Source of the DNA: Sinohyriopsis cumingii | Lineage: Eukaryota; Mollusca; Bivalvia; Unionida; Unionidae | NCBI GenBank assembly: GCA_028554795.2 | Contig: CM068842.1 | Location: 28,163,577-28,227,576, forward strand | DNA length: 64,000 bases | Direction of reading: 5' to 3' | Part shown: positions 1-64,000 of the stretch, in pieces | Numbering within the stretch: position 1 is the first letter of the stretch | Layout: each line of letters starts with the position of its first letter | Notes under the pieces: model-generated | Databases searched by the model: none | Told to the model about the DNA's origin: nothing | The model's input: the letters and a program-made list of their open reading frames with translations, nothing else | Made by a program: the position numbers and the translations under genes

Positions 1-175
1 ATGTTTATGTTCGATCAAACGTTTGACGAATTCGGTTTTGCCTGAACCGCTAGGTCCAGCAATGAGCATGTTAAAGGGATGGCGAAGATACAAAGCCTCC
101 CAACTGGCACGATCTAAGTGTTCGTCGATGACTGACAGTGGAGGAAGAGGGAGCAGAGACAGCAGAGGTAGCCAT
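1..175 (-). pseudogene. P-loop (packaging-type) ATPase, N-terminal part, truncated by window edge
   Basis: The minus-strand frame ending at base 1 reads HPFNMLIAGPSGSGKTEF, with a Walker A motif (GPSGSGKT) in the hydrophobic-strand context typical of viral packaging or other P-loop ATPases. The ATG that suits the upstream TATA box (175) opens a different frame (MATSAVSAPSSST). A one-base indel around 130-150 therefore separates start and Walker A, or the real start lies elsewhere. The Walker B and arginine-finger regions are off-window, so the subfamily (FtsK/HerA A32-like or another) cannot be settled. It shares the strand of the next five genes. In Polintons an ATPase of this class powers genome packaging. 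Confidence 0.65.
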
Positions 176-220
176 AGTGTTAGGAATGTCACTTGTGACA
201 CGAAAACAGACAAGACAAGA

Positions 221-229
221 GTTTATATA
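221..229 (-). promoter_or_regulatory. TATA box of the ATPase gene
   Basis: Reads GTATATAAAC on the minus strand, about 46 nt upstream of the ATG at 175. The following TCTTGTC also occurs after the TATA box of the CCHC gene (6583-6590), which suggests a shared initiator context. Confidence 0.6.
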
Positions 230-244
230 CTTTTTCAGGACACG

Positions 245-250
245 TTTATT
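245..250 (-). terminator. AATAAA polyadenylation signal
   Basis: A minus-strand AATAAA lies just after the stop of the 258-935 gene and 16 nt before the TATA box of the next gene. Cleavage would fall inside the next promoter, a sign of tight viral packing. Confidence 0.55.
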
Positions 251-257
251 GAATGTT

Positions 258-935
258 TTAAACATGAACACGAAAGACAAAAATACATAAAAGCCAAAGG
301 CCTAAGTACAACGATAAAAGGCACATGATAACCATCAACGTGGAATAAACACAAGTGTCTGTACAACATGTTTTGGGTAATGTTCTGACCAGTTCTATAG
401 GGGGTAAGGTCACACAAGTGCCCTCCCGAAAGGGTCTTTCAGGCATGTCCACGACAGTCCTGTCCTGGGTGACGGGTTCTTTTTCCTTGAACAACTCTCG
501 TGCATACTGGGCCACTTCTTGGGTCCAAGCCTCAAAACCCCCTTTTCCCAGTCACGGACATCTGTCCAATGGGGGTGTCACAAGCTACACACACATCGTC
601 ATACACGTCTTCGGTAGCTAAAAGTTGACGAATCTTTTTTTCCCGTAGAGGTCGAGAAGTATCCAGATGAAAACGCAAGGCTTTGAGCAAAAGGAGTCTT
701 TCGTGACCATTTAAGGCCATTGGGGTGGTAAGTACTGTTCGTAAAGAGTCCACAAGGAATCGGCTGGTAAACGAAATCCCAGAAAACAAGTCACTAAGAC
801 ACACACCACTTGTCGACCCAAATTGAATGGATACAGTTCTTGTAATAATCGATGGTAATGATCCACGGTTTGAATATGGTCACTGAGTTCCTTCCACGGA
901 ATCTGTTCAATTACATGTGACATAAGCCGTGGCAT
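258..935 (-). pseudogene. Unknown element gene, frameshifted twice
   Basis: Three overlapping minus-strand frames follow one another: 935-711 (begins MPRLMSHVIEQIPWKELSD), 804-532 (contains a C-x2-C pair, DDVCVACDT) and 515-258 (begins near MAQYARELFKEKEP). Their joins fall at homopolymers, including AAAAGGGGGTTTT near 535-545, so this looks like one former gene of about 225 residues with two indels. The last frame ends in a strongly hydrophobic segment (MCLLSLYLGLWLLCIFVF) that could be a membrane anchor, or could be frameshift product. The start overlaps the end of the upstream F-box-like gene (907-935). Helix-rich and not recognised; it may be a diverged relative of its two upstream neighbours. 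Confidence 0.5.
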
Positions 936-1398
936 GGATTCCTGATTTTATAGTCTCTTTGTTTCGGAAGCAATAAAGGTACTTTATAACTAGACATCTT
1001 TGTTCTCCAGTAGGGAATCTAAATCTTGCATACTGTAACCGAAACGTCAGAGTTTGTCTAGATGTTTCGTCTTCCGCTAAGCAGATTCCACGTAAAATAT
1101 GTTGGTAATCCTTTAACTCGTCTTCCTCAATACGTTGCACTAGGTGAATCTCGAAGTAACCAAAATTACGAACGTTTAGTTCATTCACTAACTGAAAGTG
1201 TTCAACAAGGTCTGACCACTGAAACAATTTCTGACGAATCAGTCCTCTTATACCATTCAGGTACCAGTGGTTAAAGATCTGGTGACGTAACGGATGCAAC
1301 TGTTCTTTACGTTTCACTTGTATTTTGACCAGCTCTCGGTAAATGCGTTCTCTCAACTCCACAGGCAAAGCACGAATGTTCTCTTGTAAAGTATCCAT
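907..1398 (-). CDS. F-box-like protein 1
   Basis: 163 residues, minus strand, open throughout. Residues about 8-27 read IRALPVELRERIYRELVKIQ, resembling the F-box core (LPxEL...IY). The rest is predicted to be helical, with no further domain recognised. It lies 7 nt after F-box-like protein 2 and shares this N-terminal motif with it, so the two look like tandem duplicates. Known F-box proteins recruit Skp1-Cullin ubiquitin ligases, and several large DNA viruses use them to degrade host factors; that role here is inference. The match is short and degenerate, so a plain helical protein remains possible. Unlike the polymerase, this gene is unbroken. Confidence 0.5.
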   Translation of the reverse strand: MDTLQENIRALPVELRERIYRELVKIQVKRKEQLHPLRHQIFNHWYLNGIRGLIRQKLFQWSDLVEHFQLVNELNVRNFGYFEIHLVQRIEEDELKDYQHILRGICLAEDETSRQTLTFRLQYARFRFPTGEQRCLVIKYLYCFRNKETIKSGIHATAYVTCN

Positions 1399-1405
1399 GA
1401 ATAGG

Positions 1406-1813
1406 TCAGTCCGTACAATTCACAAATCTTCTCCTAGAGCAAAAGTAATCCACATAGTGAGTAATTTCTGACCACTGCCATTCAGGGTAACGTCCAAGAA
1501 TGTCATTGAACTCTTTTGATGTAAACGGTCTAGAGTAAAACAATAGGACGAATGCACACTTGACCCAGAGAAATCTAACACACTGGTTGATTTTTTTCAC
1601 TTTCCTCTTATGAATTTCTCGGCACAAAAGTTCTACAGTCACCCATTGCGATTTCACTCTGGCAAACCCTTGCCAAACTTCCTTGTAAATCTTCTCTTGC
1701 AGTTCTTTAGGTAATGATTCAATATCGTTTTTGAAATGAAGTTTAAATACCGGTCTCGGTGATGTCCAACATTTGATTCCTAGCCAATCTGGTCTCTTCC
1801 TCGTCAACGACAT
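1406..1813 (-). CDS. F-box-like protein 2
   Basis: 135 residues, minus strand, unbroken. Residues about 30-50 read NDIESLPKELQEKIYKEVWQ, the same LPxELxxxIYxE pattern as the downstream neighbour. The first 30 residues are basic and contain two tryptophans. The gene sits between the BIR gene and F-box-like protein 1 with 11 and 7 nt gaps, as expected for an operon-like viral cluster, although no separate TATA box was seen. Family assignment rests on the motif and the paralogy, not on a full domain alignment. A role in ubiquitin-ligase recruitment is inferred. Confidence 0.5.
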   Translation of the reverse strand: MSLTRKRPDWLGIKCWTSPRPVFKLHFKNDIESLPKELQEKIYKEVWQGFARVKSQWVTVELLCREIHKRKVKKINQCVRFLWVKCAFVLLFYSRPFTSKEFNDILGRYPEWQWSEITHYVDYFCSRRRFVNCTD

Positions 1814-1824
1814 GGTAAGTTACT

Positions 1825-2136
1825 TCAATGTCTCGGTCCCACTAAGGGTAAGTAATGACAATTCGGTGACCAACGAGCATGTTCTAGGTAGGCCAAATCT
1901 TGCGGTTCCCAGTGGTGAAGTGACACAACGCAACTGAAGCACTTGACTTTATCTCCTTCGCCCAAGTAGAAAAATCCGGCTCTGGCTAATTCTTCGGGGG
2001 TCGGGCTTCCCAGATACTTAGGCCATTTTCCTTTGAACGATTGAAGACGATTTTCAAAGTCGCAGTATTCCGACAAACGCACAGGAAACGAATATTCGTC
2101 TTTCACAGGTTCGTTTCGATGAGGGTTGGGTGACAT
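1825..2136 (-). CDS. Single-BIR inhibitor-of-apoptosis-like protein
   Basis: 103 residues, almost all one baculovirus IAP repeat. Residues about 18-98 carry the family pattern: an arginine with an SF core (RLQSFKGKWP), the ARAGFFYLGEGDKVKC strand, then CFSC, WEPQD, EHARWSPNC and a histidine. This supplies the CxxC...H...C zinc ligands. No RING or CARD follows, so it is a minimal one-BIR form. BIR proteins bind caspases or IAP antagonists and block apoptosis; small BIR proteins are known in several invertebrate DNA viruses. An upstream ATG at 2196 lies in another frame across a run of six C, so an indel may have removed about 20 N-terminal residues. The BIR fold itself looks intact. Confidence 0.85.
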   Translation of the reverse strand: MSPNPHRNEPVKDEYSFPVRLSEYCDFENRLQSFKGKWPKYLGSPTPEELARAGFFYLGEGDKVKCFSCVVSLHHWEPQDLAYLEHARWSPNCHYLPLVGPRH

Positions 2137-2196
2137 GGACAGGAGTTTGCTCAGGGCTGGATGACATCCGTAGGGGGGCAGACGTGAAAGTGAACA

Positions 2197-5100
2197 TTAA
2201 CCTTTAAAACGAAACCCAGTAAAGTGTCCAAGAGGACGAGCGGCATCGCCTTCGGATCCCTTAGGTTTGACACGCACAGCATCACTTTCCATGATAGGGT
2301 TAGTGAGAACAAAGTTCCCATGACGCTTTACGGCATCGCTAAGGTCACAGCGTACAGCATCGTTCCCATCGCAAGGCTCACAATCGCATTTCACTTCATA
2401 AGTCCCACACTTGCATTGTGCCTTTCTAAACTTGTTTTGTGTTTCTCTGAAAGTATTCATCTTGTTCGCTTGGTCTTGGTAGTCACAATGATCTTGCCTA
2501 CGGTTCCTTTTTATATACAGACCAATACCGACGTGTCCATACGGTAAGGTGAAATGATTGGGAAGTCGCACTCGCTTCTGGTACACGATTTGATAGACTT
2601 TTTCCAAGGGTCGACTGACGATGTGGTGAGTGGGTAAACGTACAATCTTGTTGGGTTGATAGGTGGTCACTTTAAAGTGTTCATCCTCTCCAGATTGCAA
2701 GGCTTCTTTCAATACCCCAAAGTTGACCACACGACTGGTACGATAATTCAGAGTCAATCCTTTCACTTTACACTTCGTGTGCACTTCTCCTTGTGGGTCC
2801 CGGTATTCGTAGCCGTAATTTTTGGGACCGCCACTGAGGAAACTTAGAATCTTGTCGTCGGGATGCTCGTCTGTCCAGGCTCCTAAACGGTCTCCATCGA
2901 TGTCAGGGTGCTGTTGACTCGGGTGATGAATGTAAATGCAACTGTCCATATGAAAGTTCAAGTTCCCCTAACAGTTCTAAAGCTTCGTACAATTTTAAGC
3001 GAGCATGAGCTGTCACGTAAGCCGCAATGATGACATTTCCAGAAGTGTTGTCTTGTACAAAGTCCAGATCTTCTTCGTAATTGACCAAGATCAAATCCTC
3101 GCGAACGACGTCCACGTGCTTCATGAATTTGGTTTTGTCGCGAATCATCTGAAAGTAGCGGGAAGGTTCTGTCAAATACGTTGTGCCATTTTACCCCACA
3201 AGCAATTTAACATCACTTTGGCAAACGATCGCCTGCCTTCGTTTTTCTCGATGTGATCTAAAGTAATGCCTTCTTGTGCCCAGTATTTCTCTTTGAATGT
3301 CTTTTGGTCTTCGGGAGTGTGACACCAGGAAGGATAGCCACTGGCTTCTTGTTTCAGTTTCAAAAAGGCATCCACGTAGTGCCTTTCTGCGTGGGGTCAC
3401 CTTTGTGGTATTGTTGTGTCTTGGGAAAGTGACAAATTTCGTACACTTCTAACAGTTGATATGCCATGTCCAGAGCTTTGAACAATTCTACGCTGACCCA
3501 GGTTCCCGTCAAAGCCCGTTCTTCCTGGGTGTGCTGACAAGGCTGATCTTGGTTGCACGTTTCGGCTCAAGTATGGCACAAAGGAAACATCAGTTTGCCT
3601 TGGCAATGGTGAGGTAAGACGGCATGGTACAAGTCCTTGGGAGGCAAAACTTTGCACTTGATCAAGCCTTCGTATTGTCGAATGTTTTTCAGGTCGATGT
3701 GTTCCGTGAACAATTGTGGGTGCCCTGCAGGAAAGCGACAATATTTGCATACGTAGGGATACAGCGAACACATGTCCAAGTATTTGATTTCTTCTCCTTT
3801 CTCTTCGTCAGCTTGGTACAGCAAACAGGTGGCATTGGTCCTTCCTCCGTACAAACTATCCCTTGGGTTCAGGGGGTCCATGAACTGGTAACTTTCCACG
3901 AGGCGTTTAAATTCGGGATCAGTTTTCAAACGGTGATCGTATTCGTGTTCCCACATTTCCACCACTTGGTATCCTTCCTGTTCTGACTTTAGGCGTCGCT
4001 GACAAGTGTCCTGGTACAAGTCTTCCATGGTTCGTTGTAAAAACTGATTTTTAGTGCCACGGTCACGGTAACAGACGGGACATCCGTGAAATAAGCAACC
4101 GTTAAACTCGTACACGATCTTGGGGTTTTCTAAGTCTCAGCCATCGACCGAATGCGTTCCGATGGTCTTTTCGCCCCCTCCGTTGCGGACATGCTGAATC
4201 CATTTGTCTTCCTTGTCGCACAAGTAATGTAACCAGCGTAGGGCTTTGACCGAGTATTGACGTTTGACATAGTTGGTCGATTGAGGACTGACGACAGCTA
4301 CGGTGTTTTCAGGCATGAATCGTTGCCGGTACACTAAGGAACACGCTTTGGCAATGGTGCAAGCTTCTTTCAAAGGATCGACCCCTCCGTGTTCCATGAA
4401 CAGTTCTCGAAATTTTCCACAGCAACGTCGTAAAATGTCCACTTCGGAACGACAATACTTTAACATTTCTTCCTGAAAGTCGAAAGGGTCCGAGGCGTGA
4501 GCCTGGTACCAAGCGTAGAAAGCTTCTCGTTGTTCGGTACGCATGTTGTCGGGGTCGTAATAGTGAGCCTCAGGTAAATCGGGTAGAACGGCGTGTTGAT
4601 TGACTTCCGTATTGAAAAAGTGTGGAAAGTACCCTTGAGCCATTTCTGTCATTCCAAACGTTTTAGGCATTCGGCTCAAAGGCATGGCCAAGTAACTCAT
4701 CGAATCTTTAAACTGTACTTGTCCCACTTGCATGAAAATGATTTTGGCTCCGTTCAAAGTCACTTTAGGACGCTCGGTGCCTTGTTCCGTATAGTATCTC
4801 AAAAGAAACTGTCCATCGTATCCGGAGAAATTGTGAGCCATCACTGTGGCATGACGATGACAATCTCCGTAACGTTCGATGTCCTCTTGGCTCCACGTCT
4901 CGTCGATGGGGTTTAAGACCCATTGTGCAAAATCGGCTAACGTGTTCGGTCCCCGAAAGATTTTTTCACGCCCTCCGGGAATCTTGCTGCAGTGAGGGCA
5001 ATGACTGAAAATAGGTTCTTGAATGCACTTCTCGCACGCTCGATAAGCTACGCAGAAATTAGGAATGCGAATACCGGTCTCTTGCATGCATTCTAAATCG

Positions 5101-6511
5101 AAAAAGATGAAATTGCCTTTCTTCTTGTGTCTATCCTCTTTCTTTGGTGGGGGTTGGTATTTTTGCACGTAGCATTGGTGTTCCAAGTCCACGATGTGGT
5201 GACAAATGTGACATTTTTCTTTCCTCGACATACGTGTGCCTTGGCATTATTGGTACATATGCCTTGTCCACACGTAGGGCACAATCTCAGGAGTTGACAA
5301 GCACATTTCTGCTGTGAACCTTGCGTCTTCAGATGTTGGTAACAGGCAGGGCTGACAAACGTGCGCAGACAAGCAGGACAGTGCACTGGTTCTTGCACTT
5401 CGCTCAGACAGGGTGGAGAGGCCAAACATCTTGAGCATTTCGAGCCACAATGCTTGTGTTGCTCTCGATTATTATAACCATGGTCACATTTCTCACAATA
5501 ATAAACATATCCCAGGAATCCGGTAATACTGGTAATGGTATCGAAATGGTCATCGTGATGATAGACATGAATGTATTTTCCATCCTTAAAGTCTTTCCCT
5601 CGAAACAACAGAGGCCCGCGCATTTCTTGAGGGTGCACTTTCAAGGTGTCGCATGGAGCTAGGGCATCTTGCAATGTTTGCATTTCAGGAATGCCACAGG
5701 GTATGTCTTTGGACAGGCCGGCTTGTTGTAACAGGACTTCTGCTTCACTTCGTTGTTTGGCTTGGTCGGATCGTTGAATAGTTTTCCAGGCTCTTTTCCA
5801 TTCTGCCGTGTCATTCTTGTTAGCATAGGTTCGTCCCACCACGATGGCACGGGCTAAACACATCTGGTCTTGAGGGTTGTGAATTCGGACGAGACTTGTT
5901 TTGGTGCTGCGAAGGTCGTTCACCAATAAGATCTTTCTGCGGCCAGTCCCTTGAGGAGGAGAGACGTGGGTCATGTCCAATGTGGCTTTTCCATCGGTGA
6001 TGTCAAACTGGTCGTTGGATTGTTGCACGTGTTGAATCTTGTCCATGACTTTGGAAGCGATCAATTCTGCAGGGGTGCTAAACTCGATCCAAACAGGGGA
6101 TTTCAAACCGTCGTGTTGTATGGAAAGTCTCAAGCGATCGTCTTCTTTGGGTTGACATTGTCGCTTGAGTGTGGTGAGTAAAGAATCCCACACCCCGGTG
6201 ATGAACCCTTCTGCTTTCTCTAACGGTGCTTCGGACTTGAAATCTTTGAACTTCACCGTGTATTTGTAAGCCGTGGTTCTAAATTTTCTAGAGGAGCGCT
6301 TTTCTGTCTCTCGAATGTCATAGGACTTTTCAGGGTTAACTAAGGGTGGTGAACTTTGTTTAGAGGGTTTGGATTCTGGTTCACTCATGTCCTCTTCAAA
6401 ATCACTGGCATGAATTTGTGCCAAGACTTCAGCTCTGGTACGAGGCGATAGATCACGTTTCTGCCTCTTACTTTCTTCTTCTTTCTTCTCAAATGAATTG
6501 GATCGTTTCAT
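2197..6511 (-). pseudogene. Family B DNA polymerase (protein-primed Polinton type), broken
   Basis: About 1,400 codons. The first ~450 carry many Cys/His pairs (YYCEKCDHGY, CPTCGQ) and the IHNPQDQMCLARAI block typical of animal Polinton-type polymerases. Then come the exonuclease motifs: FDLE (~5105), HNFSGYDGQFLL (~4820) and YCRSEVDIL (~4440). Polymerase motif A is DMCSLYP (~3760) and motif B is KVMLNCLWGK (~3200). Breaks: frameshift near 5240, TGA at 4137, TGA at 3567, frameshifts near 3380 and 3178, and an indel near 2950 that destroys motif C (family consensus YxDTDS). The C-terminus after 2961 is open and ends in a cysteine cluster (KCGTYEVKCDCEPC). The enzyme would have replicated the element from a protein primer. 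It is inactive as it stands. Confidence 0.9.
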
Positions 6512-6552
6512 CTTGAGTGAAAAACGTCAAATGACTAAAATTTAAACAGCAT

Positions 6553-6590
6553 GGACTAATTTATAGTCCTGGCAGACCAGTGTATATAAA
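6553..6590. promoter_or_regulatory. Divergent promoter between polymerase and CCHC genes
   Basis: Two TATA boxes point outwards: TATAAATT on minus (6558-6565) inside the near-palindrome GGACTA...TAGTCC, and TATATAAAA on plus (6583-6591). The starts are at 6511 (minus) and 6646 (plus). The plus side continues to TCTTGTCC, as downstream of the ATPase TATA box. Confidence 0.6.
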
Positions 6591-6645
6591 AGGGTGTGTG
6601 TCTTGTCCTTTCACTATTCATTTCACTCTCTAACCGAGCACAACG

Positions 6646-7092
6646 ATGGAAGAGACTAGCCAAATCGAACGTTTCATCAGAGCTTTGCGAGTTTTCATTA
6701 GAAAATTTTGTTCAGACCAGCCTTCGGACTACTCTCCTTCTTTTCGAGATAAAAGTCAAGATACTTGCTATATCTGTCAGAAGAAAGGGCATTGGTCTTC
6801 AGAGTGTCCAGACCGTCAAAAAAGAAAAAAAGGGGCTAGAAAAGACAAAAGTCAAGATACCTGTTATTATTGTCAAGAAAAAGGACATTGGTCTCCAGAT
6901 TGCCCAAAAAAGAAACAAGAGAAGTCAGAAGAAGAGAGGGATTCTTCAGAAGAAGAGAGGGATTCTTCAGAGGAAGATAGCAGCCAGGTAAAGAAAAAGA
7001 AACAGGAGAAGAAAAGAAGAAGGGAAGAAAGTGAGGAGGAAGAGGAGGAAAAGACTGTGACGGTGAAGACATTTAAAAAACAGAGAGACTAA
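6646..7092 (+). CDS. Double CCHC zinc-knuckle protein
   Basis: 148 residues, intact. Residues about 45-58 (CYICQKKGHWSSEC) and 75-88 (CYYCQEKGHWSPDC) are two CX2CX4HX4C knuckles, each preceded by the same DKSQDT. The knuckle unit looks duplicated. The C-terminal third is a charged tail rich in Glu, Ser and Lys, with a direct repeat of EEERDSS and basic KKRRR stretches that could act as nuclear-localisation signals. CCHC knuckles bind single-stranded nucleic acid; retroviral Gag and CNBP-type proteins use them. There is no Gag or protease domain, so this is probably a stand-alone nucleic-acid-binding protein of the element. It is the only plus-strand gene in the left 7 kb and has its own TATA box and AATAAA. 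Confidence 0.75.
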   Translation: MEETSQIERFIRALRVFIRKFCSDQPSDYSPSFRDKSQDTCYICQKKGHWSSECPDRQKRKKGARKDKSQDTCYYCQEKGHWSPDCPKKKQEKSEEERDSSEEERDSSEEDSSQVKKKKQEKKRRREESEEEEEEKTVTVKTFKKQRD

Positions 7093-7173
7093 ACAGTGAG
7101 ACAGAAGAAGTGAATGTACTTTTTAAAGTGCTCTGTTGTGAATTGTGAATTGGATTGTAACTATTGATAAAAG

Positions 7174-7179
7174 AATAAA
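7174..7179 (+). terminator. AATAAA polyadenylation signal of the CCHC gene
   Basis: AATAAA lies about 80 nt after the stop at 7092. A 21-T run follows at 7219-7239. Confidence 0.6.
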
Positions 7180-7264
7180 TTAGGTATAAAAATATACACG
7201 TACTATAGAGGTAAAATGTTTTTTTTTTTTTTTTTTTTTGAGTTATTGGCAATTGAAAATCTAT

Positions 7265-7301
7265 CTCTTTTCGAGAGAAGTGGGTGGCCCTGAAAAGGGC
7301 C
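7265..7301 (-). terminator. Histone-type mRNA 3' stem-loop plus downstream element
   Basis: On the minus strand, GGCCCTTTTCAGGGCC (7286-7301) forms a perfect 6-bp stem with a TTTC loop. It is preceded by CCAAA and followed by ACCCA, which together match the SLBP-binding consensus of metazoan replication-dependent histone mRNAs. About 11 nt later comes CTCGAAAAGAG, like the purine-rich histone downstream element that pairs with U7 snRNA. It starts 26 nt after the stop codon of the coiled-coil gene. No AATAAA was seen between that stop and the stem-loop. Confidence 0.85.
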
Positions 7302-7326
7302 TTTGGTTTTTGGTGTAGGGGTGAAT

Positions 7327-7869
7327 TTAAGCAATCAACTTTAACTGCCTTAAGCCTTTGCCACGGCCGAGGCCTACTTCTGATGATGATGATTTGGTTG
7401 AAATCACTAAGGGTGGTACGGTAGGCTTAGTCACAGGGTTGGCGTGTTTAGCTCGGGAAGGTCGTATTCTCTTCGGTCGTGATAAAGAAGTCTGATACAT
7501 TTGTTTCAGACTTCTTAACTCCGCTAAAATGTCTAACAGTATCGTGACCGTTTGATTTTCACCCTCTTGTTTCTTTGCTGCTGCTTCTTCTTGTTGTTGT
7601 TTTTTTCTTACCTCTTCTTCTTGCTGTAAAAGAAAAGCCTGTTCCGCTTCCTTTTGTCGTTGTATAAATTTCTCCAATTCTTCTTTCTGTCTCTGTCTAA
7701 AATTCTCCACGTGTGGTAATGAAGGTGACGAAGGTTATGGAACAAATTCTTGCGAGGTAAGAAAATCCACAAAATCCCAATTCACCTCTTCTGAAAGTAA
7801 GTCCGGGTTCCCTTGGGTAGTCTCCACTGCTGGTGCACCCCAATTAATCGTTTTCTGAGTTTCCGTCAT
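7327..7869 (-). pseudogene. Coiled-coil, basic-tailed protein with histone-type 3' end
   Basis: The start is taken as MTETQKTINWG at 7869, about 50 nt from the TATA box; the longer open frame to 7929 runs through that TATA box. About 180 codons, interrupted once by an in-frame TAA at 7735-7737; the frame continues on both sides. The N-terminal 45 residues are acidic with tryptophans. The middle is a Gln/Glu/Lys coiled coil (RQRQKEELEKFIQRQKEAEQ), then a short helix (ILLDILAELRSLKQMY), a basic stretch (RPKRIRPSRAKH) and a Gly/Lys-rich C-terminus. It is not a recognisable histone. The basic tail and its histone-like expression signals suggest a DNA-binding or virion-core role, which is inference. 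Confidence 0.6.
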
Positions 7870-7914
7870 GTTGAATAACTGTCGCATGGATTGACAGCGC
7901 ACAGGCGCTAGCGA

Positions 7915-8046
7915 ATCTATATAGACCACGTGACGTCACAGACTGTTCTCTTCGGATTGGATGCGAGCTGACTGAACTTTGTAACGCGTGTTTGGATTGG
8001 TCAATGAACTCAATCCGTTTCAATCCTTCCTCTACCTATAAATAAG
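7915..8046. promoter_or_regulatory. Divergent histone-like promoter
   Basis: A minus-strand TATA (CTATATAG, 7918-7925) and a plus-strand TATA (TATAAATAAG, 8037-8046) lie about 115 bp apart, facing outwards. Between them are an E-box CACGTG (7927-7932) overlapping the CRE palindrome TGACGTCA (7931-7938), and two GGATTGG inverted CCAAT boxes (ending 7960 and 8000). Paired TATA and CCAAT boxes in a short bidirectional spacer are typical of histone gene pairs. Confidence 0.65.
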
Positions 8047-8127
8047 CGCAGTTCACTGCATTGATTTACCTGTTCTCGTCGCCTCAGCATGTGAATTGAC
8101 GTTGAATCTTCCACCCTTGTGTCAACA

Positions 8128-8319
8128 ATGATGTTCAGGACGGACATACCGATGTATGTCCGATCCGAATGGACAGTTGTCCATAGGACTGCCAGCAACC
8201 TATGGATACGTAGGATTTACGTGGAGAGGCGAGGATGCCTCAAAAGAGTCCCGATTTACGGTCCTACAGTGAGACGAAGCCTAAGGACAAGAAGAAGTCA
8301 CAGATGCCCTTTATATTAA
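8128..8319 (+). CDS. Small arginine-rich protein with histone-type 3' end
   Basis: 63 residues from the ATG at 8128, about 80 nt after the TATA box. A minimal ATG-TGA uORF lies at 8089. Fourteen of 63 residues are arginine, in clusters (IRR, ERR, VRRSLRTRRSHR), with only three acidic residues, resembling protamine-like or small viral core peptides. The stop at 8317-8319 lies 20 nt before the histone-type stem-loop, a normal spacing for a histone mRNA. A second frame (8235-8417, MPQKSPDLRSYSETKPKDKK) overlaps the 3' half, so an indel may have changed the original C-terminus. No homologue recognised. DNA condensation is a guess from composition. Confidence 0.5.
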   Translation: MMFRTDIPMYVRSEWTVVHRTASNLWIRRIYVERRGCLKRVPIYGPTVRRSLRTRRSHRCPLY

Positions 8320-8338
8320 GGGCATATATAAACCCAAA

Positions 8339-8378
8339 GGCTCTTTTCAGGGCCACCCACATTTCTCGAAAAGAGATA
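8339..8378 (+). terminator. Histone-type mRNA 3' stem-loop plus downstream element
   Basis: GGCTCTTTTCAGGGCC (8339-8354) forms a 6-bp stem with one T·G pair and a TTTC loop, flanked by CCCAAA and ACCCA. TCTCGAAAAGAGATAGA follows at 8364, the same downstream element as on the minus-strand partner. Identity with that partner continues for about 12 nt past this element (TTTCAATTGCC). Confidence 0.82.
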
Positions 8379-8395
8379 GACTTTCAATTGCCTAC

Positions 8396-8707
8396 CTCTT
8401 TTTATATTTTTTTTTAGTTTTTTAAAATAGGGTCCCGACCCTGTTCCATTTCCCCTAGTCCCTAAACAGTCCCACGATCAATTCCCCATGTTCAATTTCC
8501 CTTGTCGCTAGAGTGACCCAACAATTTTCCCCATCTTAATTTCCCTTGTCGCTCAACAGACCCACGATTTATTCCCATGTTAATTTCCCTTGTCGCTAGA
8601 GTGACCCATGATTTTTCCCCATGTTAAATTTCCATTGTCGCTAGAGTGACCCAGAGGGGTCTGTAATGCTAATTCCCATTGTCGCTAGGGTGCCCCACTT
8701 CACTACT
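8396..8707. repeat. Terminal region of the element with 45-bp tandem repeats and ACT end
   Basis: After a T-rich tract come about five imperfect copies (8445-8695) of a ~45-bp unit built on CCCATGTTAATTTCCC and TTGTCGCTAGAGTGA. The last unit runs into CCCCACTTCACTACT. Read inwards, the end is AGTAGTGAAGTGGGG, consistent with Polinton termini. This is probably the right terminal inverted repeat; the left partner is off-window. AGCGAG at 8708-8713 is the expected 6-bp target-site copy. Confidence 0.65.
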
Positions 8708-9480
8708 AGCGAGTAAAAAGATTTAAAATGTTAAACGAGTTTCAAAAATATGATTTTGAATAAGCCCAAATGTAATATGTCCCTCATTACATAATCAAAA
8801 ATGTTGATTTCTATTTGACCAACTACAAAATATTGTTTTGGAATTAATTTAAAATACACCCAGAATAGTAGGTAATTTTGCTTTTACTCTGATAAATGTT
8901 ACAAATAGAAAAATATGATATGGGTATATTAACATTATATATAGTAAAGCCAACATTTACACCCACTGTTAACTTTGTACTTATTTTGTAGAGTCCATTC
9001 TCTGAAAACAAATCTCCAAGTAACAAATTACACGCGCATTTTATATATCATTACATATACTAAAAACTTACCAATTATCATATAATCTATTTGTACTGCT
9101 GTTCCTTTAAAATATTAGCAATACAATTAGCCCTTTATACCGTATATAAGGTTTTATTGTCGTTTGAGGTATTTGTGACACGGAAAGATGCCTGATCAGG
9201 TGTCATTTAATTTGAAACCATTTTTGTTTGAATGTTTGTTTTGTTTTTCATTATTTGCACATCTTTATTTAAGGTCTATTATAAACTGGATATAATGCTA
9301 AACAGAGAAAATGTATACCGTATAGCTATTTACGCTATCTTAGCATATTAATTTGTTATTGCACAATTCCATCAAAGAACAGGAAAATGTTAATATATGC
9401 TTCTGAAGTGTAGGGAAAATGTTCTGTTGAAGATTCGGAAAGATTAGAGATAAATTGAAATAGAAATCGACTCATTTATT
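8708..9480. repeat. Dispersed repeat R1, copy 1 (interrupted by the Polinton)
   Basis: Begins AGCGAGTAAAAAGATT and includes ATATGATATGGGTATATTAA and a distinctive segment with CCAACATTTACACCCACT. It aligns along about 700 bp with copies at 10.62 and 28.35 kb. The roughly 80 bp preceding this point in those copies is missing here and replaced by the element end. No coding potential. Confidence 0.75.
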
Positions 9481-10160
9481 TTTCGGACTCATTATAGACA
9501 CAAACTGTTTGGAAAACTCTTGCACAACGGAGGAAACTAAGAATCGTTCATGATATAATCAGTTATAAATAATTAACTACCTAACTATATAAGAAACCTT
9601 CTGCCACAAATGAGAGTCGATGAAACTCATTATCGTCTATGTAACTTCCAAGGCATCCCATGAATCTCCACCAGATTTTCAGGGGTCCTTTGTCCCATCT
9701 ACTGTTGATCTTTGGCACTCTTTCCCTGAATATATCCAACAATCTCCTAATAATTTTATGATTTATACATGTTCATCTAATGCAACTAATTAATGGAAAA
9801 AAAATTGAGTGTTCCAGTGATTGTTTTGGACGGGTTTCATTTTAACTAGTATTGCGTTCCATGTGAATGTTAATAGCAACAAGTGATGGCATCATTTTGT
9901 CGTCAAAAATGATTCTCATGCTATCACACACATACATGAATAGACACTACTTTGCACTTTCCACGAAATATGATGTGACACCTTTGGAAAGTTGTTTAAG
10001 GTCACCTGAACCACTAGAACCAAACATAGTTCGAGAAATATCTCTGTCACTGATGTCGTCTTGTAGACACAAAATATCGCCTTTGACCTTTACAGAAAGG
10101 ACGTTTCATTTCACACAACAAACAATAGTCGATTAACTGAATTGACCTTGCTATAATTTC
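9480..10160. repeat. Ancient duplication shared with 25.38-27.03 kb
   Basis: Segments such as CTCATTATCGTCTA, CTTCCAAGGCATCCCATGAA and the stretch around 9830-10160 recur in the same order at 25,380-25,660 and 26,680-27,030 with many substitutions. The small open frame at 9867-10136 is not preserved in the other copy and is not coding. Confidence 0.65.
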
Positions 10161-10620
10161 TTCTTCTTTCCACGTTTAAGGTCAAGCTTGATAAACAATT
10201 TCGTGCCTGTTGTAACGTTAGATGAAACTGCGATAGGAGACCTGTTTAATAGTTGTATATGTTGATGAAGAGAAGGAGATGCAGACTTTAAAGCATATTA
10301 GTTTGAGGGAAACTATCGTAAATGGGAAATAAGGGCTGGAGATTAATCTTTAGCAAGTTGGCTATTCTGTAAGAAATTTACAATTATTAATCACCAAATA
10401 TGTCTCCATCCAAACAGGACAATAGAAAAATAAAACCAGAAGAAACAAAGACAGCTAAATATGATTCATAATATTCTATGCGCGTCGATGTAATAGTAAG
10501 TTGTCACGAGAGTTTCCTTACAATTTGAAATGTATAAGTTCTTGCCGACAAAACCTAGTAGGTGTCTCAGGCTGATAATTTTAATTATCAATTTGCAGAG
10601 AGTGTTACGTTAAGTGTTCA
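10160..10620. other. No feature seen
   Basis: AT-rich sequence between repeat copies, without supported genes. Confidence 0.5.
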
Positions 10621-11420
10621 TTTTAAATGAAATTAATGAAACGAATTATGTATATATCTTGCGAGATTTAGCGAGTAAAAAGATTGAAAATTTTAAAAGA
10701 ATTTCATTAAACATGATTTTTATTGAGACCAATGTAATATTTCTTTTATCACATAATGAAAAATAGTGATTTGTGTTTGATGTAACTACACATTATTGTA
10801 TCGAAATGACTTTGAAATACACTCAGATGCGTCGGTAATTGCGCCTTGATCTTATATCACATCATGTCGTCATTTGAGAAGTATTACAAATACAAAAATA
10901 TGATATGAGTATATTAACATTCATATATAGTAAATCCGGCATTTGTGCTCACACGTACATTTTACATTTTTATGAGTTCATTCTCTCTCAAAGAAAAAAC
11001 CATGTAACAAATCGCAAACGCCTTTTATACATCATTGCAAAAAACTAATTACATGACAAATACCATATGATCTATGTTTATTGCTATTCCGTTAAAATAA
11101 TAGCAATAAAACCACTCCTTTGTGCCCTATATATGGTTTTACGTTTTTCGTATTGTTTAGACCCAGATTAGTGTATCATTGCCCCTTGAGCTGTTGTTCT
11201 GCTTGATGATGGTGTTGTTTACCTTGACGTCACGTTTGTTTGCTTATTTGTTTTTCATTAGTTGTACGTCCTTATTATAGTCTGGATATACTGTTCAACA
11301 GAGAAAACGTGTACTTTATAGCAGTTAAGGTAATTTAGCATAGTGATTGAGTTATTGCATAATTCCATAAAAAAAACCAGGCACGATATAAGATACACAA
11401 ATTTTGATATAGAAATCTCA
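10620..11420. repeat. Dispersed repeat R1, copy 2
   Basis: Starts AAATGAAATTAATGAAACGA, runs through TTGCGAGATTTAGCGAGTAA (the empty version of the Polinton target) and keeps the order of copy 1, including GTATATTAACATT and the TTTTCATTA...GTCC segment near 11,250. Confidence 0.75.
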
Positions 11421-14217
11421 TAATTATCAAATAAGTCACTTCAGGTGATATTATTTTTCAGTTAAGCCTTCCTTAAATGTCGACTTTAAAGTCGACTACC
11501 TCTCGTCAACGACTCTTGACTCCATTGTAACAAATTGCCTCTGTTGTGGAGACATTTGTCTTAGGAATCATTGTCCTCTATTGACAAGTTGGCTATTCAA
11601 GGTAGTGTTGGCGTTTTTTTTGTATTTTAACGAACGAAATATAATATATAATATTTTAACCTCGGATTGCTTAGTAACATGAATCTTTCTATGCGTTATT
11701 TCTTTTCCTCGTTTGGCGTTAGAAACAACACTTGAAATAACAGACTGTCACATATTTGAAACAATGTATTCAAAACAGAAACAACAACTACAAGAGAAAA
11801 AAGTAATAAACATTTTGTTACACCTGAAAAATATATTAAAATAAAGCTCCTCATTAAAAATACACAAGGAACTCCAAAATAGAAGGGAAAAAAAACAACA
11901 ATGACGGAAGTGACTAATGGAGCAAATTTGATGGTACAGCATTAACAAAACCTTGTAGTTGCAACGCTAATTCAGTGCCTATTTAATTTTAGAAACAGTA
12001 AAGTATCACGTAAATTTATATATTCAGAAAACCGTGTACTTTTCTCGCACATCGCACAATAATTGAACTGAATACATAATTTACTTACCTAAAAGTGTCA
12101 GATATACTCCCGTGATTATATATGCTTCATCCGATAACCTTTGAGGAATAAACTGCCCGTCATAATGTGGAGACACGGTGATATTTGTAAATATTGACTC
12201 ATTCATCTCTTGATTTTTTTCTACACGCTTCTCATTTTCTTACCCTTATTTCAGACAGATGTAATTTATTTTGTTCAGTCTTATGGCCTTCTTCCTTCTG
12301 AAGTAAATATTTTGACAACGTTATATGGTTTTACTTATTTGCGTTTCACAAATAATTAACTTTGTTCGCATCGTCATTTGTCGATCTTTTATTCTTCTTT
12401 ATGTCAATGTAGATTTTCAAGCAGTTTCAGATCATTGGTAGTTAGTTGTGATCATGTACTGTCATCTTTTTTCAGTAATAATTTGCAGTTTTTGTTTCCT
12501 CGGTTGATAATATTCATAACGGCAGATGTTTAAAAACTGTCGTTGTGCAGTCCGTCGTCATTGATTGAATAAAAAGCAGCTCTATCTGAAATCTCAGCAA
12601 TACCTGTTGACATTCATATGATCAGATGCACTAACCTAACTGAAGATAAAATAAAATCTAATATAACAGCATCAAATAGTTCTGTATTCAATTCTTGCTG
12701 CCAACAAGCACAATGCCTTTAGCGATATATTTCTCTCGCAAACGTAAGTTCCCGTATATTGGTGTACTGTATATTACTGTCAAGCAACAGGTGCGATTTT
12801 TATATAGCGTTTCTAAAATCAATATATAAATGGTTGCTGCTAACCATTGAGAATGTAACTAGTTATTCTAGAAACGTTTCATTTCTGATTCTTGGATAAT
12901 ATTATCTACTCATAAAATATAAACAACAATATTCATAACGCGTTATTTCAAACGTACCATTATTGTGTTCGACAAAGCTCAATTCTCATTCCAAACGTAC
13001 GTACTAATTTCAAGCTAGACAAACATAGATGTGTTTATATCAAATAAGGGGAATTAAGGTAGCTTTAAAGATGTTATTAAAGATTTTGAATAGTTACTGT
13101 TGTGAGGCATTTAGTGTTGAAACGTATGTTATTTTCAAGCATCAACGTAGGTTACACAGGTTACTTTTGCCATATCCTTGCCGCATGAATCTTATTTTGT
13201 ATTTATGTGGTGTTGACATCTTAAACAATGTGAAGCAAAATTCGTAGAAAGTAGGTCACAAGATACACATCAAGACTGACTGGAGTTAGAGAGAGACTTG
13301 TAAAGATGAAAATTAATTATTGTTAGAGAAAAAGTCATAAAAGTAAGAAAGGTTGGTCACATGACCTTGATTCAGTAGTATTGTGTAGTGATGGTAAATA
13401 TATGTCAATGTGCAAGATCCACACATGTACTGTGTATGTTGTTAAAGGTAATGTAGGGTGAAAGTCATGGCGATAGAGGTGATTTAGAATAACAAATATA
13501 GGTTCCTATAGCCAATAATTGGTGCAGGTGACTCACATTTCTTGAGATGCGTGCACGGACTAATTATGGTGATTCTGGGTGAAATAGCATACAAGATTTG
13601 GAGAATATTGCCTACAAAGCTCTGGAAATACAAAAGTGATTTAGTGTGAACATTGGGCCATAGTGATCTATATCATATGATTGATTTACTTCAGCTAAGA
13701 TTCATCTAATAAAACTTTGCATGCTTACAGTGTGAACTAGTAGCCAATATTGGGACGATGTTTCGAATAAACCTTGAAACATACTAATGCCACTAAAAGT
13801 AAAAGGTACGTCACAGTTACCCAATATTGGATCAATTGAGTGGCTCTTCCCGGGATGAATCCAGACACTGGTTTTGACGAGTATTGGAGAAATATGATCA
13901 ATTATACAAATCGTGCAAGAAACGCACAAGGAATGAATGAACAAGTCAACGAACTGACAATGAAGGAATGAAGGAAAAACTCTGTAACTTCAATCGAACA
14001 ATAATTTCATTTCTTGAACAGACCCTGCACTATGCCATTTAAAACATATTGTTGTCTGTTCCTATTCACTTTAGATTCATTTATCTTCCTACCATTGGCC
14101 GTAGTAAAGTCTAATTTTATGATAGAGGTCTTGACTCTGAAAAATTAAAATAAATAAGTTAAAACCAAACTAGGTGACATAATATAACTTTATTCAAGTA
14201 TAAACTATATTGCAGAT
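11420..14217. other. AT-rich intergenic DNA, no supported gene
   Basis: Only short chance frames (for example 11748-11948, 13029-13247 and 13702-13944) with no domain, splice pattern or duplicate. No RNA gene seen. Confidence 0.5.
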
Positions 14218-14385
14218 TCTATTATCAGTCATAATAGAAATACTGCATACAGGCAGCTGGTAAGATGGTGCTAGGGATATCTTGGCCGTGAAATCCGAGT
14301 TGCTTTGCCATCCTGTACAGTAGATGCAATCAGGCAGAAGTTCCCAAGTGAAGGTGGTAGCTACACAGGTTTCAAGTACTTGTAG
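14218..14385 (+). pseudogene. P2X7-like C-terminal (ballast-type) domain fossil
   Basis: The frame from 14218 reads NRNTAYRQLVRWC, a TAG at 14272, then GYLGREIRVALPSCTVDAIR and further on SEGGSYTGFKYL before TAG at 14383. The pattern AYRQxxRWxxGxLGxxxRxxxPSCxxxxIR...Y.GF is the widespread invertebrate domain related to the P2X7 receptor intracellular C-terminus, usually found in proteins with no channel part. The internal stop replaces a residue that is normally tryptophan or histidine. It is isolated, with no other exon found, so it is a dead copy or exon. Function of the stand-alone domain is poorly known. Confidence 0.6.
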
Positions 14386-14895
14386 TTATCTGGCAAATCG
14401 TGATGTGACAGCCTGGACAGTCATCGACTTGTCTGGACTCAAGGATTGGCTGCATAGAAATGGTGGTACCTATCAACTGACTGGTTTCCTGACCATTTCC
14501 TCCAGTGCTGCCATGAACTCTTCAACATATTCAGAAAGAAGAAATGTTTCCCACCATAATTTAAAAAAGAAGAATTTCATCCACTGCCTATAGGAGCGCT
14601 GAAAATTTTTATAACAAACATTTATAAATAGGAATAAAAGTTAAAATGGTATTCATTTTAACATACATAAATAGTACTTGAATGTATAATTATTTTGTTA
14701 CAATAAATGGTTTTGAATATGTGCTACAAATGTAAGTCGGCATCAACTTTATTTTGATTAAAATCCAGGACATTGTTTTGATTAAATAGTAGTATTAAGA
14801 ATTTGATAGCACCATCAAATCAGTAATGATTTCATACATGCTGAGGCTAGTCTCCTTTTCCAGAGGTATATGAGTTAAAGCTGGAATCCATTGGG
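14386..14895. other. No feature seen
   Basis: Between the P2X7-like and THAP fossils. A chance open frame (14324-14593) has no recognisable content. Confidence 0.4.
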
Positions 14896-15120
14896 TCACT
14901 CCCATCTGGTTTGTAGCTCGAAATCGTCTTCTCTGAAGTGGTCACTACAGACAACTTGACTATCTCGCCTGTCACTAGTCGGCTCAGTCTAGTCTTTTCT
15001 TGTTGTTCGTATCTGCTTAATTCATTGTTTCCCTGAAACAAGATTGGTAGGAAAATCGTGCAAACTCACTCCTTCTCGTGTTGTGTTGCCACAATCTAAA
15101 ACAATACACCTTTTTACCAT
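14896..15120 (-). pseudogene. THAP zinc-finger domain fossil
   Basis: One minus-strand frame from ATG at 15120 shows the C2CH layout of a THAP domain: MVKRCIVLDCGNTTREGVSL then HDFP, then IKQIRTTRKD, then QVVCSDHFREDDFE. The ligands are the Cys pair in CIVLDC and C..H in CSDH. Two stops (TGA before IKQIR and TAG after RKD) sit where the family usually has tryptophan. THAP domains bind DNA and are found in P-element-type transposases and host regulators. No transposase or other exon was found nearby. An alternative frame (14847-15041) also reads open but matches nothing. The remainder of the protein is missing. Confidence 0.75.
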
Positions 15121-15489
15121 ATTTTTCAACACATGGCTGCACGTGTTGAACGTAACTTCAATGAAAATTGGAAAGCTGTGTTCCATACACTGCCTCACTT
15201 CAGTTTTGCCTTACGGAAATTAGCGAGCGCGAAATCAGCAAATAGCGTTTTGTCTCCAACGATAAAAGATCGATGTTCAGTAGTAACTATTTTCAATAAT
15301 GATGAGGGATATGACATAATACCTAAATAAAGCGCTTCGTGAGGGTTAATTTTATAACATAAACAAAAATCCTATGAGTGCACTAGTGGACCTTTAAGCC
15401 TAAAAGAACGATGCTGTGGAATGGAAACGATCATGAATGAAAATCAGATGCGTAATGAAGCCCCAACCATGAAAAGTAGATGTAATCCT

Positions 15490-15960
15490 TTAACAGAAAT
15501 CAGGCATTTATAAAATGACGGTGTATAGAGTTCCTGAAATGCAAAAAAATTACGTCTGGGTAAATCCAGACGTTAATGGAGATCTCCTGTTCTAGTTCAG
15601 AATTTCCCAGATGGAAAATACATTCCGTTTCATCATCATCATCAAGATCATTTCGATGCCAATGAAACAAATGCAGGATTTCTTGGATGAAGTAACAATT
15701 ACGGGAAATGTGATCATGGATTGCACGGAAGGGGACACCATATTCATTGTGTGAGAGATATGTCGTGGGTGTTAAGTTTCGAAGTTTTGCCTTTCTGAGG
15801 AATGAAAATGAATTGTATGCTCTACTTGCAAGCAAACAGCATCGCACGAAAAGAGATCAACACAAGAAGAGTGCTTGTAACTTATTGACAGTGTGTTCTA
15901 CTTGTGGACAGCATGTTCGAAATAATAACCAAATGTTGAAGAATGAAAATCCGACAAACG
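15490..15960 (+). pseudogene. Second Polinton-type PolB relic (N-terminal zinc region)
   Basis: Plus-strand frames align with residues about 250-440 of the polymerase at 2197-6511: VPEMQ (~15530), then PDGKYIPFHHHHQDHFD (~15608), GFLG, GKCDHG, and after a frame change SACNLLTVCSTCGQ (~15880). The corresponding residues in the first copy are IPEMQ, DGKYIHVYHHDDHFD, GFLG, EKCDHG and CACQLLRLCPTCGQ. Stops and frameshifts abound. Nothing similar is seen upstream or downstream, so only a fragment of a second, older and divergent element remains. Orientation is opposite to the first. Confidence 0.7.
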
Positions 15961-17735
15961 TATGTTTTTAAAAATACTATTTGTGAAGTCTTACTTTCTA
16001 TTGCAAAAGCTATATTTCACGTTAATCTATGTTTCTAATCTCAGGCCGACTAATGTGTGGTATGCCCTCAACAGCAGGGGACGTAAAATTGACAATGCCA
16101 ATATCGAGGAAAACTTAAATTATAACTGGAGCTCACTTTCTGGTATAATGCAGTAGAAGGTTTGGCAATCTATATACAGGTGTATAGGACACACGGTACT
16201 AATTATACGGAAGAACTGTGAACCAGTCTAGAAATGGGTGAAGAAATAATAGAGTATTTACAGGTTTGGTGGTCCATAATTGGTTAATAATGAAAATTAA
16301 AATTTTAGAAAAAATATCTTTTGAGAGCTCATCCTATATGTAATGTCAAAAAAATATTGACAAATTTCTACTGATGCAATTTTATCATTTTTACAGGCTT
16401 GACTCAGGAGTACTCAATACTGATAGTAGCACCTGATTCATTTGGTGCAGAATCAATAACACGTGTTTCATGCACATGTATGTAAACAAATTGCCGCGGG
16501 TCATATGGTGTTCTCCACACATAAGCTTGCACCAAGGTTAGATGTGCACGAAAAATTATAGGTGTCATTATCAGCACCCATAAATTTTAAGTTATTGAAT
16601 TTTGAATATGACAGTGTTTCCATATGTTTACCATTGGAGTGGAATTAGTACCGTGAGTCCTATAGGGTACAATGGCTGGTTTTGTATGGTCTTTAAGATA
16701 TAAGGGAAATAACTCGTGCATGTATAATTCTTTAGATTTTCCTTATTAGACGTCAGTAGATGAACGCATGTTGAAAAACAGATTTGCAACATTGTCATTG
16801 CCACCGTTTTTCATAAATATCGCCTTTCTTGCAATCTAACTTAAGCTTGGAAGGAAGCAAATGATTTGTTAAAAACAAACTCCCTGACATTAACCAGTCT
16901 TTGCAGTAATCAATATGTTAGGTTTAAAATGATGTTCAGATTTTCAGTTTAGCATTTAAATGTGCCACCTCTTAATTAAGTCGCCGAAATCGCTCGTAAT
17001 TTCGTTCTTTATTGGGAATGTTCCATAGATAGTGACGTCATATATTTGATAAGTTTCGCTAGTTACTAATCATAAAATAACATTCGCACATGACCGACAA
17101 ATTGATTCGAGAGGAAAGGAAAAGAGCTAGGTCCGTTTTTAAAGCGGATCTATAAAGAAAAAGCGTATAGACAAACGTGCATTAGATAAAAAAATAAGAC
17201 TGGTGAATAGTGGTTTTCAGCTGGGGCGCTGGAATGCTTCGAAGGACAAATTGGGCTGAAGACAAACCAAGAGTTTGCATATTTCCTTATTAACTGGTCA
17301 GTATACTTGTAAAGCTATAATGTCCGCCAGTTAAGGAGGTCTTTTTCCTTCGCATACATTTTACGTATGTTTTGGAACAAAGTAATGTAGAATAATACCA
17401 CATAGTAATCACATACCGTATCCGACATAGCGTGGTATTCGCGTCTTGTGTTTCCAATGGTGACATCACTATATATTGTGTTCCACCTTTCGACTGAAAT
17501 CGTTTGACCCATGGATGTCACCAGTCAACATCGGATTAATTCGCAGGCATGTGAAAAGTGGCCAGAAATCAGATGGCTCATTATATGATGAAACATCGAT
17601 ATTATGTGGTATTAAAGACACCTAACGATTTTTAGATCCAATATCTTTCAAGATTCAGTATTATTCAGGTGATCTGACACATACAACATTTTGCATGATT
17701 GTTGTTCATTGGTTGTACAGCCTACTGTTATGTTA
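15961..17735. other. No supported feature
   Basis: AT-rich, with scattered short frames. No repeat, RNA gene or protein domain recognised. Confidence 0.45.
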
Positions 17736-18175
17736 ACAGATCCATTTGCATGTGTATACCCTCCAATGTCATGGCTGTGTTAGCAAACCCTATCTCAATT
17801 TGCTGTACCCTCCAATGTCATGGCTGTGTTAGCAGACCCCATCTCTATTTGCTGTACCCTCAAATGTCATGGCTGTGTTAGCAGACCCCATCTCTATTTG
17901 CTGTACCCTCCAATGTTATGGCTGTGTTAGCAGACCCCTTTCTCTATTTGCTGTACCCACCAATGCCATGGCTTTGTTAGCAGATTTCATCTCTATTTGC
18001 TGTACCCACACATGCCACGGCTGTGTTAGCAGACCCCATCTCCATATGTTGTACTTACCAATACGATAGCTATGTTAGCAGATACCATCTGCATATGTTG
18101 TACCCACCAATATCATGACTATACTAGCAGACCCGATCTGTATATATTGTACCCATGTACCCACTAATGCCATGG
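17736..18175 (+). repeat. 49-bp tandem repeat, about nine imperfect copies
   Basis: The unit is built on CTGTACCCTCCAATGTCATG followed by GCTGTGTTAGCAGACCCCAT and CTCTATTTG. Copies become more diverged towards 18,150. The open frames across it arise from the repeat. Confidence 0.85.
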
Positions 18176-18515
<340 letters not shown>

Positions 18516-18650
18516 ACCGCTCCGGTGGCCTAGTGATTAGAGCGTCCGCCTCGGATGCGGGAGGTCGTGGGTTCGATCCCCGGCCCAGTCATACCAAAGA
18601 CTTACAAAAATGGTACTAACAGCTGCCTCTCTTGATTTGGGGGACACCTT
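18516..18650 (+). mobile_element. tRNA-derived SINE, family 1
   Basis: A-box-like GGCCTAGTGATTAGAGCG and B-box GGGTTCGATCCCC lie in a tRNA-like 72-nt head. The acceptor-stem halves do not pair, so it is not a tRNA gene. The tail continues ACCAAAGACTTACAAAAATG. It sits directly on the end of the microsatellite. Confidence 0.75.
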
Positions 18651-18960
18651 ATACCGCAACACTGAAATACTGTTGAGTATATACAACTAATGATTTGTGA
18701 AAACGATTCAGTGGACAACACATATCGTATAAATTCAATATAAATGAGAAAACTCACAATAACTAATGAAAGAAGAAAATAGATAAAGCAATTAGAGACA
18801 CAAGCAACTCATAAAATGGAAACTTGTTTTACCAAAAAAAGAGCATTCCATCCATTCAACACTTTCGACTTAATAACAGTAACCTATCGGGAAAGAAAAT
18901 AATAGATATTTCTGTGAACAGAAAAATAAGCAGTAAATAAAAGTTTAGAATACATTTTGA

Positions 18961-19175
18961 AGTGGGGAGGGGGTGAAAGAGCGATCTAAGGCACTCGTCC
19001 TTACAGATCACTGACATATCACCCATGTCCGCGTGGGTTCGAACATCGGTTCGGCTAGAAATAGCTCCCCGTAAGTCGCAGTTATTCTGATTTCTTTACC
19101 CCGTCCCTTCTTACCCCATTTATACAGGCCACCTATCATGTGCAAAAATGGCGTTAAACCCACAACAATAAAATC
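18961..19175 (+). mobile_element. tRNA-derived SINE, family 2, copy 1
   Basis: Head with GATCTAAGGCACTCGTC and B-box GTGGGTTCGAACATCGG; the tail ends AAAATGGCGTTAAACCCACA then CAATAAA. The same tail is present in the copies at 27.2, 30.8 and 44.4 kb. Confidence 0.7.
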
Positions 19176-20300
19176 ATGAACGAGGCAATTAGGTCCATAA
19201 AATAATCCTGGTTATTAGAATAGATACCTACATTATTAAAACAGGCGCACCTGTAACATATAGTACAATGTAAGATTCTGCATGAACGTTGCTATGAATA
19301 CTTATATTATGTGTATTATCACTCACGAATATAGTTAGTAATGATTATTTAATTGTTGCAACTCTTTGGTCATAAATTAAATAATAGAAAGAAGCAAAAC
19401 TATTTTTTTAAAAAACCGTAACAAACAATTTAATAATCAAACTTATAAAATGAAAATTTTAAAGAAACTTTCAGTATTATCAACTGAATAGAAAATAATC
19501 ATTAAAGGTTCTATTCAGGTCCAATAGAATCGAATGTTCCGAACGAATTTCAGATCTTCAAATGCACTTGTCTGCCAATAGTCCTGATGTATCAAAACTC
19601 CACATTAGTCACATAGTTATATTTTAGTCCAATGGGCACTTTGTAATTCCAATGAATAATCCAAGAAAATGTTTTCTCTCAAATAATATATAAACACAAC
19701 GCTAAATGCGTCTGGAGTGATGTTTACAATTAGAACATAAGAAATAGAAACGAAATGAGTGTCCAGATCTACGTGCTTATATACAGGTAAACAGGGTGCA
19801 AAATCATTGTGCTAGATGACGTTTTGCAAATATCCCATACCGTAAAAGATCCCATTTGATCTAGCCCATCCAACTGAAATTATTTTATTTCTTCTAAAAA
19901 TCCACCTGACCTCACCAGCCAGTGAGAAATTCAAAATATTGTTGTCAAAAGGTTTTATTAATAATTTATTAATAATTTATTAATAATAAATAATAAATAA
20001 TATTATTATCAATAACAGGAAACACGTATTCACCTATTTATAGATCCTATGCAATCTACACTTTCAATATCTTAAAACTGAATTTTATACCACTGTAGCT
20101 ATCTAAGATCTTGATTATAAATAATCATTACAATTTACGTTCATGAAAAATTACATATGATATAAACATAATTATGTCTTAAGAGGCACAAACATAATTA
20201 CACAAAACATAGTTAAAAAATTTAAATGCTAAATTTCTTTATCAATTGAAAGTTTGAAATTTAAAACTGAGTCATATATAAAGTGCGTAGATTCAGTGAT
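19176..20300. other. No supported feature
   Basis: Very AT-rich, with a TTAATAATTTAT tandem patch near 19955-20000. No gene seen. Confidence 0.45.
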
Positions 20301-20302
20301 AA

Positions 20303-20965
20303 TGTGTCAGGGTTGAGTTGCACTATTATTCAAACTAAACATAATGTAATCCGACAAGGACATGTGTTCTGATAAGGCCAGACTGACCTAATTTCTGATT
20401 AGTCAGTGTTAAAACACCTGATATGTTTACGGCTGAGATTATGAACATAAAATGCTATCTATTTGCGTATTTATAATTTATATGAGAATTATTACAGAGA
20501 ATTAGAATTTGATAGTAGTACTACCAGTCTATTAAATTATTCAGTTATACAGAGGCGAGTTCATGTATTTAATTTGTCAATCATTGAAATTACAGTGTTC
20601 GAAATATTTCTGATTTTTGGTATTTTAGCTGTCACTGAAATACTGTGAATTCACATAAAGTCATTTAGATATTTAATAGCTGTTACAAAATTGATGTGAA
20701 TTCATTTAAAGACACGTTGGGATTAAATCATAGTAATTATTCTGTTGTACTGTTAATACCTCAATACACTACATAACATCATTTGGAATACCTCTGGAAC
20801 TCATTCTTATTACTCGATAGTTTTTGGACTTGAACATTTAAAACTATTTAGTTATTCTAACTTGTTCATTTTGTACATTAGGAAAAAAATATTTTCAATT
20901 ATAGTAAATTTCCTGGTTTTCAATCTTTGTTGTTACTTATTTTAAGACCATTGAGTGCTAACAGA
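20303..20965 (+). mobile_element. Candidate 5' LTR
   Basis: Bounded by TGTGTCAGGG at the left and GTGCTAACA just before a primer-binding site at 20969. The TG...CA ends and the position fit an LTR, but no second copy was found, so the left limit is a guess. Confidence 0.35.
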
Positions 20966-20968
20966 AAT

Positions 20969-20986
20969 TGGTGGCTCGTCCGATAT
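20969..20986 (+). promoter_or_regulatory. Proline-tRNA-like primer-binding site
   Basis: TGGTGGCTCGTCCGATAT matches the 3' end complement of tRNA-Pro (TGGGGGCTCGTCCGGGAT, the murine leukaemia virus primer site) at 15 of 18 positions, and a gag frame follows. Confidence 0.55.
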
Positions 20987-21059
20987 TTGAATATTTCAGA
21001 GAGATTATACTGTTTTTGAAAGTTGAGTGAGACCAACAAGTTTTCACAGTGACACCTAA

Positions 21060-22020
21060 AGCAGAGGTCTCTGTTTCAGATCCTACCCAGGAAGGATATA
21101 TTCCTTAAGGATGAATTGCTTGTGCTTGCCAGACATTTTTCTGAAACGAAGGCTTCTTTAACGAAATATGAGTTAAAGAATATTCTGGTTTATTATTTGG
21201 TGAAAAAGAGTATTGTTGATAAACGTGCTTTGAATATGATAAAGAAGTCTCTATCTGGTTCTGACAGTTAATTAAGAGAATCGCAGTTTTAAAAGAAGAT
21301 GGAAGAGAGCGTCAACTTGAGCAGGAATTAATGCAAATTCAGGGAGATGATGAAGCCGCTGCAAAAAGATGAAAGAATAATGCCGATGCAAAAACAAGAG
21401 TAAGATAGATAAATGTAAATGCTAATAGAGCACATTATTATTCTGTATACACAACTCCAGGTTTTTATGCTGTTAAAATTTAGGATGGTACTCCCTTTAA
21501 AAGAAAATGAAATAAACATATTTTTATCAGTTTGAGACAATTTATGACAATTTGAAATGGTCAAGACAGCATCGGACTTTGTTCTTGCAAAAGTGTACCT
21601 ATTGGCTAAGCTTGTGAAGTCTACGTTTCGCTCGCAGTGGAACAAAGTTATAATTTGATGAGGTTAAATAATGCATCTTGAAGGGTTATGAGTTGGTGCC
21701 TGAGGCATACCATCTTGAAGGGTTATGAGTTGGTGCCTGAGGCATACCATCAAAGGCTTATAAATTGCATAATGGAATTTAGTCAGGGTCATGTTGAGCT
21801 TGCATGGGAAAAAAGCAACTATTAAACAGGTTGTGTAAAGCCAAGAAGGTTGATAAAGAGTATGATAACATCATATTGATTGAAAAGTTCAAAACTTGCG
21901 TCCATAATGATGTTAAGACCTACCCTGAGGAGATACAGGATGAAACTTTAGAAAATGCAACTGGTGCTCCTGATGACTATTCTGGATTGAAACATTGTGG
22001 TACAGCAGGACATTCATGAC
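21060..22020 (+). pseudogene. LTR-retrotransposon gag fossil (SCAN-like capsid region)
   Basis: Broken plus-strand frames. Near 21,105 they read KDELLVLARHFSETKASLTK. From 21,680 KGYELVPEAYHQRL appears, then ELAWEKSNYLNRLCKAKKVD and LIEKFKTCVHNDVKTYPEEI. The order 'YELVPEAYRQ ... FxREK ... LCxxKxVxxxYxxLxxLILxEEFKxCVxxDxKTYxxE' is that of SCAN-like gag in metazoan LTR elements. A 37-bp tandem duplication (21674-21710 and 21711-21747) shifts the frame. No protease, reverse transcriptase or integrase follows, so the element is truncated. A remnant knuckle may be CGTAGHS near 22,005. Confidence 0.65.
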
Positions 22021-22229
22021 TTTAGAAATGAACTATTTAGGAAAGACTAAGCTGAATTTTTGTTTAATCTGGATCTCACAGGTGCTAGTCAAAGTTGCAA
22101 TAGGACATAGGACACAATTAATTTTACTATATGTTCTCTACATTTGTTTCTCAGTACTGACCTTTCCACTGTGTGACAATCAATACAAATCATATGTTAA
22201 TCTAAAATACCTTCAAAGATGACTTCATG

Positions 22230-25200
22230 GTGAAGTTCTCGTCAAAGGCTGACCTGCTCTTTTTTTAGATGCTGAACTGTCAACATAGCAGCATGTAAAC
22301 AGAACACAGATTTCACTTCCGGATCATCACCAAGGCCTTATTACTCACTGTGCACTGTCGCCGAAATACACACATACAACAACACCCTGAGCTCATATTA
22401 TCAAGAATAAACAGTTACCATTAAATCCCTACCAAAAATGCATAAATAAAACTCTTCTATCACCACCAAAAATGAGACAGGAAAAAATGTTCTAAAAATA
22501 GACTAGAACTACATTCGTGGGTACTGAACTGGAAGTATTAATTGTGAACCGATTCCAGTAGTGACTATGGTTTTTGGTGGGTTCGCACGACATTAATTCT
22601 ATGACACCATGTAAAGGTCTTTATGGAAGTGTGATTATTTTTACTTAATCAGGACAATCCAAGTTTAGACAATCTTCATTTAATATGTACGTAAATCAAA
22701 TAATGTCTGCTGTTGTTTAGTTCTGACGCTGTATGGAATTACGCAATGTATATAACGCATATGCAACCTAATTGTTGAATAATTCACTTAGTTATTACTT
22801 ATTCACTCCTCACAAATGGAACTATAAATATAATTGCATCTCCACTGCCCATTATCATTCAGCAGGAGGACGTTGACCAGTTAACATTGGGGAGCACTGC
22901 ACCTTGGCGTTCGCGTGGCGGCTATGTATTATATCACGAAGACCAAACATGGACCGAATTGTTTGCCCGGGACGACCAAGTGCATTGCAGAATAACTTCG
23001 CTGGAAAGCTGCCTTTGCTGAATCGTTCACTTGGGTGACCTTGAGGGAGTAACATCAGAGCCCTGGCTTGTATCTTGACGAAGTGGTATGTGAGTGCATG
23101 GGAAACATGCTGCATTTGCGGACACAGGGACAGAATTGTAGAAGAAGAAAGACGGAAGTCCGGTAATATCTGCATATCAACGAGTCTCCTGCTATTGAAT
23201 AATAGAGAAAACTACCAGCTGGGATGTTAGCAGTCCAATGGAAGGTTGACCTATGTGGACTGACGATAGCAGCACTGAAAATCAGGTGCTGACTTACCTT
23301 CTGATGACCCCCGGTATCTCAATATTGAAAAGGTCGATCAACGTGCCAAAAGTGCCTAAATGAATTATGCAATTAACATTTTGGCTGGAAACTGCTTTTA
23401 ATAATATCCCCATTTTTCAGTCTCCTAATTTGATCCGTTTGGTTACCGCCATCAGAATTTGTATTCACTAATTGTTATTAAGCGTGATACTAACTATTCA
23501 TAAGTCATTTTGACTTTAACGATTGGTATTTAATTAGTATATCGAATGTACACTCTGTACACTAAATTCCAACTTCAGAATGAATCATTTTCAAAATTTC
23601 TGACTTAGGCGATTTGAACAATTGCACCGGTGACTTACACATTATTGGCATTTTATTGTCCATTTATATAAATGGACTAAATTTGAAATAAGTACGGGCT
23701 GATTTTTCTTGGAGTATGCGACATCCATGGTCGGCTTGCCGAGTTCCTTGCCTCTTTCGGACATTCGTACATGGACGGAGATGTGGAATAATTTCCACCC
23801 GTCCAAATCTTGGTGTCCCGATGTGACGTCATAGTAGGCGACCAATCGCTACTGGCGTCACATACTGATCTAGTTGACACCCTTGCTTTGTTCTGAGAGA
23901 CTGTAATTCGTCTTTGAACATGAGTGTGTGTTGGGTCCATTCCCACTCATGACGGCCCTTCAATCAGGTCGTTAAGGACATATTAGTCCTACGACCTGAC
24001 GGTCTAATTAAATAGTGATCTATGAACACATAAATGCCCGGGGGATGAGTCACACTGCATACATGGTAGTGATAAGACTTAAACATTGTTAATGTTTCGC
24101 TAAAAAGCCAAATCACAAACACACACACACACACACACACACACATTCTTGCTTACATTTGAGAACCGTTTATCATTAAGCTCATCTCTCTTGATATAAT
24201 GTATTTTGTAGTACCGACAAAACCTATAATTGCGGAATTCATTGCTTTTGAGACTGGCTAATGATTTAATAGCAAACCGGTCATTGATCTTATATCTTTT
24301 ATTAGAAATCCCCCAGCAAGGAAAATACTAGTTTTATATTAAATCTATTTGGAAAAATACTGGCCCTAATTCGTTTCTCTTTTGTCCAGCACACCCAACA
24401 TATTTGATTAAGATTAGTACACAACAGCTGTGCCCTGAGCTATTTTGTGAACATTTTTTTTCCCTTTTGCTTGTCATTATGTGATTGACTTCTATCATGA
24501 CTATAGTTTATTAAAACCATTTCTGGACGAAATCGTGACAAATATGATTCCTTGGGCTCTGATTTGAATGGGTTTTATAGTTTGCATCTGAAAATGCAAA
24601 TACTTAAAAATAAATTCAACCTACAACACAATAGAGCTGAGGGAAATAATGTAGTTTGCTTCTCGGAACTCACTTTGATCTCAGTGTAGCAAAAGACATT
24701 CTAAAAATACAAGAGCCAGAGAAACAGAGAGTAACATATTTGAAAAAGCAGCTAAAGAGACATATCATTTAAAATTGAATGAAAATATGGCTTCCCAGAA
24801 ATCTTCAAATTATCGACTTTATCCAAAATTGACGAGGCAACAAGCACATTCAGCAAAGTTAATGAACCTATTTTGATTTTAGAAGTCCAACTATTTTCCC
24901 GACATCATTATTTATGAGCAAAAATGGCTTGAAAGGTACTTAACAATTCGCTACCATAGCGGTTTCTATCGAAACTCAGTATCACTAACTGTTGGGATTC
25001 CTTTGGTTTCCTTGCTAGGACGTTTACTATTCCAATTTTGCTTCAACTATATAGAAGACATTTTAACCTCGTACGGGAGACTGTTTGCTGATACTTCTAT
25101 TTCAACTTCTTCTACAGACTCTAAAAAGGATTATAAACAATGATCTCGAAGAAAAATTTAAAACATGGGCAACAGGTTTGTTACTTGTAACATTGGAAAA

Positions 25201-25380
25201 CAATCATTTTATTAGTTACAAAGAGGCAAACTGGCTTTTCTTTCTGATGTCCTCTTCGATAATATGAATTTTTTGCCTGCTGTAAGTTATATACACTTTG
25301 GAATAATATCTAAGTCGGAACAAGTTTGGTCAAACTATATATACTGCTCATACGTTAAAGCTTAGAATATGCTTCTGATT
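22230..25380. other. No supported gene; (CA)n near 24115-24145
   Basis: A more GC-rich patch at 22,850-23,180 holds a 106-codon minus frame (22855-23175) without a recognised domain. A second patch at 23,680-23,960 is similar. Both might be old exons or repeats, but nothing supports either. Confidence 0.4.
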
Positions 25381-27030
25381 TCTGGGATGAATGTACTGTT
25401 CTGTTGAAAATTCGGAAATTTAGAAACAAATTCGAATGGAAGTGTACCAATTTATTGTTCAAGAGAGTCTCTTAATGGACGAGTTGTTTGGGAAACTCCT
25501 GCATAATGAAGAAAATTAAGAAATCACCATAACATATTCTATTCTAAATAATTAAGTACCTAACTATATAACAACCCTTTTCCTCAAAAGTGATTTCAGG
25601 AATCTCATTATCGTCTACGTAACTTCCAAAGCATCCCATTAATCTCCACCAGACTTCAGATTGTTTTGACCTTCTACGTTCTACGATGGAAGTTTGGTAA
25701 TCTGTACTTGACAACATCAAGAATCTCCAAAACATACTATATTGTATTCACCTTTCTCTAATCCAGTTAAGGTTTTCGCCGTATTATGATATTAGCAAAC
25801 GTCACAATGATTTTCTGTAGTTCCTTCGAATTCGTCTTTATAGATTGAATTTAGTAAACTTTCCCACATCTGATTATAGTTGCAACAGTGATGTTGATTG
25901 CGTTTGTGTCGATTGCATTCAATTGAAAATCCAATGATTCTAGTTCTTTCAACACACTCCTTAGATTTATTATCGAAAGGTGTGGCACTAAGAAAAGAGA
26001 TAAATTCCGTAATATTCCTTACTGTCCCGAAATATACCCACGAAACTAGTCGTTTTTAATACTTACAATTATCATCCAAGTACTACATGTATATAATAAA
26101 CTAAATAGACAATAGTGACTGTAACCAGTGCGATGTCATTTTTCTCTTTCATCTATCCGTCTTTCTAATATTTTGGCTATTTACATAGCTATTTGTTCAT
26201 TCTCTTTTCCTTTCAAATGTTACATGTTTCTTTTCATATACGAACTTGTTTAAATTGATCCTCGAATATATTAGAATTATTTAAAACCGAAAGTCATCTG
26301 TGAATCATTTTTTATTGTTTTGATAGGACTAAGAGGATATAGTCAAGTCGTGACCAATCACATACTAAGAGGATATAGTCAAGTCGTGACCAATCACATA
26401 CAAAGAGGATATAGTCAAGTCGTGACCAATCACATATTGTTTAATGAAAATGAGATAAAAATATTTCAAACCCCTTCCCCCAAACGATGTAGACAAGCTG
26501 TCTCGATTCATCTGTCTAATTACAATGAAACATGCCCTTGCAGGCACATTCATCAAAGACCCTTGTTCTTAAAAGCATCAATAAGTCCCTTTCTCTTGTA
26601 TCTGCAATCACTATAAACCTCCGTAAAAAATTGGAACTATCGATAAATGTTATAAAAGTTAAGTGGCTCCATGCGTTTGTTGTGGACGGGTTTGTAATTA
26701 GGATTGCTTGGCTTGAGACTTATCAGCTTCAAATGATGACATTATTTTTCATCACAAATTATTTCCACAATGTCATAATATAAACGAATGTCCACTACTA
26801 TGCACGTTGCACGAACTATGATCTGGAACACTTAGAAAGTTGTTTAAAGTCACTAGAAGCACTATAACTAAAATTAGATCCATTTTGCTTCTATGATATC
26901 AGAAATATCTATGCCACTTATGTTTAGGCACAAAATGTTGCGTTTGACCTTTAAATTAAGGGACGTTTATGACACACTTCTAACAAAAGTTCGAGTAATT
27001 GGCCTTGCTAAATTTTCTCTTTTCTTCTGT
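25380..27030. repeat. Ancient duplicate of 9.42-10.16 kb, with insertions
   Basis: 25,380-25,660 matches 9,420-9,690 (CTGTTGAAAATTCGG, CTCATTATCGTCTACGTAAC, CATCCCATTAATCTCCACCA). 26,680-27,030 matches 9,830-10,160. About 1 kb of unrelated sequence intervenes. Confidence 0.6.
26329..26435 (+). repeat. 36-bp direct repeat, three copies
   Basis: Three near-identical copies of AAGAGGATATAGTCAAGTCG followed by TGACCAATCACATA. The frames across it on both strands are products of the repeat. Confidence 0.9.
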
Positions 27031-27189
27031 CAGGTACCACTATCACAGAACGACAATGTCATGGCTGGGAGACAGAGATATCATTTCCCTTTCTAAAACA
27101 AATCCCATCCAGCTTAGTATGGAATTAATGTAACGTCGGATGAGTACATTCGAAAATATGGTGACTTTTGGTGCAGTGTCATTGTTGTT

Positions 27190-27440
27190 GTTGTTGTTGT
27201 AGGGTTTAACGCCATTTTTCAGCACACGATAGGCTATACATGGCGGCCAGTATTAATGGTGGAGGAAGAACCCGGGAAAACCCCCGGAAAGAACCACCAA
27301 CCCAGGAGAAGCTACTGGCAAGCTTTCTCACATATCCACGTTGGCTGAATCCGAGACTCGAACACACGAAGACAGAGGTGAGATGGCAGTGATCCGTAAC
27401 GGAGAACGCTTTAGACCACTCGGCCACTCGGGGCCCCGCA
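27190..27440 (-). mobile_element. tRNA-derived SINE, family 2, copy 2 (minus)
   Basis: Minus-strand head with GTGGCCGAGTGGTCTAAAGC and GTGTTCGAGTCTCGGATTC. The body includes CTTCCTCCACCATTAATACT and GGCCGCCATGTATAGCC; the tail is AAAAATGGCGTTAAACCC plus a CAA run. It resembles lophotrochozoan SINEs with a conserved central domain. Confidence 0.8.
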
Positions 27441-28345
27441 GTGTCATTGTGACGTAGTGTTTTGCTCAACTTCTAGTATTATGATCAACGTCTGTTTTCA
27501 TATCTATTTCATTACTTCAAGCACACTCGTAGTAATATTTGATGTATGACTGCAAAGCAAAGAAAAGCGAAACAAGAGAAAGCATAAAGACGAACAAGAA
27601 ACCCCCCAAAAGATTTCTTTTTTTTTATAGTTTGTATTGGATTTGAGGGTGAATTGAAGATTGTATTTAAGTACGGTGCATAATTATATGGGACATTGCT
27701 ATCTGAATGTTTAAGAGGCATTTAGTCTGTCAGATACAACTTACAAATGCATTACTGATTTTCTTTCTTATCGTGACAGTTTGTAAATGAACTGTATCGA
27801 GGCAGCTTTAGAACATAATCTGATTCGTGAAGCTGTAAAAGCAACCATCTGTTTTGTAAGCTTATACATTTGTGTCTACATGATTTTATATACTTGGCAT
27901 GTCCCTTGTCGAGAATCATTTTCGTGCTGTAATAAATAATTACTGAAATGAAGCACTTTCAACATGCAAAGCAGCTTTGGTCGTCAACAAAACGTATAGA
28001 GAACACTTTTTTATTATATCTCGAAACGGCAATTCTTGTATCAATTTTCCCAAGGTTGCATGCCTTTTTGATCGCATCTCCTAAGTAAAACAATTAAAAA
28101 ATAAGCAATTCAACACTAGACATAGAGTTTCATTTGTTATTTCTCGAATAGTTTTCAAAATCAATATAGTTTTTTTTATATCAGTACAGAGTGCAGAAAT
28201 CATATGCAGAAAATCCCTGTTGATTACATTATACGTAGATACTGTCCCCATATCTTTTTTAAGAAAAGGTCAAGTTTGAGAAAAATCTCATAAACGATAG
28301 TTGTAACTATCAATAGGCAAATAGTGTTGCTTCAACCAGTGTTGA
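27441..28345. other. No supported feature
   Basis: AT-rich DNA without recognised genes or repeats. Confidence 0.45.
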
Positions 28346-28347
28346 TT

Positions 28348-28975
28348 TTAAATGAAATTAATGAAACGAGTCGAATACGTTCTAGATTTTGCGAGATTCA
28401 GCGAATAAAAAGCTTGAAAATGTTAAACGAGTTTCAAACATATGATTTTGAATAAGTCAAAATGTAATATGTCCCTTATCACGTAATGAGAAATGTGTAT
28501 TTCAATGTGACAAACTACAAAATATTGTCTTGAAATTACTTTAAAATACAGTCAGAATAGTCGGTAATTGCGCATTTACACTGATAAGTGTTACAAATAG
28601 AAAAATATGATATGGGTATATTAACATTAATATATAGTAAAGCCAACATTTACACTCACTGCTAACTTTGTACTTATTTTGCAGAGTCCATTCTCTGAAA
28701 ACAAATAACCAGGTAACAAATTACACACGCTTCTTATCTATCATTACATATACTAAAAACGTACCGATTATCATATAATATATTTGTACTGTTTGTTCCT
28801 TTAAAATAACAGCAATAAAATGAGCCCTTTATACCATATACAAGATTTTCTTGTCGTTTGATGTATTTTTGAGATACGGAAAGAGTCCGAATCAGGTGTC
28901 GTTTAATTCGAAACCTTCTTTGTTTGAATACTTGTTTTGTTTGGCATTATTTGCGCATCTTACTTTAAGGGATAC
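28348..28975. repeat. Dispersed repeat R1, copy 3
   Basis: Has the AAATGAAATTAATGAAACGA start, then TTTTGCGAGATTCAGCGAATAA, and the same order as copies 1 and 2. It stops at CTTACTTTAAGG, where the 42-bp minisatellite begins. Confidence 0.75.
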
Positions 28976-29620
28976 ATTACCCATCTACATGTGAATACAG
29001 ATAATAACAGTGGATACATTACCCATCTACATATCAACGCAGACACTTGCAGTAGATACATTACCCATCTACATATGAATCCATACAAGATCAGTAGATA
29101 CATTACCCATCTACATATGAATCCATACAAGATCAGTAGATACATTACCCATCTACATATGAATCCATACAAGATCAGTAGATACATTACCCATCTACAT
29201 ATGAATCCATACATGATCAGTAGATACATTACCCATCTACATATGAATCCATACATGATCAGTAGATACATTACCCATCTACATATGAATCCATACAAGA
29301 TCAGTAGATACATTACCCATCTATATATGAATCCATACAAGATCAGTAGATACATTACCCATCTTCATATGAATCCATACAAGATCAGTAGATACATTAC
29401 CCATCTACATATGAATCCATACAAGATCAGTAGATACATTACCCATCTACATATGAATCCATACAAGATCAGTAGATACATTACCCATCTACATATGAAT
29501 CCATACAAGATCAGTAGATACATTACCCATCTACATATGAATCCAGACAAAAGCAGTATATACATCACCCATCTACATATGAATCAATACAAGAGCAGTA
29601 GATACATGTGGAAACTACTG
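28970..29620. repeat. 42-bp minisatellite, about 15 copies
   Basis: The unit is AGATACATTACCCATCTACA followed by TATGAATCCATACAAGATCAGT. Being a multiple of three, the array reads open on both strands: a 14-residue repeat RYITHLHMNPYKIS on plus and CRWVMYLLILYGFI on minus. Edge units are the most diverged (AATACAGATAATAACAGTGG at left). There is no evidence of expression; coding is unlikely. Confidence 0.9.
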
Positions 29621-29704
29621 AGCACCGACAAGGATGAAACGATGGCAATGAAAATGGTCGGTCTGACTCCATGTTGGGTGCCTTTTGCCAAAATGCTGTA
29701 GGAT

Positions 29705-30830
29705 ATACATTTACAAAATGTTCTGGATAACTATTGATCGCATTCCACAATGGTAAAATTGATTCGAAGAATTTGTGACCGTTATGAAAATCCTGCTTCC
29801 ATTCTAGTGGATTCTTTTTTGGTGTGTATCTGATAATGAAATTAATCTTTATTTGCTATAAATCCGACGCAGAAGCCTAAACCTTGTATTAAAGACGAAC
29901 ACATTTCAACGGTAATGATATAACCCGATTCATATGAGGAAAGGCGGTAACCATAAAAAAATGTGATTTTATCACGTAGTATATATTATTGTGTGATAGG
30001 TATCTTATAAGGGTGAGAAATACATCACCTTTATCAAAAGAGAGTCGATTTTAATGCATTAATTTGGGACGTGAGGCGGGGGGGGGGGTTTGAGGGGAGC
30101 AGATAATCATAAAGAGAGAACACATGAAGTACCTAAACGTCACAAGTCAAAGGAGTATCCGAAAAATAACGTTTAAACACTCCATGTGGTTTCACTACAA
30201 GATTTAATTGAAAAATATTTTGATATATTTCAGGTGATCTATTGAAATCTATACAAAATTTCATAATTTTCCAAACATGCATGTATGTACTTTTAACTTT
30301 TATTTTATTTGTATTTGTCATTAAATGTTGATATTCTAAATATTCGGTCACATATAATAATGATTTTCAATAAAATTCAGTCGATTCCCCCTCCCCCGCA
30401 ACAAAAATCGTATTAAACGAGTTTATGGAATTCGTGAAGCAAAACATGATTCTGACATTTGGTATACATCTTACTTTGACGTTATATTTTTCATAAGAGT
30501 AAGGAGGTAAATTGTATACGCGCAGTAAGTCGAGTCTATCTGCAAACAATGCAGACCATGATCTGCCGTCGCATAATGCGTCGATATTACATTTTCGGGG
30601 ACTATGCTGTTTTCTATATTGATTACTTCTAGCAAATTGTATAGACCCAGATATACCTACCCTAATATTAGGCGATGGTAAATCAGGTTTGCTTAGTTTG
30701 GAGCTGAACTCGACTTATAAGTGAATATACGTGGCAGTTATTTGGTTTTTGTCCTAAATGTTTTTAAGACAGGTAGGTGCATGTAATATTAACAAATATT
30801 TTTTCAATCCCTTTCATTTTCAAAATTCGA
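29705..30830. other. No supported feature; G-run near 30,078
   Basis: Contains a homopolymeric G run in an AG-rich stretch at about 30,065-30,100. Otherwise unremarkable AT-rich DNA. Confidence 0.45.
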
Positions 30831-30833
30831 TAC

Positions 30834-31086
30834 GGGGCTCTGAGTGGCCGAGTGGTCTAAAGCGCTCTCCGTTACGGATCACTGCCATCTTATCTCTGTC
30901 TGCGTGGGTTCTAGTCTAGGATTCGGCCATTGAGGGTATGTGAGAAAGCTTGCCAGTAGGTTCTCGTGGGTCAGTGGTTCTTGCCGGTGTTTTCCCGGGT
31001 TCTTCCTCCACCGTTTATGCTGGCCGCCATGCATAGCCTATCGTGTGCTGAAAAATGGCGTTAAACTCCACAACAACAACAACAAC
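30834..31086 (+). mobile_element. tRNA-derived SINE, family 2, copy 3
   Basis: GAGTGGCCGAGTGGTCTAAA, then GCGTGGGTTCTAGTC and CTTCCTCCACCGTTTATGC, ending GAAAAATGGCGTTAAACTCC and a CAA run. Nearly the reverse of the 27.2-kb copy. Confidence 0.8.
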
Positions 31087-31378
31087 GTCAATTCGATACT
31101 AGTTTTATTCTTTTTCTTTTTTATGTTTTAGTGAAGAGTCATCTTATCTTGCATGGACTGATATAGGAGGACGGTTTAGGTGTAATTCCCTATTACACCA
31201 ATATCATAATATAACAATAAATCATATCTTCAGATATTTTAAATAATGTTCTTTTTATTTCAGGAGTTATCCATTTATATAAAAAAGTCCAGAATCAACA
31301 TCTAAACGCAACATACTATACTAGTTTTTGGCACACTTATCGTGCTGAATGAAGCCGTGGAAAAAATACCAAACGATT

Positions 31379-34060
31379 GTGACAATGTCAAGTCAACGGA
31401 GAAAGAAAGAGCATATAATAAGAAAAGGTCTTCAATACGTTTCACGAAGTCCATCCAGGTTCCCAATGAGATTACCATACCTATCGATACAATTCGTTAA
31501 TCTGCTTTTCAAGATCGATCAATTCACTATAATTATCGTATGCAATAATTATAGGTTACTGCATTTGTATGGGAAAATAGGAACGAGTTTTCGGAATGAA
31601 TACTGCACGAACTTGTGAGTGCAGTATATCCTTCCGACAAAACGAGTTTATATTTTCCCATACAAATGCAGTAACCTTTTTATTATATGTTCATTTTTTT
31701 ATTCTACCTAAGGTTTAATTATATAAACACGATACACTACAAGAAACAACGTAAATGAATGAATGCCGTATTCCAAACTAAATACACAAGCGCAGATTTG
31801 ACATTACAAAATAACATCATTATTAATGCGCACATAACTCCGCCCAGATAAATTTGAACTTAGTCGCGCGCTCGACATAACTTTCGAAAGAAAATGGCGT
31901 GTCTAGTTAAAATTGAAATTTGCAGCCATATTGTGAATGGATGCGCATTGCAACGACTTTTCCATTTGATCTGGAGTGAATATATTTTGGTATTTTGTTT
32001 CGATTCGACGAAGGTTTGTGATTTTGGACTGGATTCATCTGTGCGAATTATACATGAAATACATCGTATTGAAGTGGCGTGGGAGAAGCGTATTTACGTC
32101 TGCAAATGTGTTTCTGTTTCTGTCATTGAATGTTTAAAATCATGACGTGGGAAAATATGAAGTCTTTCAATTGCAATTATCAAAAAGACGCTATGGAATT
32201 TAATGTGTATTTCATTTTGAGTGCAGTAAGGAGGACGCAATTGCACTTATCATCGAAATTACAGCACACTTTCGAAATGTGTAATCCAGATTGAAAACCT
32301 ATGTCATGGCTCATGTAATTCGGATTTGCAGAATTAAGAAAAAACATTTTGAGGAAATTCAGGATGTAAAACTGTAAGTATATTTTATTTTGCCATTCTT
32401 ATCACCAGATAAAGAATACAGTATATTCCTTGTCACTTGTATGTTATTTGTAAGGACATAATCGTCCGTCTCTTATGTAATGTAGCTAGCCTAAATCCGT
32501 AACATTGTATCAATGCGGAATGTGCCAAAACAGCTGGGTTTTTTTTGTTGCAGTCCACGAAACATGTTTTAGTTCATTCAGAAACAAATTTAAATAACCA
32601 CAACGTAAAGAGCCTCTTACGCGAGTGTATATGATTTGTTTACAAATCAAAAGTACTGATGTCAGCGTCATTGTTTGTTTACAGTAGAAAGTAGTTCCTT
32701 TATTCACGTGAATGCTATATGTGTATTGTCGCGCGCGTTCAGTATCGGGGAATACTGAAAAATTCCGACAATGTAAAGTTAACGGGGGAAAAAATGAGCA
32801 TATAATAATTATAGGTTACTGCATTTGTATGGGAAAATAGGAACGAGTTTTGGGATGGAATACTGCACGACCTTGGGAGTGAAGTATATCCTTCCGACAA
32901 AACGAGTTCATATTTTCCCATACTAAGGCAGTAACCTTTTTATTATATGCTCATTTTTTAAATTCTACCTAAGGTTTAATTATATAAACACGATACACTA
33001 CAAGAAACAACGTAAATGAATGTATGCCGCATTCCAAACTAAATACACAAGCGCATATTCATCATTACACAAATCAACATTATTACTGCGCACATGACTC
33101 CGCCCAGATAAGTTTGAACTTAGTCGCGCGCTCGACATAACTTTCGAAAGAAAATGGCGTGTCTAGTTAAAATTGAAATTTGGAGTCATATTGTGAATGA
33201 ATGTGCATTGCAACAACTTGTCCATTTGATCTAGAATGAATAGATTTTTTGTATTTTTCTCGATTCTAGGAAATTTCGTGATTATTGACTGGATTTGTAT
33301 GTGACGATTCCACATAAAATACATGAGATTTAATAAGCTAGGGAGAAGAGTGTTGACATCTGCAAATGTGTTTCTATTTCTGTCATTGAATGTTTGAAAT
33401 CATAATGTGGGAAAAATATGAAGTCTTTCAATTGCAATTATCAAAAAGACGCTATGAAATTTAACGCTTATTTCATTTTGAGTGCACTAAGGAGGATGCA
33501 TTTGCACTTATCATCGAAATTATAGCACACTTTCGAAATGTGTAATCCAGATTTAAAACCTATGACATGGCTCATGTAATTCGGAATTGCAGAATTAAGA
33601 AAATACATTTTGAGGAAATTCAGGATGTAAAACTGTAAGTATATTTTATTTTACCATTCTTATCACCAGCTAAAGAAGAGAGTATATGACTTGTCATGTG
33701 TTTGTTATTTGTAAGGACATTATCTTGCGTCTGTTATAAAATGTAGCTAGCCTAAATCCGTAACATTGTATCAACGCGGAATGTGCCAAAACAGCTGGTA
33801 TGTGGCAGTCCACGAAACATCTGTTTTAGTTCATTCAAAAACAAATTTAAACAACCACAACGTAAAGAGCCTCTTACGCGAATGTACATGATTTGTGTAC
33901 AAAATCAAAAGTGCTGGCGTCTGCGTCCATTGTTTGTTTACAATAGAAAGTAGTTCCTTTATGCACGTGAATGCTATATGTGTACTGTCGCGCGAGTTCA
34001 GTATCGGGTAATTGTGAACGATTCTGACAATGTAAAGTTAACGGGGGGAAAAAAAATGAC
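31379..34060. repeat. Tandem duplication of a ~1.26-kb unit carrying a long palindrome
   Basis: Two units start at 31379 and 32768 with GACAATGTAAAGTTAACGGG-like sequence. A third start at 34027 is cut short. Each unit contains a fold-back: GGTTACTGCATTTGTATGGG at the left (31551 and 32813) and its reverse complement at the right (ending 31677 and 32938), with arms of roughly 65-75 bp. The first unit has about 125 extra bases inside the left arm flank. Short frames inside (31894-32145) are not kept in the second unit. Confidence 0.85.
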
Positions 34061-35155
34061 TTTCAGTACTCTTGTAAATCTATCTTACAATAACCTAAAA
34101 CACAAGGTGTACTTTCTGACCCATGTGTTAAATTAAATATATTTTAATTTCGATGACGCATTTTATTTAAGGTTGCATTTATAAACTCATTTAAAGTATC
34201 ATTATTGGCAAAGCATAACCATTAGCAATATTGTTAACTCATGAAATAATGATTTTATTAGTAACGCAAGCATTGAGGATTTCATGATGATCATCATCAT
34301 TTATATTACATTATACTCCATAATTTTAAACTGCCACCGAGATCAAGTTTAAGTCTTAAAATACGTACATATCTCTTGTTTTTTAACTTGAAGTTTCTCA
34401 TGCTGTGTTTGTAATCATATTCAAAATTTCTGGGATTCTCCGAGTTAAGCGTATTCCTTGTAACATTGTTATACATACTGCGATATTTTTTGATGGGTTA
34501 GATAATTTTATTTCATACTTTACTGACAATGGAACCAGGGTATGCGTGTTACGACACACATCGCCTTTCCTGCACACAACAACTCCCATATCCACTGGAC
34601 CCATAATGATACATCCCCTTAAAGGATATTTCAAAGTCGCTGATGTCCGCCAGACACATCTACTGTAGACCCAAAAATTAATTTTCATCTAAAACATACA
34701 TACATACATACATACATACATACATACATACAAATTTTCGATCTATCCTTCTTTGAACGAAAATGATATTAAATGAAAATATTTAAATGATTGGATTACC
34801 TAAAAATAAATCTAATACATCTTGCACAATGAGATTTAAAAGGCCATGTTTTAAAGTCTGCGTTCCGTATCCGTAAACCACTGTCCAGTTATATGCATCA
34901 TACTGTACACTATCCTCAATGGTCCCCAGAATCCTTGTGGAGAAATTCACACTTGTACTATAGCCAGGACTTTAACAGTATAGAATATTAGGCACTCCAC
35001 TGAGCTCGTGAATTCATGAAGGACAATTAAATACGATGTTTGTACCCGTTAATATATTTACACTGGAATACAACAAGGTTATTTCATAGGGTCACTTGTA
35101 TTGCATGTTTTTATCAGAGCATTTAATTTTTTATATCAAGTGATATGCAGATGAT
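34061..35155. other. Intergenic; (ATAC)n at 34693-34733
   Basis: A tetranucleotide microsatellite and otherwise AT-rich DNA. The frame at 34398-34688 is open on both strands and unrecognised. Confidence 0.5.
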
Positions 35156-35159
35156 GATA

Positions 35160-35250
35160 CGCAGTGCCGGAATAAGGCCTTTCAGTGACGGAATAAGACC
35201 TTTCAGTGGCGGAACAAGGCCTTTCAGTGGCGGAATAAGGCCTTTATGTC
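35160..35250. repeat. 21-22-bp tandem repeat, four copies
   Basis: Unit GTGGCGGAATAAGGCCTTTCA, next to the 3' end of the fibre-like fossil. Confidence 0.85.
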
Positions 35251-35419
35251 CACAACAACTACACGTCTGCGATAATTTTTTACTTTTACTGTATACTCGT
35301 CAATGATATTTTTCAGTTTGGTTTGACACTCACATACTTTATCGTACGTGTAATGTTAAACGTCGATTGGGGAGCTCATTATATTTAAGTAGGTGGTAGT
35401 TAGCGACTAATTCAAGACA

Positions 35420-36160
35420 CTAAAAGAACAACATGGGATTTCCTTTTACTTCAGGTTCCACCACGAATGTTCCCTCGTCGTTTTCATCCAGCATCACTAA
35501 AACACATCCATTAAATTCGTTAACTTGATAATGCCGTGGAATTGCGGTGGTTATTGTAAATGTTGTAACGCCGAGCACTGAGAACCTGTATATACCGGTG
35601 ATCTCAGCGTGATGTTTAATGGATTTATTGAGTGGTGTCCATAATGCTGATCCAGACGCTACTGTATATACTACACTGTCGGGGATTTCTTTGATGTTAG
35701 AGAGTTTAATACCGATAAATGTTGGCTTTCCAAAGATATGATCAACTATTCCATTAATTATTTTCCGAAAATTTATAAACGATCGTACATGATTAGAGTA
35801 TTCAGATCTAAATATGGGCATTCCATCATTGATCGTCATTAACGAGTTCATCATCGGAATGTTGCGTTCGTCGACGTATTTCTTAGTTGCAGCGTCATCG
35901 CTTGATTCTGGTTCTCCAAGACCAGTAATTTAATTATTAGTCATATTTAGAGAACCAGTCTTTGTATCACCTGCGGTTAGTATACGATCATTGCTCTCAG
36001 TTCTGATCGTGTTGTTGTTGCGGTCTACGTATCTTCTTATTACCACATCATCATCATCTGAGTTTGGTTCTCTAACATTAGTAATTTTATTTGTACTCAT
36101 ACTGAGATCACCATACATAATATCTCCAATTCTTTTGATGCGCCCAGCAATTTCTCTCAT
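35420..36160 (-). pseudogene. Fibre-like protein with phage-tail-type repeats
   Basis: The minus frame from MREIAGRIKRIGDIMYGD at 36160 contains GDLSMSTNKITNVREP...RRYVDRN and then a second copy, GSLNMTNN (TAA near 35930) ITGLGEPESSDDAATKKYVD. This 'M..NKITxLxxPxxxxDAxxKxYVD' module is typical of phage tail fibres and of fibre-like proteins in some animal virus-like elements. After the repeats comes a globular part rich in beta-strand residues, ending at 35420. The upstream frame 36366-36157 overlaps the start by ATGA and may be its N-terminal half or a separate gene. One nonsense codon is visible. It would be a surface attachment protein; this is inference from context. Confidence 0.6.
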
Positions 36161-36366
36161 GATTGATAGAACTGATTCTCCGAGTTTTTAATTTTACCGT
36201 TTTTAGTAAACACCACTAAGTTAACTTCGGTCGCATCTGGAACCCGCATAATAATATCTATCAACAGGATTTTGCTTGTCCTTAATCGTCCTTGTTTATC
36301 CTGAAAAACTACTACTTCATTTTGGCCCATATTTGCGAGACTCAAAAGATTAGCGAGTTCATGCAT
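36157..36366 (-). CDS. Short frame upstream of the fibre-like gene
   Basis: 69 residues starting MHELANLLSLANMGQNEVVV, ending in a TGA that overlaps the next ATG (ATGA). It contains KQGRLRTSKILLIDII and a beta-rich middle. Unknown; it could be the N-terminal part of the fibre-like protein cut off by a frameshift. Confidence 0.35.
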   Translation of the reverse strand: MHELANLLSLANMGQNEVVVFQDKQGRLRTSKILLIDIIMRVPDATEVNLVVFTKNGKIKNSENQFYQS

Positions 36367-36466
36367 GATATCGTCAAGCGTTGCTTATTTAGATAAGTCG
36401 CCTTGCTGGGTTTTACTCAAAGCGAAGATCTTCCGTAAAGATCTACCATTATACTTTAAGATCTGT

Positions 36467-36964
36467 TTAAAACGACTGTGAACGAATATACCGTGTACTT
36501 GTATACTCGTGCACAACTTTATGAGGTGGTGTCAGCGACCTTGACACAGCGACGAGTACAGCAATTACTCCACGGCCACATATTGGCGGATCTGTTATTG
36601 TGTGTGTTAGTAATGTTGAATACCAGACGGGAGTGATTTGAAGATGAGTGCTTTGCACTCTGCCGACATATTTTAAAAATTCTTTTGGTGGTGCCAACCA
36701 ATACGAATCAAAATATACAACTCCACGTGGATCGATCGCATATGCAACCCAATGAGTACATGGACCAGAACTTCCATCCAGATTAATGACACCAGTTTCA
36801 ACATTGTTTGGTTGTTTTGGTTGTTGGTCACGCATAAAAACACCTCTGAGGGTTTTGATATTTAATCGTTTAGCAGCATCAATTAAATCAGAATTGGACA
36901 TAGGAAGGAGACGCTTTGCGTCTAACGAAGTATCCCAGGAAGTCTCAAACCCTTTCCGTATCAC
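36467..36964 (-). pseudogene. Adenain-type (C5/Ulp1-like) cysteine protease
   Basis: About 165 codons. N-terminal part: MSNSDLIDAAKRLNIKTLRG and FMRDQQPKQPNNVETG. The catalytic His block is GPCTHWVAYAID, followed by GVVYFDSYWLAPPKEFLKY, the classic adenovirus-protease-like 'HWVA...YFDSFG..PP' signature. The Cys block may be PPICGRGVIAVL, aligned with the family's 'CG.FC...', but the preceding Gln region is degenerate. There is no clear start, and the last ~20 residues look out of frame. In adenoviruses and Polintons this enzyme matures capsid proteins. It follows the capsid-type fossils on the same strand, as expected for one viral unit. Confidence 0.75.
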
Positions 36965-36987
36965 GAATTGGGAGTTCCTGATAGTGT

Positions 36988-37275
36988 TAGACTTCAGCGG
37001 CTATTAACCCTGGTATATCCGCTAGAAGTAGAAATGTGCCAAAAGTCTTGACTGCGTCTTTAATGGCAACCGCAGAAGGATTAAGTCTAACGCCAGTCTT
37101 TGGTTATTTGGAGTCATTGAAGTGCCCGAGTTGACGTTCAGTCAGTGATTGCTTTGTCGTACCACCTGTGATCTGTTCTTGTCTTAGTGTTAAATTTGTT
37201 CCTCATTTCTTTGCTGATTTAGATTGTAGATTTGTAATCTGACCAGGAGTGAGAGTAACACTAACACGACGATAT
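36988..37275 (-). pseudogene. Small capsid-associated-like protein with TPGQ/LTxxQ repeats
   Basis: The minus frame begins near YRRVSVTLTPGQITNLQ and continues with LTLRQEQITGG, SLTERQLGHFNDSK and KTGVRLNPSAV, ending at TAA 36988. One TGA and one TAA interrupt it. Spaced 'LTxxQ' motifs with small basic loops resemble an adintovirus/Polinton virion-associated protein type recalled from family knowledge. The identity is uncertain. The position between capsid and protease fossils supports a structural role. Confidence 0.4.
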
Positions 37276-37536
37276 GACGTTATAATATCATGAAGGATTT
37301 AATTACATGTTTTCCTTTTGGGCATCAATAAGACTCATTCGTCCACCAACACCTTCAAGTAACATTGTTTTATTTCAGATCATAACAGCAGTTACTCTGT
37401 AACCACCAGGAATAACTGGTTGACCAGGTATTCTTGGTAGTGATCATGCTACATGAGCTCGGAAGTGTATATCAACGACAGATTGCCTGAATAAATCTAA
37501 ATGTTCCAACGAAAAGTATTAGATTTGATACAGCGC

Positions 37537-38700
37537 TTAAAAATCACGCTGAGATATAAGCAAACCAGAATCAAGATTCTGATCACGTCCCGTAGATGTT
37601 ATCAACCGATGACAAGCACGTACTACATGATTGCGATCAAAATTCAGTAATACTTCTTCGGATGGTTCCTGATGCCCATTTATCCTTAAGGAAACTTCAC
37701 TAACTCCAAGCTTGTCAAATGCCATTAAAATTCGTCTTTGTGTGTTTTCTCGTGCACTTTCCTGAAATACAATGAATATATGTCTCTGTGACGAAACACC
37801 CTGTTGTAATGCTATCTGCCATGCAAATAAACCAGCAACTTCACTTGAAATATTGTTCGTTGTCATCGTCAATCATGACAATGTTGATTTACCACCTTGA
37901 CTCATAAAAGAGAATAACCGTTTTTCTTCACCGATCGATGGAGTCATTACTGGCATCCACAACAAAAGTTATTTTTTGGTCTTACTGTACATTCACCAAC
38001 TGTGTTGGGTCGCCAGAATGCATCATTGTCGTTGCCTTTTCTAACAAGCACAACTGTATGCTTGGTTCCGAACATAACCTTTCTGACATGTCTACAAAAT
38101 TCAGATATAAGTGATAATGGAATCAGGCATGAAAATTCTTCTTCATCATTTAACATTAGTCTACGTGCGGCAAGTCCTAAGTTGAATTCTGGATTAGCAA
38201 CATGAACCACCGGCCACATATCAGCGTCAGCGTCGTCGCCAGCATTTCTTGGTCGTGTTCTATTATACTGTCAGCTTTCTGGATGATCAGTTGTATCCTT
38301 TGCAAACATCATTGACGGACCAGCTGATTTCGAGTAATCATCGCTGTATCTTGCAAGGCCAAGTATCGTCGTGGCAATATCGATATTTTCCAAGCAAGAT
38401 TTAATAGGTCTTCCGTCAATCATAATTATGACACTTTTAAATAACGCCATACTACCATTGCTAACAAAACCAGGTCAATCACCAATCTCGATTCCTGTAC
38501 CATCTGCTTGTAAAAGTCTACTTTCTAAGTCAGTGAATGCCTCTGCTAGTAAGAAATATCTGCTTGTATCCTGCACTTGCAATTCGATTCGTCTCTGACT
38601 TGGCTCTCGTGTGTCATAAGAATATTTATAATCGCGCACCACTCCATCCTTGAGAACTGTTGCATCTATGTCAAATGCTGGATCAGATTCTCGTTTATTT
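37537..38700 (-). pseudogene. Double-jelly-roll major-capsid-like protein
   Basis: Minus-strand frames in order: RRIELQVQDTSRYFLLAEAF, then VSNGSMALFKSVIIMIDGRP, TTILGLARYSDDYSKSAG, then FSCLIPLSLISEFCRHVRKV, MFGTKHTVVLVRKGNDNDAF, and finally RRILMAFDKLGVSEVSLRIN with PSEEVLLNFDRN. The motif order 'NNG...LF..I.Y.ING ... LGLLxYSDDYSKSxG ... PLxxIFGFC.D..KVxxGxKHxLxLxRxxDNDAxFR' is that of a virus-derived capsid-like family common in invertebrate genomes. Two TGA codons (38475 and 38271) and a frameshift between 37947 and 37872 break it. As capsid protein it would form the virion shell. Family recognition is from memory of conserved blocks. Confidence 0.7.
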
Positions 38701-38715
38701 TATTATAATTATTAT

Positions 38716-39100
38716 CGTCTAACACGAAGACCACTTCTTGCTATGAGACAAACAGTATTATTTTCTTCTTTTTCTGATATTGGTACATCAACCAACTATG
38801 CTAGTTTTTGATTTGCAGCGTGATTTATTATTTTACTAACATTTACAGGCATAACTTCAGTGAATTAGAGATAATCTCGATCGGTTAGTGGCTTCGGTTT
38901 GACGTTATTGACCTTGTATTTTCATTTTTGTCGCATGAAACTTTATTTTCAAAGAAGACTTGCTCCAAAATTTGTTTGTTCACTTTCCCTGCTGCAAATG
39001 GTCATATATAATTGATTGAATTTTATCATCAGCAATTAATTTGAACTTTTTCTGTTGTCTCTGTTGGGCTGGTGTCCTAAGCTCGTGTTAGGTGTGCTTA
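38716..39100 (-). pseudogene. Unrecognised fragment upstream of the capsid fossil
   Basis: Short minus-strand stretches read KKFKLIADDKIQSIIYDHLQ, DVPISEKEENNTVCLIARSG and LRVRR before a stop at about 38716. They are frameshifted. Same strand and spacing as the capsid fossil, so probably another gene of the same viral unit, but unidentified. Confidence 0.35.
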
Positions 39101-39838
39101 ATAGGTATTCCGACACTGATAATACGCTTTCACACATAAATGTGGCTAATAAACACAACTCGGGGAAAAGTACATTTTATCTACAATGGACTGTTTACAA
39201 ATAAAACGAGTCAGTTCCCGACAAACTCCAAACTCTTGCTCACGGATAAAAAACAAAATATTAAAATATAGCCTTATTTCAATGGAAATACGAGCTGTAG
39301 GAATATATGAAATGTGAACATTATACAGACATCTGAAATGTGCAAAAACATCCAGCTAACGTAATGTGTGCAAAGGATAAACACATCAAAACATAGGGCG
39401 AATTAACTTTATAGGATTATTTTCTTATATCCAATGTAAGCTAATTTGGCGCCTTTGTAGTGCGGCCTACACAGAACAAAATGAAAAAATTCAGGATAAA
39501 ACCATTTAATTTGTATAAATTAGTTTTGTTCTACATGAGCTATTTAACCCCTCAAATTTAGCACTTATAAAGAACTCTTGATGGAGTCAAATCTTCAATC
39601 TCTTCGTGCGAGGAGTTTGATAACGTTTGCATTAGAACCCAGAGATGTTTAAGCAAATATTCTTCAAAGTATTTCTGTGACTGTCAATTTAAGTGATAAC
39701 TATCATTCGTTAAGATATGGCAATACAATGCATTGTTCCACATGTAAAAATAATAATTATTGGTTCAAGTCTGTCAGATATTATGCTGGCACGCTTTTGA
39801 ATTGATCACATTAAGTAGCAAATATATTTATATCAACG
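39101..39838. other. No supported feature
   Basis: AT-rich; no gene, repeat or RNA recognised. Confidence 0.45.
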
Positions 39839-40020
39839 TGAAGGCGCAGTAGCACAGTTGGTAGAGCGTCTGACTTGTAACGCAGGATTCGAGGGTTCAA
39901 TTCCCGTCCTGGTCACGCTGGATCGACTGCCTCAGCGTGTCCTTGGGTAAGACACGTAGCTTCCATTTCCTTGGCATGATATTGCCAATAATGCATTAAA
40001 AGAGCAGTTAAAAACAAACA
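39839..40020 (+). mobile_element. tRNA-derived SINE, family 3
   Basis: Head GGCGCAGTAGCACAGTTGGT with AGAGCGTCTGACTTGTAACG and B-box GGGTTCAATTCCCGTCC. The body has CAGCGTGTCCTTGGGTAAGA and CTTCCATTTCCTTGG, and it ends in an AAAAACAAACAAAAAC run. The tRNA-like part has no pairable acceptor stem end, so it is a SINE, not a tRNA. Confidence 0.75.
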
Positions 40021-42202
40021 AAAACAAAAATTGATTTCAGAGCCTTTTAACCAAATAAAGTGCTGGATGCAACTAATTTTTTTGCCATATTTTTTGACAA
40101 TGTGCTTTACTGGATTGTTTCCTCCAAGACGAACTGTTTGTTATGAGATATATCACAAAGTCTACCTAAGGACTGGATTAGGAAATGTTGAGAGAAACTG
40201 TGACCAGATTAATTGCCTAACATTTGAATTGCGTGTTCGATTTCCCCACCAGTTACTACAAAACTTGTTTATCTAGTGCTTTTTGCAAAAGTTGACCTTC
40301 TTTAGGTAAATTGAGCAATTTTCTAGCCATGAAAACAGATGTACAATTGATGTCTCTGGATCAATTCATTATTTTCAAGTGTATGGATACAAGGTCCAGC
40401 AGACGAATACAATTGAACACAAAGTCAATGTCTTGTTTCGACTTCTGTCTCAGATAAGCGTATACAATGAGTTCCTATGTATATTCCATTGACAGTCATT
40501 GGTCCTTTAAAACTCCGTCTCCATGTTTTGCCTGTAAGGAAGTAAAGAGGAACAACATGAAAAAGCTGAAAGATAGAAATTGACAAGAATGACATGTTTG
40601 GCGGTATATCTATTTTGTATTCTATTCGCGGTTTTATGTTAATGCTAGAAAGAAATTTTGTTATTAAATTTTTTTTTTATTGATGCATTTCTGCATGCAA
40701 ATTAACAACTTGTGCGCAGAACCCCCTTAAATATGACACTAGGTTCCGACGGTAACTTGGTTTATTAATAGTTTGATAATGACTGTTTTAGAATATACTC
40801 TTTGAACCTGATTACGATCCTATTCGCACATAATGTAGATTGCTTCGATACAATGATGTTTATGGTGCCCGCCTTCCATATTTTATCCACACAACATGTC
40901 TTTCCTTTGGTTTCAAATGAATACAGTCAAGCATAGATAATCCTTCATATGGCTGTGAAATGTTATCATAAAGAAAGAATTTAACATATCATCTGTAGAA
41001 TAATTGCTTTTTTTCCCCAAAATGATAAGATCATAAGAAAGATTCAATTCAACTATATTCCAGTAAAACTTCAAAGTATATTACTACTGTGAATCATTAA
41101 AAAAATTGTAGGTATACAATTTTTGTTGTCGTTGAAAAATAATATTTTGTTGGTACATGGTTAACTGTATTAGTCATTTAAACAATAACAGAATAGAATC
41201 CAAAAATGTACCTTTAGAGATTAATAAAGACTTTTTCAAAAGACAATCTAGTACATTTAACCAGATGCAATCAGGAAAACACTGAATTCAGCAAGATTAA
41301 TATTTGGTATACGTCATCATTATTTAATTGTACGTCATCATAAAGTAATATTCTGCTGGGACGCATTAATATTTGTCTATTATTGTCTCTTACAGAGGTA
41401 TACGTTTTGTCCATAATGCGACAGTGTATTAACCATGGCTTTATGAATATATAACCCAATAAGATCTACTTTTCTCCGGTAGAGTACCTGACTTACATTA
41501 TTGTTTTTCATGAGGCAATTAACTGAAAATACGTGCAATTCCTGATCAAAATTTCATGGACAAAACTGAGATTAAAGATTTACTTGAACGACGCAGCATA
41601 CAGAAAGACATAAGCAGTAATAAAACCTGAAATACTTTAGTATTTATTCACCTTCAGAATATATAATAATTAAATGCAGCATCAATAATATATTTAAAAC
41701 CGCGACCAAAGTTTTGCTTCGTTTTTTAATTGTTTTATTTGGAAACCATTTAGTCAAGGGATAAAATTAGTTTGAGGCAAATTAGATACAGTTAAGAAAC
41801 TTAAAACATTTGACAAGGCATACAATGTTGAGATCTGACACCGTTGTAGAGAAAGTGTTTATTAATTTTGCTTAGATATATTAAAAGGTCTACAATGTTG
41901 AGATCTGACACCGTTGTAGAGAAAGTGTTTATTAGTTTTGCTTAGATATATTAAAAGGTCGCAAAGTAGTAACATCGTCATAATAATTTTAAGGAAACTT
42001 ATTTACTTTTCAATCTAATCAAGAACTAAGATCGCATATATTAATTCTCAAGAATATGGTTTGTCTAAAACATTTTATTAGCAAATTATGATACACTGGA
42101 ATCTGCACAAGCTTTAACTACTTAAGAAGTCCTCTCCTTAAATGACACAACATTGCAATGTATTGAAACACGCGGTAAGTGTAGCAGAAGCTGATAATAA
42201 AC

Positions 42203-42257
<55 letters not shown>

Positions 42258-42323
42258 GGGAATGGGGGTAGAGGTCATAATGATATAATTGAAGATTTGA
42301 ATAACTTATATCATTTATGTCTT

Positions 42324-42370
<47 letters not shown>

Positions 42371-43638
42371 TCTTTATTTTACATCGCCCCTATGATTTTG
42401 TTTTAATCATTGTTAAATCGACTTTGCTTGAAATCTCCGCAGGGTGCTCATAGGCCGCTTTGAGGTAGACATGCACACTTGTTTCTATATGAACAGCATC
42501 ATGGTCAATTCATTATCTATTTCTAAACTGTCTATGTGAAGTATTACCACTATATACAAAGATTAACATTAAACAAGGTTTTGGCTGTAGAAATAATTCG
42601 TGTAAGGTTTGTGATCACTTTTCGTAGATTTTGTTATAGAATCAGTTAAGTTTTCAGGAATAGAATGTTACAGTCCCCAATGATAATAATAATAATAATA
42701 ATAATAATATGCTTATTGGAGTATTCTTGATGAGTGGAAATATTGCCGCCACATTCAGTTGATTAAAAGCATTTTTCGAGACGTATTTATGACGTTCATA
42801 TTAATGCTGTTATCACTGAATAATAATGAAGGATTGTTGGATACGTCGATGGAGTTTCTATACTGCGTTATGGAGGTTTCCATAATAATTAGAACTTTTA
42901 TTCTTTTGAGACTTTTCTCTATTAGAAGTATTAGCAATTAGGAGAATATATTGACAAATCGGATATAAATGTCTATATTTAACTAGCAGTATGGTACTAG
43001 TTTGTTTTTTACCCGTAGAAAGATAAGACATTATAAAGAGATAGAGAGAAATAAATCAATGGAATATATATCCACAAATAATTTGCTGATTAATTGACAA
43101 TCCAACAGGAAAGATTTTCGGAATTTTCAGTAACAAATTTTTTAAAGTTTGATCATAGACTTGATATAGTATTACAATTATATGCTGAATAATTTGAATA
43201 CAGATTAAATACATGCGGAGTTCTATTCCTAGAATCGTAATGTAAACACTGGAAGAATGGACATTACCTTCCGTTGCTGAGAACAATGATCACGAATGTT
43301 GATATAAAAATAAATATATACCAAGCTAATCAGGAATGCTAAGCAGTTAGATGCAGAGACAAAAACGTCTGAAAACTCGATCTATCTGGATTAAGAAATA
43401 ATCAAACACTTTCAGATGTGATGCAATTACAATTAAGGCAAGTTAGACCTTTTTAAAAAAAATCTAAGGTGTTAGCTACACTAGCGATGTTAGACTGTTT
43501 CGTAAATGTAATTTGTCTAAAATCAAAACTAAACAATGATATCTGTATGGAACCAAATTTGCAAGGAATAACGAACTCTGAAAACCATCTTGAAGTTGTC
43601 GTTTCAATTTAATTTTTATGAGGAGATGATATACTTAC
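40021..43638. other. Mostly featureless; contains small repeats
   Basis: 41821-41890 and 41891-41960 are a 70-bp tandem duplication. (GA)n at 42205-42254 and (CT)n at 42326-42363 are complementary and 71 bp apart. (ATA)n near 42683-42710. The last exon of the opsin gene should lie here or further left, but it could not be identified. Confidence 0.6.
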
Positions 43639-43678
43639 GCCGAATGTTCCTTTCGGTCCGATTTCGTTGTTCTGGAGG
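43639..43678 (-). CDS. Opsin candidate micro-exon (C-terminal tail)
   Basis: 40 nt on minus, preceded by a strong polypyrimidine tract ending CCTTTTCCCCTTTCAG and followed by the donor GTAAGTAT. Joined in phase after the exon at 45713-45922 it adds PPEQRNRTERNIR plus one base, a plausible cytoplasmic tail just after helix 8. Support comes from the two splice sites and phase only. Confidence 0.5.
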
Positions 43679-44404
43679 CTGAAAGGGGAAAAGGAAAAAG
43701 TAAATAGTGATTTAACATGGAAATAACATCTGGTCTTGCTAGAATGTTTTCAATATGACGCAATACTCGACTGGATCGTGATTTTGTTAATATAAATCTT
43801 GGAATATTTTATTTAAATAACAAGACTTAACACTGATCCAGACTTTTTTGTACATCATATTATTGAGGCGCTTTGCATAAGGATGTACTCCAGTTGCAGG
43901 TATCTAGAAAATACGTGTTGGGCGAGATACTGTATTATGATTGCCATTATTTCTCGAGGGTTACAAAACGATGGGAAAATAGTATTTTTAGATATGAACA
44001 ACATTTACAATTTCACATTATGCTTGGGGAAAAACATAAAGCATGTATTGTAGTACATGTTTCCATTCACATAGTGTACGTATACATATCTTGTGCAGAA
44101 TAAAGGTGGACTTGGACTGAAAAGAAGAATGTATGAATAAAAGGGAGTTTTTCGTTAACTGTTTTATAGTGGACTTAGTCTAATGAAGAAGGATATGTAT
44201 GACAATTTCTTATGTTGATTCTCATAGATACTTTTAAAATCCTTGCTCTAATCTCTTTGACATACAGGACACACAGTACATATCTCGAATTAGGAATTTC
44301 ATAGTGAGATGTTGGAATCTGTCAGTGGGAGGACAATGTTATCGTCACAGTGGTGATCTCACGTTTGGAACTACTTTCTTTTTCCCTCTAGGAAGCTGTT
44401 GTTG

Positions 44405-44600
44405 TTTTTGTTGTTGTTCTAGGGTTTAACACCATTTTTCAGCACAAGATAACTGGTGGAGGAAGAACCCTGGAAAACCCCGGGAAGAACCACCGACCCA
44501 CGAGAAGCTACTGGCAGGCTTTCCCACGTACCCACGCTAGCCGAGCCTTGGACTCGAACCCACGCAGACAGAGGTGAGATGGCAGCGATCCGGAACGGTG
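44405..44600 (-). mobile_element. tRNA-derived SINE, family 2, copy 4 (minus)
   Basis: Minus-strand copy with GCGTGGGTTCGAGTCCAAGG, CGTGGGTCGGTGGTTCTTCC and AAAAATGGTGTTAAACCC, then an AAC/CAA run. It lies in an intron of the opsin gene. The tRNA head is cut near 44,600. Confidence 0.75.
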
Positions 44601-45712
44601 CATCTAGGAAGTACATCTGACCTTATGTATCCCATTCAGACCCATGTGCACATATTTAGGCCTATTTTAGTTTTCATATGCTTCTAATCCGTCTCTCCAA
44701 CTATCCCTCCACGACCCTCTTACTCCCTCCACACCAGAATGTATACACCCTAAAATGTGTCAGTTATAGGTCTCTAGTGTATATTTTGTATATTTATGCC
44801 ATCCATTACGTACAATCACAAAATTGTTTAAAAATAACCCCCAAATAGCAAACATAAAACTTCAGGTATTAACGGTTTTTAGTTAGTTTTCAACATAAAT
44901 CATGGAAACTGCCAGTCATTAAACTTGCATGATCTGTTGCTCTCTTCCACCCATACAGTTGTGTATACCTGTAATACTCCACGACAAAACGCTACACATT
45001 GGTTAGACAAAATCGCGTCATTAAATATTGTAATATAACTTTTTGTAAGCAGCGATTTTAAATCGCATCTCAATCGCGTTTGAGAACTACGGATAAATCA
45101 GGTGTTAATTGCAAACATAAAGTAAGTCACAATCGAAAACTCACAACCATTAAAATATTTCGTTTAAAGATGTTACGATATGAAGTCACTCATTTGGAAC
45201 CGTTCCAGTATGTTTCCAATTACTCCAACCCAACAGTATCAATCTTTATCTGAAAGGAGTTAACAAAAACTAAATGTCTTCATTTCCAGTCACTATTTTG
45301 ACAAAATCGACAGTCTGAAACCTGATATGTACAAGATACATTTTTAAATTGTCACGGAATTACTTGTGAAGTGGAACAATTTTTTATTCTAACTCGTGGC
45401 AAATCAACTTGTGATAATAAAAGCTTTTCACTTCACTCGTTAAATATTTCTGTACATCTACTAAGTTATCGTCGATTTAGTTCAAGTACTGAAGTGTAGA
45501 TTTAACACATTTACTGATTTTTCTTCTTCATCCAATCGCTAAACAGAAACAAATATACATTTCTGCTTGTTTTGATTATGAAGTAGGGTCATTTTGCAAG
45601 AATGTTTTCAGCAAAGCTTACCATTACATTAAATTAAGGCACGATGTTGAATTCACACTCCCGAACAAAATTCAGACCATTTATCTCAGTTATTGCGATC
45701 TAGGCTACTTAC

Positions 45713-45922
45713 CTTTCTGAAGAAGAGTCTACGTGCTGACTGACGGAAGCGATCTGACAGAAAGCCATGTATTACTGGATTAGAGGCACACGAGATTTTA
45801 GCGAACATGGTTGGTAAAACCTGGAAATTTGCATCCACTGGTTTGTAAAATATATTCCACACGGTAATGGCAGCATAAGGCGTCCAGGCAATTAAGAACA
45901 AAACAATCATGGCCAGGGAAAC
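45713..45922 (-). CDS. Opsin exon: transmembrane helices 6-7 and helix 8
   Basis: 210 nt between CAG acceptor and GTAAGT donor, phase 0 at both ends. It encodes VSLAMIVLFLIAWTPYAAIT (TM6 with the opsin W-x-P-Y), then TMFAKISCASNPVIHGFLSD (TM7). The Lys in FAKISC is at the retinal Schiff-base position, which separates opsins from other rhodopsin-class receptors. The usual NPxxY is NPVIH here, and the residues at bovine 310-312 read SDR. Helix 8 follows as RFRQSARRLFFRK. It continues the protein of the exon at 55038-55417 exactly, with an intron of about 9.1 kb between them. Confidence 0.9.
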
Positions 45923-48035
45923 CTGTTAAAAGATAACAAACACTCAGCTAAACACGAACAAAAAATTTGTGGTTGTATTCAGGTCACAATTATTTCTTCC
46001 AGGTGAAAACCCACGAATATAGTTCTAATTTATTTTGAGAGCAATGGTTCCTTTCTATTTTTGGTGGTGACACATGAGTTAGATTTAGAAATCCTTCTTA
46101 TCGATTTAAAGAAAATTGTTCATTGTTTATAATATTTGCCTTACAGTGTGTTTGTTCGTGTGTATTTTTGTTACGGTTCACAGTGAGTAATGAGGCATTT
46201 CTGTTTACAGTAAGTGAAATGTGCTCACTAATGCGCGTTGTGTGAATTTTACAGCTCAGTCTCTCAGAAATGCTGAATAACCAATGACAATAATTTTACC
46301 AAGAGTACATCTTTGAAGAAACGTTGGATTAACATATGATTTATTAATATTTGGACACACTGAAAAGTAGAGAATTGACAAAAAAATATAGGGATATGTA
46401 GGAAAAATAATTGTGATCTGAGTCTTGTTGGAGTAAACTTTGAAATTATAATAAGCATCCAGGTAAACATGAACAGACTACTCATGGTCTGAGAATGCAT
46501 CGAAGGTAATAAGACCAAAATTGTGTTGCAATAAACAACTTGGCAAGTTTTAGATGGATAAGAATTTTTCGCAACTTAGAGTATTATACAGTGATGAAAT
46601 ATATAGTTTCTCTTTTGACTAAGCAAAATTCAAACTCGGAATATCATAAATCAGTTAGCCATATTCATCAATAACTCTAGGTATTTCACTCAGATGTTAT
46701 TATTAGAATGTCATTGAATTTCGCCAATGTCAAGTGAATCCGAATCCTTGAAATTAAAATTTGAAACGAGTCATTGAGTCAAAGATTGAGAAAATGCTAC
46801 TCGGATTGGTTCTTTATACTCTCTTGCTAATCTTACATGAGGATAAATCACATAAATTACGGTTTCTTTTATACAAATCGAATAATGAAAAGGTAAATTG
46901 TATCCTCCAAAAAGGAAAACAATTTATGTTCGTGTAACGTAACTTGCAACTGGAAAAACATGGATAAAGCATAAGTATGAATATCATCTTTAACGACATA
47001 TGATACTCTCAGTGTACTTGAAACTAAAATAAAAAAAAACGCGTTCCACAAAGGAATTGCTTGCAATTAAATATTCAGAATACGAAGAAAATTAAGCACG
47101 TATTAAAAACTCTTTAAGACATGAGCCGGATAAAAAAGATTGGAAAGATAGAGTATTAGAATACACAGCGAAAAATCACTATTTCAATAAATAAAAAATA
47201 AAACTTTGAATCAATAAGACGACTGTATACACAAAGAAAATGAATTACAACCACCATTATATTGTCTCCCAATTAGAAAGAATTCAGGGTAATAAATATA
47301 CATAATGTAAATGGAATTATCACCAAAAGTCTTAGCATTATGTGAGCGTTCATATTTATGACGCTACAATTAGGATTCGAATAAAGTTTGCATTGACTAT
47401 AACCCATGACTGAAGGGCATACTTAGAGAACAATCGACAGTTTGGTTCTTTACAACCACAATTAAATTTTACGACCAGATTTGCGAAGAGACCCACTCAG
47501 GTAAGTGAACTAAATGAGTATAAATATTTTGGTCCAACGAGTCATGCAACAAAATATATTTAATGAGGGGAAATGAATAACGTCTGGAACGTTTATTCAA
47601 CATCGTGATTGATTTAATTCGCCAAAGTATTAATGATGCTCGCTAGTACACAATATTTGCTTTATGATAAATAAATAAATAAGGTTGCTGATATATGGAT
47701 TTGTCTGAATCAATTACGAACAGTCTTTAATCAAAGTGCAAAAAACGGTGTTTTTATGCTTTGGAGCCTGTGTCAAAGCACCTAGTCATCGTGTAGATAG
47801 ACCAACAAGAGGTGATTTAAATAGAGGTCATCAGTGAATCTGATAGATGACCAGCCAAAAAGAAGACATTGAACAAAATGAAAATGAATATAAATAGTTA
47901 AACCAATTTATACCAAACCCGTTAGAGTCAGTAAAAAAGAGAATAAAAGACACATTGACATACTAATCAAAGTTCGAGGTTCTTATGACTATAAAGATTG
48001 AAGAGATAACTATATCGGAATAAAAGATTAGTGTG
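45923..48035. other. Intron sequence, no further feature seen
   Basis: AT-rich; the short frames are chance. Confidence 0.45.
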
Positions 48036-48039
48036 TGTT

Positions 48040-48275
48040 TGTACTTTTTGGGTATAACGCAGGACGCGATGGGCCATACTTGGTGGCCAGTATCTTTGGT
48101 GGAGGAAGACCCCAGGGATATCCCGGAATAAACTGCCGACCCACGGGAAGCTACCGGCAAGCTTTCCTACATGCCCAAGTTGGCTAAGCCTCGATTTGAA
48201 CCCAAGTGGACAGAAGCGAGATGTTAGTGACTTGTAACGGCGAACGCCTTAGACCACTCAGCTACCAGGGGACCA
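48040..48275 (-). mobile_element. tRNA-derived SINE, family 2, copy 5 (minus, diverged)
   Basis: Minus-strand GAGTGGTCTAAGGCGTTCGC, CACTTGGGTTCAAATCGAGG and CTTCCTCCACCAAAGATACT, then GGCCACCAAGTATGGCCC. The tail is degraded. It sits in an opsin intron. Confidence 0.65.
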
Positions 48276-49049
48276 CTATAAGACTAGTGTCATCAAAGAA
48301 AATTCGAAGCATACGAGAAATTGTTTTTGCATACTATAGTTGAATATTACACATGGATCTGAAACTTTTGTAACCAAATACAACACACCCGCTGTTTGTG
48401 TGTTCCATAAATATACTTTTGATATATTTTATTATCCAGTGACACGTTGACCGCAGAATCGGGGATCACAGTCTCAAGGACACGTAATCTCTGTAGATGT
48501 ACAATTTAGGTAAACAAGCACAAATATACAGTACCTAGGTGATATAGATTTGGTGACAGTAAAGTATTTGGTTCATTTTTCATCAAATAAGACCCAAAAA
48601 GTGACAACAGGTTGTATGAAGAAAGGATGTTTTTTCACAAGTGACGTGTTCATGGCCGAGGTTCATTTATGAATAAATTTGTACTTTTTGCTATTTGACA
48701 TAGCAGTGTATTTTTCAATGTTCTTATTCGTTTTCAAATGTTTAATTGAAAGCTTAGTGAAATATAATTATAATATTCAGCCAATAGGAGCAGGAAATGA
48801 CACACACTGTTTAATTTTTAACTTCTTAAAAATATTTATCTTTCGTGATTTATCGTTGGTTTATATTGTGCGTTAATTTTTGTCCATTATTGTGAGTTGC
48901 AAAGCGAGTGTTTACGTATCCAACCTTTGTCCATGGCCACAAACTTGAACTTAAGTCTTATCTGGCGTTGAAATCTTCATATTATAATACGATGCAGGTC
49001 AAGTGAAATGAGTAAGAATATAAATTTGATAACCAAATAATTCATTACC

Positions 49050-50890
49050 GTTTCAAGTCTGTATGTGGGGATCGATTTTGATCGGAGTTTATAGTTGTGC
49101 TGATGAATACTATATGATTTGAGATAAAATATTTATTTAAAACATTAATTGGAATTACTAAAATGATCGTTGACTTTTGGATAAATACATCACTTTGTAT
49201 TGTTATAAGCTCATCCAAAGACATCCTGGATTGCATCAATGTGTTATATTAGGCCTTCAAATACAATTGGAACTTATTAGGAACGTTCTATATTTTTGAA
49301 CTTATGATTGGATATTTAGAATTATTTGGAATTTAGTTCACATTATTGTAAGTGTCTTTTGATTTTGTATTGTTAGGTTATAAATTGCTTTTTGAATTTA
49401 CATAAATTGCGGCTATCACTTTCTTTCTGTTACATATTTTAAGGCTGGAGTCGAGGCACTTTATTTGGGCAACATGGTTAAAAATGTTTAGTTAAATGGT
49501 ATCAAAACTTTGAAGTAATATTACAAACATAGAAGAGATTTTCTATACCTTCGTTGTCACCCTTACATAAATAACATATGTCATTGTGTAACAAGCTACT
49601 ACTTTCAGAAACAAATATGGTATCCTTAATATCACATTGCTTTCGAGCATAAATTCCATAACACTTCACACTACTTTTTTAAAATGTAATTAATGCATGT
49701 AAGATTCCTGTTTAGCAGTGTGTTGCCTTTGGAATTAATTACAGATCTGTGTGTACGAATATCAAAGAATATTTTTTTTTTACAATTTCATTTTGCTTGG
49801 CCGGCTGCTTAACATAATTATTCTGTAATAGATGTTTTTTGATAGCATCAATTCATGATTTTGGACGTTTGGGTATTAATGAGAAGTATTTCCAGAAAAA
49901 ATCACATCTAGGTTTTCTTTGTATCATTTGAAATTGTATTAAGTTACAATGATCATTTACTTAATCATTAGGGATTTAAAATATTCTGGAAAAACACTCA
50001 TTTCGACTTTATGTTTCCATTCTCCGATTATGTTCAGTCACAATTACACATCTCTTAAACCTTTTCTAATGAGCTTACGAATCCTTCTTATATCCGTCTC
50101 TCAAATTCCAAATATCCTTTTAGTTCTGAATATAGTTGCATTGACTAAATTCTGTCACGCTCCATCTTTCAGCAGTCTTTAGTCCATTTGTCATTTTCAT
50201 GAGATACTATGATGTCACGTTATAATTTGAACATTTCTTGCAAATTTAGATAATGATCGATGTAGGTTAGCTTTAGCTTTTGCTGATGGATTTAGGTGTC
50301 CTGAAAAAAGATGTGTTAACATTGGCAAATTTACAACGATTCCCTTATTTACCCCCCCCCCCCAAATATTCTTTCACCATTTCACCAGTCTTCTTGTTAC
50401 ATTCGTTAATATCTTCTTATAATTAATTTGCACCATTTGTTGCAAATCTAGTAAACGGTTGATGGTAAGGAATGTCTAGTTAAAATACGACCAATTTCGG
50501 TTGATCTCGGAACATATGCTATTATTAGAAAATGTCTTGTTTTTTTTCTGTTAAGTTTCAGTGTAGATAATATAAACAAAATCCTTGCTTTGATGTTCAT
50601 TGTTGCCTTCTGAGAATGTTGTAAGCCATCGAGAAAATTAAAAGCGTGATCGGCATACATGCCAGCTTATAGTCAGTGACATCCAAGATCAGTTCCTGTA
50701 CATCCACAATTTGCTTTATATTTGTCACTAAAGTTTCAACACCTATGATAACGAAATATGGTACAAAGGGATGTAATATTGCACAGTACTCCGATATTAC
50801 ATTATAATAGACTAGTCCTAAAAAATTGACATTTTTGCATTTTGGTTTCAAACAGCTTGGATTATCATTATTAAAACACCCCAAAGTAAC
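49050..50890 (-). mobile_element. Decayed LINE, reverse-transcriptase and C-terminal zinc part
   Basis: Minus-strand frames show CMYADHAFNFLDGLQHS (RT catalytic YADD box with one substitution, ~50,645), followed by a stretch matching the 'WxLxVNxxKT' region as LNRKKTRHF (~50,540). Much further on comes NDICYLCKGDNEGIENLFYV (~49,570), the C-x2-C...H/N...C zinc motif found at the end of many LINE ORF2 proteins. Stops and frameshifts throughout. It lies inside the 9.1-kb opsin intron on the same strand. The clade (CR1/Jockey-like) is not resolvable. Confidence 0.6.
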
Positions 50891-53800
50891 ATGAGCTATT
50901 TTGTCATTAATTGTGATGTCTAAAATAACAATTATCCCCTGACTGTCACATCTTTCTAAAATAATTGCAAATTCAAACGTATTTCTAACGAATAGCGAGA
51001 TTCCAACACTAATAGCTAAAAAGTGGCTAAATATACATCTATAGTCCTATTCAACAGCCAGATATATTTCATTATTTGTACCTTGAGTTGTTTTTGGAGA
51101 TTTTGTAGACACAATGTTTTGTTTTTGCCCAATGGAAAATGTCCCTTCGTTTAAAGGCTAAATAACATACATAGATAAAACTTGTGCTATTATCTATGAA
51201 ATAGCAGAAAGATAATAAGTGCATATTGTTGTTCAGGTATAAATGTAGTAATTATTATTTCGGATTTACCATAAACATTCATTTACAGAAACACCAAGTA
51301 AAGTTACCCGTCATAGAAAACATCAGATTTGTTTGCAGTTTACATTGGTAGTGTAGAAAATATATTGCACTTCCAGCAGACCTTTTCATTGCTTACTAAA
51401 TTAATTTTATTAATTAACAGGTACAGAACATAATAACATAAATTACAAATGAATACATGACAGAAGGAAAAAAGGAAAAAAATGAGGTATAATTTGGAGT
51501 GTAGATACATGACTTTAATGCTTTAATGAATGAACGAGAAAGGAAGACCTAACGAAAAGCAAGTGTAGTTGGATTCTACTAACATAATTATTCAGAATTT
51601 AATAAAAGAGAACCAAACCTGATGCCTTTATATAAGAGGGAATACTAGTACTTAATGAATACTGTGTTTTGAATCTAATAACTATAGTGCAAAATTGCAG
51701 GGATTATTTTAATTTAATTTAAATGGGAAAGATGGATGAGAAAAAAAATCTATGTCGGTTTTGCTACTAAGACAAGAAAATCCGAGTCGCGGGGTTACAC
51801 TTGTCTCGATGCATAGTATTCATAGAAAAGATTTGTGCAATCGAACTTGTTTCCGCAACCAGTATTCGATCGCTCAGTTATTTGGTGTCAGAGTTACAAA
51901 GTCAGAGAGTATTTCTATTTGGTCTTTTGAGTCAAACGAATTATGTGTCAGGGAATAAATATGTGTCACGGCATAATTGCCTAACATTTGCTATGTATGA
52001 TGAAAATCCATCCATGGTTTAGGAAATCTATTCGTTTGAAAGGCCAAATCCTTATTAAATACTTAAATCAACTGTCGCAGCCAGAAAAGTGACTGATGTG
52101 TATCACTCTTCACTAACGCTGGCCATAAGTCTCCAAAACAGAAACTTAAAGGTTTAAAGACAGTTACGTTGCAAATTGAAAGCGATATACGATTTTCAGT
52201 TTTTAATCTTGTTTCTTCATTAATCGTTCAGCTCATAATCTGGTATATTATTGTGAAATTATTTGAAGTTCTCCCCCTTGCTCAACTGTACTTGAATCTG
52301 CATATTTTGTTTTATGTAAATTGTTCCCGTTGTATTCCTAAGAAGATGGCTACACTTAAAGAAACACCTGAATGTGCGAAGATGACCTTCATGTTGAGCA
52401 GTTCGTCGTTTGAGTTATGTGATCAAATATCCAGATCAATGGTCATGCGCCAGTCAAGTAACACAATAATAAGGATGAAAGGTTGAAAATTGCATGTTTC
52501 TTATTGAAGCTGAAATAAAAGAACTCAAGAAAAAGGTAAATCAGGATTGCTAACCTTATCATCCAGCAGAGGTTGAACAATGCTGTTTAATACATGCTTC
52601 AAGGTGGATTGTATTAAATGATCAACAACTGAAGCAATTCTTGTTAAAGGTACAAATGCTTTTAACCATTGATTGGGGGAACTTTACTGATCAATGATTG
52701 TTACGATACAGATTAAAACAATATGACTATAACTCAAACATTTTTTCCGGTTCTAGCAAAATGTACAATGAGCTTATTGCTACTTTGATTTCCACATATC
52801 CCAATTCGCTTGCAGTTGTACTTTGTCCAGACATTGAACTTACTTTGTGTCCAAGATTCATAACGTTAAAATCGTATATGTGACACTGCATAGGTTTCAC
52901 TATAATTTTGAAGCTGTGTATAACATGACACAGTTTTTGTTAATTATGTAAACGAGAACTAGAGCAACAGGTGGTGATGAATTTGACTATACAAATGAAG
53001 GTCCTGTTGACAATGAGGGGGATATAGCAGATACACAACACCTGCTGTTTACTAGTACTGCAATCCGTATAGTGGTTGTGCAGAACAATGCCTTGATCGT
53101 ATACATGTAGTAGCATGCATGTTATTTGTTAGCAACAAAGCAAAATTAAATTGTAGTAGCTATTCAGAAATTTTGATTACAATTAGGATCTAGCTTTGTT
53201 AAGTAATTATGCAGGACATTTTATAGAGATGGTAGTGGTGATGTATATATACTTCCAGCATAACCAGTGAAGTTCATGATAGATGAAACAGAGTCAGAGA
53301 TATCGAGCAAAGGCCATAAAAAGGCCAGAAAACAAATACTAGATAAAGTACAACACACGCAATATATCAGCTACATGCTACAAGCGAATAAATACAAGTA
53401 CCTTAAGAAATAGAGATGCAAGTTTTATGTTGTGCAAATACACAACTTTGAAGTGAATTAATGCCATTGGAATCTGAAGTATATGAATTGACTGATGTAA
53501 TTCAATGAATATACTATTCAAAAAGAAGAAATGATTACAAGATTATATTCTGCATAAAGCGAAAGTTAATCAAGAGGTTGTGTAAAGCGGTAGAAGTATA
53601 AATTGAAAATATCATCCTTGAAAATGGATGTTAAAACGTATGACTAATGAAATGTTAAGAAAGACATTAGAAATGAAATATCCTCAAAAGGAAAAGAACG
53701 ACAACTCTATCTCCAAACGAGTCATGGGTCCTATAGGGGTGAAAACATAAAACTGCATGCAGTTGAACATCTAATGTATTCAGGGAGACATTTGAGAGAA

Positions 53801-54930
53801 ACTGTTGAAAATATCGATTTTAATGCCAGTCAAATTTAATAATTAGGAGAAAAGTTTTAATGATTATTTGATGATAAAGGATTATCAATTGATGTTAGTG
53901 ACATAGATATAGCAATGATAGTATTAATAATTGCACCATCTGTAGCTAATTAATTGGCACAAATATAAAAGAAAATACGCTGAAATGAAAGAATGTTGAA
54001 CTGAACAATCTAATTGCAAACTTAAAAATTAGTCGTCAAAGTAAAATTCGATACTGATGGGTCCCTTTTACATTGTTGGCACAGTAAACTGACCAATATA
54101 TCTTCATTTATGTTCTTCGTAGATCATTTCAAAAGTCATGAACACAGGCTTGTGATATCTTATGCTAGATAAATGCCTTTAGGTGTTATCCCCATGCAAA
54201 CAGGAAGACCATCTAAGCAAGATACTTTTATTTTCAACAATGTAAAATGTTTTAAAATACTTGCAAAATTATGCATGGTTCACCAATGTTGATTCTAAGT
54301 TGCCATGTGCCGTTTTAAATCCAACTTTATTTTCTACAAACTCCATCTGTATTTGTGTGGAATTATTCTAGACCTTGTAAAGTAAACGAGATCTTCAGTT
54401 TATGCTGTATATCTGGAGAATATATTTTTGTGTAGTTGGTAATATTAATCACGTATTTATTTCTTCATCATAATGTACTGTTTGTAACTACCGTTAAATC
54501 AATGCAGATTCAATGCTGTCTAACTAAACCTGTAATTATGCTTCTACTTAAAATAATGCAGCATATTGTTTCATGTTTGATATCAAACAAATTAACACTT
54601 GTATTATCTTAAATGATTTTTGGCATCATCAGCTCTGACACTTCAAACATATAAACTAACATCCATTATCTATAGCTACCTACACTGTACACTAATAATA
54701 CATATATATAACCTCTTCTAGAACTATTGTAATTCAACACAGTATAGTTTCGTGCCATTTTTCATGTGTAATACAAGAAAAGTTTTAAAAACAAAATAAA
54801 GAAAATTCAAGTTATTATTTTGAGGTTGTCTTTGAGGTTCTTTTAACTAATTGAGTCCGGAGTATAGACTGGTCCGATAATGTTTAGATATGATTTCTTA
54901 TGGTGATACGCACAACTATTATTTGTCTGG
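50891..54930. other. Intron sequence with little identifiable content
   Basis: Around 53,550-53,690 a plus-strand stretch (KRLCKAVEV...IENIIL...DVKTY) weakly recalls the gag fossil at 21.8 kb. A 105-codon frame at 52169-52486 is unrecognised. Confidence 0.4.
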
Positions 54931-55037
54931 TATGTTTTTTAAAAAATGTTTGTGAAGCGAACAAAGAGCTTCATTTGTCGTATAGTGTTTGAAGTTAGTA
55001 TACAGAGATGATTGATTCTACTTGTATAGAAACTCAC

Positions 55038-55417
55038 TTTTGTCAGATGACTCGTGGATACTATTTTGTGGTAGCTTATGATTTCTTCAACTGCCATGGT
55101 TTGTTCTGACTCATGAGCTGGAGGGCGTCGTGGGAGGGTGTTTCCCGTTGCTTGACACATCTTCCTGTAACCTCTGATGACATTCGCATAGCAGAAGACG
55201 AATGCAACCACGTGGACTAAGTAACAACCAATAACACAGAGTGAATTGTAGATGATATTCACTATTTGCCGTCCATGCCAGTTGAGCGTGCAGGACGTCC
55301 CAAATGGCTCATATGTGTAGTTACCTAATCCAAGCAAAGGAGTGACTGTCCAGAGGAGGGTATAAGTCCAGATTCCAATCAGAAAGTATGTCGGATGCTT
55401 CCCCTTTAAGAGATAAT
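55038..55417 (-). CDS. Opsin exon: transmembrane helices 4-5 and third cytoplasmic loop
   Basis: 380 nt between acceptor TTACTTGCAG and donor GTGAGT. It encodes DYLLKGKHPTYFLIGIWTYT (start of TM4), then GNYTYEPFGTSCTLNWHG, the second extracellular loop with the conserved Cys and, six residues before it, the Glu at the bovine-181 counterion position. TM5 follows and ends CYANVIRGYRKMC, then a loop with RRPPAHESEQTMAVEE. The exon starts at codon position 2, completing the G left by the previous exon, and ends in phase 0 with LTK. Confidence 0.92.
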
Positions 55418-55740
55418 CTGCAAGTAATAACACTATAGTTTATTTTCAAGAACGATCAGGTAAGGATTTAACTTCAAGCACCACATCATATTTCTGCAAG
55501 TTATGATCTAGCTTGAATTGTTGACGTCTTTACGTCTTCGCTTTGATAACACTAAATGTTTTCTGTAATTTTATTTGCTTCATCTAAAACTTATTTTGTT
55601 TCGTGTGCCACTTCGACTTATGATCATCTGGACCATCGATAGTTTGTGTATTTACCTTACCTAACAAGGTTAACTTACCTAGCCTGAAAAAGTGACGCCA
55701 TTGGAAGAAGCAGCAGGAAGGATGACCAGTCTATACTTAC

Positions 55741-55868
55741 CCCACTCTGGTTTGCAGACGACCACATATCTAGAAAAAGCTATTATAGCCAAGGTGTTCA
55801 TGTCCGACATTATGAATGTGTATGCAGTGAAACCGGAGATTACACACATAATATCGTCGAAAATCCAC
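55741..55868 (-). CDS. Opsin exon: transmembrane helix 3
   Basis: 128 nt between acceptor TTTTATTGGTAG and donor GTAAGTATAG. It encodes WIFDDIMCVISGFTAYTFIM then SDMNTLAIIAFSRYVVVCKP. It has the disulphide Cys of TM3; three residues on there is Ser instead of the vertebrate E113 counterion; and SRY replaces the usual E/DRY. It joins in phase with both neighbouring exons. Confidence 0.92.
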
Positions 55869-57746
55869 CTACCAATAAAAAAGAGAGAGAAAAAAGGATT
55901 AATACTTCTTTGTTACGAGACAAACAATCTTGCCCTGTATTATGAGAAAACAATCCTTCTGTGTATTACGAGAACATAATACTTCGAGAAAACTCACAAA
56001 TAGAAACGATTTAGAGAATATGACAATTGAAAGGCCCTTTGGTTTTCTCTTTGCGTTGCTATTCAGGGTAATTTTGAAAACATTTTAAATTCCTCTATCC
56101 CAATATCATCTCCTAAATAATTTTAAATGTGAAATAATAATGTTATAAATATCTGCCATATAGAATCTAAAATGACCACCGGATGTTTTGAGCAACGCTA
56201 GAGAATCAGTCTATTAATTTTCTGCAAATCGAATTATTTGGATAAAAAATACTGATCACAAAAGTATGAAGACCTTTTGTTTCATTAAGTATGTAACAGT
56301 TTCAATAATATCATCGATAAGGATTATCCACGCCCAAATGGTTTCAAATTCCTGTTAGCGTTCAATGAGTTGCCATCAAGGTGGTTCAGCTAACAATTTA
56401 TAGTTCCCAATCAAAAATTGATTCAGATCATTTGAAGATCGGAGACGTCACTGGATCCTTTGATAGAACACTGAAGGGTTTGAGGGATTCGCCTGGATAA
56501 ACTGCATTACACTTTCGCAATGGTTCTGGAGAGAGGTGTTGGTTCCCTCAGGTACATCCTTGTGAATGGCACCTTAGCTCCCATTTTCTCAACATCATGT
56601 AGCTAAGAAAGAGTTGACAAATTCTAGCTATACTGATTGCATTATTGTTGTGGATTGGAAAAGACTGACAGGGAATCGGTTAGGCAGAAAGTCGATAATA
56701 TATTGGATAAAGCATTCGCGTTTGGATACACAGTCAGTTAGAATGCGTACTACTTTGAAACCGTGGGTTGGTTATTTGTCCACTAGAAGGTCATTAACGT
56801 AATTACCTGTCGAAGGGAGGAGATAAAGGGCTTTTTAAAACGTAGAGACCGAATGTTTCTCACAATATTGTAGAATTTGATATTTTGTATGTGATATTAA
56901 TGAAGATAGATAGGTTCGCAGTTTTCTCGCGTTGCCAAATCAACTTTATGATTTAAGCAGAATGTGACATCTTAGAAGCTACATTCAGACACGTAACTTG
57001 ATAATGATCGTGGTAAGAGTCGTTAATTGTGCTATAATCCAGACTAGGTCTCTTGTGAATAACAGTTTATGCTTCTAAATCCCCACACCAATAACTGTAA
57101 ATATGTTAAACACGCCATTGTCTATTAATGCAGTTTAACAAATTTTTTATATCCATTTGTTCTTTTCAATTCCCTGTTAAATCTTTATGATGGCTAAAAA
57201 AGGGGGCATGGGGACTTATTCCTTGTTGTAGACTAAAATAATTTCATAATCGATCAACCAATGATTTTCGTCACTTTGGGATATTTTCTGAAATTTTCAT
57301 GGAAAATGTCACTTTTTCATTTTTGCATTATCGCAAAGTTTTATGTGTCGATGAATACACGGAAGTATCTCTCTCGCCAGGTTATGATGCATACATTCAA
57401 GACGTCTGGTTCTGGTCACTGAAACCTAATAAGAACACGCGTATGAATTGGTCAATTATTCATTGGATACACGTGTTAGGTTGCAATGCAGTGAAAACAT
57501 TGTAGTAAAGGCATAAAACAGTACATACCAATCTTCAGCTATTTTGATTAGCCATTGGTATTGTGAAAAGAAGGTTGTGCCTCCTTTTCTTACATTGAGT
57601 AATGTAGTAAGATGTAGTAGATTGTTCTTGCAAAAGGGTGATAATTGACCAGTAATATGCTTTTTTCAACAATTTTCCTTCCAAAATTGATCAAGTGCCC
57701 TTTAGTGTTATCAAAAAGTACTTCATGTTTGCCCCTACATTCTTAC
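55869..57746. other. Opsin intron
   Basis: About 1.9 kb with canonical GT...AG ends on the minus strand. No gene within it was recognised; short frames at 56614-56802 and 57299-57505 are unsupported. Confidence 0.7.
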
Positions 57747-57912
57747 CTTTTAAGAAATCCCGATATCGCCGTTAGTGGATACGCCGTGCATGCAACTCCA
57801 AGGTCAGATAAAGACATATTGAGCAACATCAGCCTATGGAACTTGGAAAAGCCTGGTTTTCCAGCCAAAAGGACCACTATAATCAGGACGTTGCCAACAA
57901 ACGCAATGAAAC
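57747..57912 (-). CDS. Opsin exon: transmembrane helices 1-2
   Basis: 166 nt between acceptor CTATCTTCAG and donor GTAAGAATG. It encodes FIAFVGNVLIIVVLLAGKPG (TM1 with the conserved GN) and then FHRLMLLNMSLSDLGVACTA (TM2 with the conserved LxxxD). It ends FLK plus two bases that join the TM3 exon as RW. The preceding exon, with start codon and extracellular N-terminus, should lie to the right (or off-window) but was not identified. The combined exons define an opsin of uncertain group; xenopsin or a tetraopsin-type lineage fits the sequence better than Gq rhabdomeric opsins, which carry a different loop and tripeptide. Confidence 0.9.
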
Positions 57913-59275
<1,363 letters not shown>

Positions 59276-60129
59276 AACAAGAAATCTAATTTTTAGATTG
59301 AAATCGATGGCATATAATAAAATAATAACTTTTCGTTACAAGTGTTTGAATTAACTATTAATCTAATTTATTTGTATTATTACATTCATACCAGTTTTAA
59401 ATATTTTTCTGTTTATATTTTGTAATTGTTAATTGTCTTTTCGGAGAAACAAGTCATAGCTGTACAAACGCACTTTTATTTTTATACGTTACACATGAAT
59501 GATGTCCGTTTATGTTTATGACCTAGCAATATAAAACAATTAAGACAGTGTTTGGTCTAGAAAAATTGTAAGGTTTAATATCCATGAATATCCACTAAAA
59601 TTGTCAAGCTGTTATTACGTTTCAAACCACAAAGGTTTGGTATAACAGTGCTTTAGAAGTTATGGTAAAATTGTGATGCTTTTGTAGGTTGATAAAGGAC
59701 GTTTTCATGGTTGTGAGGTTATGCCACCAGCAATTGTTCTACTGCAAACACAGTTTCAGTGACTGTACACCAATCAGACCAAAAATAACTACGACGAACA
59801 TAGACTTTAAAATGATGAATGGAATCAGTATAAAGTGGATCTATAACATATTTGTTCTTCAACACCTTTCAGAATCTATCAACATCTATGAATTACCTCT
59901 TTTCGTTTTTATACTGATGTACATACAGTTTAGACAGTTCCTATATATCCAAACTCTCTCAACTTAGTTCCGATGTCTAGGATTTCTAATTACAGAGGTG
60001 AAAATATACAAGAATTGGAATGGCGAAGGCTGTTTATAACATGAAGGAAGAATTACTAGCACAGCAAATCAAGAAGGATTTGAAGAAAAAAAGATTATCA
60101 TAACCGTGGAATGGAGTATAGTATAGCAT

Positions 60130-60545
60130 GAATAAAAAACTTCTCTCTTAGCAAGAAAGAACGAAGACGGTTAGAACCTTTTGAGATGTGGATTTGAAGA
60201 CTTATCTAGAATGTCAGCTGGAGTGATAAGAAAGCAGATAAAAAGATACTAAATTTGGTAGGTTGAAAGCGAAGATTGCAGCCCGTAAGTTGGGGGAGGA
60301 AGAAAAGGTGGATAGGATATATCTATCGACGTTCAATCCTCTTAAGAGAAGAGATTTTTTGGAAAGGCGATTACGAGGGAAACCAATAATTATGCATTAT
60401 GGATGACCTCAAGGACGGACCTTCAGGTGAAGTGATGAAGCGAAGAGCGATGTCAATAGAAGAATAAAAAAGATGGATACCACAACCTTGCAGTATTGCA
60501 GAAAACAAATGAAATATTGAATGAATTACTTAATCAAGTCGATAT
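60130..60545 (+). mobile_element. Decayed LINE, C-terminal end of reverse-transcriptase ORF
   Basis: Plus-strand frames with stops read SKKERRRLEPFEMWI, NVSWSDKKADKKIL, KKRWIGYIYRRSILLRE, and after a frame change a MDDLKDGPSGEVMKRRAM-like stretch. This is the order seen at the end of many animal LINE ORF2 proteins ('RLEAFEMWCYRRMLRISWTD ... R..WxGHILRR..LL... GRPR...MDDLK...YExMKRxA'). No tail repeat or target duplication was resolved. Confidence 0.7.
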
Positions 60546-61781
60546 ATTTGCGAATTAACTTTTTAATTTGTTTGCTATGGCATTGCTGCTGTTATATGCG
60601 TAATAAAAGAAACTTGATGGTGAATTTAAACTTGGTGTTTTAAAATTATTGTTATCGTATGACTTTGAATACTATACCCTCTATGATTTATGTCAGTCAT
60701 TCAGTCATGAAAAGAACTTATATAGACCTTTTGGTATGGCTCAAATCTTCAAAACCCGATCAGAAATATGAAATAATTTAATTGTGCGTATCACACAATG
60801 AAGTATTTGTTAATTTCAAGTCACGCCTTATCACAATTTGGCTTTATAAACATTTATAATATTCATCATTCAGTTACAAATATAGACGATACTTGTCCTA
60901 TAAGTAACAATTCTCTCTGCTGCTTTTTATATCGCGTAAAAAATCGATAACGGTGATAAGTTATTTACCGACGATATTTGACAAAGCCAGATAGACTAAT
61001 CAGTAGAAAGACTAATTACAAAGTCAGATGAACTAATTAATAGATGGACTAATTACAAAGCTAGATTGAATAATTAATAACGCCCAAAGAGCCTTTATAA
61101 GGTTCTAACTTGCATGATACTGTACTCTCTTATACTTATTTTTCCGAATGACAACATAAAATAAAAAATCAAACTGAAAACCACTGTTAGGATTATAATC
61201 ATTCAAATTTATAAATATTAACTAAATGTTGTATTCAATCCATTTTCATTGCAAAATTGGTGAGAGTATAATGTGACAATCTTTGGAGGAGATAACTAAT
61301 GGATATAACCTGTCATTGGTTATTATGAATTTCGTCAATGTAACTCGTAATTTCAAGGATATAATTTAATAAATAATTCTCTAACTCTAAACCAGTATGA
61401 GAAACAGAATTTCAGTTTGTCTGCTTAAAGAATTGTCAATAATGTTCCTGTTCCAATATCCGATACACCCAATATAGGCATGATTGTTTTTGTTCTTCAG
61501 TTTCCATGACACGCAGCATGATCAGTATATCGCAAAGATACGAATCGAGAACAGTTATATTGCATTGTGCAAAGACGTGTTGAACATATTCGTTTAGGGT
61601 TTTTGATATTTTCTAATAATGAATGCTAAGGTGCCTTAGTAGAAAGAGTCGGACTAACAGAATGAAGAATGATTGCATAAATGTCTATATGACTGTTGAT
61701 TTGTCATAAATAATCATTTCAGCAGTCTGCAAAAACAGAAATAGTATCGAATTCAATATAACGAATAAAAATGAACAGAGA

Positions 61782-61785
<4 letters not shown>
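60546..61785. other. No supported feature
   Basis: AT-rich; a short internal direct repeat (GACTAATTACAAAG) near 61,010-61,060. Confidence 0.45.

Positions 61786-61842
<57 letters not shown>
61786..61842. repeat. (GA)n microsatellite
   Basis: About 25 GA units. It explains the Ser-Leu frame on the minus strand. Confidence 0.95.
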
Positions 61843-61844
<2 letters not shown>

Positions 61845-62699
61845 AGGGTGCACATAGTTAGGAGGAGATACAGCATCAAAACCACTATTGATTACAACAT
61901 ACCCACCAACAACACACAGGCTAATAAGGAAATATATAAAAGCGTTAAACGATAATTTTATAGAACATAAAAAGCATTTAATCCATGCTTCACTCGTGTA
62001 TTAATACAAGTAGCCTCTGAACAGAAAAATATTCAGTAAAAAGAGTGAAGAATATATTATTTTGTTTTGGTTACCACGATCAATGTTATCAGAACAGTCA
62101 CCTAAGCGAATAATTAATGCACACTTCTCCCTATCGTACAATGCATGCAGGCATGCAACGCAAGTAACATTAATGCGTTACATAAGAACAGTTACCTATC
62201 TACAGTAATAATTCGATCGCACCTGTCAAGATATTACAATATAAGGTTATGCAGGTAAAGTAAATAAGATTTGAGATAAAACAGAATTAGAATAGCCAAA
62301 TGAAACGAATGAAAAAAGTAAATAAATAATACTGAGTTTGCACAGGACCTGCATATTTATGAATAAAGGATTTCACATTGCTGATTGTTGACGTAATTAT
62401 TATGGTACGTATAATAAAGTATGCTTCATAAGCAAAAATATACAACATTAAGTATGGAATAATTCAACTTTTAAAATAGAATAAACAAAGCAGCTCTTAG
62501 ATAATGTAAGAACCGATGTAAGAAGTGGAGACAAAACGAGAGATTAATGTGTACATGACCAATTTAAAACCGGATTTTCGGCTTACTACGATTATGTTTG
62601 AAGTTGCGTTAACTTGGGATACACATCATTAGTTCTTTTCTTGTTATTGGAGTAAAATTATATTGATAACTGTGTCATGACATGGACATGATAGAGATC

Positions 62700-63130
62700 T
62701 TTTTGAGTACACTGTGATGCAGGGTGTGGATTTTATCATGGGACGTCATCGAGGGTTAAATTTCATATCTCTTTCCATCTGAAGTTTTTTGTAGAAGACC
62801 TTGCCATCAAATATCAAGAAGGAACATTTATTAGCGTTTAATTTGTTTTATAGTTGGAACAATTTCTCAACCAGTTTCTGACTTTGATTTGTCACATCCT
62901 TATAGATGAACAGTTTGTCTTCACTTCCGTTCAACATTTCATGATTTGCTAGACTCAGAAGCTTCGCAATTGTCTTGTCAGCTCTGAATTTGACTATTAT
63001 CGGTGCGTTCGCATTTGTAATGTTTAGCAAAGGTGTGATCTTTCCAGGTCTTCAGAATTAACGTTTTGGATTGTTTTTGTTCCAACGTACTTATCAACGC
63101 CTGGAGTTTAAGTCTTGAATTGTTGTTTAA
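62700..63130 (-). pseudogene. Possible LINE ORF1-like fossil
   Basis: The minus-strand frame near 63,050-62,848 reads GKITPLLNITNANAPIIVKF then KLLSLANHEMLNGSEDKLF and IYKDVTNQSQKLVEKLF, and after a stop CSFLIFDGKVFYKK. 'PIIVKF...IYxxxDxTxxxQKLxEKL...xxDGKVFxKK' resembles the C-terminal part of L1-type ORF1 and similar invertebrate proteins. The upstream frame (63196-62978) has a helical stretch rich in Leu and Lys, compatible with a coiled coil. Identification is tentative. Confidence 0.4.
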
Positions 63131-63285
63131 GTTAGCGGTGGAAAACCTATAAAATTCAAATATCAAATATAAAATATTTACAATTTGAAAGGGCATATAA
63201 ATATAACATATAAATACAAATACAAACTTTCAGCTAGATTGTCTAATATTGCATCAATTCATTGTATTATGTAATATTTGACATA

Positions 63286-63357
63286 TTTATCATTTTCTCA
63301 CAGTTATAAAGCAAAGTCCAATTTATCATTTTCTCACAGTTATAAAGCAAAGTCCAA
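63286..63357. repeat. 36-bp tandem duplication
   Basis: ATTTATCATTTTCTCACAGT followed by TATAAAGCAAAGTCCA occurs twice in a row. Confidence 0.9.
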
Positions 63358-63904
63358 TAGCAATAGTATCCAGTTAACAGAATGTGGATTTAAATATATA
63401 GCTTAATACTATTAATACAGATAGAGAAGAACATCGATCAGAATAAGTTGCAAAGGATATACTTTGGACCATTAAAAGGAAAAGAAAATAAGAAAGACAA
63501 CACAAGCTATATAATTTGATAGGAAATTTATTAATGTTTTAAAAAGAGAAGAAAAACGTACCTTAGAAAGGAAAATACAAACGGGAAGAAATTAGTTACA
63601 ACATATTGTATTGCCGAGAAGATAACAAAAATTAAGACAAAGGAAATGGATTTCATACTTACATAGCAGAAATGAAATAGTAATGTCATTTTTCTCGGTT
63701 GAAAAGTGACACCTCTATTCAGTCTTTTTTATTATCATTTACACACTGTATTCTTCAGGATAAACAATTCAACCTTAAAATTTTAGTATAAAAACTTCTA
63801 TTTGTACCTCGAAACTTGTATTTCAAGAAAATCTATGGTATGAAGGATATCTGTCTATATATCTATTACTATCTATTAATATATCATTTCTGCCGTGGAG
63901 GATA

Positions 63905-63945
63905 TCTCTGTCTCTGTCTCTGTCTGTCTGTCTGTCTGTCTGTCT

Positions 63946-64000
<55 letters not shown>
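63905..64000. repeat. Compound (TCTG)n/(CT)n microsatellite at the window edge
   Basis: GTCTCT, then GTCT units, then CT to the last base. Confidence 0.95.

Follow-up and report, generated by a model that had tools for sequence, protein, structure and literature searches.

Terminal genes of a Polinton in the bivalve Sinohyriopsis cumingii carry histone-type 3' ends and, at the left end, histone promoter boxes

We wanted to know why two genes near the end of a virus-like mobile element in Sinohyriopsis cumingii finish like histone mRNAs, and whether this ties them to host DNA replication. The stretch of DNA analysed, hereafter the window, is 64,000 nucleotides long and contains the right-hand part of the element; the left part was read from 10 kb plus 1.3 kb of sequence to the left of the window. 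The initial annotation had described the element as Polinton-like, and its borders and genes bear this out. It is bounded by terminal inverted repeats (TIRs, AGTAGT...ACTACT) of 372 bp on the left and 380 bp on the right, identical in 366 of 380 alignment columns with 8 gaps (96%), and the 6-bp target-site duplication on its right recurs directly on its left. The ends could be placed exactly (...TTTAGCGAG / AGTAGTGAAG ... CTTCACTACT / AGCGAGTAAA, slashes marking the borders). A family B polymerase was recognised in one ORF piece (DNA_pol_B_2, 50.8 bits against a cut-off of 25.8). In the left part, an integrase (rve, 26.6 bits, E 7.5e-6, one ORF piece) and an adenovirus-type protease (Peptidase_C5, 17.0 bits, E 0.0049) stayed under their cut-offs of 32.6 and 21.3 bits. 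A BIR domain and two zinc knuckles were above the Pfam cut-offs, no packaging ATPase was identified among the ORFs scanned, and a 440-aa ORF at the usual place of the capsid gene had no capsid match in Pfam. Since TIRs, a 6-bp duplication and a family B polymerase are present, with rve and protease matches below cut-off, we assigned the element to the Polintons. A TIR beginning with AGTAGT, the 6-bp duplication and the polymerase are shared with Polinton/Maverick elements and adintoviruses, the integrase and protease matches being weaker points of resemblance; from both groups this element differs by the histone 3' ends and histone promoter boxes of its terminal genes. As such the element is an ordinary Polinton, and the novelty lies in its regulation. 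Per-kb GC content is 0.40-0.48 across the window's first 8 kb and 0.32 in every kb between 9 and 13 kb, with values up to 0.42 in other stretches of the window. No relatives were found in viral_contigs with the exact stem-loop pattern (0 matches), the PolB piece, the L family or the 440-aa ORF, and a PDB sequence search with the PolB piece returned nothing. The features are collected in Table 1.

Table 1. Coordinates of the Polinton, its terminal genes and their histone-type 3' ends (window positions unless stated otherwise).
Feature	Position	Strand	Remarks
Polinton, 18,788 bp	G000:C19:28153496-28172283; right-hand 8.7 kb = window 1..8707	.	TIRs and target duplication
Left-end genes B2 (188 aa), B1 (102 aa), B0	outside window, left end		all leftward
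Zinc-knuckle (CCHC) gene adjoining the cassette	6646..7092	+	AATAAA/ATTAAA 81 nt past stop, no stem-loop (contrast)
L-gene histone 3' end	7261..7306	-	RF00032, 39.2 bits, E 5.5e-8
L-gene 3' end, parts	stem-loop 7301-7286; AAAAG 7271-7267	-	CCAAA, stem-loop, ACCCA, purine element with AAAAG
L gene, coiled-coil protein	7327..7869	-	pieces 7738-7869 and 7330-7710, one frame
Divergent L/R promoter region	7870..8127	.	TATATA 7918-7923, TATAAATA 8038-8045, several ATTGG (CCAAT) motifs
R gene, 63-aa basic protein	8128..8319	+	ORF; copies L002 and L003 with longer N-terminus (76-77 aa)
R-gene histone 3' end	8334..8379	+	RF00032, 36.5 bits, E 5.7e-7; inside TIR
R-gene 3' end, parts	stem-loop 8339-8354; AAAAG 8369-8373	+	CCAAA, stem-loop, ACCCA, purine element with AAAAG
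Right terminal inverted repeat, 380 bp	8328..8707	.	ends ...ACTACT; inner edge = R-gene stem-loop
6-bp target-site duplication AGCGAG	8708..8713	.	same 6 bp directly left of element

Both right-end genes were said at the outset to carry the complete histone 3' signal, and this was confirmed with cmscan (Rfam 15), which found exactly two RF00032 (Histone3) matches over the gathering score in the 64-kb window, the curated cut-off being 34 bits. At both sites CCAAA is followed by a 6-bp stem with a TTTC loop, by ACCCA and then by CTCGAAAAGAGATAGA, and the stem-loop begins 26 nt (L) or 20 nt (R) past the stop codon, exactly the distances first reported. The stems are GGCCCT/AGGGCC and GGCTCT/AGGGCC, the latter with one G-U pair. 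RNA folding of 56-nt stretches reproduced the stem at both sites with z of -2.80 and -1.82, the energy at the second site being unremarkable by itself. One of the two sites lies in each arm of an inverted repeat of 63 nt, the arms being 92% complementary.

The phenomenon is larger than first described: instead of two such genes there are five, three further ones (B2, B1 and B0) lying at the left end. Behind these, Histone3 matches were found in locus L049 at 285-240 (42.5 bits, the left-TIR site, above the cut-off), 1299-1253 (33.9 bits) and 2142-2096 (33.3 bits), the two inner ones falling just under the cut-off of 34. The stem-loops of B2 and R each mark the inner edge of one TIR; the other three (L, B1, B0) are outside the TIRs. 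In a subset of 17 ORFs of the window's element that we chose for checking, a stem-loop was present 19-29 nt past the stop in the five terminal ORFs and in none of the 12 others. None of the five terminal genes of this element has AATAAA/ATTAAA within 150 nt, such a poly(A) hexamer being found within that distance behind three interior genes, the protease, integrase-piece and CCHC ORFs; the remaining 9 of the 12 had neither stem-loop nor hexamer.

That the encoded proteins are not histones, as had been stated, agrees with the outcome of our searches: none of L, R, B0, B1 and B2 matched a Pfam family over cut-off, and tblastn detected no core histone gene in any of the 48 loci described below. 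The description of the two right-end proteins as small and basic holds for R (17 K+R, 5 D+E) and fails for L, which is not net basic (26 K+R against 24 D+E in the L002 copy). For L, a long helix is predicted in a weak model (pLDDT 67.4, pTM 0.25), and its sequence includes a basic stretch; B2 is predicted to be all-helical at low confidence (pLDDT 63.6, pTM 0.44). In the window copy the L frame is interrupted by one in-frame stop (7735-7737); intact L copies exist elsewhere. Outside this genome, 17 homologues of L were found among 125 candidates, with 59-85% identity, known only as proteins without DNA context. A search of the protein collection with R, a short query, gave no homologues, and PHROGs gave nothing convincing. 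The proposed role as core or packaging proteins found no support. Judged from their position, the terminal genes could be early or regulatory, which is a guess.

Further sites were sought with RF00032 in the host genome (2.9 Gb, 1,138 contigs), where all 75 sites scored out of 589,472 candidates passed the cut-off. The first 48 of the 75 were taken as a sample, which is biased in that it was chosen by stem-loop score. All 48 loci are copies of this element, 32 of them right ends and 16 left ends as judged by their genes, and a second stem-loop was present in 46, L027 and L032 having only one. To offset this bias, a second sample was drawn with the L protein as query (150 matches scored of 22,270 candidates), from which 12 loci, including the window copy, were examined; they are the copies most closely related to that of the window, and hence not a broad sample. 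The L and R stem-loops were both present in 12 of 12. All six pairs were formed in 20 of these 24 sites, one or two mispairs were seen in the other 4, and AAAAG stood at 14 nt in 23. An artefact of a single copy is ruled out by the 48 further loci and by the 12 protein-selected ones. A fragment of a host histone cluster is ruled out as well, for the block lies inside the TIRs and target duplication and 0 of 48 loci held a core histone gene.

The host's own histone genes were used for comparison. Of 114 matches to H4, most lie in an approximately 8.3-kb unit repeated in tandem. One such unit, L063, holds H4, H2B, H2A, H1 and H3 (H1 identified by eye), with five Histone3 matches of 35.0-39.4 bits, one behind each gene. 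The host stems are of the same type, and AAAAG starts 14-15 nt past the stem in 5 of 5 genes. However, host stems are followed by ACA, ATA or ACT and element stems by ACCCA, so the element signals are not a fresh copy of host histone genes. Searches for the host processing factors gave nothing over threshold, either for U7 via Rfam (65 of 801,960 candidates scored; a weak test with silent controls) or for SLBP via Pfam (14 of 14 candidates scored; also weak, with introns ignored and controls silent). Candidate sequences for U7 snRNA pairing are GAAAAGAGATAG and TAGAAAAGAAAT.

A second similarity emerged when the left end was compared with the host histone unit. The sequence GGGATGTTTTCCWTCACGTCCGCGC precedes B2, B1 and B0; its part from GATG on also precedes host H2B and, apart from one difference, host H1, and in one alignment of the shared box 24 of 24 bases agree. 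A diverged reverse copy of this box lies near host H2A, and in front of B1 the host H4 box TTTCTTTTAGGTCCGCGCGTT is also found. Within the box, ...CACGTCCGCGC presumably resembles the vertebrate H4 Site II / HINFP site, which would make HINFP a candidate for the protein that binds it. A table in PMC3771687 lists, among the things affected by HINFP knock-down, expression of H4 and the occupancy of its promoter by NPAT. The box was present in 15 of 16 left-end loci, being missing in L032. In the element, TATAAA or TTTAAA follows 6 nt after the proximal box and the ATG 62-66 nt after it, for B0 on the assumption that translation starts at codon 44 (Met) of its longest ORF. In the host, the ATG lies 84 nt (H2B) and 82 nt (H1) after the box; a TATA follows the H2B box by 29 nt, and none was found after that of H1. 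The box does not occur in the 64-kb window, which includes no part of the left end, and no histone box of the left-end type is present in the divergent promoter region of the right end, so that the case for S-phase transcription of L and R comes from their 3' end only. The element has in common with the host replication-dependent histone genes of L063 a stem-loop, a purine element at 14-15 nt and a promoter box, and differs from them in its non-histone products, in ACCCA, in the distance from box to ATG and in the location of its genes inside a mobile element.

The signals, their positions, their conservation (see below) and their sharing with host histone genes are direct observations. In view of them we think it probable that this Polinton expresses its five end-located genes as imitations of replication-dependent histone mRNAs, most likely as S-phase, non-polyadenylated mRNAs that the host histone machinery would make. 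Coupling to host DNA replication, as had been proposed for the two right-end genes, appears to be the best reading of the complete 3' signals, and it is strengthened by the histone promoter boxes on three further genes. Most intact copies carry a histone stem-loop and U7-type purine element 18-36 nt past the stop. Host histone transcription factors would read the box in S phase. On the transcript, the stem-loop would be recognised by SLBP and the purine element by U7 snRNP; the completeness of the signals suggests a cut after ACCCA without polyadenylation. Histone pre-mRNA is cleaved 5 nt after the stem, according to PMC6303110, a distance that corresponds to ACCCA. If histone biology is a guide, the mRNAs would accumulate during replication only and vanish when replication stops, and the terminal, possibly early or regulatory genes would be restricted to the time when the DNA of the element can be copied. 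Among the points that stand against this explanation are the box-to-ATG geometry, which differs from that of the host (62-66 against 82-84 nt), the lack of the box at the right end, the nine other ORFs with neither stem-loop nor hexamer, the weak conservation contrast at L and the partial one at B1/B0, and the single copies in which a stem-loop or the box is missing. More tentatively, and with less than even confidence, we suggest a stronger form of it, in which end-located non-histone genes would possess the complete histone-gene programme, box and 3' end, the element would act as an ectopic site resembling a histone locus body, its early genes would be expressed in S phase only, and tens of thousands of boxes would compete with the host histone genes.

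The copy number of the signals bears on two other explanations. Exact stem-loops number 13,226 for AAAGGCCCTTTTCAGGGCCACCCA and 14,695 for CAGCCCTTTTCAGGGCTACCCA genome-wide, 27,921 together, and exact boxes 30,300; reversed patterns gave 0 in each case. The stem-loop counts point to a family of thousands of copies. A chance origin of the stem-loops is ruled out by the Rfam E-values together with the absence of reversed patterns in 2.9 Gb. Alternatively, the histone signals might be there for expression in the oocyte and early embryo and not for S phase in itself: histone-type mRNAs are stored in the oocyte and used in the cleavage cycles, when an integrating element would gain access to the germ line. 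The same sequence evidence speaks for this as for S phase, amplification in the germ line evidently succeeded, given tens of thousands of exact boxes and stem-loops, and PMC12803260 describes a special control of histone mRNA of maternal origin. Still, the H2B/H1/H4-type boxes match the host tandem histone array, and this explanation overlaps with expression in S phase; we regard it as somewhat unlikely. The boxes and stem-loops might otherwise be decoys, titrating histone transcription factors, SLBP or U7, or drawing a compartment like the histone locus body. The exact boxes and the stem-loops of the two spellings do vastly outnumber the 114 H4 matches, but signals that stand in the correct gene positions look like working regulation first, and titration would then be a side effect of copy number, which makes a decoy function improbable.

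The signals could also be passive baggage, had an ancestor captured host histone gene ends that then spread with the element without functional use. Using a pattern that allows four substitutions, 115 candidate stem-loops were collected from the 48 loci, the window and L049; 67 of them are not the site by which the locus had been chosen. As these non-selected sites were found by the four-substitution pattern, lost stem-loops are uncounted. All six pairs are formed in 55 of the 67, and AAAAGA lies downstream in 65; the bottom pair is G-C in 36, A-U in 25, G-U in 1 and mispaired in 5. In ten stems, five from the element and five from host histone genes, 60 of 60 cells are paired, with two-sided changes at two pairs, though the sequences are few. 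The start of AAAAG lies 14 nt past the stem in 107 of the 115 element sites and 15 nt in 5, and was not found in 3. At 16 non-selected TIR sites the mean pairwise identity is 0.985 for the stem-loop, 0.85-0.92 for ACCCA with the next 40 nt, and 0.42-0.71 for the flanks. The contrast is intermediate at 27 B1/B0 sites (0.95 against 0.56-0.89 in the flanks) and weak at 23 L sites (0.93 against 0.69-0.92). On these alignments the stem-loop is conserved above its flanks, most clearly at the TIR sites, and the bottom pair covaries. Homogenisation of the TIRs by recombination may help to conserve the outermost pair of stem-loops.

The proteins themselves and the placing of the signals behind them were also compared among copies. 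Pooled dN/dS, available for four of the five genes, is 0.44 for L, 0.15 for R, 0.25 for B1 and 0.18 for B2; in a shifted-frame control on R and B1 it was 1.19 and 1.82 for R and 0.88-1.82 over both. L, R, B1 and B2 are under purifying selection. In intact ORFs, the stem-loop follows the stop at 19-27 nt in 17 of 18 L copies (143 nt in one), at 19-24 nt in 29 of 30 R copies from 28 loci (7 nt in one), at 25-36 nt in 10 of 13 B1 copies (86 nt in one, no stem-loop within 200 nt in two), at 18-23 nt in 4 of 5 B2 copies (no stem-loop within 200 nt in one) and at 27-28 nt in both B0 copies. In L008 the B2 frame continues through the stem-loop. Passive baggage fits the host histone genes with the same box and closely similar stem-loops, the outermost stem-loops lying inside TIRs that can be homogenised, and the weak conservation island at the L sites. 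It does not fit five different genes having the signal on the right strand at a similar distance, the conservation island at the TIR sites, the compensatory change or the fixed spacing of the purine element, nor ACCCA where five host genes have ACA, ATA or ACT, which speaks against a fresh copy; we consider it quite improbable. Its place at the inner edge of both TIRs could suggest that the hairpin serves the TIR, as DNA or as RNA, in replication, packaging or integration. This is highly improbable, and a pure TIR signal was rejected, since only two of the five stem-loops are TIR sites; the L, B1 and B0 ones stand elsewhere, directly behind their stop codons.

Expression as histone-type mRNAs was then set against known systems. 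Adenovirus early mRNAs are polyadenylated, and bracovirus carries a histone H4 gene. Adenovirus early regions share with this element terminal genes beside inverted repeats and a possible early role, and differ in that their mRNAs are polyadenylated. 'Histoid' genes of adomavirus and tailtomavirus appear in PMC11071296. Viruses with histone genes, whether Histoid or bracovirus H4, have in common with this element that a virus uses the histone system; in them it is the protein that resembles a histone, whereas the resemblance in this element is confined to how non-histone genes are regulated. No report of a histone stem-loop with Polinton, transposable-element or viral non-histone genes was found in the PMC literature, which is mostly without subscription journals. 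In the virus literature on RF00032, PMC1794435 among it, nothing of this kind was found by title and abstract; nor was there such a report among the titles and abstracts listed for SLBP and viruses, U7 and viral mRNA, Polintons with histones and polyadenylation, and histone locus bodies and Mavericks; and a term search of PMC11071296 and PMC11071308 turned up no stem-loop. Histone-type regulation of non-histone genes of a Polinton is the new part.

Altogether, a complete histone signal extends across a large family of virus-like genes in thousands of copies, with a matching box on three genes, and this points to a direct means by which a DNA element could couple itself to the S phase of its host. 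Histone mRNA is described in PMC6303110 as the only known metazoan mRNA of the non-polyadenylated stem-loop kind; if our explanation is true, animals would have a class of such mRNAs that do not encode histones, and poly(A)-selected RNA-seq would miss these genes. The copies also offer natural experiments on the specificity of SLBP and U7, with an A-U bottom pair and with ACCCA versus ACA.

The 30,300 exact occurrences of the host histone promoter box in a genome-wide exact-match count of the host assembly far exceed what the histone array itself represents (114 H4 matches in the host genome), and nearly all of these boxes are presumably located in copies of the Polinton. Past the purine element, about 42-60 nt from the stem start, an additional conserved stretch (CAATTGCC / ATTTGCCAAT) was observed in three element classes of stem-loop copies. 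By eye, the region downstream of host H2A is alike, and the stretch is possibly part of the processing or termination signal.

Features and their coordinates
Feature	Sequence	Position	Score
Host histone promoter box	L063 (host tandem histone unit)	774, 4173, 8207	
B1, B0	L049 (left-end locus of the element)	1324-1632 and 2166-2528	
BIR (inhibitor of apoptosis) domain ORF of the element	window	1825-2136	84.3 bits
27-nt cores inside the terminal inverted repeat	window	8494-8697	
Flank of the insertion	window	8707-9326	
Second flank copy	window	10669-11322	

Among the genes of the left end, the N-termini of B1 and B0 look similar by eye, and the two may be duplicates. In the alignment of L proteins, the long predicted helix has on one side NWDxVDFLSSQEFVP, a conserved N-terminal segment of acidic and hydrophobic character, and on the other the basic segment PKRKRPSRAK, a layout that is, by eye, reminiscent of a transcription regulator. 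The element also carries an ORF with a BIR domain, and its right terminal inverted repeat contains five 27-nt cores of the AATTTCCCTTGTCGCTAGAGTGACCCA type spaced 44-45 nt apart.

Pieces of the sequence flanking the insertion recur about 2 kb onward. This second flank copy (TAGCGAGTAAAAAG), in which AGCGAG is single, resembles in sequence an unoccupied target site. Lastly, over the same 16 shared loci, the median dS between copies was 0.10 for L vs 0.90 for R; the two adjoining genes behave as if they had separate histories, for which constraint acting on L, mosaic copies and gene conversion are candidate causes.
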